NCBI GenBank assembly: GCA_020692205.1
Contig: JAIMKV010000027.1
Location: forward strand, 1-52,555
Source: Myxosarcina sp. GA_180221_E-2-1-MAG-40_15
GTDB taxonomy: Bacteria; Cyanobacteriota; Cyanobacteriia; Cyanobacteriales; Xenococcaceae
Direction of reading: 5' to 3'
Length of the DNA: 52,555 nt
Positions 1-52,555 of the stretch are shown here, in pieces. The notes below the pieces were generated by a model. It saw only the letters and a list, made by a program, of their open reading frames with translations. It did no database searches and was not told where the DNA came from. Within the stretch, counting starts at the first letter, position 1; each line of letters starts with the position of its first letter. A program made the translations under genes and the position numbers.

Positions 1-1
1 T

Positions 2-190
2 GACAGCTTAATAGTTACCTTATTTAAGCCTTACTCCACTAGCTCAGAAGAAATTTTTGTAGTCGAGGGAATATTTAATGATGGCGATCGCGATTACGAA
101 GCTGGCACATTTATTCACTATCCTGTAGGTTCTAGCCATGTTCCTCAGTCAAATACAGGATGTATTCTGTTCGTATTTTATCCTAGTTGA
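2..190 (+). CDS. ChrR-like cupin domain protein, 3' part only
   Basis: The window opens inside a plus-strand reading frame that ends at a TGA at 188-190; the start lies outside. The 62 visible residues contain EEIFVVEGIFND, then a short turn, YEAGTFIHYP and GSSHVPQ. That is the C-terminal half of a ChrR-type cupin barrel, where the glutamate and the GSSH histidine are typical metal ligands. ChrR cupins are found in anti-sigma factors and as stand-alone sensors of singlet oxygen or peroxide; which kind this is cannot be told without the N-terminus. A hairpin terminator follows at 269-292. The family call is from motif likeness only. Confidence 0.6.
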   Translation, partial: DSLIVTLFKPYSTSSEEIFVVEGIFNDGDRDYEAGTFIHYPVGSSHVPQSNTGCILFVFYPS

Positions 191-268
191 AATTGGTAAC
201 AAATGCTAAAAATTAAACTAACTGTAAGAAATAAATAAGAGATATCGATTGAGAATATAAATAGCTAT

Positions 269-292
269 GGGGCAAATTAATGCCCCTGTTTT
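269..292 (+). terminator. Rho-independent terminator after the cupin gene
   Basis: GGGGCA (269-274) and TGCCCC (281-286) form a perfect 6-bp GC-rich stem with a 6-nt loop, followed by TGTTTTCC. It lies between the convergent cupin gene and ilvD, so it most likely ends the cupin transcript. Confidence 0.55.
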
Positions 293-307
293 CCTCTAAA
301 TTTAGTT

Positions 308-1996
308 TTAGCTATGCAAATTTAAGTCGGTTACTGCACCCAAACTACTAGAAGAAACTAGTTTGGCATATTTACCCAAAACACCTCTGGGATATTTAGT
401 CTGGCGTTGCTTCCATTGGCTATAGCGTTGAGCTAATTCTGCTTCATCAACATTAAGCTGTAACAATTTTTGTCGAGCATCAATAGTAATACTATCTCCT
501 TGATGAACTAAAGCAATTGTTCCGCCTACGGCAGCTTCGGGGGCAACATGACCGACAACCATGCCGTAAGTCCCGCCAGAGAAACGACCATCGGTAATTA
601 AGCCTACTGAGTCACCTAATCCAGCACCAATAATAGCGGAGGTGGGAGCTAGCATTTCTCGCATTCCTGGGCCACCTTTAGGACCTTCGTAACGGATCAC
701 AATTACATCACCAGCTTTGATTGTGCCGTCTAAGATTGCCGATAAACATTCTTCCTCTGATTCAAATACTCTAGCCGGACCAGTAATTACCGGGTTTTTT
801 ACGCCACTGATTTTAGCTACCGAGCCTTCACTAGCCAAATTACCTTTAAGAATTGCCAAGTGTCCTTCTGGGTATACAGGATTATCCCACTGACGAATCA
901 CATCCTGATCTGTAGGAGGATTTTCAGGAATATCTGCCAAAACTTCGGCAATAGTTTTACCAGTGACGGTTAAAGCATCTCCATGCAATAAGTCATGTAC
1001 CAGCAGCATCTTCATTACTTGAGGAATACCCCCCGCATTGTGCAAATCTACAGTCACATATCGCCCAGATGGCTTGAGGTTGCAGATTACAGGGACTCGC
1101 TTACGAATAGTTTCAAAATCGTCCAAAGTCAGTTCAACCCCGATCGTATTAGCGATCGCCAATAAATGCAGGACGGAGTTAGTCGAGCCGCCTACGGCCA
1201 TAATTACAGTTATGGCGTTTTCAAAAGCTTTACGAGTCAGAATTTGACTGGGTAATATTTGTTGCTTAATCGCTTCTACCAGAGCAAAAGCAGACTTTTC
1301 CGTACTTTCGGCTTTCTCTTCGTCTTCGGCTGCCATCGTCGAAGAATAAGGCAAGCTCATACCCATCGCTTCAAATGCCGAGGACATGGTATTGGCAGTA
1401 AACATTCCGCCACATGAACCCGCACCTGGACAAGCTTTATGTTCGATCGCATCTAGCTCAGCTTGATCAATTTTACCCGCGCTAAATTTTCCTACCGCTT
1501 CAAAGGCGCTGACTACGGTTAAATCTTCGCCGTTGTGTTTCCCTGGCTTAATTGTGCCACCGTAGACAAATATACTCGGAATATTCATTCTGGCGATCGC
1601 TAGCATTGCCCCAGGCATATTTTTATCGCAACCACCAATAGCTAGTACCGCATCCATACTCTGTCCGTTACAGACAGTTTCAATCGAGTCGGCAATTACA
1701 TCACGCGACACCAGGGAATACTTCATTCCTTCTGTACCCATCGAGATGCCATCACTGATCGTAATTGTGCCGAACATTTGAGGCATTGCCCCAGCGTCTT
1801 TTAATGCCGTTTCCGCTCGTAATGCGAGGGTATTTATGCCCATGTTGCAGGGAGTGATGGTGCTATACCCGTTAGCTAAACCAACGATCGGCTTATTAAA
1901 ATCATGGTCGCCAAAACCTACTGCCCGTAACATGGCACGATTTGGCGATCGCTGGTTACCTTGGGTTACTTCTTGGCTTCTTCGATTGTCAGACAT
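308..1996 (-). CDS. ilvD: Dihydroxy-acid dehydratase (IlvD)
   Basis: IlvD dehydrates 2,3-dihydroxy-isovalerate and -methylvalerate to the 2-oxo acids of valine, leucine and isoleucine synthesis in the cytosol. The product is full length (562 aa from the chosen start). It carries three conserved cysteines that ligate the Fe-S cluster: one in ITPCNMG near residue 50, one in GGCDKNMPG near 123, and one in [16 protein letters not shown] near 195. The frame opens with TTG-ATG. The ATG at 1996 is preferred because AGGAG lies 9 nt upstream, although the TTG one codon earlier is also reachable. It appears monocistronic. Family assignment is very secure. Confidence 0.96.
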
Positions 1997-2310
1997 CAAT
2001 TACATCTCCTATGGAATGGCAATCACCTTTAAGCAGCTATAAGCTTTAAGCTGTAATCTTTAAGCTAAGTAAGACTGAATTTCAAGTCATTTAACCTAAA
2101 GCCTCAACCCAAAGACTATCAGCCTCGGTTGAAAATCTATCTAAACGTACCATACCTAAATTTTTGCTCTAATGGCGATCGAGTTTACCAATTCTGGTTA
2201 TAGATAAAAGCTATTGACAGAGATCGTATGCAATTAAAAATTAGTCATTTTTAGTCTAACTGTTTGAGAATTAAAGATAGAAAATTTGGCGTGGCAACTT
2301 AGATATAATT
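1997..2310. other. Intergenic leader region upstream of ilvD
   Basis: About 310 bases between ilvD and the terminator of the HCP gene. It must hold the ilvD promoter. AGCTT/AAGCT-rich short repeats occur at about 2030-2070 just upstream of the gene. No open frame, RNA gene or clear -35/-10 pair was found. Confidence 0.4.
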
Positions 2311-2351
2311 AGCAAAAAACATGGATATTCGTATCTAAAACGAATATCCAT
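2311..2351 (-). terminator. Terminator of the HCP transcript
   Basis: ATGGATATTCG (2321-2331) and CGAATATCCAT (2341-2351) form a perfect 11-bp stem with a 9-nt loop. On the minus strand it is followed by GTTTTTTG, the usual intrinsic-terminator layout. It lies about 110 nt downstream of the helical carotenoid protein stop codon and before ilvD. Confidence 0.7.
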
Positions 2352-2462
2352 ATAATTAATCTTTCTTGGCAAATTTAGCGGTAAACACCGCAAAAGTTAG
2401 CTTTTTTCTGCATCACTATGTTTTTGTGCCTACCTCAATCAAGTTAGCTAAAAGCGAAGAGA

Positions 2463-2945
2463 TTAAATATCTGCACCAGATTTTGGTTCTGCACCAGCCT
2501 CAACTACTGCATCTCTAAGAAAAGTAATTTGTTGGTCAAATTCCATTGCTTCAATTTGCGATAGCAGCTCAGTTACACCGCCGCTTGGTTGATAGTTATC
2601 TGGCATCGGAATAATTGTTCCAGCTTCCATTCCTTGTGCCAAACGATACCAGAAATATAGCTTGCTATTTTCACTGAAAGAACCATACTCACGCGAGATT
2701 AAACTATCTTGCGATTCGATAATTTTACGCTGCACGTCTAATTGTTCTTCGTGGGATAATTCTTTTACTTGGTTAAACAAACCCTCAACGATTTCATCTG
2801 CTGCCGCTCCTGGTGCTGCGGGAGTTACAGATGTACCCATCTTAGTGTAGACGTACCAAAGCAAAGCTAGTTTGTCATCTGTTGATAGATTACCGTAAGA
2901 AGCAAGCGCACGCGATATATTTTGCTCTGAAGTGCCTGTAGCCAT
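2463..2945 (-). CDS. Helical carotenoid protein (OCP N-terminal domain homologue)
   Basis: A 160-aa stand-alone homologue of the all-helical N-terminal domain of orange carotenoid protein. HCPs bind a keto-carotenoid and, depending on clade, quench singlet oxygen or phycobilisome excitation. Counterparts of the OCP carotenoid-tunnel residues are visible: W30 and Y33 in LALLWYVY (OCP W41, Y44), W99 in YFWYRL (OCP W110) and R144 in ITFLRD (OCP R155). Translation is placed at the ATG at 2945; an in-frame TTG at 2957 sits almost on top of the GGAG motif. A CTD homologue lies directly upstream on the same strand (239-bp gap). The HCP-CTDH neighbourhood is known in cyanobacteria and suggests an OCP-like two-part photoswitch. 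The HCP clade cannot be set by eye. Confidence 0.92.
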   Translation of the reverse strand: MATGTSEQNISRALASYGNLSTDDKLALLWYVYTKMGTSVTPAAPGAAADEIVEGLFNQVKELSHEEQLDVQRKIIESQDSLISREYGSFSENSKLYFWYRLAQGMEAGTIIPMPDNYQPSGGVTELLSQIEAMEFDQQITFLRDAVVEAGAEPKSGADI

Positions 2946-3184
2946 ATTGTTTTTCAATCTCCGATTTATATTTTTTTAAGCTTTAGCTTGTTAAAGCTGT
3001 TAGTTACTAAGCTATTGATTTTTGGCATGACAGGGAACTATAACAAGATAGATAACTATTTAGGTTTACCTTCGACTAAAGATAGAGATATTAATATCTG
3101 TCAATTAAAAGTATCTGCTTGAGATTGTCAGATTGCTGAGGATTTAGGATTCTTCGATCCCCGATTATAGTTAGTCAAAAAGTA

Positions 3185-3601
3185 TTAGCGATCGCGTTTA
3201 TTTTGTAATCCGAGTAACTCTTGAGGAGATGCTAATAACTTAATTTCGGCTGTAGTGATTTGGCGATCAGCATTAAGAGTAAAGTTCCAGGCTACATTGA
3301 CGCTAAACAGAGAGGTTTTAACTTTTCCTAAGATCTTGTATTTGGCAAAATCAGCTTCAGTTTCCTTGATTCCTTGCTTGGGTAGCAACTTCATTCCCTT
3401 GGCTTCTTTTGTTAAATAAGCGGCGATTTTCTCTTTACCCACCAATGATTTTTCAAAGGGTGCTAGCAATTCTCCTGCTTCGGCAAATAAAGCTGCTGTG
3501 GTTGCAAATTCTTCTTGATTGATAGTGACGAAGTAATTAATCAGCGCTGATTCTGTTATTCCTTTGATGGCTAAAGAAGGCTTGGTTTCAATGTCGGTCA
3601 T
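3185..3601 (-). CDS. OCP C-terminal domain homologue (CTDH), NTF2-like carotenoid carrier
   Basis: A 138-aa NTF2-fold protein related to the C-terminal domain of OCP. CTDHs dimerise around a ketocarotenoid and hand it to HCPs or to the OCP N-terminal domain. Equivalents of two OCP ligands are present: Y23 in LINYF (OCP Y201) and W105 in VAWNF (OCP W288). The position of OCP W277 is leucine here (TSLF, L98). The protein contains no cysteine at all, so a disulfide-linked dimer is impossible. It is read just before the HCP gene on the same strand and is probably co-expressed with it. The family call is firm; the functional state is inferred. Confidence 0.9.
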   Translation of the reverse strand: MTDIETKPSLAIKGITESALINYFVTINQEEFATTAALFAEAGELLAPFEKSLVGKEKIAAYLTKEAKGMKLLPKQGIKETEADFAKYKILGKVKTSLFSVNVAWNFTLNADRQITTAEIKLLASPQELLGLQNKRDR

Positions 3602-3827
3602 AAAGCAAAGATTTTAGGTAACTTTAGATAGAACTTAGACTATGGCTAGGTGCGATCGCTTCTATCTAAAGGTTTATAATTTTACCAGGTTGACCGAAAA
3701 GTCATCGATTTTGTCTGCCAGGATAGGTAGAAATAAGGCAGATATTAATTATTTGTCTGATGTTAGATGATGTGTTCAAAAATATTAAATAAATAATTAT
3801 GTATGCAGTCAGTAATGCAGCAATAAA

Positions 3828-4850
3828 ATGTGGAAACACTTAAATAACAGTCAGTTAGTTCGCTACCTGCTAATATTTGCCCTTGGTTGGGTACTCGTGC
3901 AGGTACTAGCGTACTTTGAAGCCGTCTTAATAATTTTTGTTTTCGCAGCCATACTGGCATTTTTGCTTAACTATCCAGTTATTTGGGTTTCTCGCTTCAT
4001 CCCGCGATGGTTGGCGGTTATAATCGTATTTTTGCTGGCACTGTTAATTTTAGGTACTTTAACGGCAACAGTGGGCTTGACGATCGTTTCCCAGATACAG
4101 CAAATGCTGGAACAAGCCCCCCAACTTTTAGATAGCGCGATCGCCTTGCTCAAAAATTTACCTTTTGTGCAGAGTGAGAATATTACTATCGATTTCAATA
4201 CTTTTGAAGCGCAGTTACGCGAACAAGCTCTTAATTTAGTTGGTACGGGATTAACGACAATTCAAAATCTGCTACTGAGTCTACTCGACCTAGTTTTAAT
4301 TATTGTGGTCGCCTTTTTTATGTTGCTAGATGGAAAACCCTTGTGGAACTTTGCTATGCGCGTTGTGCCTTCGCATTTACGATCGGAACTTACAGTTACC
4401 ATTGCTAAGAACTTTCTCGGCTTCTTTTGGGGTAGATTGCTACTATCGATTTTTTTTGGCGTGTCGGCATTTCTGGTGTTTATTATCCTAGGAGTTCCCT
4501 ATGCTTTGGCATTGGCGGCGATCGCTGGTGTTTTCGATCTAATTCCTGGTATTGGTGCGACTTTGGGTATTGGTCTAATTTCTCTAATTATCTTACCTCA
4601 AGGAATTTTGCTTAGTCTCAAAGTGTTAATTGGCTGCATTTTGCTGCAACAGGTTGAGGAAAATCTACTGATGCCCAGAATTATGCAGGGTTCGATTAAC
4701 ATGAATCCAGTGGTGATGTTCTTAGCGTTGTTAATCGGTGCCAGAATTGCTGGATTGGTTGGTGTGTTTCTCTCAATCCCGATTGCTGGAGTATTAATTA
4801 GTCTTCTAGACATCGATGAAATGCGTGGTGAAGACGCAAATGAGACTTAA
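3828..4850 (+). CDS. AI-2E family transporter (UPF0118/PerM-like membrane permease)
   Basis: A 340-aa integral membrane protein with the layout of the AI-2E exporter/permease family: two N-terminal helices (about residues 10-45), a third near 60-85, a soluble stretch with helices (about 90-140), and a C-terminal block of five or so helices containing the family signatures GVPYALALA, PGIGATLG and IPIAGVL. Family members have been linked to autoinducer-2 export, Na+/H+ exchange or polyamine passage; the substrate here is unknown. It stands alone on the plus strand, divergent from CTDH with a 226-bp spacer. The ATG at 3828 gives a start just before the first hydrophobic helix. Confidence 0.85.
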   Translation: MWKHLNNSQLVRYLLIFALGWVLVQVLAYFEAVLIIFVFAAILAFLLNYPVIWVSRFIPRWLAVIIVFLLALLILGTLTATVGLTIVSQIQQMLEQAPQLLDSAIALLKNLPFVQSENITIDFNTFEAQLREQALNLVGTGLTTIQNLLLSLLDLVLIIVVAFFMLLDGKPLWNFAMRVVPSHLRSELTVTIAKNFLGFFWGRLLLSIFFGVSAFLVFIILGVPYALALAAIAGVFDLIPGIGATLGIGLISLIILPQGILLSLKVLIGCILLQQVEENLLMPRIMQGSINMNPVVMFLALLIGARIAGLVGVFLSIPIAGVLISLLDIDEMRGEDANET

Positions 4851-4980
4851 AGTAGGGACTGGCTTTAGCTGCTGACAATTATCTAATTGATTGTTGGCGA
4901 TCGCCTTAGCTCGGAAGGAAATTATTCTATGATTAAAGCATGAGAGCTTTGCTTAACTTGTTTGGGACATTGAAAAAAAT

Positions 4981-5229
4981 ATGTTTTTAATAGCTACAAG
5001 ACTGATTACCCTATTAGCGATCGCCTATTTATTCGGTTTGTTAGTAGCTTGGTTGTTCTCGTTGTTTAATTCTGATAACGGTGGTGATGACTTCAGGGGC
5101 GATGATCCCATTTCTCCCCAACCACCAGAACCAGGAAGATACATTGAGCCAACAACAGGCAAAAAGCGGCTGGTAGAAGTCGATGAATCTTACTATCTTG
5201 AAGAATTCGATTTAAGCAATAAAAAGTAG
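4981..5229 (+). CDS. Small conserved-type membrane protein, unknown function
   Basis: An 82-aa protein with one strongly hydrophobic N-terminal helix (about residues 3-28) followed by an acidic, proline-rich soluble tail (DDPISPQPPEPG) ending in an acidic stretch (VEVDESYYLEEFDL). It resembles short one-helix proteins annotated as hypothetical in many cyanobacteria; no function is recognised. It lies 130 bp after the AI-2E-type permease on the same strand and is followed at once by a strong hairpin. No clear ribosome-binding site precedes the ATG. Confidence 0.65.
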   Translation: MFLIATRLITLLAIAYLFGLLVAWLFSLFNSDNGGDDFRGDDPISPQPPEPGRYIEPTTGKKRLVEVDESYYLEEFDLSNKK

Positions 5230-5243
5230 ATTCAAAAAGATAC

Positions 5244-5281
5244 TAGGCAAGGTAAAGAACATAAATTCTTTACCTTGCCTA
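5244..5281. terminator. Perfect 16-bp hairpin between convergent genes
   Basis: Bases 5244-5259 and 5266-5281 are exact inverted repeats around a 6-nt loop. It lies 15 nt after the small membrane protein and about 120 nt beyond the end of the convergent chelatase gene, so it could terminate from either side. No long T-run follows on either strand. Confidence 0.6.
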
Positions 5282-5402
5282 ACTTACCACATTTGAAACC
5301 AACTCCCTCTAGTATCTAGGCTGCAAATAACCTTTTCTATGGCTTGATAGCTAGTTTGACAGACAAAAATTGAAATTTACCTTTAAATTATCAGGCTGTT
5401 GC

Positions 5403-6377
5403 TTAAGGCGTTTTCCAAATACGCTGATGATAATCTTCTAACTTGGCATAAGGATCGTTATTGCCGTGATCATGACCATGTCCGTGTCCATGTCCGTGTC
5501 CGTGTTCATCTGCTGCTGCAAGACGAAACTTACACATTTCACAGTTCATTGCCACTCGACCTAACTGCGCTTCAATTTCTCGTTCTCTAAATACCTGTAG
5601 TAATTGAGAGGCAATTCCCATTTCTGGCAAACAGACAAAATCAATCTCTGGATGCTGTTCTTCTTGTTGAGCGGTAAGGTTAAAAATCTTTTCCATTAAA
5701 GTTCCCGTAAACAAGAAATAAGGCAAAACAATTATCCGTTTTGCCTGATACATATATGCCCGACGAAAACCTTCTTCTAAACGAGGATGAGTAATACCAA
5801 TAAAGCAAGTTTCTACTGTCTTGTAGCCACTTCCTTCCCAAATAATTCGCGCTAGTTTACAGACATCGCCATTAGCATCAGGATCGCTCGATCCTCTACC
5901 AACAAATAGAATTACTGTATCTTCACGGGAAATATTACGAGGGTTATTTTCTGGCTGGTCTAATTCTGCCAGGCGATCTCGCCACAGTTCGATAATTTTT
6001 GGGGTAATCCCAAAGTGACGACCATAACTAAAGTTAATCTGAGGATAGGGCGATCGCGATTTATCTAATTCATTAGTTACGTCAAACTTATTGTGCCTGG
6101 CGGCAAACAACAAGATCGGCAAAGCAGTAATCTCTGTATAGCCTCGTTTAATACAAGCCTCCACTCCCTGCTGAATTGTGGGTTTAGTTAATTCCAGAAA
6201 ACAGGGAATTACGGGACGAGAAGTGTCTAATTTCTGGTAAGTTTCCACAAAATCCAAGAAAGTCTGCCTGCCGCGATCGCTTCTAGTACCGTGACCAATT
6301 GCCAGCAAAGGTCTTTGGTAGGGTAAAGTAGGCAGTTGAAGAGAATTGAGATTTGGTTGAATCAAAGAATTGACCAT
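5403..6377 (-). CDS. cbiX: CbiX-type sirohydrochlorin cobaltochelatase with His-rich tail
   Basis: A 324-aa protein of the long, two-domain CbiX class, which inserts Co2+ (in some relatives Ni2+ or Fe2+) into sirohydrochlorin on the route to cobalamin or related tetrapyrroles. The first domain opens with [13 protein letters not shown], whose His is the usual catalytic/metal ligand. A second CbiX-like half begins with [16 protein letters not shown]. The C-terminal 35 residues include six HG/HD repeats (about residues 289-302), a probable metal-binding segment. A cobalamin riboswitch lies directly upstream (6410-6565), which supports a cobalt/B12 role. A GAGG motif 11 nt before the ATG supports the start. 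Confidence 0.9.
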
Positions 6378-6409
6378 GAATTATCTGTACCTCGCAGATT
6401 AGTTGATTT

Positions 6410-6565
6410 GGCTAGTTATTGCGCTCGGCGGGCATCCTGACTCAGAGATCTACATTTTAGAGCTATCTCATTACAGTTGCGGGACAGCGTTGGACTTGCA
6501 CCAAACTTTCCCCATTGCTTTTAATGGCTGTTACCCATTAAAACCGACGTTTAGTTTATCTAGCC
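6410..6565 (-). ncRNA. Cobalamin (adenosylcobalamin-type) riboswitch
   Basis: On the minus strand the region contains the hallmark B12-riboswitch core: GGTGCAAGTCC, then AACGCTGTCCCGC, AACTGTAATGAG, and finally GAGTCAGGATGCCCGCC. GGCTAG (6410-6415) and CTAGCC (6560-6565) pair to close the P1 stem. The element ends about 33 nt before the ATG of the chelatase, close to its GAGG ribosome-binding site. B12 binding could therefore act by hiding the ribosome-binding site (inference). The identification from conserved motifs is very secure. Confidence 0.95.
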
Positions 6566-6630
6566 TACTAATACTACTCTTAATTTAGGCTAACTCAAGC
6601 GAAAATTTAGCTTAAGTTTTGATCAATAAA

Positions 6631-6680
6631 AAATAAAGAGTCTGGTTGAATGCGTAATTGTTCAACTAGACTCTTTATTT
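6631..6680 (-). terminator. Terminator of the hliP gene
   Basis: Bases 6631-6650 and 6661-6680 form a 20-bp stem, broken only by one G/T pair, around a 10-nt loop. On the minus strand it is followed by TTTATTG, about 70 nt after the HliP stop codon. It separates hliP from the riboswitch-chelatase transcript. Confidence 0.75.
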
Positions 6681-6748
6681 ATTCAGAATGTATTTAATTT
6701 ATCAGTGCAAACGTGCGGTCTTTCTTTTAAGTTAGGCAGTTATTGAGA

Positions 6749-6892
6749 CTACATGAGTCCTAACTGACCGAGAATTCCTTGACCAGTAAAATATTCAACA
6801 GCCATAGCTGCAACAAAACCGATCATTGCTAAACGACCGTTCCAGACTTCTGAAAATCGAGTAAAGCCGAACTTGTTTTCTTGGGTTTCCAT
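6749..6892 (-). CDS. hli: High-light-inducible one-helix protein (HliP/SCP)
   Basis: A 47-aa single-helix chlorophyll-binding protein. It contains the Hlip core FSEVWNGRLAMIGF (ExxNxR-type chlorophyll ligands E and N) followed by VEYFTGQG. Such proteins bind chlorophyll and carotenoid in the thylakoid, accompany photosystem II assembly and dissipate excess energy. GAGGT lies 8 nt before the ATG, and a strong terminator follows the stop. It sits among the SOD, FRP and OCP genes, consistent with a stress role. No clear HLR1 (RpaB) box was seen upstream. Confidence 0.93.
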   Translation of the reverse strand: METQENKFGFTRFSEVWNGRLAMIGFVAAMAVEYFTGQGILGQLGLM

Positions 6893-7150
6893 CAGTTTTG
6901 ACCTCATTAAGAATTTGTACCTACCATTATAAGTAATATAAATTTTTGTTGCAACAAATTTACAAACTGCTTGGTAATAAGGTTATTTAGTTAACAAACA
7001 TTGAGATCGCGGTTTTTAATTTAAACTTTTGCTACAAGTGCTTGACTAAAGCAATTATAGCTGATTTGATAAAACTGAAGCTTAGTTGAGTAATGTCACA
7101 GATTGTTTCATCGTCTCCAATAACCTAGTCCCTAGCTAAAGTTAGGCAAA

Positions 7151-7366
7151 TTAGACCGATACAAATTCTTGATCTATCCATTGTTTGGCTCTTCTAATTG
7201 CATCCATAGGAGTTGTGGCACTAGGAACTGCAACAGCACAACCTTGAGCATGGTTAACCCAGGCTGCATAAATACAATGTCCGTCGGATTGATCGCGGTC
7301 AATTTCTATTTTGCAGCCACGATAAGCAAAAGAAAGAATAATCTGAGGATAATGAGGTTCGGTCAT
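7151..7366 (-). CDS. Small hypothetical protein (71 aa)
   Basis: A 71-aa soluble protein with a beta-rich first half (QIILSFAYRGCKIEIDRD), a GHCIYAAWV segment and a C-terminal helix (PMDAIRRAKQWIDQEF). It looks like a compact alpha/beta protein. I do not recognise a named family, although similar short proteins are annotated as hypothetical in cyanobacteria. The ATG at 7366 has no obvious Shine-Dalgarno motif. It lies between HliP and the next small gene on the same strand. Confidence 0.6.
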   Translation of the reverse strand: MTEPHYPQIILSFAYRGCKIEIDRDQSDGHCIYAAWVNHAQGCAVAVPSATTPMDAIRRAKQWIDQEFVSV

Positions 7367-7442
7367 AATATGTGTGTGGTTTTTTAAAAAACTCCACGGT
7401 AAGTAAGATTAAGTAATTAAGTTGGTTGTTTTGGTTACCTCG

Positions 7443-7574
7443 TCAGTTTTTATTTTTATCTCTTGCTTCAACAATTTCCCAAACTTCTGGCCATCTTTGA
7501 GCAATCATGGCCATCATTTTATTTAATTGCCATTGAGAAATGCGGTTATTTTGATTATTTTTGGGTTGATTCAT
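7443..7574 (-). CDS. Very small hypothetical protein (43 aa) downstream of sodB
   Basis: A 43-codon frame with a plausible protein-like composition: polar N-terminus (MNQPKNNQNN), then a helix rich in Met, Trp and Ile (QLNKMMAMIAQRWPEVWEIV), then a charged end. It is read in the same direction as sodB, starting 88 bp after its stop, with hairpins between. No clear ribosome-binding site is seen. No family is recognised; conservation in related genomes would decide whether it is real. Confidence 0.45.
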   Translation of the reverse strand: MNQPKNNQNNRISQWQLNKMMAMIAQRWPEVWEIVEARDKNKN

Positions 7575-7599
7575 AATTGCTTAAGAGTAAATTAATCAA

Positions 7600-7647
7600 G
7601 CGGATATGTAGTTAAATATCCGCCTCGTAATGGCCTTTTTAAGGCGG
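7600..7647 (-). terminator. Overlapping hairpins after sodB
   Basis: GCGGATAT (7600-7607) pairs with ATATCCGC (7616-7623). The same arm CCGCCT (7620-7625) can instead pair with AGGCGG (7642-7647). The two alternatives are mutually exclusive and lie directly downstream of the SOD stop codon. This is probably the transcript end of sodB, without a long T-run. Confidence 0.4.
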
Positions 7648-7662
7648 AGTAACGTTCACTAC

Positions 7663-8262
7663 TTATGCAGCAGCTAAATTTTGAGCGACAAAATCCCAGT
7701 TAACTAGCTTACCGATGAAATTATCGATATAAGCAGGACGTTTATTCTGGTAATCAAGATAGTAGGCGTGTTCCCAAACATCCATAGTTAATAAAGGAAC
7801 TTGCTCACTAGTTAGAGGATTATCAGCATTAAGAGTCTTAGTAACTTTGAGAGTATCGCCATCTAGCACTAACCAAGCCCAACCGCTACCAAACTGAGTT
7901 GCACCTGCATTTTTAAAAGCTTCAACAAACTGCTCAAAACTACCAAAGTCTGCCTCAATTTTTTTAGCTAATTCTCCCTTGGGGGTAGCATTGCCATTTG
8001 GTTTCATACAGTGCCAATAAAAAGTATGATTCCAAGCTTGAGCCGCATTATTAAATAGTCCGCTTTTACTTTCGTCTCCGGCTATTGCTTTGATAACTTC
8101 TTCAATTGGTTTGCTATCCCATTGCGTATCTTTAACCGCGTCATTGTATTTGCTGACATATGCAGCATGGTGTTTATCATGATGAAATTCCAGAGTGCTT
8201 TGAGAAATTAATGGTTCTAATGCCGTGTAATCGTAGGGAAGAGATGGTAATTCGTAAGCCAT
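7663..8262 (-). CDS. sodB: Superoxide dismutase, iron type
   Basis: A 199-aa Fe/Mn-family superoxide dismutase that converts superoxide to O2 and H2O2. Metal ligands are all in place: H27 (FHHDKHH), H79 (AWNHTFYW), D161 and H165 (DVWEHAYYLDYQNKRP). AQAWNHTFYWHCM, GSGWAWL and the short soluble form without a signal sequence point to the cytosolic FeSOD. The start follows a GAGAGGA ribosome-binding motif by about 9 nt. It lies between hliP and frp on the same strand, in a stress-defence neighbourhood. Confidence 0.95.
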   Translation of the reverse strand: MAYELPSLPYDYTALEPLISQSTLEFHHDKHHAAYVSKYNDAVKDTQWDSKPIEEVIKAIAGDESKSGLFNNAAQAWNHTFYWHCMKPNGNATPKGELAKKIEADFGSFEQFVEAFKNAGATQFGSGWAWLVLDGDTLKVTKTLNADNPLTSEQVPLLTMDVWEHAYYLDYQNKRPAYIDNFIGKLVNWDFVAQNLAAA

Positions 8263-8406
8263 GGATATTCGTCCTCTCTCTAAAAAATACGTGTTGAAGT
8301 TGAGGAATATTAGAGTCTGCTTTCAGATAATTAGCTTTAGATAACAGATTGCGAGCCTCTTCCTAACTTCTTTGTCGATAGTATCGTAGTTTTGAGCGAC
8401 GCAAAA

Positions 8407-8467
8407 TCCTCATCCCCAGGAGGGGGAGTGGAGAGTATATAGAGAGGATATATTGAGTTAATCCAGT
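8407..8467. repeat. IS-end-like repeat, copy 1
   Basis: Contains the small hairpin TCCCC-AGGAG-GGGGA followed by an AG/AT-rich stretch to TTAATCCAG. It matches 10614-10675 at roughly 70% over about 55 ungapped bases, read by eye. It lies just downstream of the tnpB relic, as expected for the right end of an IS200/IS605-type element. Confidence 0.55.
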
Positions 8468-8540
8468 AAAGTAGTCAGCGCAGGCATCGTCTTCCGCGGT
8501 CACAGATTATCTCGGTTCCGCTTAACGGGATTCCGTCGTC

Positions 8541-8700
8541 CTGTCAACAGGTAAGCCCTAAAGGATGTTACGTTGTCTATCACGGACATTGCACCCTTGT
8601 GGTACTAACTTCGTGTCGCCTACGGCATGGCTTCGCTACGAGATCGACAGAGACAGCACAAACCGTTGGTCAAGTCGCTGCGCTCCAATTCCTGCATTGT
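8541..8700 (-). pseudogene. Remnant of a tnpB (IS200/IS605) zinc-ribbon region
   Basis: Minus-strand translation gives QRFVLSLSIS (8639-8668) and, in the same frame 40 bases on, QGCNVRDRQRNIL (8561-8599). These match the end of TnpB: the stretch before the second half of the zinc ribbon, then the C-x-x-x-DRD-x-N-A-A-x-N-I-L motif. Between them are a TAG stop and a piece of a dispersed repeat (TCGCCTACGGCATGGCTTCG). Only a decayed fragment remains and no start or catalytic RuvC part is recognisable. This reading rests on motif likeness. Confidence 0.5.
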
Positions 8701-8784
8701 TTTGAGAAATTAGGCAAAAGCAAAGCCCAACTTGGTTGAGATACCAAGTTTAAATACAGCTTCAAATAACAATCAAATCATTAA

Positions 8785-8823
8785 GAGTTGGAGCGAAATT
8801 TAAGTAGCTGATCATTCCAACTC
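8785..8823 (-). terminator. Hairpin downstream of frp
   Basis: GAGTTGGA (8785-8792) and TCCAACTC (8816-8823) pair perfectly with a 23-nt loop, about 32 nt after the FRP stop codon. There is no T-run, so termination is only probable. Another 7-bp hairpin lies at 8729-8750. Confidence 0.35.
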
Positions 8824-8854
8824 CTACAGATTAAATATTTAACTAGACCTAGAC

Positions 8855-9175
8855 TTACATTCGTGCTAGGGCTGATATTTTAGATTGCATTTCTGGTTTT
8901 AGCTCCTGTAGCTCATCAAGATGTAGCCATCCTTCTTTGACTAATTGAGCAAAATCAAACAAAATAGTCGAAGAGTTATAGTCATACTTCCCGTCTATTT
9001 CGTATCTTTTGGTACTTAATAAATCGTGTAGATACCATAAATCATTAAGTTCGCTAATCGAACTAGCGCGATCGCGTACACTGGCAATTAGAGCGGAAAT
9101 TTCTCGTTCATAAGCTATATTTAAAGCTTCTTTGACTATTGTTTCTTCAGTTCTAGAATTTTTAGTTTTGCTCAC
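8855..9175 (-). CDS. frp: Fluorescence recovery protein (FRP)
   Basis: FRP binds the active red form of OCP, speeds its return to the orange form and detaches it from phycobilisomes. The 106-aa product has the family core DLWYLHDLLSTKRYEIDGKYD (described here by residues W47, H50, D51 and R57, which match the W50/H53/D54/R60 set studied in Synechocystis FRP), then FAQLVKEG and a C-terminal KISALAR motif. The start is GTG. The gene lies 232 bp downstream of OCP on the same strand, the usual order for OCP1-type loci. Confidence 0.95.
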   Translation of the reverse strand: MSKTKNSRTEETIVKEALNIAYEREISALIASVRDRASSISELNDLWYLHDLLSTKRYEIDGKYDYNSSTILFDFAQLVKEGWLHLDELQELKPEMQSKISALARM

Positions 9176-9407
9176 TTGTACTGATAAATATTAATATCGA
9201 AATTTTGATTTAATAGATTTTTATAAGGATTATTCTAGCATTCAAACCTTCAATTATAGCTTAGTCAAAAAAGCTTGACTGATAACAAATAGTCGATCGC
9301 TTTTGATGATTCGCGATCGACTAAAAATGTATTTGATCAATTACCTCTCTTGAATAAGAGAGGATTAAACCAAGATAATAATCAACGATTGGTCAGCCAG
9401 ATTGGCT

Positions 9408-10367
9408 TTAACCAGCTAAATTAAGTAATTCTTTAGGGGATGCCAAAAGATCAATTGCCACAAAGAAAATTTTGTTTTCCGAATTCAGCAGAAATCTCCA
9501 GGACATATTCATACCCACACCAGCCCCAAACCAAGGAGTCTGTACTTTTCCTGTAACTTTGATTTGAGTATATCCATCTTCAGCAGGTTCAGAAATACCA
9601 CGCTCTGGAGCTAATTTAAGATTAGGACATTCTTCTTTGAAAAATCTTAACACTGCATCTTTGCCAACAATTGGTCTTTTAAAGGGGGGTTGAAGCGCGC
9701 CATCGGGAGTAAATAGTTTGATTAATTCATCAAAATCATTCGCGTTTAACAAATTCATGTAGTTCAATACAGCTGGATTAGTCACTCCAGCAATAGCGAC
9801 TTCAGTTCGCTTAGACATTTCCGTGGGAGGAGCAACTGGTTCATTTACTCTGGTGAAACTGTCCATTTTAGAAGGATCAAATCCCATGTCTAGCACTGTA
9901 TTTCTTAATACAGTAATTTGTTGACCTGAATCTAGTCCTTGGAGAGTTTGCAAGACAGCACTAGCATTAGCTGATAGCTTATAGCCTTTGGGAATAGGAG
10001 CGACAATTCCCTGTTCCATCCATTCTCCCAGACGATACCAAAAGCCTAGTTTAATGTTAGCAGTCCAAGTAGCATAGGTACGGCAAATTGGAGTATCGGC
10101 GCGATTTGCCAGATCGCACATTACTTGAGACTGTTGCTGAAAGTTCATTTTCTTAATTTCATCTAGAGTTGGCTCGGCAAATTGCATATTAGCAGCCCCA
10201 GGAGCAGCAACTGTTACAGTTTTGCCCATTTCTAAATATGCAAACCAAATCCATGCTAATTGGTCTTCTGTACTGAGCTGATTGAATCTAGCTGTTAATG
10301 CTGGTACAGCATCAGCAGATAAGGTATTGGGAAATATGTTACGAGCTGAGTCAATAGTAAATGGCAT
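9408..10367 (-). CDS. ocp: Orange carotenoid protein (OCP1-type)
   Basis: A 319-aa blue-light photoreceptor and energy quencher that binds a keto-carotenoid and attaches to the phycobilisome core when activated. It has the helical N-terminal domain (about 18-165) and the NTF2-like C-terminal domain (about 195-315). Key residues are present: W41, Y44, W110 and R155 in the first domain; Y203, E246, W279 and W290 in the second (Y201, E244, W277 and W288 in Synechocystis). GGAAG lies 7 nt before the ATG. The adjacent frp gene supports an FRP-dependent OCP1. Confidence 0.97.
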   Translation of the reverse strand: MPFTIDSARNIFPNTLSADAVPALTARFNQLSTEDQLAWIWFAYLEMGKTVTVAAPGAANMQFAEPTLDEIKKMNFQQQSQVMCDLANRADTPICRTYATWTANIKLGFWYRLGEWMEQGIVAPIPKGYKLSANASAVLQTLQGLDSGQQITVLRNTVLDMGFDPSKMDSFTRVNEPVAPPTEMSKRTEVAIAGVTNPAVLNYMNLLNANDFDELIKLFTPDGALQPPFKRPIVGKDAVLRFFKEECPNLKLAPERGISEPAEDGYTQIKVTGKVQTPWFGAGVGMNMSWRFLLNSENKIFFVAIDLLASPKELLNLAG

Positions 10368-10613
10368 AAATGATCTTCCAATAAGTTATCGTGCAATTAA
10401 ATTAAACTAACGTTGCTGATTTCAAACGTTAGTTTTATTGTAACCGTGCATAGCGTAAAATTAATTTTTTTTACAAAATCTCTTTTTTTGTTTACATAAC
10501 TTAATTTCTATGGTAAGGCAATAGTTAAGACTATTTAAATTAAAACTAAAATCTTTGATCTATTCATTAAGAGATGTCATTGGTGATAGTAACTTAGTTT
10601 TGATTAATAAAAA
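10368..10613 (-). promoter_or_regulatory. Upstream region of ocp
   Basis: About 250 AT-rich bases before the OCP start, which must include its promoter. T-runs and A-runs are frequent and no single -35/-10 pair stands out. No open frame is seen on either strand. Confidence 0.3.
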
Positions 10614-10675
10614 ATACTTATCCCCAGGAAGGGGAATAGAAGGTATGAAGAGAAGCAAAATAGAACTAATCCTGG
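10614..10675. repeat. IS-end-like repeat, copy 2
   Basis: Contains the hairpin TCCCC-AGGAA-GGGGA followed by an AG-rich tract ending in CTAATCCTG. It is the same sequence type and orientation as 8407-8467. The two copies bracket frp and ocp. Confidence 0.55.
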
Positions 10676-10682
10676 TTGTTCT

Positions 10683-10781
10683 CAACATATTTGCCCAAGC
10701 GATCGCCAGATTAAGATCATCTTAGATAATTGCCTTAAACCAGGAATGATCGGGATTTTGCTCAAGGCGAAAGATAGCTTT
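10683..10781 (-). pseudogene. Possible decayed coding fragment, unknown protein
   Basis: On the minus strand the frame reads KAIFRLEQNPDHSWFKAII, a stop, then DDLNLAIAWANML. A related-looking stretch (NLAQRFQLADLK) continues upstream in another frame. The composition and tract lengths look like protein, but stops and frame changes show it is broken. I cannot name the family. It sits between IS-like repeat copy 2 and the GH116 gene. Confidence 0.3.
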
Positions 10782-10873
10782 AAATCAGCGAGCTGAAATC
10801 TCTGAGCTAAATTCTGGTTAATCAATGATTTTATTGTTATCCTGAATTCTGCTTTATTCAGTAATTTGAGCGT

Positions 10874-13288
10874 ATGACACCTAACCAACAGCCAAGTCCT
10901 CAGATTCCAAATTGTGCCTGGCAGCGTCCCATCGGCAAAGAATGGGAGAATCCTTACACTGTACGCTATGCGAGTAATTTAGATGATGGACCTTGGCATG
11001 GAATGCCGCTAGGGGGTATGGGTGCAGGGTGTATTGGCAGATCGACCAAAGGAGATTTCAATCTCTGGCACTTAGATGGTGGGGAACATATTTTTAAGTC
11101 AATTCCCGCCTGTCAATTTAGCGTTTTTGAACAGACAGAATCAGCAACTCAAGCTTATGCTTTGTGTACCGAAGCACCAGAGGATAATACTTTGTCCCGT
11201 TGGTCTTGGTATCCCAAAGAGCAGGGTTTTTATAGCGCGCTGTATCCCCGCAGTTGGTTTGAGTATCAAGGAGTGTTTGCTACCAACATAACCTGTGAGC
11301 AGTTTTCGCCTATTTGGGCAGAGAATTACCAAGAATCTAGCTATCCAATCGCTAATTTTGACTGGACAGTACACAACCCTACCGATCAGCCGATTACGTT
11401 GAGCATCATGCTGACTTGGCAAAATACTGTCGGCTGGTTTACCAACGCAATTAAATCACCCACAGTTAAGGTGCGAGATGATGGTAGTCCAGAATATGAA
11501 TATCAGCCTAAGTGGCGCGACAGTACAGGCAACTATAACGAATTGATCCAGGATAACTATCGCGTCGGCTGTTTGTTGAATCGGGTGCAGCCTCATGAAT
11601 CAGTACAAGAAGGGGATGGGCAAATGGCGATCGCCTCGATCTATAATCCTAGTGTTGAGTTGTTCTATCTCAGTCGTTGGAATCCTGATGGAGACGGTGC
11701 AGAAGTATGGGACTATTTTGCAGCAGATGGCTCGTTACCCGATCTCCAAGATGAAACCCCCGCCGCGTCTGGTGAACAAATTGCCTGTGCGATCGCCATT
11801 CGGTTTAAGATCATGCCAGGCAAGACTAAGAAAATTCCCTTTACTTTGACTTGGGACTTGCCTATTACTGAATTTAAGCAGGGCATTAATTATTATCGTC
11901 GTTACACGGACTTTTTTGGGCGCAACGGTAAGAATGCCTGGAGTATGATCAGGACTTCTCTTAAACATGGTGACTTATGGCGTGAAAAAATACAGGCTTG
12001 GCAACAGCCAATTTTGCAACGGGATGACTTACCCGACTGGTTTAAGATGGCGTTGTTTAACGAGCTATATTTGCTGGTTGATGGTGGTACTCTTTGGACA
12101 GCAGCTAGTGAAAACGATCCTGTAGGGCAGTTTGGGGTATTGGAGTGCATGGACTATCGCTGGTATGAAAGCCTGGACGTGCGCTTATACGGTTCATTTG
12201 GCTTGATGATGTTGTGGCCACGATTAGATAAATCTGTTTTAGAAGCCTTTGCTAGAGCCATTCCCCATCATGATGATACACCGCGAATTGTCGGTTACGA
12301 TCGCTCTAGTGCCATCAGAAAAGAAGGTGGGGCAACGCCTCACGATCTGGGCGCACCAAATGAACATCCGTGGGAAGAAACTAACTATACTTCCTATCAG
12401 GATTGTAATCAGTGGAAAGATTTACCCAGCGATTTTGTTTTGCAAGTATACCGAGACTATCTGCTAACAGGCGATCGAGATACTGACTTTCTCTGGGAAT
12501 GTTGGTACAGTATTACTCAAACCTTGGCATATCTTAAGAAATTTGATCGCGACAACGATGGCATTCCCGAAAACTCTGGCGCACCCGATCAAACTTTTGA
12601 TGACTGGAAGTTAAGAGGCATAAGTGCCTATTGTGGTGGACTATGGATTGCCGCCTTGGAAGCAGCAATTAAGATAGGCAAAATTCTGCTCGACAATCCG
12701 CCTCAGAATCTCCATCTACAGCCAGTCGATTTTCCCACAGATATCGAAAATACAATTAAGAACTATCATAGCTGGTTGCAGCAAGCGCGATCGCTTTATC
12801 ATGATGCTCTGTGGAATGGCGAATACTACCGCCTCGATACTGAAAGTGGCTCTAATGCAGTGATGGCAGATCAACTCTGTGGACAATTTTATGCTCGTTT
12901 ATTAAATTTACCTGACGTAGTTGAAGAACAATACACCAAGTCTACTTTAAACAAAATTTATGATGCCTGTTTCCTCAAGTTTTATAACGGAAAATATGGC
13001 GCAGCTAATGGGGTGTTGCCTGATGGAAGTCCAGTTAATCCCAATGATACTCATCCTTTAGAAGTCTGGACAGGAATCAACTTTGGTTTAGCTGCTTTTA
13101 TGGTGCAAATGGGTATGAAGGAAGAGGCTTTTAGGTTAGCTGAAACTGTAGTTAAGCAAGTATACGAAAACGGCTTACAGTTTCGTACTCCTGAAGCAAT
13201 TACCGCAGTTGGTACTTTTCGCGCTTCTCATTATTTGAGAGCGATGGCTATTTGGGGGATTTATGGTGTTTTGTGTGGTTGGGAGTAA
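10874..13288 (+). CDS. GH116-family glycoside hydrolase (GBA2-like glucosylceramidase/beta-glucosidase)
   Basis: An 804-aa protein resembling non-lysosomal glucosylceramidase and bacterial GH116 enzymes, which cleave beta-glucosides or beta-xylosides with retention. The N-terminal part (about 20-330) is the beta-sandwich domain and contains the family signature LGGMGAGCIGRS. The C-terminal (alpha/alpha)6 barrel carries the nucleophile motif LECMDYRWYESLDV (E424) and the acid/base region APDQTFDDW (D572 or D576) followed by SAYCGGLWIAAL. No signal peptide or membrane helix is evident, so it is probably cytosolic. The natural substrate in cyanobacteria is not known. It stands alone, divergent from ocp. 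Confidence 0.9.
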   Translation: MTPNQQPSPQIPNCAWQRPIGKEWENPYTVRYASNLDDGPWHGMPLGGMGAGCIGRSTKGDFNLWHLDGGEHIFKSIPACQFSVFEQTESATQAYALCTEAPEDNTLSRWSWYPKEQGFYSALYPRSWFEYQGVFATNITCEQFSPIWAENYQESSYPIANFDWTVHNPTDQPITLSIMLTWQNTVGWFTNAIKSPTVKVRDDGSPEYEYQPKWRDSTGNYNELIQDNYRVGCLLNRVQPHESVQEGDGQMAIASIYNPSVELFYLSRWNPDGDGAEVWDYFAADGSLPDLQDETPAASGEQIACAIAIRFKIMPGKTKKIPFTLTWDLPITEFKQGINYYRRYTDFFGRNGKNAWSMIRTSLKHGDLWREKIQAWQQPILQRDDLPDWFKMALFNELYLLVDGGTLWTAASENDPVGQFGVLECMDYRWYESLDVRLYGSFGLMMLWPRLDKSVLEAFARAIPHHDDTPRIVGYDRSSAIRKEGGATPHDLGAPNEHPWEETNYTSYQDCNQWKDLPSDFVLQVYRDYLLTGDRDTDFLWECWYSITQTLAYLKKFDRDNDGIPENSGAPDQTFDDWKLRGISAYCGGLWIAALEAAIKIGKILLDNPPQNLHLQPVDFPTDIENTIKNYHSWLQQARSLYHDALWNGEYYRLDTESGSNAVMADQLCGQFYARLLNLPDVVEEQYTKSTLNKIYDACFLKFYNGKYGAANGVLPDGSPVNPNDTHPLEVWTGINFGLAAFMVQMGMKEEAFRLAETVVKQVYENGLQFRTPEAITAVGTFRASHYLRAMAIWGIYGVLCGWE

Positions 13289-13400
13289 TCTCGCGTCCTA
13301 AAGGTCCTAAAGGATTAGCTTCGCGTCACTAGCTTCGCGTCGCAAAGGCGTTTATCCCCGTCACATATGGGGGCAGAGGCGCAAAGGATTTAATCACTTA
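13289..13400. repeat. Cluster of short dispersed repeats
   Basis: GTCCTAAAGG occurs twice in tandem, followed by AGCTTCGCGTC twice and then GCAAAGGCG. The same words recur at 8532-8640 and 17419-17462. CCCC-GTCACATAT-GGGG forms a small hairpin near 13357-13373. This is a dispersed repeat of the type common in cyanobacterial intergenic DNA. Confidence 0.55.
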
Positions 13401-13491
13401 CTAAGAAACATCATGGAACAAGAAGCAATAGATATTGATGATTATCCCTCTAAAACTATTTATGTTCGTTTAAGTCGAATTTAAAATACCA

Positions 13492-13953
13492 TTGAAAATT
13501 TTAATTACTATTTTCCTAATATTTCCTCTTCTTGCGGGATGCCAGGGAATATTCCTAGACTGCACAAGTAAACAGACTACCAATCACAGACATCTTAAAC
13601 GTTTAATCAAGACCAAAAAATGTACTAATTGCTACTTAGGTGATGCCGATTTAAGGAGTGCCGATTTAAATGGTGTAGATCTATCTGGATCTTATTTAGT
13701 TAAAGCGGTTTTAGATGATGCCGATTTAAGGAATGCTAATCTCAGTAATACTCAATTTAGTTGGTACGATATGAATACTGGTGCTGGAGAAAATGGTTAT
13801 ATTGGACCACCCACTAGTTGTCAAGTAGATTTGTCAGCTTCACTCAAAAGAGCAAATCTAAGCGGTGCAAAATTAAGTGGTGCTAATTTGAGAGATGCTG
13901 AGTTGCAAGGAGCAAATTTACAAGCTACCAATTTATCAGGTACTAACCTATGA
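13492..13953 (+). CDS. Pentapeptide-repeat lipoprotein
   Basis: A 153-aa protein with a lipoprotein signal peptide (hydrophobic run ILITIFLIFPLL, lipobox LAGC with Cys at about 17). A Cys-containing linker follows, then two blocks of A(D/N)LxX pentapeptides (about 50-88 and 117-153) that build a right-handed beta-helix. A non-repeat insert of about 28 residues with GPPTSC lies between the blocks. The start appears to be TTG at 13492, since no ATG precedes the signal peptide. The protein ends abruptly within the repeat (SGTNL), so a C-terminal truncation is possible. It should be anchored to a membrane; the function is unknown. Confidence 0.75.
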   Translation: MKILITIFLIFPLLAGCQGIFLDCTSKQTTNHRHLKRLIKTKKCTNCYLGDADLRSADLNGVDLSGSYLVKAVLDDADLRNANLSNTQFSWYDMNTGAGENGYIGPPTSCQVDLSASLKRANLSGAKLSGANLRDAELQGANLQATNLSGTNL

Positions 13954-14018
13954 TTAAAGACGTAGAGAGAAGCCAAGGCGATCGCATTTTTATTTTTTTT
14001 ATTTAAATATTTAGAAAT

Positions 14019-14246
14019 TTATAAAAGTTTCAGGAAACTATCTAAATCTATTTTTGCTTGCTTGAGAATTTTAGCTAACGTAGAACGCTTTACTGGTTTA
14101 TGTGCAGGGACGGTTATTTTAAGAATTTCATCAGATAATTTCTTTTCTAGTCTAATGTGACTACCACGTTGGCGAACAACTATCCAGCCATCTCTTCTTA
14201 AAGCAGCAATAATTTTCTGGTAAGAAAGACTGGGGACTTTGCTCAT
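14019..14246 (-). CDS. hicA: HicA-family toxin (mRNA interferase)
   Basis: A 75-aa double-stranded-RNA-binding-fold protein of the HicA family, whose members cleave mRNA when not bound by HicB. The core LRRDGWIVVRQRGSHIRLEK contains the conserved catalytic histidine (H30) after RQRGS. Its ATG overlaps the stop of hicB (ATGA-type overlap of 4 bp), so the pair is translationally coupled with the antitoxin first. Both genes look intact. Confidence 0.93.
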   Translation of the reverse strand: MSKVPSLSYQKIIAALRRDGWIVVRQRGSHIRLEKKLSDEILKITVPAHKPVKRSTLAKILKQAKIDLDSFLKLL

Positions 14247-14446
14247 ATAACTAATTCTCGGACAATCAGATTTTTGTCGTCTGCAATATCTGTTTCTACA
14301 GGTTCGAGATAAAGTTTGATCGCCTCTCGAATATTCTCTAAGGCTTCATCAATATTGTCTCCCTCACTGATACAACCTGGTAAAGCAGGGACATAGACAG
14401 TGTACCCCCCTTCGTCACTAGATTCTAAAAAAACTTGTAGTTTCAT
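14243..14446 (-). CDS. hicB: HicB-family antitoxin
   Basis: A 67-aa short HicB protein with the degenerate RNase-H-like core: GGYTVYVPALPGCISEGD and then EALENIREAIKLYL. No separate DNA-binding domain is visible in the short C-terminus. It neutralises the HicA toxin encoded directly downstream (4-bp overlap). AGGAAG lies 7 nt before the ATG. A second, decayed hicB lies just upstream. Confidence 0.93.
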   Translation of the reverse strand: MKLQVFLESSDEGGYTVYVPALPGCISEGDNIDEALENIREAIKLYLEPVETDIADDKNLIVRELVI

Positions 14447-14478
14447 AATTTCTTCCTATATTTAGCAATTTAAACAAT

Positions 14479-14698
14479 TCATGCCGATCTTTTTACTTCA
14501 ACGTATACAACAGATCTATTTGATTGAGGAATTGATTCTCTATTTTTCTGTAAGTCTTCTAAATGCAATTCTATTACTTCTTAAATTGAAAGTTTGACTT
14601 CATGTGGTGTATCATTTACTGCAACGCAGCTAGGTAAATCGTGAACATAAGCACCGTAACTAGTTTTTACTTTCAACAATGATTACAGCGTATCCCAT
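14479..14698 (-). pseudogene. Decayed second hicB antitoxin gene
   Basis: Minus-strand reading from the ATG at 14698 gives MGYAVIIVESKN and a stop. In the next frame the same protein continues as SYGAYVHDLPSCVAVND, then HEVKLSI, an in-frame TAA, EVIELHLEDL and VVYVEVKRSA. This is the longer HicB/DUF1902-type antitoxin pattern (YAV-IE, YGAYVPDLPGC, EAIELHLE, YVEV) with one frameshift and one nonsense mutation. No matching hicA accompanies it. It lies directly upstream of the intact hicBA pair. Confidence 0.75.
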
Positions 14699-14790
14699 GA
14701 GTTAATCTTTTTTTATTTGTACTTTCTAAATACTTTTTAGAATACTAACAACAGTCTCAACCAGTTAATATTATTTACTATAGTTAAAAT

Positions 14791-16386
14791 TTACCAATCA
14801 TCTTCTAACTGCGCCACCATCTCTTCCACTACTTCGGCTTCTTCTCCCTCATCGAGATCTTCATCACCCCAGGCTTCGGATAATGGTTGTACTACTTTAG
14901 AGATCGCATCTTGGACAAAAGATTTGACAAACTCATCCCGCCGACTGAGTTGAAACTGTTGCTGCACCACTTCTGTTATGCCTCCGTCTCCCCAATCAAG
15001 GTTGCGCCTAAAATATTCAATAAAGCTTTTACCGGCAATGCGAGTTAGGTAGGCAGCAGATACAGCCTGAATCGCTTTCCCGACAACATAAGTGGCAAAG
15101 TGGAACTGGAGGGCTTTAGCCAAGATATCTACCGCACCTTTAACTACGCCCAAGCTAACCAAAGTTTTACCAAGAGATAAGGCTAATTCTTTACCCTGTT
15201 CGAGATCGAGTTCAATATTATAGATTCTGCCGATTTCGATGACCATTTGGGCATTAACCGCCGCGGTAGCTAACATATCTATTACTGGTACAGGAGTGAC
15301 AGCGATTACTCCTGCACTAATCCACTGATAGCGATCAATTATCTTATCTGATTCTCGACGACGCTGCTTCTCGATAATAGTGCGGGCTTCTTCTCCTAGG
15401 CGGTGAGACTGAAGCAAGATGTTATCGGCAATTAAATCTTCTCCCTCTGCGCGCAATACTGCTACTAGTCTTTTAATTAACGGTAAGATCTCCACAGGAG
15501 GATCAATAATTTCGCCGTTGGCTAACTGAACTGGTTGGGGATTGGCGCAAATGGCGGTTACGTCACTAGATGAAATGAAAGGCTTGACTCTTTCTTTTAG
15601 TCTGCCCAGGATTATTTCTCGATCTTCATCGGTATAAAGATCGGTTTTATTAAAGACTAAAAGCGATCGCTTACCAATTTCTGCTAAAGTTTTTAATGGC
15701 TCGTATTCTGACTGTCGTAGATCGTTATCCACGGTAAATACCAGCAAATCTGCTTCGGTGGCTAGCTGTTTGGCTACTTTTTCTCGTTCTGTTCCCGCAA
15801 CTCCTGCTTCTAGAATACCAGGGGTGTCAATAATGAGAATTTCTCTGCCTACTCCTTTAAGCTTCAAACTATAGGTTTCTCCTTGAGTCGTTGTTCCCAT
15901 GATCGGGTTGGTTTCTCCGACGATTTCCCCCACTAAAGCATTAACTAAAGAAGTTTTTCCTGCCGATCCTGTACCAAAGATCACTACCTTGACTTCTCCT
16001 CGTTGGAGATCTGCTTCGATTTGTCGAGATCTACCTAATAAGGCTTTTTGGGTAATTTTGTCCTGTATTTGCCCTACCTGCTGTTTTAATGCCTGAAGAT
16101 TTTGGGCTGCTACCTGAGTTTTTTCTTCGGGAACTCTAATTCGTTTAGCACTGCGTTTATTTTTCTTGCGTCGGGAATTACGGGTAGATTTATTAATGTA
16201 ATAAACATAGCCTCCCATAATTAATCCAATTAAGACAATTACTAATAGCAGCAGTAAATTAGCCAAAATGGGGGCGGTAAAAGAGATCTGCATGTATAGA
16301 TGAGACAGAGATGTCACCAACCAGATCGATAATCCCAGAATGACGCTCAAACCAAGAAATAGAGCTACTATACGAAACAAAGACAT
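14791..16386 (-). CDS. Membrane-associated GTPase with DUF697 domain
   Basis: A 531-aa protein. Two hydrophobic helices lie near the N-terminus (about 7-30 and 38-64), followed by a basic segment (RRKKNKRSAKR) and a GTPase domain: P-loop FGTGSAGKTS at 137-146, DTPG at 187-190 and NKTD at 246-249. A DUF697 domain lies about 340-480, with an acidic C-terminal tail. DUF697 GTPases are widespread in cyanobacteria and plastids; their role is not settled, although membrane or ribosome-linked functions have been suggested. It is divergent from the rhomboid gene. Confidence 0.88.
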   Translation of the reverse strand: MSLFRIVALFLGLSVILGLSIWLVTSLSHLYMQISFTAPILANLLLLLVIVLIGLIMGGYVYYINKSTRNSRRKKNKRSAKRIRVPEEKTQVAAQNLQALKQQVGQIQDKITQKALLGRSRQIEADLQRGEVKVVIFGTGSAGKTSLVNALVGEIVGETNPIMGTTTQGETYSLKLKGVGREILIIDTPGILEAGVAGTEREKVAKQLATEADLLVFTVDNDLRQSEYEPLKTLAEIGKRSLLVFNKTDLYTDEDREIILGRLKERVKPFISSSDVTAICANPQPVQLANGEIIDPPVEILPLIKRLVAVLRAEGEDLIADNILLQSHRLGEEARTIIEKQRRRESDKIIDRYQWISAGVIAVTPVPVIDMLATAAVNAQMVIEIGRIYNIELDLEQGKELALSLGKTLVSLGVVKGAVDILAKALQFHFATYVVGKAIQAVSAAYLTRIAGKSFIEYFRRNLDWGDGGITEVVQQQFQLSRRDEFVKSFVQDAISKVVQPLSEAWGDEDLDEGEEAEVVEEMVAQLEDDW

Positions 16387-16766
16387 TTGTAGTCGATCAA
16401 AACAGAGGTAATCTACTTATATTAGCGACTTTAGATCAATTTAATGGGGATGATTGTCCGACTCAGTCAAAGAATATTAGTCTCTCAACAATTTTACCCT
16501 GAGCTAAAAGTCCTGATCTTGTTAAATAACAGTTCAGTACAGTTGTTTGTTAATAATAAAAGTATTTGGTTTATCTTATTGAAGCAAAATAAGACTGTAT
16601 GATAACTCCATTACTAGCTTTGATTTAGTTGCAACTTCTGGTTTTTTAATTGGTTGATCTTGTTGATAATTATCTACTTAGCGATTAGTAGCGATCGCTC
16701 TTGATCTTAATCTCTACCTCAAACTTAGGCTAACAAAGGTATTAATCTTAAAATATTAATTTTTGC
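16387..16766. other. Divergent intergenic region (380 bp)
   Basis: The spacer between the divergent GTPase and rhomboid genes. It is AT-rich with one HIP1 octamer. No RNA gene, hairpin terminator or hidden frame is evident; it should carry both promoters. Confidence 0.35.
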
Positions 16767-17387
16767 ATGAAAAGTAGTCATCATAAAATAGCTTATACTA
16801 CGTATATTTTAATTGCCTTAAATTTACTAATCTATGCTTTAGAAATCAAATTAGGAGGCAGCCAAAGTGCTTTTGCCCTAGAACGGTTAGGCGCATTAAT
16901 TCCTGAGAAAGTTTTAGCAGGAGAATGGTGGCGGTTAATCGGGGCTAATTTTCTACATTATGGTTCATTTCATTTGGCAACTAATATGTTGTCGCTTTTT
17001 TTTGTGGGGCGTTTAATTGAATTTAGTTTGGGGGCAAAATATTATCTGACTATCTATTTATTTAGTGGTATTGGCTCAATGCTTACTTTTACGCTGTTAG
17101 CTTTTAGGCTAGGTTTAGACAATGCTTTTTTAGTAGGCGCGTCAGCAGCAATTATGGGTCTTATTGGCGCAATTTTAGCCATTTCGCTCCAGATTTGGCT
17201 AAAAAAAAGATATTCAACTACTGCAAAACGCCGATTGCAACAAATTATTCTCATTGTTATTATTCAATTTATTTTTGATAACTTAATTCCTCAAGTTAGT
17301 TTTCATGCTCATCTGTTTGGCTTTATCATTGGTTTTTTAATTAGTAGTATTCTGGTATATATCAAATTTAATTTAGAAGAGGCTTAA
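16767..17387 (+). CDS. Rhomboid-family intramembrane serine protease
   Basis: A 206-aa six-helix membrane protein. The catalytic serine lies in VGASAAIMG (S126) and the partner histidine in FHAHLFGFIIG (H182, with the H-x2-G-x3-G spacing). The L1-loop WWR motif (AGEWWRLIGANFLH) and an HLATNM stretch, also diagnostic of rhomboids, are present. It should cleave transmembrane substrates within the lipid bilayer; the substrates are unknown. A basic loop (LKKRYSTTAKRR) separates helices 4 and 5. It is monocistronic on the plus strand. Confidence 0.92.
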   Translation: MKSSHHKIAYTTYILIALNLLIYALEIKLGGSQSAFALERLGALIPEKVLAGEWWRLIGANFLHYGSFHLATNMLSLFFVGRLIEFSLGAKYYLTIYLFSGIGSMLTFTLLAFRLGLDNAFLVGASAAIMGLIGAILAISLQIWLKKRYSTTAKRRLQQIILIVIIQFIFDNLIPQVSFHAHLFGFIIGFLISSILVYIKFNLEEA

Positions 17388-17404
17388 AATCGCTTTAAAT
17401 AAGA

Positions 17405-17462
17405 GCTTTTAGCTTCTTGGCGCAGTCCTAAAGGATACCGCTTCGCGTCCGCTGCGTCGCTT
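17405..17462. repeat. Short dispersed repeat between convergent genes
   Basis: Contains GTCCTAAAGGAT and GCTTCGCGTC, the same words found at 13291-13352. It lies immediately after the rhomboid gene and abuts the end of the antiporter gene. Confidence 0.5.
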
Positions 17463-19061
17463 TTAGCTGAAAGTAACAGGAATATTAGTCTGATCTAGAA
17501 TTTGTTGAGAGAGGAGGCTGAGAGAGCCGCCGTCGCTCCAAGGCTTAGAATTGTTTTTAGCCAAAGTAATAGCTGTGACTTTGTATTTTTCAGCAATGCG
17601 CCCTATTTCCTCAGCTGTTTTTTCCGTAGCGATTACCAGTTGATAAGGGACATCTGCCAATAATTTAGCCGTAAGTAAGTTTAGTTTAACTGTATCAGTC
17701 TGGTTAGAGTTATCGGTAAGATGAAGAATAACTGCCGATCCGTTGGTTCTGCGGCTAAGATCGGCGACTTGGGTTAAGACTTTGATCGCACTGGCTAAGC
17801 TTTCAACCACACCTAAGATAATTGTCGGGGTAACTAGATTAGTTTTAGTTGGATCTACCTCGTCTTTAGTAAGTAGTTTGGGGGCAAAAGTTGGTATTGC
17901 CCAAGCGCCTAAAGGAGCAGTAATTAGGATCGATAAAGCGGCGATCGCTAAAATAATTTCTCCTCCTGGCAGATTTAAACTCAGCGGAATTGCCCCAATA
18001 GCAGCCTGTACCGTAGCTTTAGCTGAATTTCCAGGCAAGAGAAATAACTTCTCCCGCCAAGTCCAGTTACTACCTAATGTAGCTAGATACCAGCCGATTG
18101 TACGACCAAAAATCAAGCCAAGGATGAGCAAGATAATTCCTGGCAACAATACATTTGATAAAACCTGTAGCTGAATTGTTGCTCCCATTAAGACAAAGAG
18201 AAAAATCTCTGCCACAATCCACAGATGATTAAATTCCTGACGTAAGCGACGTGCCAGGGAAGGACTAAGTTCAATCAGAAAAAATCCCATCGCCATTACG
18301 GCTAAGTATCCAGAGAAGTAAGGGAAACCAGAAGCAAGTACTACTAAAAGCAATGCTATGGTGGCAGCAATCAGAGTATCTTGAACGCTATTTTGCGTCC
18401 ACTTTTGCTTGATGGTGCAAAAAACAATTAATTTTGCTGCTAGATAACCAAATATTACCCCGAGAATAATTTGGGCGGCTATCTGAACGGGTAACAACCA
18501 CAGGGCATTACTGGTAATATTTCCTTGAGCTAAAAAATTTAACAGCAAGCTAAACAACAACAAGATTAAAACATCAGACAAAGCACTCCCCGTCAAAATG
18601 GCATCGGCGATCCCTTTAGATACTCCCCAACCCAGGTTTTTAAGCTGCAACATTCCTGGGACAATTACCGCAGGAGATTCTGCACCAATGACGCAGCCTA
18701 ATAACAAACCTGTTGCCCAGTCAAACTCAAATAGCCAAATTGAAATTAGAGAAATGGCGATCGCTTCGGTCAAAGCAGGTAGAAAACCCAAACGCAAAGC
18801 AACACTACCCTGTTGAGCTAACTTATCGCGATCTAATCCTAACCCCGCGCGCATCAAAATTACCATTACGGCAATCATTCTCAGATCATCTGCCAGAGCT
18901 AAAACCTGCTGAGTAATTAGATTACTTATCTGCGATCCTAATAAGATGCCAACGAGCATCATCCCCAGTAAAGGAGGAGCTTTTAGTTTACGGGCAAATT
19001 GACCCCCCAGAAATCCTAGTAACAAAATCAAAACCAGACTAAACAATAAATTGTCAGGCAT
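17463..19061 (-). CDS. Cation:proton antiporter (CPA family) with C-terminal Usp-like domain
   Basis: A 532-aa protein with about 12 membrane helices, opening with a signature GFLGGQFARKLKAPPLLGMMLVG. It carries a conserved core motif CVIGAESPAVIVPG, where the acidic residue is expected to bind the cation. After residue ~410 a soluble tail resembles a universal-stress-protein fold (SAVILHLTDN, KYKVTAITLAKN). The likely role is Na+ or K+/H+ exchange at the plasma or thylakoid membrane. The start overlaps the stop of the upstream eamA gene by 8 bp, suggesting an operon, so the insertion in eamA could also affect expression of this gene. Confidence 0.88.
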   Translation of the reverse strand: MPDNLLFSLVLILLLGFLGGQFARKLKAPPLLGMMLVGILLGSQISNLITQQVLALADDLRMIAVMVILMRAGLGLDRDKLAQQGSVALRLGFLPALTEAIAISLISIWLFEFDWATGLLLGCVIGAESPAVIVPGMLQLKNLGWGVSKGIADAILTGSALSDVLILLLFSLLLNFLAQGNITSNALWLLPVQIAAQIILGVIFGYLAAKLIVFCTIKQKWTQNSVQDTLIAATIALLLVVLASGFPYFSGYLAVMAMGFFLIELSPSLARRLRQEFNHLWIVAEIFLFVLMGATIQLQVLSNVLLPGIILLILGLIFGRTIGWYLATLGSNWTWREKLFLLPGNSAKATVQAAIGAIPLSLNLPGGEIILAIAALSILITAPLGAWAIPTFAPKLLTKDEVDPTKTNLVTPTIILGVVESLASAIKVLTQVADLSRRTNGSAVILHLTDNSNQTDTVKLNLLTAKLLADVPYQLVIATEKTAEEIGRIAEKYKVTAITLAKNNSKPWSDGGSLSLLSQQILDQTNIPVTFS

Positions 19062-20133
19062 GTTGTCGATTAACTAACGTTACGCCTAATATTACCAAAC
19101 CTCCACCGCCTAAGGTGATCGCGCTAAGAGATTCTTTTAAAAAGATCGTGCCAAAAATAATGGCAAACATCGGGACTAAGTTAATGAAAATGGCTGCTTT
19201 GGCTGCGCCAATTGCTTGAATACCTTCGTAATACCAGTTAAAAGCGACTACTGTTGCTAATATTCCTAAATATGCCAAGCCTAATCCCGTCAATAAATTG
19301 ATTTTTGGGAAATGATTGTTTTGTTCCCAAATAGCAAAGGGCAATAACAATACACTGCCAATCCAAATAGCATAGGTAGTAGTGGCTAAAGCAGACATTT
19401 CTTGCATCGCTAATTTACCGACTAAAGAATAAATCACCCAGCTGGCAACACAACCTAGAATTGATAATTCACCCCTACCAATTCCTTGCGAAACTAAAGT
19501 GCTGATATTTCCTTCGGTAAGGATTAATATTGCACCAAGTAAGGAAATTGCAACACCAACTAATTTAAGATAGGTTAGCTTTTCCTGAAAAAAAATTCTC
19601 GAAGCAATAGTAATACAGACTGGATTTAGAGCAATAATTAGTCCCGCACGACTAGCAGAGATATCTTTTAAGCCGAGAAAGAAAAATAAATTATATGCCA
19701 AGATTCCACTCAAACCTAAACTAACAACTAATAAGGCTTGTCGATAACTAATTTTGGGTAATTTATCTTTTTTCAATGGTTCGGACAGTTTTATTAACGA
19801 ACTTGTAAGCCTTACAGGACAATAGTTATCAAAATTTGGCTTTTTTCTCAAGTTAGCTATAAAGCTAACTTTGATTAAATTAAGTTTGCTGATGATAAAT
19901 GCGAATTCTCTAGGCTTTCAGTCTTTGAAATTATTCAAATTTTGTCCGAACCATTGTTTTTTGTAGCTAATCAAAAACCAGAGAAAGATAGAGGCGATCG
20001 CGAAACGACCAAATCCAGCAGCAAACGGACTCATGCTTTGAGCAATTATCCTGCCAATTACAAAAGTTCCACCCCAAATTGCCATTGTCAGAATCAACTT
20101 AAAATAAATAATTCTTGATTTCTGCATTGGCAT
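19054..20133 (-). pseudogene. EamA/DMT-family transporter gene interrupted by a MITE-like element
   Basis: Two halves of one 10-helix drug/metabolite transporter are separated by 183 bp. The first 59 codons (20133-19957, helices 1-2) end at LWFLISYKK. The rest (19773-19054) continues KKDKLPKISYRQAL and runs to NRQHA. Removing the insert and one copy of the six-T duplication joins them in frame as SYKKDKLPKIS, giving 296 aa, the family's normal length. As it stands the first part hits a stop at 19918. A shorter 265-aa frame starting inside the element (ATG at 19851) would lack helices 1-2. The gene overlaps the antiporter start downstream. Confidence 0.9.
19774..19956. mobile_element. MITE-like insertion, 183 bp, with 14-bp perfect TIRs
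   Basis: CAATGGTTCGGACA (19774-19787) is repeated exactly inverted as TGTCCGAACCATTG (19943-19956). Both ends are flanked by TTTTTT (19768-19773 and 19957-19962), a direct target-site duplication; because the target is a homopolymer, the true length could be shorter. The inside has no transposase frame. It has a central palindrome AGTTAGCT-ATAA-AGCTAACT (19851-19870). Excision restores the eamA frame. The mobilising transposase family is not recognised from the TIR. Confidence 0.85.
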
Positions 20134-20209
20134 AGACTTAATTTAGGAGTAAATCATTGGTTTTTAAATCAAACTTGGTTATATATATTTTTATTATTCG
20201 TAATCTCAA

Positions 20210-20641
20210 GTGAATTATCGTAATCCTGCACCAACTGTAGATATTATTATCGAATTGATCGATCGCCCAGGACGACCAATTGTTTTAATCGAGAGAAAAA
20301 ACGAACCTTTCGGTTGGGCAATTCCAGGCGGATTTGTTGATTATGGAGAGTCGATTGAAACCGCAGCGATCCGCGAAGCCGAAGAAGAAGTAAGCCTGAA
20401 AGTAGAACTTATCGAGCAGTTTTATGTTTATTCAGATCCGCAGCGAGATCCACGTCAACATACTCTGGCGATCGCTTTTATCGCCGTTGCTAAAGGTAAG
20501 CCTGTTGCTGCTGATGATGCTGAAAATCTGGGGATATTTAATCAATGGGATCTGCCCTCGAATCTCTGTTTCGATCATCACCGCATTATGAATGATTATT
20601 GGAACTATCGTAACTACGGTTTTAAGCCAAAAATCAAATAA
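20210..20641 (+). CDS. Nudix hydrolase
   Basis: A 143-aa Nudix-fold pyrophosphohydrolase. The Nudix box reads [23 protein letters not shown], with the glutamates that bind Mg2+ intact. The usual Gly two places after the EE pair is Ser here. It has the ADP-ribose/NADH-pyrophosphatase-like form ([10 protein letters not shown]), but the substrate cannot be set from sequence. The start codon is GTG. It is divergent from the eamA gene and followed by a hairpin and T-run. Confidence 0.88.
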
Positions 20642-20742
20642 TTCTTGAGATGAATGCTCAAAAAATTACTGTAAACAACAGACAACCCCAAAAGCTAGAT
20701 AGCGATCGCCTTAGATTGTCAACTGATCAACTAATCCAACCG

Positions 20743-20772
20743 CAACCCAGCTTTCAGGGTTGTTTACTTTTT
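20743..20772 (+). terminator. Terminator after the Nudix gene
   Basis: CAACCC (20743-20748) and GGGTTG (20757-20762) pair around an 8-nt loop, followed by TTTACTTTTTTT. It lies between the Nudix gene and the convergent heme oxygenase gene. Confidence 0.6.
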
Positions 20773-20806
20773 TTGATTATTTTTCCAGCTAAATTAGCTT
20801 TAATGA

Positions 20807-21523
20807 TTACTCAGCAGTAGCTAGTTCTGTGCTGCCACGGGTACGGCGGCGAGTTAAAGTATTAAATAACATCACGCCGATCGCTTTAATTAAGTTACCT
20901 TCGAGTTCTTGGAACAACTCCATGTTCATGCCAAAAGCAGCGTTGGCTTCATCAACTATTCTCTCCGCAGTAGCCTGATCAACAGGTAATTCGTCCATTG
21001 CTTGACGGTACTTATTTTTAAAGGCTTTCTCGTCTGGGATATCATCAAACTCATAAAAGGCTGTTCCTTCGCCCTGACTAAGATTCATCGCTCTTTGAGA
21101 AATCTTTTTCAATATTTGTCCCCCAGACAAATCTCCTAGATAACGAGTGTAACTATGAGCTACCAATAGTTCTGGCTCATTCTGAGCAATGGCTCGGATG
21201 CGTGCTACGTAAGCTTTTCCTGCTTTGGTGTTTTTGGCTTCTTCGCGCCAGTTAGCACCATAGTAAAAATGCAAATCTTGTTCTAAACTCTGTTTGCGGT
21301 TGAGTTCAGGGAAATAGATTTTAGACAGTACAGGATGGTCTTTTAACCTTTCCATTTCCTCTTCCATTGCCGAATAGACATAGTAAAGGCTAGTTACTAA
21401 CTTGCGATAAGATTTTTTTTCGACTACTCCTTTAAGAAAACATTTAACGAAACCAACGTTTTCTGCCATTGTGTGAGACTTCTTCGTCCCTTCTCGCAAC
21501 ATTGTGGCTAAATTAACGCTCAT
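20807..21523 (-). CDS. ho1: Heme oxygenase (biliverdin-producing)
   Basis: A 238-aa heme oxygenase that opens heme to biliverdin IXalpha, iron and CO using reduced ferredoxin; it is the first committed step to phycocyanobilin and phytochrome chromophores. The proximal heme ligand is H17 (TKKSHTMAEN). The distal helix motif YLGDLSGGQ is intact. Length and N-terminus match the main cyanobacterial HO1. AGGAAG lies 6 nt before the ATG. It is transcribed divergently from rpaA. A second, low-oxygen isozyme is not present in this window. Confidence 0.96.
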   Translation of the reverse strand: MSVNLATMLREGTKKSHTMAENVGFVKCFLKGVVEKKSYRKLVTSLYYVYSAMEEEMERLKDHPVLSKIYFPELNRKQSLEQDLHFYYGANWREEAKNTKAGKAYVARIRAIAQNEPELLVAHSYTRYLGDLSGGQILKKISQRAMNLSQGEGTAFYEFDDIPDEKAFKNKYRQAMDELPVDQATAERIVDEANAAFGMNMELFQELEGNLIKAIGVMLFNTLTRRRTRGSTELATAE

Positions 21524-22008
21524 ACCAAACTTCCTATTTTTTATGATTAACTTGCTGTTCTATATTCTGTAACAAAAGATCTAAAAATCTATCTAGTCTG
21601 TTAGCGTAAACTGAATTAATGAGTATTGTCATTAAGAATTCTTACATCCAAGATAATCTTAAAAAGCCGCAGCGTCACCCATAAATCGCTCATTCGGTCA
21701 AGATATAGGTAAAGAAAAATAAACTTTAATCCTTTAGAAATATTAGATAAATTGTTTGTGTTACAGATGAGCAGAAAGTAGAAAATAAATAGCACTTATC
21801 AACTGTTTGTTTAACAATTGAAAAACTTAGATTGTGTTTACAATAAAAATTAACGAATATTTAACATAAAATCGGTAACTTAAACAGGATGAGCATTTTT
21901 GCTTATAATCATGAAAGGATTTGTAATATTTCCTGATTTTTTGTATCAAATCACCAAGAACAGACGATCGCGCTACTTACCAAAAAGAAATATCGACCAT
22001 ATTATAAG
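21524..22008. promoter_or_regulatory. Divergent promoter region ho1 / rpaA
   Basis: 485 bp with no open frame. A good -10 element, TATAAT (within GCTTATAATCATG, about 21903-21908), faces rpaA about 100 nt upstream of its ATG. ho1 promoter elements were not resolved. No RNA gene was seen. Confidence 0.45.
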
Positions 22009-22749
22009 ATGCCAAGAATACTAGTAATTGATGACGATCCCGCAATCTCCGAATTAGTCTCTATCAACCTGGAGATGGCTGGCTATGATGTCAATCAGGC
22101 CGAAGACGGGATCAAAGGTCAGGCTCTGGCGGTACAGCTACAGCCTGATTTGGTTATGCTCGATCTAATGTTACCTAAAGTTGACGGCTTTACAGTTTGC
22201 CAAAGATTACGTCGGGACGAGCGTACTTCTGATATTCCTGTTCTGATGTTAACTGCTTTAGGACAAACCCAAGATAAAGTTGAAGGCTTTAATGCTGGGG
22301 CAGATGATTATTTAACTAAACCTTTTGAGGTAGAAGAAATGCTGGCTAGGGTGAGAGCTTTGTTGCGTCGAACAGACCGTATTCCCCAAGCTGCTAGACA
22401 CTCAGAAATTCTAAATTTTGGACCTTTAACCTTGATTCCTGAACGCTTTGAGGCTATCTGGTTTGAAAAAACAGTTAAGCTAACCCATTTAGAGTTTGAA
22501 TTACTTCACTGTCTATTGCAGCGTCATGGACAGACTGTGGCTCCCCCAGAAATTCTCAAAGAAGTTTGGGGTTACGATCCTGATGATGATATAGAAACTA
22601 TTCGGGTTCACATTCGCCATTTACGAACCAAATTAGAACCCGATCCGCGTCATCCCAACTATATTAAAACTGTTTACGGCGCAGGATATTGTTTAGAGCT
22701 ACCTAGTACCGAGCAGATGCTAGTTCAGGAAGATAAAGCAACGGCATAG
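22009..22749 (+). CDS. rpaA: Response regulator RpaA (circadian output, OmpR class)
   Basis: A 246-aa OmpR/PhoB-type regulator. The receiver domain (about 2-118) has the acidic pocket DDD at 8-10, phospho-acceptor D52 (VMLDLMLPK) and K in LTKPFEVEE. The winged-helix DNA-binding domain (about 135-232) has the motif [22 protein letters not shown]. The N-terminus [27 protein letters not shown] (residues 1-27) matches RpaA, not RpaB. RpaA is phosphorylated by SasA, dephosphorylated by CikA, drives circadian gene expression and affects phycobilisome coupling. The cognate kinases are not in this window. Confidence 0.93.
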
Positions 22750-22843
22750 AAAGATAGAAGAGTCGGTTATATATGTATTAATTTAATTATCAATTACTGA
22801 ATTGATCGTCAACCCCGATAGCAGCAATATATCGACTCCTCGT

Positions 22844-24106
22844 CTACCTATTGGCTTTTAAAGCTAAATTGGCAGCTAGCAAAGCACTACCATAAGCTGC
22901 CTCAGGATTCACTGCTGTAGAGACTGGTACTTTTAAGTAACGCTGGCGAATTTTGCCCCACACTGCATTCTTCGCTCCACCACCTGCTGTGTATATACGA
23001 GTTAATTGGTCAGCACCCAAGTCTTGCAGTTTTTGATAGCCTAATCCTTCGATACGGGACATACTTTCTAATAAGCCATGTAAAAACTTGGCTGGATCAT
23101 CAGGACGAGGTGCTAACTGAGGTGGCAAATTGGGATTGTTAAGCGGAAAGCGATCGCCTGGCGCTAATAAAGGATAATAATTTAGCGGGCTTACTGTTAC
23201 AGGATTAATTTGCTGAGAAAGTCGTACTAGTTGTTCATCAGTAAAAAAGTGCTTGAGAACTGCCCCACCCGTATTAGATGCACCACCAGTTAACCAGAAC
23301 TGTCCTAACCTGTGACTATAAATACCAAATTCCGAGGCGGTAACTTTAGTCCGACTAAGTAATTTTAAAACTAAAGTTGAGCCGAGGGAAGTAACAGCTT
23401 CTCCTGGCTGACTAGCACCACTGGCCAAAAAAGCGGCAATACTATCGGTAGTTCCTATACGTACCATACAGTCATGGGGCAAATTCAGGCGATCGCAATT
23501 TTTTGGAGTTACTGTTCCCACCAGTGTCCCAGGAGCAAGCACTTGGGGATATAAAGAACTAAACGGCAATTTCAACCAATCTGGATAGCACAGGCGTTCT
23601 ACATCGTAGCCCAGCTTGAGCGCATTATGATAATCACTAATACCTAACTTGCCGTGTAATAAGTAAGCCAACCAGTCAGCCTGATGCAGCAAGTACCTAG
23701 CTCGTTCAAAGTAAGGTTGTTTCTGCCACCAAAATAACTTTGCCAAACTAGAAGTCGCGCTAATGACGACATGATTATCTGGGGCAAGAATTTTAATTTG
23801 TTCTAATACCTCTTTCCCTCTAGAGTCATGGTATAAAATCGGCTCGGTAATTGGGTTTCCCGCAGCGTCGCATAACAATATAGTAGAGGAAGTCCCGTTA
23901 ATAGCGATCGCTTTTAAACTGGTTCTAATCGCAACTGGTATCTGGGTAATTAAGCTAAACAAAGTATCTTGCCAAGTTTGAGCTAGTTTAGCTGAGGCAA
24001 TATTAGTCAAGCCAGATTGTCTAGTATCAATAATCTGTTTAGTGCGATCAATCACTATGGCTCTCGCCCCAGAAGTCCCAAAGTCGATGCCCAGATAATA
24101 GTACAT
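22844..24106 (-). CDS. FGGY-family carbohydrate kinase, probable D-ribulose kinase
   Basis: A 420-aa sugar kinase with the two FGGY domains. The ATP phosphate-1 motif is at the N-terminus (GIDFGTSGAR), a substrate region contains INGTSST and YHDSR, the catalytic Asp is probably in RIGTTDSIAAF, and the adenosine motif is YTAGGGAKNAVW. The short length (about 420 instead of about 490-500 for xylulokinase) matches the cyanobacterial/plant type described as D-ribulose kinase. It would phosphorylate free ribulose to ribulose-5-phosphate; this specificity is inferred. It is convergent with rpaA. Confidence 0.82.
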   Translation of the reverse strand: MYYYLGIDFGTSGARAIVIDRTKQIIDTRQSGLTNIASAKLAQTWQDTLFSLITQIPVAIRTSLKAIAINGTSSTILLCDAAGNPITEPILYHDSRGKEVLEQIKILAPDNHVVISATSSLAKLFWWQKQPYFERARYLLHQADWLAYLLHGKLGISDYHNALKLGYDVERLCYPDWLKLPFSSLYPQVLAPGTLVGTVTPKNCDRLNLPHDCMVRIGTTDSIAAFLASGASQPGEAVTSLGSTLVLKLLSRTKVTASEFGIYSHRLGQFWLTGGASNTGGAVLKHFFTDEQLVRLSQQINPVTVSPLNYYPLLAPGDRFPLNNPNLPPQLAPRPDDPAKFLHGLLESMSRIEGLGYQKLQDLGADQLTRIYTAGGGAKNAVWGKIRQRYLKVPVSTAVNPEAAYGSALLAANLALKANR

Positions 24107-24202
24107 AAATTAATAACGCCAGAGAGATTAAATGCGGTGAAAAATTAAAAAGACAAAGCAAGTTGTTAGTTACCAAATCAAAGAAAATATATTAATTAAA
24201 TT

Positions 24203-24857
24203 ATGGATGGAAATAACTGAAAAATTTGGAAAAAAGTTTTGCTAAGAAATAAGGAACTTTTACCCGATTATTCTGGAATATATATAGTCGCAGACCAAAC
24301 AGACTTTATTTTATGCATTGGAAAAAGTAAAAACATTAAATTCCGATGTAATGGTCATCATCGACATAAGCAACTCATTGGAAGGGATACAAAAAATAGG
24401 AGATTTTATATCTACTTCAATCACTTTTCTTTAGATCAAATTGACGAAAAAGAAAGGTATTATATTGATCTTCTCAACCCTTCTCTTAACAGCACGAAAA
24501 TCACCAAATTCATACCTAAAACTCCAACATCAGAAGGAGTATTGACCAAATTATTACGCACAATCAATAAAAAAACGTCTTTATTTCCAGATGTTAGGTC
24601 TTTGATATTAGGATTGGAAAATAATTGATTGGGCTAGTGCTAATCAGAATAAGCTTTCAAAGATTAATTTTTTTGGCGTAGAAACATATTGCCTGAATAA
24701 TCCCCACATACTAGCAGCATTGAAGCTGGAGCATTGCAACAATATTAAAAACGGCAGAAAAAAGCTTTGCGATTCAGACTTTATTAAGAGCATTTTACCG
24801 TTAATTAAAACTGCTACACAATCGAATTTTAAGATTACACAAGAACGAATTATCTAA
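24203..24857 (+). pseudogene. Broken GIY-YIG-type nuclease gene
   Basis: An ATG at 24203 opens MDGNN, meets TGA (24218-24220), and the frame continues KIWKKVLLRNKELL into a GIY-YIG-like domain: SGIYIVADQ, then CIGKSKNIKFR in place of the usual YIG...R, and a later EKERYYIDLLNPSLN with the family glutamate. That frame stops at 24628. The shifted frame from 24612 continues 81 codons (DWKIIDWASANQNK, ETYCLNNPHILAALK, ending ITQERII). The whole therefore looks like one gene carrying a nonsense mutation and a frameshift. The intact 129-aa middle part could still start at the TTG at 24239. Confidence 0.6.
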
Positions 24858-24958
24858 AAAATAATAATAAGCATTGATTAAATCAGTATTTTCGATCTGC
24901 TATTTTTTTCAGTCACGAAGTCTTAGAAAAGTTGCCGAATTAGTCGCATTGCCAAACC

Positions 24959-25963
24959 TCAGAAAAGGCATTTTTTAATTAAAGTTTGCCACTCACTAGA
25001 AGCAGTTAGGGCAGCAACGTCAAACTGTTGACCATATTCAGCAGAATAGTCTTTAAAAGCTTCAATCCAGCTTAGAACTAGCTCAGTTGGGTATTTGTGA
25101 CTATAAGACTGAGATTGATCCAAATAATCACTCATTTCGGTTAAATATCCTGTTTGATGAAGTCGCCAAGAACTCCAGACTAAACTTTGATAACGGGATG
25201 GTTCCTCTAAGCTTTTCACTTCTGGAGATAAGTTCGGTTGAGTGAAAAACTTAGCAGTGATTTGGTTTAATTCTTGAGTTTGCAACAAAGTATTTTTAGA
25301 AGCATTAGCATCATGCTGGCGGTATTTAACCGTTGTTTGTTTTGCCCAAGCAGCAGGGCAATCCATCATGGCTAAACGCATCACTAAATCTACATCTGGT
25401 GTCTGTTCTAAGTTAGTATCAAAACCCTTCAAACGTTCTAACCACGATCTGCGAAATAGCATTGCCCCCAAAAATACAGGCTTCCAGATGACTAAATTTT
25501 TACGATCTAGGTTGGGGATGTGTTGCCAAGGCTGCACCGCAGCCTTTACCTCCCCTAGTTGATCCATAATTTGCCACCCGCTGTTTACCATCCCCAAATC
25601 CGAATTTTGCTTCAGTAAGGCGACCTGAGCCGATAGCTTATGAGGCAGAAAAACATCATCCTGGTCCAAAAAAGCGATATATTCGCCTCTAGATGCTGCC
25701 AATCCAAGATTACGGCTTGCTGCTACCCCTTGATTAGTTTGACTTAGATATTGAACAGTTTTGCCGTATTGCTCGACAACATGACGAGTATTGTCTGTTG
25801 AACCATCATCGACCACGATAATTTCATAGTCATTATAGGTTTGTACCAGGACACTGTTGATCGCTTCGGCTAAATAGCGATCGCCATTATAAGCAGGAAT
25901 AATTACACTGACTTTAACCACAGCTCGCTCAACAATAAATAACCAGTAAGAATTATTAATCAT
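24959..25963 (-). CDS. Family 2 glycosyltransferase (GT-A fold)
   Basis: A 334-aa glycosyltransferase. The GT2 core begins at about residue 18 (SVIIPAYNGDRYLAEAINS) and includes VVDDGSTDNT, a GVAASRNLGLA stretch and the acidic metal-binding motif FLDQDDVF. The C-terminal 120 residues are helical. It has no membrane helix and probably transfers a sugar in envelope or exopolysaccharide assembly; acceptor and donor are unknown. Its ATG overlaps the end of the upstream GT4 gene by 8 bp. A GTG codon about 15 codons downstream is another possible start. Confidence 0.88.
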   Translation of the reverse strand: MINNSYWLFIVERAVVKVSVIIPAYNGDRYLAEAINSVLVQTYNDYEIIVVDDGSTDNTRHVVEQYGKTVQYLSQTNQGVAASRNLGLAASRGEYIAFLDQDDVFLPHKLSAQVALLKQNSDLGMVNSGWQIMDQLGEVKAAVQPWQHIPNLDRKNLVIWKPVFLGAMLFRRSWLERLKGFDTNLEQTPDVDLVMRLAMMDCPAAWAKQTTVKYRQHDANASKNTLLQTQELNQITAKFFTQPNLSPEVKSLEEPSRYQSLVWSSWRLHQTGYLTEMSDYLDQSQSYSHKYPTELVLSWIEAFKDYSAEYGQQFDVAALTASSEWQTLIKKCLF

Positions 25964-27098
25964 TAATGATCAATTGTCGATTAGCTATTTCCAAATAAAG
26001 TTGTTCAAGCTTAGTAATATTGTGATGTAAGGTATATCTTTCTAATACTCTTTGTCGGGCTTTGTTACCTAACAACGCAGCCATCTCAGGATGATTACGA
26101 AACAAGGGTAATAAAATTTTCAGTTGTGCTGTTACCCCTTGAGTATCCAACACCACTCCCGCACCATTATCTAACACTTCTCCATCTGCCCCTGCATCGG
26201 TAGCTATACAGGCTATGCCACAGGACATGGCTTCGAGCAGGGAAATGGACAAACCTTCTACCAAGGAAGGGAGAATAAAAACATCAGCAGCCCGCAGAAT
26301 ATTGATTCGCTGTTGTTCATCAGAGATAAAACCAAGCCAAACAACATTGTGTTCTTTGCCATAATGAGTCTGTAGAGAGCTTCTAATCGGGCCATCCCCT
26401 ACCATTAATAACTGGCAGTCATCTCCCATGTCCGCTAGTTTCCAAGCTTTTAGGAGAGCTTCAATGTTTTTTTCCGTGGCAATACGTCCTTGATAGATAA
26501 ACAGCTTTTTGGCTTTTAGCTGATATTTGAAGCTGGAATAACCTGGAGCATATTTATGTTGATCGACACCATTGGGAATAATTACCACGCGATCGCCTGG
26601 TACTCCCAGCTTAATTAAAAGATCTCGCTGAATTTCACTAAAGACAATTACCCGCTCATAACGGGCTAAAAACGGTGCATATAGCTGATAGGTAAGGTAT
26701 TGAGTACTAGACTTTAAATTGCGAATTTTACTGTCGAAGGGTGGATGAAAAGTTGCAATCAAAGGGATGTTTAACTCTTCACAAATATCTGGCAAGAGAA
26801 AATCTAGCGGCGATAAAGTCAAAGAAGCGTGGACTAAATCTGGCTGTAACTGTTGCAGAGAACGCAGCAACACCTTGCTAGATTTAAAAGTAGGAATTGT
26901 ATAAACCTGAGACTTATAGATAAACGGAAGCGAAACCTCATGACAATTTGACCAATTATGCTCATAACTATTTTGCGGTTGAGAGAAATGCAAAAAACTC
27001 ACCCGATAGCCTCGATCTAACAGCGCGTTAGTTATTTCGCGACCATAGGTTACGTTGCCACAAAAGGGCGATTTTTTTCCTAGCCATGCAATATGCAT
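25956..27098 (-). CDS. Family 4 glycosyltransferase (GT-B fold)
   Basis: A 380-aa retaining glycosyltransferase. The N-terminal Rossmann half starts MHIAWLGKKSPFCGNVTYGREI with the acceptor-side glycine loop. The C-terminal half holds the nucleotide-sugar motif: IYQGRIATEKNIE, MVGDGPIRS, then LPSLVEGLSISLLEAMSCG, whose E-x7-E glutamates bind the donor. It is the first gene of a two-gene operon with the GT2 gene (8-bp overlap). Together they probably extend a polysaccharide or glycolipid. Confidence 0.9.
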   Translation of the reverse strand: MHIAWLGKKSPFCGNVTYGREITNALLDRGYRVSFLHFSQPQNSYEHNWSNCHEVSLPFIYKSQVYTIPTFKSSKVLLRSLQQLQPDLVHASLTLSPLDFLLPDICEELNIPLIATFHPPFDSKIRNLKSSTQYLTYQLYAPFLARYERVIVFSEIQRDLLIKLGVPGDRVVIIPNGVDQHKYAPGYSSFKYQLKAKKLFIYQGRIATEKNIEALLKAWKLADMGDDCQLLMVGDGPIRSSLQTHYGKEHNVVWLGFISDEQQRINILRAADVFILPSLVEGLSISLLEAMSCGIACIATDAGADGEVLDNGAGVVLDTQGVTAQLKILLPLFRNHPEMAALLGNKARQRVLERYTLHHNITKLEQLYLEIANRQLIIND

Positions 27099-27216
27099 TC
27101 AAATGCTCTTTCTTCTAGGCAACTACAAATTTATCAACAACTAATAAATTTAATGCCTCGCTCGTAATTAGCGATTCAATTTTTAGTAGCTATCAGTTGT
27201 TTGCTATTAGCTTAAA

Positions 27217-27369
27217 TTAATTACCTTCGTAGTCAATCTGGTCACAAGCCAAGCAAGTCTTTAGCTGATAGCTAGGAGTCACCGTTGATTTATAACAGTG
27301 AGAATATCCATATTCATTAGATTTATTAGCTTTAGTTAATTTACCAGATTGGGGGTTATGTCTGGCTTT
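27217..27369 (-). other. Protein-like open frame without a start codon
   Basis: Directly after the MFS gene, on the same strand, a 50-codon frame reads KARHNPQSGKLTKAN, then EYGYSHCYKSTVTPSYQL and KTCLACDQIDYEGN before TAA. The composition is convincingly protein-like, including two Cys in CLAC. However, it follows a TAA directly and has no ATG, GTG or TTG near its beginning. It may be the tail of a lost gene or be reached by a frameshift. The rest of the 297-bp spacer 27099-27395 shows nothing. Confidence 0.35.
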
Positions 27370-27395
27370 TTACCCTGAAAATCTGCTTTTTTGCG

Positions 27396-28787
27396 CTAAA
27401 GTTCCGAGCCAGACGAAAATTTGTCCAAACTATGATCAGCTCGCATCATATACCAAGTTAAACTGCCTCCTACTGCTGCGATCGCAGCTAAGCCTAAAAT
27501 TACCGCAGGCAAACCAAAACGCGTCTCAGCTTCGGCAGCTAACACTAACGGCAGAGACAGAGCAATATTAACCGCATTGTTTTGTAAGCCAAAAACTTTC
27601 CCTCTCATTTCTACGGGAGTTTGCGACTGGATCGTAGTTTGCATCGGCACACCCACCAAGGCAGCAAATGCCCCCAATAATGCCGTCATTGTCAAAGCCA
27701 ACCACAGGTTTTGAGTCGCAAAAGATAACCCGAGCAAAGAAGCTGCTACGCCAATTGAACCAACTAAACTCAAACGGGCGCGATTGATATTTTGCCCTTT
27801 ACTACCGATAATGGCTGCGCTTGCTCCCATACCGATGCCTGCGGCGGCTAACAAAATACCGAATTGTTGAGCCTCAATTTGCGGAATTTGATCCGCCATG
27901 CTTACCGCTAATACTGCCAAGGCGGCAAAAATCGAGAATAAAATTACTAGCTGAATCAAAGCGTTGCGTACACGATGATTTTGCCCTAGATAGTAAATAC
28001 CGTCTCTAATATCAGCCAAGACATGAGGCTGTTGTCGATTAGATTGATCTAGCTTTTCTTCCGTATGCAGAGTAAGTAAAATCATACCTGCGATCGCATA
28101 AGCTCCCCCAACCAAAATTTCTTTGCCAATACTAGCAGGTAAACCTACCACAACAGCTAAATTATCGGCAAGATGTAACAACGGCTCACCAATAGCAAAA
28201 CCAACAATCAGCAGTGCCATCATCGTAGTGGTATAAAGTGAATTAGCGGCCAGCAGATCCCGATCCTTGACGATCAAAGGAATTATTGCCTGCTCTGCGG
28301 GGGCAAAAAACTGAGTAAAGGTAGAAACTAAAAAGGTAACCCCCAGCATTAAGGCAAATCCCCAGGGAATTGCTGTTGATAAACTTTGCCCTTGAGATAC
28401 CAACAGGAGTGGAGGTAGGGTTAAAACCAAAATTCCTCGCAACAGATTTGACACCACCAAAACAGGCTTTTTCTTCCAGCGATCTACATATACTCCAGCC
28501 AAAGAACCAAATAACACTGCGGGAATGGTGAAGGCGATCATGATGGGGGATACCCAGCGGCTAATAGACTGATTGGGCAACTGAAATTGATTAGCAATGA
28601 TCGCGATCATCAATACCAGGTATACTTTGTCTGCTAACTGGGAAAATATTTGACCACTCCATAAAATTAAAAACTGGCTATTCTTCAGAACAGGAGTAAA
28701 TCCTTGAGGACTAAGTTCTGCTTGAGTTTCTAATTTAGGTTGATTATTAGGAGGATTTTCTGAAGTTTCTGATTCCGACAGTCGCAT
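27396..28787 (-). CDS. Major facilitator superfamily transporter
   Basis: A 463-aa MFS protein with a soluble, Pro/Gln-rich N-terminus of about 35 residues and then 12 predicted membrane helices. The loop 2-3 motif is visible as GVYVDRWKKKPVLVVSN. It looks most like the EntS/MFS_3 type of small-molecule exporter (PAEQAIIPLIVKDRDLLAANSL). The substrate cannot be assigned. It is followed by the startless frame described separately, and lies 29 bp after the end of recO on the same strand, possibly in one transcript with recO. Confidence 0.85.
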   Translation of the reverse strand: MRLSESETSENPPNNQPKLETQAELSPQGFTPVLKNSQFLILWSGQIFSQLADKVYLVLMIAIIANQFQLPNQSISRWVSPIMIAFTIPAVLFGSLAGVYVDRWKKKPVLVVSNLLRGILVLTLPPLLLVSQGQSLSTAIPWGFALMLGVTFLVSTFTQFFAPAEQAIIPLIVKDRDLLAANSLYTTTMMALLIVGFAIGEPLLHLADNLAVVVGLPASIGKEILVGGAYAIAGMILLTLHTEEKLDQSNRQQPHVLADIRDGIYYLGQNHRVRNALIQLVILFSIFAALAVLAVSMADQIPQIEAQQFGILLAAAGIGMGASAAIIGSKGQNINRARLSLVGSIGVAASLLGLSFATQNLWLALTMTALLGAFAALVGVPMQTTIQSQTPVEMRGKVFGLQNNAVNIALSLPLVLAAEAETRFGLPAVILGLAAIAAVGGSLTWYMMRADHSLDKFSSGSEL

Positions 28788-28816
28788 TTTGTGTAATAGT
28801 TGAGCTTGTTTTAAAC

Positions 28817-29671
28817 TTAAAATTCAATATAAAGATGATCTACTAGGTTAGCTGAACTAATGATCTTACCTATATGATATTGGATATATCCGCGCAAAAT
28901 ATTTTCAATCTCGATCCAAGCAATCTCTAAATTAACCTGCTCAATTTTCGTAGTGAATAATTCTCTCGGTGGTAGAGAGCGATTGTTTAACTGTTGCAGA
29001 ATAGCTAATTCCACTCCATTGATTCGGCGCTCAATTTTTGGTAGCCGAACATTGTGACTCTCTTCATCGTCAAGCTCAAGCTGTTGATTCTGCGATGATT
29101 CTATGGCATCTAGATCGACAATTCCTCCCCCTTCAAAGCTAAATCCAACTCGCCAAGAATCAGAAGCCAAATTAGGTGGAACTAGACGTTGCGTTACACA
29201 ACATTCAAATACTTGAGGAGTCAAACCAGCGATCGCCAATAAATGGAATACTGCCTGAGCCAAATAAGGATATACCGACTCACCAACGGTAAACGCCTCG
29301 ACGCGCCGCAGATGCTCATTGAGCAGCTCATACAGTTCTGGTTGGGGTTGTTCAGCCACTGCTAAAGCAATCGTCAATTCTGCTAAATATTGAGCAGTAG
29401 CTAGTTTACCAAGGTCACGGCTCAAACCAGGATAGGTGTATAAAGTATCCGCCTGAATAATTTTATCAAGCGATCGCCCTTTAATCAGCAGCAGTTCATT
29501 AACGACAAATAACTCAGTTCTGCCTCGTAATTGTGATTTATACTTTTTCGCCCCTGGCGCAACTGCCCTAATCAAGCCATGTTCAGGAGTTAACACGGTA
29601 ACCAGGCGGTCATTTTCCTTCAGCGACGAGCCTTTGAGAATAATTCCTGTAGCTTTATATTTTTGATTCAT
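28817..29671 (-). CDS. recO: DNA repair protein RecO
   Basis: RecO helps load RecA onto SSB-coated single strands in the RecFOR pathway. The 284-aa protein has the N-terminal OB fold (about 5-80: YKATGIILKGSSLKENDRLVTVL and AKKYKSQLRGRTEL) and then a helical domain. As in some other cyanobacterial forms the usual four-Cys zinc site is not apparent; only FECC and a few scattered cysteines are seen. It lies just downstream of deoC on the same strand, a neighbourhood found in other cyanobacteria. Confidence 0.9.
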   Translation of the reverse strand: MNQKYKATGIILKGSSLKENDRLVTVLTPEHGLIRAVAPGAKKYKSQLRGRTELFVVNELLLIKGRSLDKIIQADTLYTYPGLSRDLGKLATAQYLAELTIALAVAEQPQPELYELLNEHLRRVEAFTVGESVYPYLAQAVFHLLAIAGLTPQVFECCVTQRLVPPNLASDSWRVGFSFEGGGIVDLDAIESSQNQQLELDDEESHNVRLPKIERRINGVELAILQQLNNRSLPPRELFTTKIEQVNLEIAWIEIENILRGYIQYHIGKIISSANLVDHLYIEF

Positions 29672-29739
29672 TGATGCCTGGAATGAATGGGCTTTGAGTT
29701 GATTAATGAATTTTAGCTATCGGCTGGTGAATTGTGATT

Positions 29740-30414
29740 TTACTTAATCGATTCACTTTGTTGGCGTAGTAGATCAACCCCGTGAGAAGTACCCAGGCGG
29801 GTTGCCCCTGCATGGATCAAAGCGATCGCCTGTTGGTATGTACGAATACCTCCCGAAGCTTTGATGCCGATTTGTCCTTTAGTAATTTCTGCTAAAAGCT
29901 TGACATCTTCTACCGTTGCGCCACCAAACCAACCTGTACTGGTTTTGAGATAAGCTACACCCGCATCAAGACAGATTTCTCCTGCTAATCTTTTTTCTTC
30001 GTCGGTTAGAACATTAGTTTCTAAGATTGCTTTAACGGTTTGACCGGTTTCCGAGCAGATTTGAGCTATCTCGCGGTATATTTTGCTTGATTCTTGTAAT
30101 TTAACCCAACCCAAGTTAACCACTACATCTAACTCTGTTGCCCCGTTTTCTACCGCTTCTTGAGCTTCAAAAAGCTTGACTGCTGAGGTGACAGCCCCAG
30201 TCGGAAATCCAATCACCGTGCAGACGTTGGGCTTTTTATCGTGTAGCAGTTCTTTTGCCTGGGTTACTGAAGTCGGATAGATACAGACTGAAGGAAAATT
30301 GTATTGCCAGGCTTCTTGACATATTTGCTTAACCTCTTCAGGAACAGCACTCGGTTTGAGCAGCGTATGCTCGATGTAGGTAGCAATATCGATGTTGAAA
30401 TCGGTTACGGGCAT
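29740..30414 (-). CDS. deoC: Deoxyribose-phosphate aldolase (DeoC)
   Basis: DeoC splits 2-deoxyribose-5-phosphate into glyceraldehyde-3-phosphate and acetaldehyde. The 224-aa TIM barrel has the Schiff-base lysine K157 in [10 protein letters not shown], catalytic D96 in TELDVVVN, and the C-terminal [10 protein letters not shown] and GTSHGV phosphate loops. The open frame continues 32 codons farther upstream to 30510, but the ATG at 30414 gives the normal N-terminus, and the extra residues ([13 protein letters not shown]) look spurious. It is followed by recO. Confidence 0.93.
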
Positions 30415-30732
30415 TATTTTGTAGTTAATAAATAAGCTAATTATGATTATTATCTTCGCAAATTTTTGGTCAGAAGCTGGGTTAATTCTTGTCGTTCTAG
30501 ATAAAGACAAAATTCCTTCATAATCTCAATCAAAGCATTCAGCAGCAGGCAATTGTTAGCCTAAATTTGGTCAGCAGTCTGACGTTATGACACCGCATCT
30601 GCGATCGCTTAGAGTTTATCTTGGCCAGAAAAATTACCAGAAATAAGAGCAAAACTACAGCAGGAATTAGCTACTGCTTCAGTTGTAGAAGATTCGCTGG
30701 CAGTAACTTAATTAAAAGATTTAATCTCTAAT
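30415..30732. other. Spacer between ispD and deoC (318 bp)
   Basis: Holds the deoC promoter. On the plus strand, 30616-30711 reads LSWPEKLPEIRAKLQQELATASVVEDSLAVT and stop, a protein-like piece without a start, possibly a gene relic. No hairpin terminator was found. Confidence 0.3.
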
Positions 30733-31422
30733 TTAGCTTAATGCTAGTCTTTGCCGTAAAATAAATTCAGCGATCGCCAAATCTACAGGAGTGGTTACTT
30801 TCAAGTTAGTTTCTTCCCCTGGAACAATTTTGACAGGCAGTTGACATTTTTCAAACAAGGCCGCATCATCAGTTACCTGCCAGCCCAATTCTTTGCCCCG
30901 ATTGTGACAACTTTTTAGCAAGTCTACTGCAAATCCTTGGGGAGTTTGAGCCGCCCATAGATTGCGGCGATCTGGGGTATCAGTGATAATTTTTTGTTGA
31001 TCAACTACTTTGATGGTGTCTTTGACTGGAATAGCGGCGATTAAACCTTGACAATCATTTAAAGCTTCGGTGCAGCGATCAAATAGTTCAGGAGTAGCCA
31101 AACATCTAGCACCGTCATGAATTAAAATTTGCTTCGCGCTTTGAGGTAAAGACTGTAGACCATTGTACACAGATTCTTGGCGAGTATCTCCTCCCACAAT
31201 TAACTCCACTGGTTTAGTTAAATTAATTTGGCTAAGGATAGTTCTAAAATCAGCAAAATTTGTAGTTTGACCAATAATGCCAATCCATTCCACGGTTAAA
31301 GACTGTTCCGCAGCCAGTAAACTCCAGGCCAACAGGGGCTTTCCTAGCAGTTTCAATAAGAGCTTGTTGCGATCGCTACCCATGCGACTACCCATACCCG
31401 CAGCTGGAATCAATAAGTGCAT
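30733..31422 (-). CDS. ispD: 2-C-methyl-D-erythritol 4-phosphate cytidylyltransferase (IspD)
   Basis: IspD couples CTP to MEP in the plastid-type (MEP) isoprenoid route that feeds carotenoids, chlorophyll phytyl and quinones. The 229-aa protein has the glycine-rich CTP loop PAAGMGSRMGSDRNK (residues 6-20), VGGDTRQESVYNGL, IHDGARCL, IPVKDTIK and the C-terminal PGEETNLKVTTPVDL. All family motifs are in place. It is divergent from the GT9 gene with a 93-bp spacer. Confidence 0.95.
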   Translation of the reverse strand: MHLLIPAAGMGSRMGSDRNKLLLKLLGKPLLAWSLLAAEQSLTVEWIGIIGQTTNFADFRTILSQINLTKPVELIVGGDTRQESVYNGLQSLPQSAKQILIHDGARCLATPELFDRCTEALNDCQGLIAAIPVKDTIKVVDQQKIITDTPDRRNLWAAQTPQGFAVDLLKSCHNRGKELGWQVTDDAALFEKCQLPVKIVPGEETNLKVTTPVDLAIAEFILRQRLALS

Positions 31423-31515
31423 TTAATGATGTTTTTCTAAAAATAATCCGCTTTAGCTCTATCATCTACTAAAATTGACCTCAGATAAAACTAAGGACCA
31501 TATTTTCTTTATAGA

Positions 31516-32460
31516 ATGCGTGTACTAGCCCTTGTTCCTGGCGAAATTGGCAATCAAATCCTCTTTTTTCCTACCCTGGAAACGATTAGAAAACAATATC
31601 CTCAAGCTGCAATTGATGTTTTAGTTGAACCCCGATCAAAAAAAGCTTATCGAGTTTGTAAAAATGTTGATGACGTTCTGGTGTTTGATTTTCAAGATCG
31701 CAATAGCTTTGCTGATTATCTCAACCTTTTGGGGATTATACGCGATCGCGAATATGATGCCTTCGTTAGTCTCAAAACCTCTTGGCGGATTAAATTATTG
31801 CTGTGGCTCAATGGAATACCAACGAGAGTAGGTTACCAAGATGATTCTGCATTGTATTTATCTGCTGCTGTTGCCCGCAAACCAGAGCAGTATACGGCCC
31901 AAATGTATCATGATTTGCTAACAGGATTAGGTATTAAAACTGCTTGCCCTCCCGTGAAGATTAATGTCCCTAAAGAAGATATTAGCTGGGCAGAATCAGA
32001 ACAGCAGCGTTTGGCAATCAAAGATAGTGGTTATATTGTTCTTGGTGATGAACCATCACCAGAAGCAGTTAGTGCTTATCCAATTAAAAGCTGGCAAACA
32101 ATCATCAATGACATTGAGCAAAGAAAAACAGGTTTAGCAATTGTCTTGTTGCAGACAGATAATAACCAAGCCTGGGTAACGGCATTGATTTCGGCCAATG
32201 GTAATTTAAAAGCGATCGCGCCTCCCGACGTAGGTAAAATGGCAGCCATAATTGCTGGGGCTAACCTAATGCTGTGTAATAATAGCACTCCCGTCCAGTT
32301 ATCCATAGCCACAGATACTTATACCTTTGCCCTATCTACTCCTCAAGACAGCAGTACAATTCCTCCAGCAAAAGACAATTGCATCATCATCAAATCAAAC
32401 ACCAATAACTTAGAAGATATCAAGCCAGAAACAGTTATCGAGCAACTATGGTCAAAATGA
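31516..32460 (+). CDS. Glycosyltransferase family 9-like (heptosyltransferase-type) protein
   Basis: A 314-aa GT-B-fold protein with the N-terminal pattern of ADP-heptose:LPS heptosyltransferases: LALVPGEIGNQILFFPTLETIRKQYP, VLVEPRSKKAY and DVLVFDF. The C-terminal donor site is less typical: the usual GA-x-W..K-x-W-P and D-S/G-P motifs are reduced to AYPIKSWQTII and LCNNSTPVQL. It may therefore be a divergent family member. It probably acts in cell-envelope glycan synthesis. No operon partner is seen. Confidence 0.78.
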   Translation: MRVLALVPGEIGNQILFFPTLETIRKQYPQAAIDVLVEPRSKKAYRVCKNVDDVLVFDFQDRNSFADYLNLLGIIRDREYDAFVSLKTSWRIKLLLWLNGIPTRVGYQDDSALYLSAAVARKPEQYTAQMYHDLLTGLGIKTACPPVKINVPKEDISWAESEQQRLAIKDSGYIVLGDEPSPEAVSAYPIKSWQTIINDIEQRKTGLAIVLLQTDNNQAWVTALISANGNLKAIAPPDVGKMAAIIAGANLMLCNNSTPVQLSIATDTYTFALSTPQDSSTIPPAKDNCIIIKSNTNNLEDIKPETVIEQLWSK

Positions 32461-32579
32461 ATCATGAAATCAAGAATTATCTAGGAAAATAGCAAGTAAC
32501 AAATTTCTAAAGTCGAGTATACTGTCGAATATATTTAGGATGCACAACTAGCTAAAATCTGCTGTGGTTGGGCATATTC

Positions 32580-32690
32580 TTTAGCAACCTGAGCCATGCA
32601 GCACGCCAAGGCGAGGAAGTGCGTGGGCTACACTGGCTTTTCGCCAGCTTGTAGAGCAGAGCCACGCAAAAGTTCGGCAAGAATAGAAGT
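32580..32690. repeat. Structured dispersed repeat, imperfect hairpin
   Basis: GGCTACACTGGC-TTTT-CGCCAGCTTGTAG forms an imperfect stem-loop inside GTGCGTGGGC...GCCACGCAAAAG, so longer outer arms can pair as well. It belongs to the type of GC-rich palindromic units scattered in cyanobacterial intergenic DNA. The surrounding spacer 32461-32744 holds no gene. Confidence 0.45.
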
Positions 32691-32744
32691 TTGTTATGAA
32701 CGCGCCTCGGCTGTAGCGACTGCACATCAGTAAGCAATTCGCTC

Positions 32745-33719
32745 ATGAAACAAAATCACCAGGATGAAAAGCCCAGCTCATTTGCCAAAACAGTTCAGCT
32801 GGTAGAAAGTTACGTTCAAGCGGAAATTATTCAAGAAGCCAAGAACAAGCAGCTCTATTATCATAATTTAGACCATGCTTTAGCAGTCAAGCGCCGAGCC
32901 AACAATATTTTTCAACAGATTAAAGTTGTTTTGTCTCAAGATAACTCTAATCAAGAATTGGAGCGGCTAGAAAACTTAATTAATCTTTGTGGGTTGGCTC
33001 ATGATATGGTGCAGCTGTTTGACCCTCCTAGCGCAGCTAATCAGCCTCGCAAACGCAAGGTAGGACTGAGTGAAGCTGAGACTGCTAATAAACTACTGCA
33101 CTATATTCAAAACTTGAATCAAGAATTGGCAGCTGACCAACTTGATGACTCAATTTATTTTAGCGATCGCGATCAAGAAATTATTCAAGATGCGATCTTG
33201 GCGACGATTTGCGACCGCGATCCTCAACCAGGCAAAGCGGACTATACGTTCTCAGCTAAATCTATTTATCAACCTTATCTTTACGATCATCGACCCAAAA
33301 TATCCATCGTGGGCAGCATAATTGCCCTAGCCGATTTAGGTGCTTTAGGTATGGAGGGAATAGAAATTTATATTCAAGATGGAATCTTGGTATTTTTAGA
33401 AGATAATCCCGATCTTGAAAGCCTAATTCTCAAATGCGATCGCTCGAATTGTTTTAATGACGACATCATCAAAGCAAGATTACTTGCTATGACTCGATTT
33501 ATGGTCAGCTTAGCTTACGAACGACAAGCTAGATTTGAACTAGAAATTTCTGGATTCACTCCTCAAGCTCGTCAAATTTTGCGAGATAAGATTTTTCTTG
33601 GCTTCAAGCAAGAAAATACAACCCAAATTGCCGCCATTCTGCCGACACAAGATAACGTCAGTTTGCCAGAATTAATCAATTTCTTTGGTTTAAATAGCAA
33701 GATAAAATTGCTCGAATAA
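32745..33719 (+). CDS. HD-domain protein (probable metal-dependent phosphohydrolase), cyanobacterial type
   Basis: A 324-aa mostly helical protein. Residues 38-47 read YYHNLDHALA with H40 and H44, and residues 82-90 read CGLAHDMVQ with the H86-D87 pair. This is the arrangement of HD-type metal-dependent phosphohydrolases. A later KISIVGSIIALADLGALG stretch could supply the final Asp. The substrate is unknown. It stands alone after a repeat-rich spacer. Confidence 0.72.
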   Translation: MKQNHQDEKPSSFAKTVQLVESYVQAEIIQEAKNKQLYYHNLDHALAVKRRANNIFQQIKVVLSQDNSNQELERLENLINLCGLAHDMVQLFDPPSAANQPRKRKVGLSEAETANKLLHYIQNLNQELAADQLDDSIYFSDRDQEIIQDAILATICDRDPQPGKADYTFSAKSIYQPYLYDHRPKISIVGSIIALADLGALGMEGIEIYIQDGILVFLEDNPDLESLILKCDRSNCFNDDIIKARLLAMTRFMVSLAYERQARFELEISGFTPQARQILRDKIFLGFKQENTTQIAAILPTQDNVSLPELINFFGLNSKIKLLE

Positions 33720-33789
33720 TTTTTTGGCTTTATATTCCAATCATTAGATGCCTCATCAATAGCAATTCAATGTAATCGCTTATATTATG

Positions 33790-34170
33790 CTATTCAATTA
33801 TTACTGAAGTCCCAATTTGAGATTCTTGCCATAATTTATATAGAAAACATTCGCTCTCAGGACTTAGTTCACAAACAAAGATTCCTGATTCGCTGGTTTC
33901 ACTTTGAGCGACCCATGTACCCGATAAAGCAATCTCAATATATTTGTGATCACAAAGGATAATATCGATTAACTCTGTTGCTGCCAATTTTCTGATATTT
34001 CTTAGCTCAAAAAGATTAATTGGCAGTATTAGGCTAGCAATACTAGATTCAACATAGATGCTAACCCCAGCACTTAAGTTAACCAGAATTCGGTCTGCTT
34101 TCCAAGCTTCAACAGACCTTGATAAATGCTCCAAATAGATTTGGTCTTCTAAATAGGTGATTTTGAGCAT
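33790..34170 (-). CDS. Conserved cyanobacterial hypothetical protein (126 aa)
   Basis: A 126-aa soluble protein opening MLKITYLEDQIYLEHL, then SVEAWKADRILVNLSAG, and ending in CELSPESECFLYKLWQESQIG. I recognise this as a protein commonly annotated only as hypothetical in cyanobacteria; the alpha/beta pattern gives no function. It is convergent with the HD gene. Confidence 0.75.
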   Translation of the reverse strand: MLKITYLEDQIYLEHLSRSVEAWKADRILVNLSAGVSIYVESSIASLILPINLFELRNIRKLAATELIDIILCDHKYIEIALSGTWVAQSETSESGIFVCELSPESECFLYKLWQESQIGTSVIIE

Positions 34171-34743
34171 AAGATGCTTTACTCCTCAGCAATAAAATTG
34201 TCTTTAGTTTTGATTCAGGTTTTCTTAGCGCTTGTCTAATTAAACAAGTCCATAACTAACTTTTGACTATTTCCGCAGTTTTGGCATTGACACAAATCAC
34301 CTTTAACTAGTTCACTTGGTTCAGGAAAAATTATAAAAAACTCTGCTTATAGATGTTTAACTAGCAGAGTTGGTAAACTTTTATTAAATTAACAGCTTAT
34401 TTAGATAAGTTTATCTTGTATCGATCATCCCCGCTGTTTGATTCTGATGCCAAATTTCTGGATTGATTTTGAGGCTGTAAACATTATTATGTTTTAATTA
34501 CAAGCCTTTATAGGTTTAAGCTCTAATCAATCATCTCTATTTGCTTTGTCTTGGCACAAATAACCAATAAGCATTCAGGCTATTTTCTAATTCATAAACA
34601 ATTGTTCAGGCGCGCTATATTAGAGATCAGATAGGGGAGTAATAAAAATGAGTTTATTTTTAATTTATTGAAAGGGGTTTGCAAACCACGTTCTTTGTAC
34701 TACACTTATAGTACCCTATATGTCTAGTATCTAGAGGAAAAAA
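34171..34743. other. Long spacer with hairpins before the RHH gene (573 bp)
   Basis: No open frame. AACTCTGC (34339-34346) and GCAGAGTT (34364-34371) form an 8-bp hairpin that on the minus strand is followed by TTTTTTATAA, like a terminator of an unknown minus transcript. The palindrome GTACTA-CACTTA-TAGTAC (34697-34714) lies 30 bp upstream of the RHH gene. A small RNA gene here is possible but not shown. Confidence 0.4.
34697..34714. promoter_or_regulatory. Palindromic candidate operator before the RHH gene
   Basis: GTACTA and TAGTAC are perfect inverted repeats with a 6-bp centre, 29 bp before the ATG. RHH regulators often bind such short palindromes in their own promoter. Autoregulation is an inference. 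Confidence 0.35.
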
Positions 34744-35079
34744 ATGCGAACCTTAACTCGCACATCTACAACTGAAATGGAAGTTACCAGTATTCGCTTG
34801 GAGCGTAGTCTCAAAGATAAGCTGAAGGAACTATCTGGTAACCAAGGCTATCAAGCCTTGATCAGAGATATTCTTTGGAACTACGTTCACCAAAAATCTG
34901 GAGATTATCGCCCTCAATTTGCTCGCTCTGATATTCGTGCTACAGTTGAGGCAACTGCTCGTAAGGATGAAAGCTGTGCCCTTACTGGTAAGTTAATCCA
35001 AGAGAGCGAACCCATGCTTTTAGGATTTACCATCTACGGAGATTTAGTACCTCTAAGTGTTGATAGCGTAACCGAATAG
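34744..35079 (+). CDS. Ribbon-helix-helix (CopG-like) protein
   Basis: A 111-aa protein. Residues 13-52 form an RHH fold: beta-strand EVTSIRLE, helix RSLKDKLKELS, then GYQALIRDILWNYVH. A C-terminal half of about 55 residues follows, with a short Cys-containing segment (ESCALTGKLI) and a hydrophobic end (MLLGFTIYGDLVPLSV). It is probably a DNA-binding regulator; similar proteins are widespread in cyanobacteria without an assigned target. AGAGGAAAAAA precedes the ATG. The long upstream spacer and palindrome suggest regulated expression. Confidence 0.78.
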   Translation: MRTLTRTSTTEMEVTSIRLERSLKDKLKELSGNQGYQALIRDILWNYVHQKSGDYRPQFARSDIRATVEATARKDESCALTGKLIQESEPMLLGFTIYGDLVPLSVDSVTE

Positions 35080-35359
35080 CATTTCTAGGTCGGAGAACTA
35101 GAAAGTTAAGTGCTATGCAAGTTTCTTTATGCCACCAGGCTTTCTAATTCTTCGCCAGATCACCATGTTGCAATTTTAGACATATTTTCGAGTCCCATTT
35201 TTGGATTGAGCAAAATTTATGGTTATTCTTTATTTCATTAAGTAGAAAAAAAATCTAAAATTAAGAATAATATTAAGTTCCATAGTAAATTCTTAGCAAC
35301 TGTACCAAGTTACTGATTTTATTGCTTGATCGTAAATTCAAAAGGAGTTATTGAAACAG

Positions 35360-35716
35360 ATGACAGAAGCTACTCAAACTATAGAAAGAGGAATTCAACT
35401 AACCCCAGCAGCTTTTAAACATATTAAAATGCTGCAAGAGCAACAGGGGAAGAAGCTTTGTCTTCGAGTCGGTGTTCGTCAGGGTGGATGTTCGGGAATG
35501 TCCTATATGATGGACTTTGAAGAACCAGAAAAGATTAGCAATAGCGATGAATTATTCGACTATGATGGATTCCAAATTGTTTGCGATCCAAAAAGTCTTT
35601 TATATCTTTATGGTTTGGTTTTAGACTATAGCAACGCAATGATTGGCGGTGGTTTTGAATTTACTAACCCCAACGCCGCGCAAACCTGTGGTTGTGGGAA
35701 GTCATTCGGCGTATAG
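35360..35716 (+). CDS. HesB/IscA/SufA-family Fe-S assembly protein
   Basis: A 118-aa A-type carrier that accepts and delivers Fe-S clusters. The three family cysteines are present: C44 in QGGCSGMSY and C110/C112 in [11 protein letters not shown]. The ATG at 35360 lies 12 nt after GGAG (AAAGGAG at 35341-35347); an upstream in-frame TTG at 35351 sits too close to that site. An intrinsic terminator follows at 35757-35788. Whether it is the SufA or IscA paralogue cannot be told by eye. It is convergent with sdhB. Confidence 0.92.
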
Positions 35717-35756
35717 AAATTTTGTAGACATATCGGTAAAATTAAATATTTGCTCA

Positions 35757-35788
35757 AGACAGACTAGCTATACGCAGTCTGTTTTTTA
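35757..35788 (+). terminator. Terminator after the HesB/IscA gene
   Basis: ACAGACT (35759-35765) pairs with AGTCTGT (35776-35782), loop 10 nt, followed by a run of Ts. It has the classic intrinsic form, about 40 nt after the stop codon. Confidence 0.75.
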
Positions 35789-35861
35789 TTATTTTAGGAA
35801 ATTACTAATTGCTAAAAGAGTGATCGCCATTTTTAATCCCTTAATTTTTACCGAACAATGA

Positions 35862-36602
35862 TTAACCAAACATTGCTTTAATATATTCTCGACGCATTGA
35901 TGAAATTGCCTCTAAGGGAATGCCTTTGGGACAGACAGCGGTGCATTCTCCGTGGTTAGAACAGTCACCAAAGCCTTCAGTTGCCATTTGTGCTGTCATA
36001 TTCAGTACTCGTTGTTTACGTTCAGGATGTCCTTGGGGGAGTAATGCTAGGTGGGAAACTTTGGCGGCAGTGAATAAGGATGCAGAGGCATTGGGACAAG
36101 CAGCTACGCAAGCACCACAGCCAATACAGGCTGCATAATCAAAGGCGCGATCGCTATTTTCTTTGGCTACAGGTAAGGAATTAGCATCAGGGGCCGCACC
36201 AGTGTTAACAGAAATATAACCACCAGCAGCAATAATGCGATCAAATGCCGAGCGATCAACTACTAGATCTTTAACTAGGGGAAAAGCTTTAGCACGCCAG
36301 GGTTCTACAGTTATGGTGTCGCCATCTTGAAAACTTCTCAGATATAACTGACATACCGCAGTTTGTTTTGGCTCTCCATGAGCTATTCCGTTAACCATCA
36401 TGCCACAAGAGCCACAGATGCCTTCACCACAGTCAACATCAAAAGCTACGGGTTCTTGATCGTTTTTGATTAATTGTTCGTTTAAGACATCCAGTAGTTC
36501 AATAAAAGACATACTAGGATGAGCATTAGATATGCTGTATTCTTCTAGTTTGCCCAAACTATCAGGATTACTTTGTCGCCAAATTCTTAAATTGAGCTTC
36601 AT
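35862..36602 (-). CDS. sdhB: Succinate dehydrogenase/fumarate reductase iron-sulfur subunit
   Basis: A 246-aa electron-transfer subunit linking the flavoprotein SdhA to the quinone pool in thylakoid or plasma membrane. The plant-type [2Fe-2S] site is C58-GEGI-C63-GS-C66 with C84. The [4Fe-4S] site is CIGCGACVAACP and the [3Fe-4S]/[4Fe-4S] site CSNHGECTAVCP. The other Sdh subunits are not adjacent, which is usual in cyanobacteria where sdh genes are scattered. Confidence 0.93.
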   Translation of the reverse strand: MKLNLRIWRQSNPDSLGKLEEYSISNAHPSMSFIELLDVLNEQLIKNDQEPVAFDVDCGEGICGSCGMMVNGIAHGEPKQTAVCQLYLRSFQDGDTITVEPWRAKAFPLVKDLVVDRSAFDRIIAAGGYISVNTGAAPDANSLPVAKENSDRAFDYAACIGCGACVAACPNASASLFTAAKVSHLALLPQGHPERKQRVLNMTAQMATEGFGDCSNHGECTAVCPKGIPLEAISSMRREYIKAMFG

Positions 36603-36692
36603 AAAATTACGTTTAATCCAAATTAAAATTTACTAAGGCTATCTGGCTTCGTCGGTCAGCTTTTTGAGTAAGTATTGTTTAATTTTACAAAA

Positions 36693-37826
36693 CTAATTGA
36701 TAGACAATCTTTCTGGCGGAACATCTCCTAAAGCTTTATCGGGTAAAATATAAGAAGAACCAATCAATTGTTCGTCCCAATCAATAATTTCAGGGAAGCG
36801 CATATTAGGCAGGACTTTAACCGCAAATATTTCCTGTACTGCATCTTCAAATTTTAAGAAGGCAATAGTTTGAGCCGTATGTATATTTACTACCCAAACA
36901 CCGCAAATTCTTTCATTAAGTTTTTCAGTCAGAGGAATTCCACTAAATACAGCTGTTTCTCTTACCTGAGATAGCCCAATAAAGGCTAAAGAACCATAAA
37001 AATCGATGCCACGGGTAAAGCCAGGTAAAGTAGTTATAGTTTGCAATTTTCCGGTAGCACGATCCCCTGAGCTAGCCTCGCAATCGCAGATAGACAAACT
37101 ACCTTGTCCAGATTCTAACACCCATAAGCGATCGCCATACCAGCGAGGAGAATGAGGCATAGACAAATTTCTACTGATGATTTCATTACTGACTACATCG
37201 ATGACGATACCACCATTAGCTTTACTGGCTCGCCAGCCACTGCTACTATCGGTTTCTCCCAACGCGGTTACATATTTGGGCTGATGATTCACCAGACTTA
37301 AACCATTAAGATGACAACGATCTTCTGGAGTCAGTGCGGTAACAAAATTAGGTCGCCATCGAGGCACAAAGCTATAGTTTTTATCCAGAGTACAAAGACA
37401 GGAGAAACGAGTATTAACAAACCATAATTCAGAATTATTTGCACCGCCCCATTCCATCTCATGAATATCAACATCCCCCGTAATATGGGATTGACGAGGC
37501 AGGTAACAAGCATCATGTTTTCCGATTGGTTCTACCTTGGCTGCAACAGCAGGAACGTTGTTTAATTCCCAGATCTGACTACTACAGCCCAGGGCAATTT
37601 TGTTTCGATCTACGGCAATTCCCATGGGTTTTTGAAAAAGCCGAAAGTGAGTGTTGAGTTTTTCATCATCGGCACGTAAGATAATTACCTTCCCGGCTTG
37701 ATAAGTAGAAATCACTAAAGAAATGTTTAACTGACGCAGGATTTGAGGAAAATTATTAGTATGAACGCTTCGCATTGGTTCATGTTGCGTTGTTGCAGCT
37801 TCTTTGGCATCAGCAGATTGAGACAT
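36693..37826 (-). CDS. TIGR03032 (DUF4915) family protein
   Basis: A 377-aa protein built of beta-strand repeats, probably a six- or seven-bladed propeller. Characteristic stretches are LVISTYQAGKVIIL, GIAVD, HMxW-type GDVDIHEMEWGG, VNTRFSCLCTLD, FVTALTPEDRCHLNGL and SMPHSPRW. These match the TIGR03032 family, whose molecular role is unknown. It follows sdhB upstream by 90 bp on the same strand and may share a transcript. Confidence 0.85.
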   Translation of the reverse strand: MSQSADAKEAATTQHEPMRSVHTNNFPQILRQLNISLVISTYQAGKVIILRADDEKLNTHFRLFQKPMGIAVDRNKIALGCSSQIWELNNVPAVAAKVEPIGKHDACYLPRQSHITGDVDIHEMEWGGANNSELWFVNTRFSCLCTLDKNYSFVPRWRPNFVTALTPEDRCHLNGLSLVNHQPKYVTALGETDSSSGWRASKANGGIVIDVVSNEIISRNLSMPHSPRWYGDRLWVLESGQGSLSICDCEASSGDRATGKLQTITTLPGFTRGIDFYGSLAFIGLSQVRETAVFSGIPLTEKLNERICGVWVVNIHTAQTIAFLKFEDAVQEIFAVKVLPNMRFPEIIDWDEQLIGSSYILPDKALGDVPPERLSIN

Positions 37827-37988
37827 AAAAGTTAAGGATTAAGCAAGAAGCAATTAGTAATTAGTAAATCGGTAAATAGATGAAATTAACTAAAAAAAAT
37901 GCAGCAAGACCAGAAGTTACAATCGCAGCAGATCATTATTCGCTAGTTTTTGATGCCTACCTGTTTGAGTATTCATTTGGTTTGTGTT

Positions 37989-38504
37989 TTAAAATCTTAA
38001 ATAGTGCATTAGCTGTGATGTTAAATCACTATCAAGATTCAAACGACGCTGTAGATCGACAATGTTTCGATATCGACCATATTCCTGGCAATTCTGAAAA
38101 AACTTTTGAGCCAAATTAAAATCAACTCCAGCAATAGCAGCAATTTCATCAACCGAAGCGGTATTAAGATTTATCCTGGCTGGACTAAGAGGACTAAGGC
38201 GATGGTAGTAGGCAAAAGCCAACACAGGTTCTAAAACCCTCAAACGCTCTGTAGGAACGCTGATGGCAGCAGCAATATCTTCAAGACAAACTAGCTGTAC
38301 TCCCATTTGGACTAATTCTACAAGCGATCGCGCTTGATGAATCGAAAATCCTGGTAGCCTCAACCAATCATCAACTGTCGCCTGATTAACATCTATCTTA
38401 ATGCCTAATTCAGCCGCGATCGCAATTTCTGATAATGATTGAAACCGATAGTAAGGATCGTTAACTATTTTATTTCTAATGCCAATTTGGGATAGTTTAA
38501 ACAT
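37989..38504 (-). CDS. ComEA-like helix-hairpin-helix protein
   Basis: A 171-aa protein with two helix-hairpin-helix modules. One lies around residues 38-70 (IDVNQATVDDWLRLPGFSIHQARSLVEL, spelled here only as landmarks N40, L48 and G52) and the other around 110-140 (INLNTASVDEIAAIAGV). HhH modules bind DNA without sequence preference. It lacks the signal peptide and long linker of a true ComEA, so DNA uptake is not certain. It is read in the same direction as the TIGR03032 gene. Confidence 0.78.
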   Translation of the reverse strand: MFKLSQIGIRNKIVNDPYYRFQSLSEIAIAAELGIKIDVNQATVDDWLRLPGFSIHQARSLVELVQMGVQLVCLEDIAAAISVPTERLRVLEPVLAFAYYHRLSPLSPARINLNTASVDEIAAIAGVDFNLAQKFFQNCQEYGRYRNIVDLQRRLNLDSDLTSQLMHYLRF

Positions 38505-38534
38505 AGAATTTAATCGTTTTTAATTGTTCATTAT

Positions 38535-38927
38535 TTAAACAATATGCTCTAATAGCTGACGACGTTTTTGCTCAAATTCATATTCTGTGAGTAAGCCATC
38601 TTCTCGTAAGCGATCTAGTTCTCGCATGGCTTCAGCGATCGCTTTTACCTGAGGTGAAGTCTTAAGATTTAGATTATAGTGGCTATGACCATTAAATTGA
38701 CGCTCAAATTGTTCTACATCTTGAACCAGGTACCATACGGCATCAACAGCGGCAGCAATACGAGAGATTGGGGTTGACCACAAGAGAAGGTAGATAATTC
38801 CCCACACTGGTTGACCCAAATATAGTTTATGGAGTCCTGTGATCGGTGTAACTGTACCTAGTAAAGCCAGCGTCACAGCAATACGCCGATTTTTATGATA
38901 TTTAAAAAATTTATCGAACACTGACAT
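38535..38927 (-). CDS. TM2-domain membrane protein with SHOCT-like tail
   Basis: A 130-aa protein. Residues 14-72 form a TM2 domain: two membrane helices with the conserved loop GLHKLYLGQPVWGIIYLLLW. The last 30 residues (LDRLREDGLLTEYEFEQKRRQLLEHI) are a short SHOCT-like helix pair. The function of this combination is unknown. It lies 31 bp from the HhH gene on the same strand. Confidence 0.8.
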   Translation of the reverse strand: MSVFDKFFKYHKNRRIAVTLALLGTVTPITGLHKLYLGQPVWGIIYLLLWSTPISRIAAAVDAVWYLVQDVEQFERQFNGHSHYNLNLKTSPQVKAIAEAMRELDRLREDGLLTEYEFEQKRRQLLEHIV

Positions 38928-39033
38928 TTGGAACCTGACTAAGCTGGAGAATTGAATTTACTTTAGCCTATTTTTTTTAAATATATGGTAAATAATTGAG
39001 ATTGATCAATCATGATGATGTCTTGCGAAAAAC

Positions 39034-39061
39034 AAAAAAGCTTAGTTTAACTAAGCTTTTT
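39034..39061 (-). terminator. Terminator of metK
   Basis: AAAAAGCTTAG (39035-39045) and CTAAGCTTTTT (39051-39061) pair perfectly around a 5-nt loop. On the minus strand the stem runs out into a T-run, about 45 nt after the metK stop. Confidence 0.8.
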
Positions 39062-39104
39062 AACAAAATATTAAATTGCTCGCTCAATCTAAGAAATTAA
39101 GTGA

Positions 39105-40358
39105 TCAAGCTGCGCTTTTGGATAACAAATAGTCTTTTAATAGTTGCGCCTTGTCGGTTTTTTCCCAAGTTAAATCAAGATCGGTTCTCCCAAAATGTCC
39201 ATAAGCAGCTACATCTTGATAAAAACGACCACCTCTTTCTTGTGGTAAATTACGTAAGTTGAGAGTTTGAATAATCCCCGCCGGTCGTAACTCAAAATGT
39301 TGTTTAACTAAATCTAAAAGTTTTTCTTCCTCAACTTTGGCAGTACCAAAAGTTTCAATAAAGATACTAACAGGTCTGGCAACACCAATAGCATAACTAA
39401 CCTGTACCTCGCACTTATCGGCTAAACCTGCTGCCACGATGTTGTTAGCGACATAACGGCAAGCATAAGAGGCACTGCGGTCTACTTTTGTGGGATCTTT
39501 GCCTGAAAAAGCACCGCCACCATGACGAGAATAACCACCATAAGTATCAACGATAATCTTGCGACCTGTCAGTCCAGAATCACCTTGAGGACCACCAACG
39601 ACGAATTTACCTGTAGGATTTACCAGAAAGCGGGTGTTGTCATTAGGTTTTAATTCCAAATTGGCAAATACAGGCCGAATTACCGCAGACCATAAGTCAT
39701 CTTTAATTTTCTTTTGAACATCACTACCTTCAGATATATCACCTATAGTTTCTGTATGCTGAGTAGAAATTAGTATGGTGTCAATTCCGACAGGTTTTCC
39801 GCCTTCATATTGAATTGAAACTTGAGTTTTACCGTCAGGACGTAGATAAGATAGTTCACCCTGTTTACGCACTTCTGCCAAACGTCGAGACACGCGATGA
39901 GCCAAGCTAATCGGCATCGGCATTAATTCAGGCGTTTCATTACAAGCATAGCCAAACATTAGTCCTTGGTCACCTGCACCAATTTCATCCAGTTCACTAT
40001 CACTGAGATTTTCACGTTGCTCTTGTGCCGAGGTTACACCTTGTGCAATGTCTGGTGATTGTTCATCCAGAGCGATTAATACTGAACAGCTATTAGCGGA
40101 AAAGCCATTTTCTGCATGAGTGTAGCCAATTTCGGCAATTTTGTTTCTAACTAAATCTACATAGTTTACCTGAGCTTTAGTAGTAATTTCCCCTGTAACC
40201 AAAACTAAGCCTGTGTTAACAACTACTTCTGCTGCGACGCGACTGGAGGGATCTTGAGATAATATGGCATCTAAAATAGTATCGGAAATTTGGTCGCAGA
40301 TTTTATCTGGATGACCTTCTGTGACTGATTCGGAGGTAAATAAATAATTGTTAGACAA
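39105..40358 (-). CDS. metK: S-adenosylmethionine synthetase
   Basis: A 417-aa enzyme forming AdoMet from methionine and ATP. Diagnostic motifs include [16 protein letters not shown] (residues ~8-23), [12 protein letters not shown] near 125-136 and [16 protein letters not shown] near 277-292. The start codon is TTG at 40358, eight bases after GAGG. Single copy in this window and followed by a strong terminator. Confidence 0.96.
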
Positions 40359-40451
40359 TTCGTAGTCCTCTATGAATTATTGTTACTTAACGCGGTATGT
40401 CAACCTAATATACTCAACTATTAAAAAATATAATACAGGTTTCTTCAAAAA

Positions 40452-41192
40452 TTACAAAGTTTGAATTTCTAGCAGGCTATTAATCTGTACATCTGCCATG
40501 GGAAGTTGCATATTTTGGTAACGACAAATGCCAATCGTTCCTGCTGCTTTAGCACTCTTTGCCATCATCATATCTCCCACAGCATCCCCCACCATTAAAG
40601 TTTGCTCGGATGCAACGTCCAAATTTTGGCAAGCTTGCCAAAAAAGCCGTGGATCTGGCTTGGTAATTTCATTATCTATTCCCATACACAACTGTACATA
40701 CTCTTGTAATTGATGATTAGCCACAAATTGTTTGACTTCCGTTGTAGAGTCAGCCGAAAGAATACCTATTCTTAAACCTGCACTAGTTAAAGATTGAAGA
40801 GTATCTCTAACATCAGGAAATAAAGGAGCTGATTCTGGGGTTTTAGTTAAATATTTTGATTCAGATATTTCTGTAAAAGCTGACTGTGCAATTTTTCTTG
40901 CTTCATGCCAGCTTCTTCCAGTTTCGGCGATATAAGCTGCAGCAGCAATTTCATTTTCATAGCGACTACCAACTGCCATTAAACCTTGAGGATCTAAAAT
41001 ATTATCTGAAATACCAAACGCCATCATTAAAGGTTCCCCTACTCCTGGAATTTGAGCATCAATCAAACGCGCTCTTTCTGTACCTATTTCTCGCCAAAAC
41101 GACAAAGAGTTTTCTAAAGTACCATCTTTATCAAAAATAACGGCAGCTATATTATTAAACTCTAAGTCTTGACCGCCAATCTCGATCAGCAA
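40452..41192 (-). CDS. HAD-superfamily hydrolase (phosphatase-like)
   Basis: A 246-aa HAD hydrolase. Motif I is VIFDKDGTL (D21, D23). A cap domain follows, then motif II ILSADS, the motif III lysine in ITKPDPRLF, and motif IV MVGDAVGDMMMAKSAKAAG. It resembles phosphoglycolate-phosphatase-type enzymes, but specificity is open. The frame runs upstream to 41267 through the rpsA terminator. The TTG at 41192 is chosen because TAGGAG lies 7 nt before it and downstream of that terminator. Confidence 0.85.
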   Translation of the reverse strand: MLIEIGGQDLEFNNIAAVIFDKDGTLENSLSFWREIGTERARLIDAQIPGVGEPLMMAFGISDNILDPQGLMAVGSRYENEIAAAAYIAETGRSWHEARKIAQSAFTEISESKYLTKTPESAPLFPDVRDTLQSLTSAGLRIGILSADSTTEVKQFVANHQLQEYVQLCMGIDNEITKPDPRLFWQACQNLDVASEQTLMVGDAVGDMMMAKSAKAAGTIGICRYQNMQLPMADVQINSLLEIQTL

Positions 41193-41218
41193 TTTTTTTC
41201 TCCTAGGATAAACAATCG

Positions 41219-41246
41219 ACAAAAAAAAGAGAGGAAATTTCCTCTC
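41219..41246 (-). terminator. Terminator of rpsA
   Basis: GAGAGGAAATTTCCTCTC (41229-41246) is a perfect 18-bp palindrome followed on the minus strand by eight Ts, 35 nt after the rpsA stop codon. Confidence 0.85.
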
Positions 41247-41280
41247 CCAATACTTAAGTTTAAACAAAATGCAATTAAAA

Positions 41281-42339
41281 TTACTCTTCTGTTCCTACGG
41301 CTACCATTTCCCCTTCTGAATCTGAATCTTCCGTAGAATCTTCAGCAATTGTTTCTGCCGCTGCTTCTTCAGTCACATCTTCCTCAGCTACTGGTTCGTT
41401 AGACACCGCTGCTTCTTCGTCCAAAGTAATTCCTTCAGCTTCGGCTAGGAGTTTCTGACGATATTTTTCCGCCATTTCTTCAGCTTTCTCAAAGACTATT
41501 TCTCTATTTTTGAGCATATCGCCTGGTTCTGGCTCTAGCTGTTTAGTTGATAAAGATATACGACCTCTTTCTGCATCAAGGTCAATAATCATTACCTTGA
41601 GTTCATCATTTACGCCAAAAACGCTGTGAGGAGTATCAATATGATCGTGAGATATCTCAGAAATGTGAAGCAGTCCGCTTACTCCACCAATATCAATGAA
41701 TGCACCGTAAGGTTTGATCCCGCGAACAGAACCTCTGACAACTTGACCCACCTCTAAACCATTCATCTTGCGCTCTACTAAGGCACGACGATGACTTAAA
41801 ACGAGTCGGTTGCGTTCTTCATCAACTTCCAAAAACTTTAAAGGTAAATCTTCGCCAACTAAATCTTCTTTTGCTTCCCTGGCACTGATATGAGAACCAG
41901 GAATAAAACCGCGTAACCCTTCAATTCTGACTAATGCACCACCACGATTAGTAGCAAAAACATTAGAGCGAACTGTGGCATCTTCTTGCTGTAGCTGTCT
42001 AACGCGTTCCCAAGCACGCATATATTCAATGCGTCTAATAGAAAGAGTTAACTGTCCGTCCTCATTCTCATCAGTTAGAATAAAAAATTCTCTTGTCTCA
42101 TCGGCTTGAAGAACTTCACTAGGATTATCAACTCGATTAATCGACATCTCTTGAATAGGTATATAAGCAGCTGTTTTAGCACCAATGTCAATTAAAGCTC
42201 CTCTTGGTTCCATACTAAAAACAGTTCCCGCTACTATATCTCCAGGGCTGAAGTGATAGTCGTATTTGTCGAGGAGAGCAGCGAAATCTTCGTGAGTAAA
42301 ACCAATATCTTTAGTGCTGTTTGCTTGCTGATTGACCAT
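41281..42339 (-). CDS. rpsA: 30S ribosomal protein S1
   Basis: A 352-aa S1 protein that helps position mRNA on the 30S subunit. Three S1 (OB-fold) repeats are visible at about 33-102 (GDIVAGTVFSMEPRGALIDIG), 118-184 and 197-268 (GQVVRGSVRGIKPYGAFIDIG). An acidic Glu/Thr-rich tail of 70 residues follows. Three repeats and a length near 330-350 are typical for cyanobacterial S1, unlike the six-repeat enterobacterial form. It has a long 5' leader and a strong terminator. Confidence 0.95.
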   Translation of the reverse strand: MVNQQANSTKDIGFTHEDFAALLDKYDYHFSPGDIVAGTVFSMEPRGALIDIGAKTAAYIPIQEMSINRVDNPSEVLQADETREFFILTDENEDGQLTLSIRRIEYMRAWERVRQLQQEDATVRSNVFATNRGGALVRIEGLRGFIPGSHISAREAKEDLVGEDLPLKFLEVDEERNRLVLSHRRALVERKMNGLEVGQVVRGSVRGIKPYGAFIDIGGVSGLLHISEISHDHIDTPHSVFGVNDELKVMIIDLDAERGRISLSTKQLEPEPGDMLKNREIVFEKAEEMAEKYRQKLLAEAEGITLDEEAAVSNEPVAEEDVTEEAAAETIAEDSTEDSDSEGEMVAVGTEE

Positions 42340-42841
42340 ATGGGTTAGATGTCCTTGTTTATTTCCTTACTTTTTTGATTGGATGAGCCTCCTGCTTGAT
42401 GTACACTCACCTACTTATCGTGCAGCCTACACCTACATTTACCAATTAATTGCCAGAGTCGGCTTTGTCGTTTGCAGATCCAAGTTGCTTGACTCTATGG
42501 ATTAGATACAAGCATTGATGTTGGGCTAGAGGATACCAAAGTACCTCCACAGAACGCTTGGCAAAAAGACGTTTTTGTCTGTTGGCAAGATAGCATTATA
42601 CCATTGTAACTTTTTATCGGTGTAAGAGTAACTTTTTTTAGGGTTTTCGGCTAATCATAAATTTTTAAATATTTAACTAAACTTGATTATCATCAAAAAC
42701 ATTAGTTTGGCTTGAACTTGAAAAGTAACCAAAAACAATTAAAAATCAAGTGCGCTAAGTTTGCCGTTTATTTTTAATCTGCTGGGAAAAATAAAATTAC
42801 CATACTATGGTTAATGCAATTTACCAATACAATATAGGAGT
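42340..42841 (-). promoter_or_regulatory. Long leader and promoter of rpsA
   Basis: No gene in 502 bp. A -10-like TATAAT lies at 42595-42600 on the minus strand, about 255 nt before the rpsA start, implying a long 5' leader that may fold. The near-palindrome TTACCATA-C-TATGGTTA at about 42798-42814 lies between nrdR and this promoter. The promoter call is tentative. Confidence 0.35.
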
Positions 42842-43372
42842 TTAAGAAACGTAATCGGCAATTGTGCTGGAAGAATTGGCACTTTGATTTTGCCAAGCTT
42901 GAAAATCAGAATTCTGAGAATTTTCGTTTTGAAGATGATTTAAAGTTTCCACAAAATCTTTGATTCCCTGAAACTTTCTGTATACAGAGGCAAAACGGAT
43001 GTATGCCACTTCATTTTCGTAACGCAGATTTTGTAAAACTAGTTCTCCAATATTACTACTGCTAAACTCATTGCCTGAATTTTGTTGTAAATTGGCTTCA
43101 ATACTGTCAACAATAGCTTCCGCTTTCTGATAGGACATTTTTGTTTTTTCGCCAGCTCGTAATATTCCTCGGAGCAATTTAGCACGATCAAAAGATTCTC
43201 GACTGCCATCTCTTTTAATTACTGTAATTGGAACTAACTCAATGCGCTCGTAGGTTGTAAAACGTTGTTTACAATTGAGGCATTCCCTTCGGCGTCGAAT
43301 ACTTTGACCACTTTCTGTAGACCGAGACTCTAATACTCTGCTTTCCGTATGTTGACAATTAGGACAGTGCAT
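42842..43372 (-). CDS. nrdR: Transcriptional repressor NrdR
   Basis: A 176-aa zinc-ribbon/ATP-cone regulator that represses ribonucleotide reductase genes in response to ATP/dATP. The zinc ligands are C3, C6, C31 and C34 (MHCPNC, ECLNC). The ATP-cone follows ([23 protein letters not shown]). The C-terminal tail is Ser/Gln/Asn-rich and longer than in many bacteria. No ribonucleotide reductase gene is in this window. Confidence 0.95.
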
Positions 43373-43478
43373 TAATTCTAAAAAGGATGCTTAATTATGT
43401 TTGCTATAAATTGTTTATATAAACAACAAATCTGAGCCGTTTTCTTTAATCATAGTCCGTTACGCAATGGACAATAAC

Positions 43479-43507
43479 TAAAAAAGACTCAGAAATGAAG
43501 AGTTCTT
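43479..43507 (-). terminator. Probable terminator of psbT
   Basis: AAGACTC (43484-43490) pairs with GAGTTCTT (43500-43507) with one bulge or G/T pair and a 9-nt loop. On the minus strand it is followed by a T-run, about 28 nt after the PsbT stop. Confidence 0.5.
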
Positions 43508-43534
43508 AAAAATACTTAACTTTTACTGGCTGAT

Positions 43535-43630
43535 TTATTTTTCAATCCGGGGTGGTTCACGAAAAGCGATCGCAAAAAAGAGAACTGAAATTGCCATAGC
43601 CAAAACCAAAATGTATGCAACAGCTTCCAT
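43535..43630 (-). CDS. psbT: Photosystem II protein PsbT
   Basis: A 31-aa single-helix subunit of photosystem II, near the D1/D2 dimer interface. It reads MEAVAYILVLAMAISVLFF and ends in AFREPPRIEK, the standard PsbT sequence pattern. It lies 153 bp downstream of psbB on the same strand, the usual psbB-psbT order. Confidence 0.97.
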   Translation of the reverse strand: MEAVAYILVLAMAISVLFFAIAFREPPRIEK

Positions 43631-43718
43631 AATTAAATTCCTAAAGTATCTTTATTAATATTTTACCAACAAAACAACTGAAGTTGAGTTGGTTTTGCAA
43701 CTAATTGATTGAATTGAA

Positions 43719-43756
43719 GTTGGGAAGACAGCCTAATTAAGTATTGTCTTCCCAAC
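43719..43756 (-). terminator. Hairpin between psbB and psbT
   Basis: GTTGGGAAGACA (43719-43730) and TGTCTTCCCAAC (43745-43756) pair perfectly over 12 bp with a 14-nt loop, 28 nt after the psbB stop. No T-run follows on the minus strand. It may stabilise or partly terminate the psbB message, lowering or separating psbT expression (inference). Confidence 0.6.
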
Positions 43757-43783
43757 CATGATAGAGCCTAAAACAGCTAACTA

Positions 43784-45316
43784 TTATGCTTCTTTTGCAG
43801 CACGCGTAGATTTGTCACCCACTTTTTGGTAAAAACCCCATTCGACCTGTTCTTCTTCCAGATCGGGGTCAACGCCAGCAAATACGTCTCGGTATAATGT
43901 ACGAGAACCATGCCAAATATGACCAAAGAAAAAGAATAGAGCAAATACAGCATGACCAAAGGTAAACCAACCACGGGGACTAGTACGGAATACACCGTCA
44001 GACCCTAAAGTTTCGGTATCAAAATCAAAGGCTTCCCCTAGTTGAGCTTTACGTGCATATTTCTTGACGATAGATGGATTATCAAAGGTTTGACCATCCA
44101 ATGCACCACCATAAAAGGAAACGTTAACGCCACTTTGCTCAACACTAAGCTTAGACTCTGCGCGACGGAAAGGAATATCCGCTCTAACTACACCATCAGC
44201 ATCGGTCAAAATAACTGGGAATGTTTCAAAGAAATTAGGCATACGACGAACTTCTAATTCGCGTCCTTCAGCATCGGTAAATACTGCGTGTCCTAGCCAT
44301 TCTTGAGCAATACCATCGCCACTGTCCATCGAACCCGTACGGAACAAGCCACCTTTAGCTGGACTGTTTCCTACATAATCATAAAATGCTAATTTTTCGG
44401 GAATGGTTGACCACGCTTCAGAACGAGTTAAGCCATCGTCCATTGCAGTTTCAACTCGACGCTGGATCTCTTGCTTGAAGTAGCCTTGATCCCACTGATA
44501 ACGAGTAGGGCCAAACAACTCAATGGGAGTAGTTGCGTTACCGTACCACATAGTTCCTGTAACTACGAAAGCGGCAAAAAATACTGCGGCAATGCTACTA
44601 GAAAGAACGGTTTCAATATTACCCATTCTTAGAGCCTTGTAAAGTCTCTCAGGCGGACGAACACTAAGATGGAACAACCCGGCAATAATGCCGACAACGC
44701 CAGCGGCGATGTGGTGAGCGACAACACCACCAGGATTAAAAGGATTAAACCCAGCAGGACCCCATTCTGGGGCTACTCCCTGGACGTGACCAGTCAAGCC
44801 GAAACCATCTGATACCCACATTCCTGGACCCCACAAACCTGTGAGATGGAATGCACCAAAACCAAAACAAAGTAGGCCAGATAAAAACAAATGAATACCA
44901 AACATTTTTGGTAAATCCAGAGCTGGCTGACCAGTACGGGGATCGATGAATAATTCTAGATCCCAGTATACCCAGTGCCATACTGCGGCGAGAAACAGTA
45001 AGCCAGAAAGCACAATATGCGCGATCGCCACACCTTCAAAAGACCAAAAACCAACGCTGGCACCAGTTTCACCCGTGACACTCCAGCCCCCCCAAGATGT
45101 GTCTACACCCAAACGAGCCATAAAAGGTAAAACAAACATACCTTGTCGCCACATTGGATTTAGTACAGCATCACTAGGGTCAAAAGTTGCTAGCTCGAAT
45201 AGAGCCATAGAACCTGCCCAACCTGCTACCAAAGCAGTGTGCATTAAATGGACTGATATTAGTCTTCCTGGATCGTTCAGGACGACTGTATGAACTCGAT
45301 ACCAAGGTAGTCCCAT
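43784..45316 (-). CDS. psbB: Photosystem II CP47 chlorophyll apoprotein
   Basis: A 510-aa core antenna protein with six membrane helices and a large lumenal loop (about 260-440). It begins [20 protein letters not shown] and contains many chlorophyll-binding histidines, such as [31 protein letters not shown] and [20 protein letters not shown]. Length and sequence pattern are those of a normal CP47. AGGAGGAG lies just before the ATG. psbT follows on the same strand after a hairpin. Confidence 0.98.
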
Positions 45317-45640
45317 AGACTACGCTCCTCCTATCAATTAAATAATTTGTCTAGTATGACCAGATAACACTGGCTAACTCCAACACTACTATTAAAATAG
45401 TAATGCCAAAGTTGACGGTTATTTTGTAATCTGTATTTATGCCTCAAGTCTCGCCGTTACTCAGAAGATTCTGGTAGTAGCCGACAATAAGTTGGGCTTA
45501 TTCAAGGATGACTTGAAATTACTATTATTTAAAGAAGTGTAACTATTGTTAGAACCCATTGCAAGATTTATCGGCTATTCTCGATAAAAGTTAAGTTATA
45601 TAACAAAAATAGTGGTCAATTAATCGGCGCTTAGTTTCTT
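45317..45640 (-). promoter_or_regulatory. Upstream region of psbB
   Basis: 324 bp without genes. On the minus strand TTGCAA (45559-45564) and TACACT (45536-45541) stand 17 bp apart, a plausible -35/-10 pair placing the start about 215 nt before psbB. The long leader is AT-rich; no strong hairpin was found in it. Confidence 0.35.
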
Positions 45641-45955
45641 TTATGCTTGGGTAGCAGAATTGAAGATTGATTCAGCATGATTTAGTACTTCGATCGCCTG
45701 TTCAGCACTGATTAATCGTTTTAGTACAACCTGTCCAATACTGGGTGTAGCTTGAAAATCTTGTCTAGGCTCTACTTCCACCATTAATACGGCATCTTCA
45801 ACCGCATAAAGCCAAAGAATTTCTTGCTGCTGCAAAACACCACAGTCAAGACGTTTGATTTCAGGCTTGCGTCCCCAACTAAGCTGATCCCATAATCCGC
45901 CAAACTCCCAAACCCTGCCATAGGTCCAGCCATCACTCAGAAAAAAATATTTCAC
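45641..45955 (-). CDS. Conserved-type hypothetical protein (104 aa)
   Basis: A 104-aa soluble protein rich in Trp and aromatic residues at its N-terminus (MKYFFLSDGWTYGRVWEFGGLWDQLSWG). A Cys, strands (EILWLYAVEDAVLMVEVEP) and a helical end (SAEQAIEVLNHAESIF) follow. Proteins of this kind next to psbB are annotated as hypothetical in cyanobacteria; no motif gives a function. It lies upstream of psbB on the same strand (324-bp gap). Confidence 0.7.
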   Translation of the reverse strand: MKYFFLSDGWTYGRVWEFGGLWDQLSWGRKPEIKRLDCGVLQQQEILWLYAVEDAVLMVEVEPRQDFQATPSIGQVVLKRLISAEQAIEVLNHAESIFNSATQA

Positions 45956-46287
45956 TGCGCCAAAAGTTATCTACGTCTAGATTGGAAACTAACTAAAGTT
46001 TTGCAGGCGATCGACGATTAATTGCCAACTCTTATTTATTTTTTAGAATAAGTCACAAATCATCATGCTTTAAAAGCCAGAATCGATATTTTTGAATTGG
46101 TTTAGCTTTTGGTACTGAAAGATTATGATAACTGCTCAGGCGATCGCCAATATATAATGATAAAATTCATCAAACTTGCGATACCCCAATGAGGAAACTA
46201 CTTTAGTTTTTAATTTTAGTAAGTCAAAAAAGCTAAAAGCTAATAGCTAATAGCTTATCCCAAACTAGCAAACTAAACGTTGACCAG
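45956..46287. other. Spacer with AGCTA repeats (332 bp)
   Basis: No gene seen. AAGCTAAAAGCTAATAGCTAATAGCTT at about 46229-46255 is a tandem AGCTAAT repeat that can form a weak hairpin. On the minus strand it runs into TTTTTT, a possible terminator for the small gene at 46288-46467. Confidence 0.35.
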
Positions 46288-46467
46288 CTATACTTTCTCT
46301 TCAGGAAAAGTTTCGTTAAATTCTTCAATCAACTCGTCTAATTCTTCTAAGGCTTGATCTACGTCGATCCTCAAAGTTCCTAAGTTTGGTCTTTCCAGAA
46401 GTTCTACCAAAGAATCTCTCTTAGAATTCATTTGTACGATTTTGGCTTTAATATCTACCTTGTCCAT
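46288..46467 (-). CDS. Small acidic helical protein (59 aa)
   Basis: A 59-aa protein: MDKVDIKAKIVQMNSKRDSL, then ELLERPNLGTLRIDVDQALEELDELIEEF, and an acidic end FPEEKV. It is almost wholly helical and probably forms a small coiled coil or helical bundle. Short proteins with the same PNLGxLRxDVxQALEELDxLI pattern occur in cyanobacteria, to my recollection without a known function. It is divergent from the DUF2854 gene. Confidence 0.65.
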   Translation of the reverse strand: MDKVDIKAKIVQMNSKRDSLVELLERPNLGTLRIDVDQALEELDELIEEFNETFPEEKV

Positions 46468-46540
46468 AATTTTTTATTTAAACCTAGTATCCAATAGCTC
46501 TAGAATAAACAATATTAACAAATTTAAACAATCTTTTATT

Positions 46541-47080
46541 ATGTTGCGTAAAATACCGTTGGCGGCTGTAGGCTTAATTGTGGGAGGAATTTTGACTGCT
46601 GTTGGATTTTATGCCTATGCCGCAGGGCTGAATACTCTTAATTTAGCAGGTTTTTTCTATGGAATACCTCTATTGTTAGGTGGTCTAGCCCTTAAAGCAT
46701 CTGAGCTTAAGCCAGTACCTTATACAGCAGAGACTACTCCAGAAGTAAAAGCATTGCGATCGCAAGCCACTCCAACTCAAGCACAATTGCGTAAAGATGT
46801 CACTCGCTTCCGTTACGGACAAGAAGCACATCTTGACGACTGTTTGGCTAAATTTGGTTTAAGCCCCACAGACGAAGAAAGACCAATCTTAGTTGGCATT
46901 CAAGAACAATCTAGAGACGGTGCATATACTCTGCTGATGGAATACTATTCGCCTTTTTTCTCTTGGGAAGATTGGCAAGAAAGACATGAGCAAATTGAAA
47001 AGTTTTTTGGTCCTGATATTAAAGCCGAAATTACTCAACCAGAAGAACTGCGCATTGATGTGGCTTTGATTAAATCTTGA
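46541..47080 (+). CDS. DUF2854 membrane protein
   Basis: A 179-aa protein with two N-terminal membrane helices (about 5-30 and 38-58). A soluble domain of about 110 residues follows, containing LRKDVTRFRYGQEAHLDDCLAKFGL and EEYYSPFFSW-type segments. This is the DUF2854 pattern, shared by cyanobacteria and plant plastids; the function is not established, but membrane location is expected. The frame is open from 46442, but the ATG at 46541 directly before the first helix (MLRKIPLAAVGLIVGG) is the natural start. Confidence 0.85.
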   Translation: MLRKIPLAAVGLIVGGILTAVGFYAYAAGLNTLNLAGFFYGIPLLLGGLALKASELKPVPYTAETTPEVKALRSQATPTQAQLRKDVTRFRYGQEAHLDDCLAKFGLSPTDEERPILVGIQEQSRDGAYTLLMEYYSPFFSWEDWQERHEQIEKFFGPDIKAEITQPEELRIDVALIKS

Positions 47081-47148
47081 ATTTAAATCATAGATTTCTT
47101 GATTTGATTTTTTTAGCAGCGTTGCAATTAAAGACTCCGTAATCTTTT

Positions 47149-47763
47149 TTACGTAGCATAGCCTTGATCGATTGGTAGATTATTTTGATGTGCTGCTTCC
47201 ACTGCTAGACGATCGCATTGCTCGTTTTCAGGTATTCCAGCATGACCTTTGACCCATTTGAACTCAACATTATGTACTTGACAAAGATCGAGTAATTCTT
47301 GCCATAAATCGGGATTTTTCGCCATTTCTTTGGGATTTCTGCGCCAGCCATTAGCCTGCCATTTTTTTGCCCAACCTTTAACTACGGCATCGACAATGTA
47401 TTTAGAGTCACTATGCAGCTTGACTTGAGAATTAAGTTCAAGAGACTTTAAGGCGGCGATCGCGGCCATCATTTCCATTCGATTGTTTGTAGTATGTTTA
47501 TAACCACCAGAAATTTCTTCACGGCGATCTCCATCAATAATTACTGCGCCATATCCTCCAGCACCAGGATTTCCCGTACAAGCACCATCGGTGTAGATAA
47601 TGATAGTATCTTCAGCAGTAAAGGACTTTGGTTCAGGAATAGTTAGCTTTGGCTTAGAAGCTACTGCTTTAGGCTGGAGGGTTTGCACATAGCTCAATAC
47701 TTTAGGCAACAAGAATTCAGGTAGAGATTCAACCTCCATCATGATTCTATGTTTATAATCCAT
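47149..47763 (-). CDS. rnhA: Ribonuclease HI with N-terminal extension
   Basis: A 204-aa enzyme that degrades the RNA of RNA:DNA hybrids. The RNase H domain begins at about residue 53 and has the four catalytic acidic residues: D59 ([12 protein letters not shown]), E97 (RMEMMAAI), D119 (HSDSKYIV) and D184 (EQCDRLA), plus the H174 loop. An extra 50-residue N-terminus ([30 protein letters not shown], residues 1-30, then a Pro/Lys linker) looks like the DUF2281-type helical segment. The ATG at 47763 has GAGG six bases upstream; an in-frame TTG lies four codons earlier. Confidence 0.93.
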
Positions 47764-47950
47764 TGCGAACCTCAACCTAGTAATTTACGCCTATTATCAT
47801 AATTCATTTGAACTTTAGTTTTATGAAATAAGCGATCGCTTGTTTCAACGCATTCATACCTGATGTTAAAACAATTAAAACAACTGAGAAACTGGTTTCG
47901 CTAAATAATAGAATTGAATTAATAAGAATTTATTTTACTAATAATTCAAT

Positions 47951-48799
47951 ATGCCGACAATAAATGTTCGTGGGGTAAATCACCATTACGAATGGATTCG
48001 TCACTCAGAGAATTCTGCCAAGCCTGTGATGGTGTTTGTTCATGGTTGGGGAGGATCGGGAAGATACTGGCAGGGTACTGCGATCGCTCTTGCCAATGAT
48101 TTTGACTGTCTGCTTTACGATTTGCGTGGTTTTGGTCGTTCTAGCTTGCCCAAAAATGCGCCAAATTTGGGATACGCCATGGAAGATTACGCAGACGATT
48201 TGGCTGCTTTATTAGATGCCCTAAATCTTAATCGGGTTTATCTTAACGCTCATTCAATGGGAGCTTCAATTGCCACCTTTTTTCTTAACCGTTACACAGA
48301 GAGAGTACAACAGGCGATTCTCACCTGTAACGGCATCTTTGAATACGATGCCAGAGCTTTTGCCGCCTTCCATAAGTTCGGCGGCTATGTAGTCAAGTTT
48401 CGCTATAATTGGTTTTTAAAATTTCCGTTTGCCGACAGAATGTTTATGGCGCGATTTTTACACCGCCCAATTCATAAAAGCGATCGCCTAGCTTTTTTAG
48501 AAGATTTTTTGCTGGCTGACTACGAAGCTGCGGTAGGAACAATCTATACTTCTGTCAGTAAACAAGCAGTAGAAACTATGCCCAAAGAGTTCGCTAAGTT
48601 AACTGTGCCTACCCTGATGGTATCAGGAGAAAAAGATATTATTATCCCAGCCAAAATGGGCAAGCAAGCCGCAGCACTAAATGATCAGATTCAATATGTA
48701 GAGCTGCCCAAAACTTCTCACTTCCCGATGCTAGAAGATAAGACAGCCTATTTGAACGCAGTTAAAGAATTTCTTCAAGTTAATAGCGCAGTTGCCTAA
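47951..48799 (+). CDS. Alpha/beta hydrolase
   Basis: A 282-aa alpha/beta-fold hydrolase. The oxyanion motif is FVHGWGGSGRYW (residues ~29-40). The nucleophile elbow is NAHSMGAS (S102), followed by the acid in SGEKDIIIP (D229) and the base in KTSHFPMLE (H257), a complete triad. It resembles esterase/haloperoxidase-type family members, but the substrate cannot be inferred. No signal peptide. Short tandem direct repeats (AAATCAAGTC) follow the stop. Confidence 0.88.
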   Translation: MPTINVRGVNHHYEWIRHSENSAKPVMVFVHGWGGSGRYWQGTAIALANDFDCLLYDLRGFGRSSLPKNAPNLGYAMEDYADDLAALLDALNLNRVYLNAHSMGASIATFFLNRYTERVQQAILTCNGIFEYDARAFAAFHKFGGYVVKFRYNWFLKFPFADRMFMARFLHRPIHKSDRLAFLEDFLLADYEAAVGTIYTSVSKQAVETMPKEFAKLTVPTLMVSGEKDIIIPAKMGKQAAALNDQIQYVELPKTSHFPMLEDKTAYLNAVKEFLQVNSAVA

Positions 48800-49017
48800 T
48801 CTATCAAATCAAGTCAAATCAAGTCAAACCAGCAACTCTTTAATCTGCGTTCATCTGTGGACAAAAATAATTCCCAGATTTAACTCATTGAGATGATGAA
48901 TACTGTTGTAAATAATTCTTGGCTATAGTTTTCAGGCGATCTCCCTCGAAAACATAATTGTTAATCATCCAAAATGGGATAAAAAATGCTCTAGTCTAAA
49001 CAACTCATGAAAAATAT

Positions 49018-49452
49018 ATGGCAGAAAATAATCTCGTTAGTACGTCAGATTCATTACCAGATCAAGAGTTAATTCAACAGCTAGAATCAGCGATCGCCGA
49101 TTTACTTTGGCTTAGTGAAGCAGAATATCCCTTTCAAATTTTTTATTGGCAAGATGCAGCCAATTTTAATCAAAATTCTTTATTGCAAGATCATAATTAC
49201 TCCCCTGAGCTAAAAATAGCGATTCAAGAATTTCAGTCTTTTTTTGCTTCTGTTACTGAAGAACAACAATGGCATAACGCAAAGGAAAAAGCTGAAATAA
49301 AACGCTATCGGACATTAGTAAAGTTAATGACCGAAAATTTAACAGATATCCGCGTTTATTTATTAGGAGAAGTAGAAATTGATGTTTATATTTTGGGAGA
49401 AACTCCAAATAAAGCGATCGCTGGTTTAACTACTAAAATAGTGGCAACCTAA
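49018..49452 (+). CDS. nuiA: NuiA-family nuclease inhibitor
   Basis: A 144-aa protein like NuiA of Anabaena, a tight inhibitor of the non-specific nuclease NucA. Shared landmarks are the helix ending in LLWLSEAEYPFQIFYW, where E34 corresponds to NuiA E24 that bridges to the nuclease metal, then FFASVTEEQQW (W85), and the C-terminal half LLGEVEIDVYILGETPNKAIAGLTTKIVAT ending in Thr (T144) as in NuiA. NuiA belongs to the PR-1-like fold. No NucA-type nuclease gene lies in this window. Confidence 0.85.
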   Translation: MAENNLVSTSDSLPDQELIQQLESAIADLLWLSEAEYPFQIFYWQDAANFNQNSLLQDHNYSPELKIAIQEFQSFFASVTEEQQWHNAKEKAEIKRYRTLVKLMTENLTDIRVYLLGEVEIDVYILGETPNKAIAGLTTKIVAT

Positions 49453-49537
49453 ATCACACTCTTTCATTAGCCACTTCTATTAGTCTGTTATAGTGACTGA
49501 ATTTCAAAAGCGATCGCGCTGCAAAAAATTACTGCAT

Positions 49538-51370
49538 CTAAAAAGACTTAACTGTGGCAAACCATTCTTCGATTCCTGCGGCTAAAGTCTTGGCTAGCTT
49601 TTGTTGTTCTTGTTCATTAGTAATCCACTCAAACTCCTCAGGATTAATCATGAAACCCAACTCTAACAAAATAGACGGTGCCGTATGAGGACGAGTTAAA
49701 GCTAAATTATTCCAAAAAGTACCCGCGTCAGGACGATTGAGTTCTTGCACTAAATAGTTGTGTAAAAACATTGCGGGTGAATGAGCCTGAGTATTGTACC
49801 AAAAAGTACTTATCCCCTTTGTGTTTTCAGCATCTCCACTATCTGGTAAAGCATTATAGTGAATTGAAATAGCTAAATCAGGTTCGATCTTGTCGATCAT
49901 GGTCACTCTTTCTTGAAGAGATACATCTACATCTTCTTCTCTAGTTAAATAAACCTTTGCCCCTAATTCGGTTAATTCTGCTTTTACCAGTTTCGAGATC
50001 AGTAAATTAAGATCTTTTTCAGGATAACCCGTAGGCCCTATCGAGCCTAATTCTTTACCCCCGTGTCCAGGATCTAACAGGATTTCAATATTACTTAAAG
50101 GTCGATCCTCACTGACATAATCAGATTCAATTAAATCGTTTTCTGAAACAGTGTTGGCAAGTGAGCCACTATCAGGATGATGACGCAGAGAAAAAATTAA
50201 ATTATTATTTTCATACCGCAAATTGTAACCCCACTGCTGTTGTTGATGAAGTTCAAAAGTATAGTCAATTTGGGTTGGTGACACTTGTTGCCAATCAAGA
50301 CGTTTAATCATGGGATCGGCATCAAGACGAATGATATCAGTTTGAGCTGTGGTGTTATGCAGAGTCAGAGTAATGCTATCCTCTTTTTGCTTTACCTCAA
50401 CAGGCACACGCATCTGTAGGGGAAAGATCACCTCTGTAGTCGATTCTCGTTGTCTAGAAACAATTCCTCGAATTATGGACTGAGGTGGAATATTGCCGAG
50501 TAAAGATTTGGTTTCTTCTGCTTTGATCCATGCACCATAATCAAGCCTAAACCATTCGCCTTCTTTTCCTGTAATTCTAGCTTTTATACCTTTGGGTAGA
50601 GGAGTCAAACGAGAATGATCAGAACTTGCCCCTGTCCTCGCTACCCCAGGATCAGCAATAACTTCCACCACTTGAATATCTTTAGGGGAGAGAATTTGAA
50701 TCTCTCCTGTACCTAATTTAGTAATGGTCTGATTATTCTGTTCTAGTTCAAAAATAGGCTTCCCATAGTTGCGAGGCAGCTCAAGTGTAGTGCATCCTGC
50801 GTACTGACCCTTGCTGATCTTGCGATCGCTTACAGCTTCCGATGTTAGCACCGCAGAATTGGGAGGTAATTCAACAGATTCTATTAAAGGCAAAAGTAAA
50901 ATCTCATTTTTACCTATCCGCGCTGAAACTTTGGCATTTGGGGGAGCGATCGCGCCAAAACAGATTGGTTCGTTGGGTAAACGAGCAATATCTGCTGCTG
51001 GAGTTAACGAGTCTGGCGCAAAAGCCAATTTATTAGGGACTTCTAGCTGATCAACGATACGAGTAACCTTAACTTCTTGTAATTCATCTTGGTGACGGAA
51101 CATAAAAATATTTTCTCCTACTTTTAAAGGAAGGCTAGGAGCAAAATGCCCTGAAGTGCTGCGATTTTTGATCGGTTTGCCGTTGATTGAAACTGGTTCT
51201 TGGGGCGATGCTGTACCGATAAAAAAAATTTTCTCGGCGACAGTTTGATGTTTTGGAGGTGGATAAACAATTGATAAAGGCGACTTTGCTTGGGCAGATA
51301 AGGAAGTTGCCATTATCCCACCTACTAACAGAATATTCGTTAAAGCTGCTAGACCGAGAAATTGTTTCAT
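49538..51370 (-). CDS. N-acetylmuramoyl-L-alanine amidase (Amidase_3) with N-terminal beta domains
   Basis: A 610-aa secreted cell-wall amidase. It has an N-terminal signal peptide (about residues 1-28, ending SLSAQA). A large beta-rich region follows, including an SH3-like stretch (about 235-290), and then the catalytic Amidase_3 domain (about 428-605). Zinc ligands and catalytic glutamate are in place: H436 (DPGHGG), E451 (YPEKDLNL), H504 (SIHYNAL) and E570 (LLELGFMINPEE). It cleaves the amide bond between muramic acid and the stem peptide, during cell separation or septal junction formation. Confidence 0.9.
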   Translation of the reverse strand: MKQFLGLAALTNILLVGGIMATSLSAQAKSPLSIVYPPPKHQTVAEKIFFIGTASPQEPVSINGKPIKNRSTSGHFAPSLPLKVGENIFMFRHQDELQEVKVTRIVDQLEVPNKLAFAPDSLTPAADIARLPNEPICFGAIAPPNAKVSARIGKNEILLLPLIESVELPPNSAVLTSEAVSDRKISKGQYAGCTTLELPRNYGKPIFELEQNNQTITKLGTGEIQILSPKDIQVVEVIADPGVARTGASSDHSRLTPLPKGIKARITGKEGEWFRLDYGAWIKAEETKSLLGNIPPQSIIRGIVSRQRESTTEVIFPLQMRVPVEVKQKEDSITLTLHNTTAQTDIIRLDADPMIKRLDWQQVSPTQIDYTFELHQQQQWGYNLRYENNNLIFSLRHHPDSGSLANTVSENDLIESDYVSEDRPLSNIEILLDPGHGGKELGSIGPTGYPEKDLNLLISKLVKAELTELGAKVYLTREEDVDVSLQERVTMIDKIEPDLAISIHYNALPDSGDAENTKGISTFWYNTQAHSPAMFLHNYLVQELNRPDAGTFWNNLALTRPHTAPSILLELGFMINPEEFEWITNEQEQQKLAKTLAAGIEEWFATVKSF

Positions 51371-51390
51371 TTGTTTACTGGAAAATCAGA

Positions 51391-51525
51391 TTATTGCCAT
51401 CCTGAGCGATCCATGATTTTAACCGCAGCAGCATTATTTTTCCCATAGGCAGAGACTTTAGTAGTGTTGGTTTCAAATTCGCCAAAATCTTTTACCAGAG
51501 TATTTAAAGCTGGGTAAAAGACCAT
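51391..51525 (-). pseudogene. C-terminal remnant of a FutA-type ferric-iron-binding protein
   Basis: A 44-codon frame in the 198-bp gap between the amidase and glyQ reads PALNTLVKDFGEFETNTTK, then SAYGKNNAAAVKIMDRSGWQ and stop. It matches the end of periplasmic Fe3+-binding proteins of the FutA/IdiA type (GKNN-EAVK-MDRAGW). There is no signal peptide or iron-binding core. The ATG at 51525 is internal to the old sequence and an upstream TAA closes the frame. It is probably a leftover of a deleted iron-uptake gene. Confidence 0.6.
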
Positions 51526-51568
51526 AACAAAGAGAACTGATTTAAATTACCAGAATTACAATCTCTTT

Positions 51569-52447
51569 TTAACTGACTTTTTGCAAAGGAAAGCCTAAAC
51601 TTTCTCTCTGTTCCAAATAAAGTTGTGCTACCTGTCGAGCCATGCTACGAATCTTTCCTATATAGCGAGTTCTTTCTGTAACGGCAATCACTCCTCTAGC
51701 ATCTAACAGATTGAAACTATGAGAACATTTTAGAACATAGTCTAAACTGGGAACTACTAAACCACGCTCAATTAATTGTTGAGCTTCTTGCTCATAGAGA
51801 TTAAATAAACTAAACAATAAATCTGGGTCGGCTGCTTCAAAATTGTAAGTACATTGCTCAATCTCAGCCTGTAAAAAAATATCTCCGTAGTTGAGGCGAT
51901 CGTTCCATCTAATTTTGGTGATTGCATCTACATTTTGTAAATACATGGCCAATCGTTCCAAACCATAAGTAATTTCAATCGACACTGGACGACAATCAAT
52001 ACCGCCACATTGTTGAAAATAAGTAAACTGAGTTACCTCCATCCCATCTAGCCAAACTTCCCAGCCAGCACCCCAGGCGCCTACCGCAGCATCTTCCCAG
52101 TTGTCTTCCACAAAACGAACATCATGGTCTTCTGGATTGATGCCCAAAGCCTTTAAAGATTCTAAATATATTTCTTGAATATTTTTAGGAGAAGGCTTAA
52201 TTAAGACTTGATACTGATAGTAGTGTTGAAACCGATTAGGATTTTCACCATATCTACCGTCAGCAGGTCTCCTGCAAGGTTCAACATAAGCTACAGACCA
52301 TGGTTCGGGACCTAAAGCTCTAAGAAAAGTATTCGGATTCTTGGTTCCTGCACCTTTTTCAGTGTCGTATGATTGAAGTATGATGCAATCGCGATCGCTC
52401 CAAAATTGATTTAGCGTAGTGATGATTTCTTGAAAAGATAGAAGCAT
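51569..52447 (-). CDS. glyQ: Glycyl-tRNA synthetase alpha subunit
   Basis: The alpha chain of the alpha2-beta2 glycyl-tRNA synthetase that charges tRNA-Gly. The 292-aa product has the family sequence [54 protein letters not shown] and [10 protein letters not shown]. The open frame reaches 52513, but the ATG at 52447 (MLLSFQEII) gives the normal N-terminus. The beta subunit gene (glyS) is not in the window; in cyanobacteria the two are often apart. Confidence 0.95.
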
Positions 52448-52555
52448 AAAACATGGTTGTTGAATTATTTGTCTACACACCATAGCATGCCTGGCTTTGA
52501 GAAATATCTTCAAAATATTTAACCAAGGGGGTTGACAAACCTGGAAAGATTGCTT

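Follow-up and report, generated by a model that had tools for sequence, protein, structure and literature searches.

A 183-bp MITE within an EamA transporter gene of Myxosarcina sp. and the IS2621-like elements that may move it

An EamA transporter gene in two parts

The window, by which we mean the whole stretch of 52,555 nucleotides of Myxosarcina sp. DNA that was analysed, carries on its reverse strand an EamA transporter gene in two parts, with a short MITE lying between them. The neighbours of this gene are a Na+/H+ exchanger-type gene and a NUDIX gene, and a heme oxygenase gene is found farther out. The features of the locus are the following:

19054..19773, minus strand: EamA transporter gene, 3' part (239 codons); Pfam EamA at 149.6 bits; continuous in the homologues L105-L108
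19768..19773, no strand: target-site duplication copy 1, TTTTTT
19774..19956, no strand: MITE of 183 bp, with 13 copies in its own genome that are at most one base apart
19774..19787, plus strand: terminal inverted repeat (TIR) CAATGGTTCGGACA, a perfect 14-bp inverted repeat
19849..19881 (element positions 76-108), no strand: central core, hairpin AAGTTAGCT-ATAA-AGCTAACTT, distinguished by its conservation
19943..19956, minus strand: TIR of the opposite end, a perfect 14-bp inverted repeat
19957..19962, no strand: target-site duplication copy 2, TTTTTT
19957..20133, minus strand: EamA transporter gene, 5' part (59 codons); Pfam EamA at 29.0 bits, for a cut-off of 28.2

The first-pass annotation of this DNA had described a 183-bp element that bears perfect TIRs of 14 bp and is bordered on either side by TTTTTT, and all of this is confirmed at the coordinates listed above. 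The inner palindrome that it reported is likewise present (AAGTTAGCT/AGCTAACTT, at 19850-19871), and we read the six frames of the 183 bp by eye and, in agreement with it, saw no long open frame resembling a transposase. A perfect 14-bp repeat is, however, no proof when it stands alone, and we rejected it as such since shuffled sequence reaches the same count: the window holds one such repeat with a spacer of 50-400 bases, while 30 shuffles in two-base blocks give a mean of 0.27 and a maximum of 2. What places the element beyond chance is that the genome holds it in 13 nearly identical copies, every one of which has a duplication of its own.

The restoration of the reading frame upon excision had also been put forward. 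Indeed, removing the element together with six bases yields an open frame of 296 aa, and removing it with 5 or 7 bases breaks the frame; but since 183 + 6 = 189 = 3 x 63, this is weak evidence, and we rejected it as proof of the insertion because a length of 189 bp is a multiple of three. As the sequence stands, the reading frame of the gene stops in the element, leaving a stub of 71 aa (59 codons from the gene and 12 from the element). Another frame, 265 aa long and starting with TTG, extends from the element into the 3' part. The homologues are more telling. A search of 40 genomes including the own one, at E <= 1e-40 and with one genome per species compared, gave six matches, one of them being the gene of the window and another (in G017) covering residues 163-293 only. 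The EamA homologues of the other four genomes (71, 65, 64 and 49% identity) are uninterrupted: each is one open frame of 304-344 codons, and they align without gap through the junction SYKK|DKLPK, which gives, between species, the kind of empty site that the annotation had called for. The insertion has presumably cost the transporter its function.

One further mark of the window is the octamer GCGATCGC, of which there are 61 copies in 1-52555 for 0.28 expected from composition, and which we take to be the HIP1 mark of cyanobacteria.

Copies of the element and a partner IS

The own genome (4.87 Mb, 131 contigs) gives 14 matches to the element, one of which is a 24-base end and 13 of which are full-length and found on 13 contigs, so that there are 12 copies besides that of the window. 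Eleven of the 13 are identical and two carry one change, and every one of the 13 is bordered by a direct target duplication, of 5 bp in six cases, 6 bp in six and 8 bp in one. Short, devoid of a transposase gene, ending in TIRs, duplicating its target at independent sites and dispersed in many copies, the element has the features of a MITE. Together, the near-identity of the copies and their separate target duplications mean a recent burst of movement. The 50-base flanks of the 13 copies have an A+T content of 63-89%, that of the window being 61%. Among the remaining 12 copies, six overlap a frame that is 70 codons or longer (L040, L043, L044, L046, L048 and L049), a count which includes frames merely running in from the element, five have no overlapping frame, and one (L047) lies within an IS. 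As judged by eye, the frame overlapped by L044 (G000:C92:21095-21277) is rich in RTX-like GGxGxD repeats, and L046 stands where an acetyltransferase-like frame begins. At L047:19-292 (G000:C13), the MITE lies inside the 3' end of the IS2621-like IS, where it is bordered by a duplication of 8 bp, ATCTTGAG; its site falls within the very stretch of the IS that resembles the MITE core.

The TIRs are found well beyond these copies. With at most one mismatch, the TIR 14-mer occurs at 56 sites of the genome (27 + 29), against 2 + 4 for the reversed control pattern. MITE ends account for 26 of these sites, and 24 of the other 30 are no more than 90 bases away from the end of a contig. These terminal ends come in two forms. 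Fourteen are of the CAATGG form, comprising 10 right-type ends (CAATGGTTCGGACAAAATTAAGCAGC), 3 left-type ends and 1 that is too short to type. In the other 10 the TIR reads CAATAGTTCGGACA (CAATAG form; contigs C22, C32, C48, C49, C73, C75, C101, C112, C118 and C120 of G000), and the 7 of them that read past the TIR are all left-type, so it seems that the partner IS has unequal ends or consists of two subfamilies. Reading inward from the left end one enters the frame VIKVKVLKDYRTMDSVK, and from the right end one enters the C-terminus TLIKSHPNYSNLYDYGTIAA. The right end of the window MITE equals that of the partner IS over 19 bases inward, CAATGGTTCGGACAAAATT.

The flanks of these ends allow one to pair them. 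Through duplications of 5-6 bp, 5 of the 13 left ends can be joined to a right end (C11 fitting two), the mean being 0.46 and the highest value 4 when the flanks are shuffled 2000 times; the remaining 8 have no partner by duplication among the 12 right-end candidates, which count the untyped C24 and the nested C13. The full-length IS is not assembled in the own genome, in which the protein search returned three fragments only (C39, C57 and C13). Judging from the IS ends at contig termini and their pairing by duplications, full-length copies are most likely present in the genome and break its assembly. Three other traces of the IS can be mentioned. A truncated left fragment of 165 bp at L033:1350-1514 (G000:C57) holds the start of the transposase frame over 38 codons. 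A diverged left end at L130:1780-1849 (G000:C102:45779-45848), 86% identical over about 70 bases, is probably an older copy. Finally, an exact lone TIR 14-mer at L029:1501-1514 (G000:C49:40892-40905), which lies immediately downstream of a frame that by eye resembles P-II (GlnB) and has no IS body seen alongside, is possibly a remnant end.

The first-pass annotation had raised the search for a full-length IS with these ends; the own assembly offers only ends and fragments, but a complete one is found in the relative G018 (L083 1453-2774), with a length of 1322 bp, TIRs of 14 bp and a 5-bp duplication, CTTCA. Its transposase (P0001) passes the Pfam cut-offs of both DDE_5 (51.8 bits) and DDE_Tnp_1 (42.9 bits, cut-off 23). 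In an alignment of four transposase sequences, D103, D197, E322, Y315, R318 and K329 are invariant, with the spacing Y-(2)-R-(3)-E-(6)-K. Such a spacing, together with the DDE residues, is the signature of the IS4 superfamily, to which the partner IS can thus be assigned from its DDE triad and YREK motif. The best NCBIfam model is IS701_3, at 90.5 bits for the G018 transposase; membership of the IS701 family is not supported, as the cut-off of 170 bits is not reached, and the transposase of IS2621 itself scores 97 bits with this model. Relatives of the IS are known from Leptolyngbya (1298 bp, 6-bp duplication), Persicobacter (1308 bp, 7-bp duplication) and Deinococcus radiodurans MP1 (L111; 1322 bp, perfect 19-bp TIR, 7-bp duplication), and another one in D. 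wulumuqiensis (L113) has its ends present with an adjoining repeat of 1 bp only. With its length of about 1.3 kb, its CAAT-ends, a duplication in the range of 5-7 bp and its similar transposase, the partner IS can be called IS2621-like. The TIR, for which the annotation recognised no family, can now be placed, as it corresponds to the ends of IS2621-like ISs. Relatives of the transposase were found in 59 plasmid records, all below 60% identity; a search of the PDB gave no match at E <= 1, and PADLOC detected nothing.

Distribution of the family and its conserved centre

A search with the element gave a match in 11 of 60 genomes, counting its own; within the same family it matched 7 of 26 further genomes, at 73-89% identity over 33-194 bases. 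Of 386 genomes sampled evenly from the phylum at least 10, own included, gave a match, a lower bound as two candidates per genome were scored; five of these matches belong to family f2 and cover the first 47 bases only, and four involve short inner stretches. Related genomes hold 7 sister elements, of which 3 are bordered by duplications of 5-6 bp; the other 4 (G012, G023b, G023c and G011) have only 0-1 bp and are therefore old, truncated or rearranged. The f2 loci, which represent another cyanobacterial family, number 11, with the left end in 9 and the right end also in 6. Five of the six complete f2 elements measure 172-176 bp and one 128 bp, with ends CAATACT.CGGACAG and duplications of 5-7 bp. 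The first ~42 bases of this MITE group (L065, L069, L072, L074, L077 and L123) are similar to those of the window element.

The exact TIR-pair pattern, searched in genome contigs, led much farther, to 6 loci: 4 in one Thiomargarita MAG, which are a single genome and not independent (L095, L097 and L099 are one sequence), 1 in Ca. Parabeggiatoa and 1 in a Pyrinomonadaceae MAG. Duplications of 6-7 bp border 4 of these 6 loci, and L096 and L100 have no clear one. The class to which this Thiomargarita belongs was covered with 369 genomes, of which the MAG itself was the only one to match; viral contigs gave 0 loci for the pattern, and plasmids no MITE match at E 0.01. A Thiomargarita locus (L142:1387-2561, G428) also holds a match to the IS2621-like transposase, at 48% identity and with one stop inside, next to a right end that agrees with the MITE of this genome in 19 bases; a left end of the IS was not found at this locus. 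We found no published account of this MITE family in the open-licence literature searched, and the ten-base core of the TIR, on either strand, retrieved titles unrelated to MITEs among the matches listed.

The ends are not the best-conserved part of these elements. In an alignment of six cyanobacterial MITEs, two of which come from one genome, the best-conserved window of 22 columns starts at position 76, with a mean pair identity of 0.89, the corresponding values being 0.73 and 0.82 for the TIRs, 0.84 for the nine right subterminal bases and 0.63 for the right arm. The least expected result is that the MITEs of Thiomargarita, Ca. Parabeggiatoa and Pyrinomonadaceae combine the same ends with this core at an equal offset. 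Trimmed by 22 bases on either side, the window element still matches the distant MITEs: the score was equalled in 0 (L096), 0 (L100), 1 (L095) and 4 (L098) of 1000 dinucleotide shuffles, and the offsets agree within one base (89-110, 76-105, 89-112 and 77-111 of the window element). Covariation lends no support beyond sequence conservation: in the six MITEs the folding term is -19.18 and the covariation term +0.67, with changes on both sides in 5 of 28 pairs. The window element folds with z = -6.12 as DNA and -7.07 as RNA, and the whole elements of L095 and L100 with -5.78 and -6.16, a strength much of which is supplied by the stem of the TIRs. No Rfam family exceeds its cut-off for the element (the best gives 18.4 bits for a cut-off of 62), its 2 promoter-like sites match the mean of 2.0 in shuffles, and the single terminator-like site falls outside the 183 bp.

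The core resembles the 3' end of the IS transposase gene on the same strand, at 76 bases from the right end in the MITE and 67 in the IS. For the MITEs of the window, G023a and G018, the score was reached in 9, 0 and 0 of 500 shuffles against the right end of the G018 IS, and in 1, 0 and 1 of 500 against that of the own genome; these figures belong to a test of 6 MITEs by 5 ends that was made after the finding, and the three matching MITEs are related and not independent. For the 24 remaining pairs of MITE and IS end, the score was attained by between 17 and 433 shuffles out of 500. Against whole loci, 14 (L083), 15 (L110), 100 (L111), 3 (L142) and 0 (L143) of 100 shuffles scored as well, the match lying outside the IS in L142 (27), inside it near the right end in L083 (24), and near the end CAATACTGCGGACA in L143 (20). 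A view that the core is absent from the IS was dropped after the right-end test. From its resemblance to the 3' end of the helper, the core, and with it the right half of the MITE, is probably descended from the IS; the remainder of the MITE arms has no clear origin in it. The core of the Thiomargarita MITE does not resemble its own IS (432 of 500 shuffles reach the score). Since it does resemble that of the cyanobacterial MITEs, these few sequences point to a transfer of MITEs between lineages rather than to a repeated origin.

We claim that this centre is shared and conserved, and propose a function for it with due reserve. The core, which probably goes back to the 3' end of such an IS2621-like element, could have become a hairpin and been kept under selection as a cis-acting site, in a MITE lineage that crosses phyla. 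It would act as a hairpin, or as a binding site of the transposase or of a host factor, and so make the MITEs good substrates; it is kept at the same offset in Cyanobacteria, in Gammaproteobacteria (Thiomargarita and Parabeggiatoa) and in an acidobacterial MAG. We regard this as a tentative and rather unlikely reading, since a stretch inherited from the IS need not serve any function. Moreover, a test with 7-base strings found the core absent from the six complete f2 elements, and as these are evidently mobile, this argues against its being generally needed. In the window's own family, the coreless elements G012 and G023c have no duplication, and the right end of G023c is degraded.

Mobilisation in trans and comparison with known systems

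The annotation held the locus to be a non-autonomous transposon insertion and not two genes, and the copies, their duplications and the gapless homologues support it; neither of the two outcomes that it had named as refuting was observed. What is new here is the likely helper, an IS with the same ends, which we name IS2621-like. We propose that the transposase of a co-resident 1.3-kb IS2621-like IS of the IS4 superfamily would recognise the shared ends (14 bp, and 19 bp at the right), and would move the MITE in trans while duplicating 5-8 bp of the target. The window copy would have landed in a T run within the EamA gene, leaving the stub, then a stop, and the 3' remainder. We consider it very probable that the MITE is moved in this manner and that the window copy broke the gene. 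Against this count the unassembled full-length partner, the 8 unpaired left ends, the arms of the MITE that have no clear source in the IS, and the 4 sister elements with duplications of 0-1 bp. The MITE itself may have originated from such an IS.

Other readings have to be weighed against this one. Another transposase that recognises similar ends could be responsible, the IS2621-like element being merely a relative; we hold this improbable, even though the full-length partner is unassembled in the own genome, the search returned no transposase match from the Parabeggiatoa genome, and the main match of the Pyrinomonadaceae genome (44%, with a stop inside) is near a different end, CAATACTGCGGACA. 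The IS ends of the own genome have in common with the MITE the exact 14-bp TIR, the 19 right-end bases and a duplication length of 5-6 bp, and the transposase gene of Thiomargarita adjoins a right end that is also that of the local MITE. The resemblance of the MITE core to the right end of the IS makes a foreign transposase less likely again.

That the element would be an ERIC- or REP-like repeat, domesticated for a regulatory or structural role and retained for its function, is very unlikely: its strong folding and conserved centre would suit such a role, but this folding follows from inverted ends alone, neither the Rfam search nor the promoter-like sites give any sign of it, and the copies, which hardly differ, sit at unrelated sites and bear fresh duplications, which means recent movement. 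We give hardly any credence to the notion that the locus holds two distinct genes and a repeat between them, or an in-frame insert that is still translated. It would account for a length, duplication included, that is a multiple of three and for the TTG-started frame that enters the 3' part, but the EamA frame meets a stop in the element and the homologues are single open frames. Under the preferred reading, mobilisation in trans by an IS2621-like IS, a MITE family is tied by matching ends and duplications to a named type of helper, which makes trans-mobilisation directly testable. If the shared centre were functional, some MITEs would carry an internal selected site, and this would help explain how short elements multiply with a borrowed transposase.

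Several known systems can be compared with this one. IS2621 of D. radiodurans is described, in the passage of PMC11219805 that concerns it, as having 1,322 bp and perfect 19-bp repeats, with a copy at DR_B0059; from its length, TIR and replicon, L111 is presumably this copy. IS2621 is like the G018 IS in its 1322 bp, its ends (CAATGGTTCG...) and its transposase, which is 37% identical and has the same catalytic residues. It differs from the MITE in being autonomous and in its TIR (CAATGGTTCGTGCAGTTTT), perfect over 19 bp instead of 14 bp here. In Ca. Thiomargarita nelsonii, the relevant passage of PMC4853749 describes a MITE in hupL with 19-bp inverted repeats and a 10-bp direct repeat, the coordinates of which span 205 bp; there its authors report no parental IS family in ISfinder and discuss a PD-(D/E)XK origin. 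Compared by description only, it is again a Thiomargarita MITE that breaks a gene, and the Thiomargarita MITEs found here have ends of ~20 bp. Nezha is, by the title cited in PMC10969869, an active MITE in cyanobacteria. A further parallel is the Microcystis MITE in sbp, presented in the relevant part of PMC11448079 as a 187-nt element with imperfect 9-nt ends (GGCTCTTCG), 8-nt duplications and a helper of the ISL3 family. The MITE of the window differs from it by its perfect 14-bp ends and its likely IS2621-like helper, but both are, as far as that account goes, cyanobacterial elements of near-equal length which broke a transporter-related gene and whose helper was matched by its ends.
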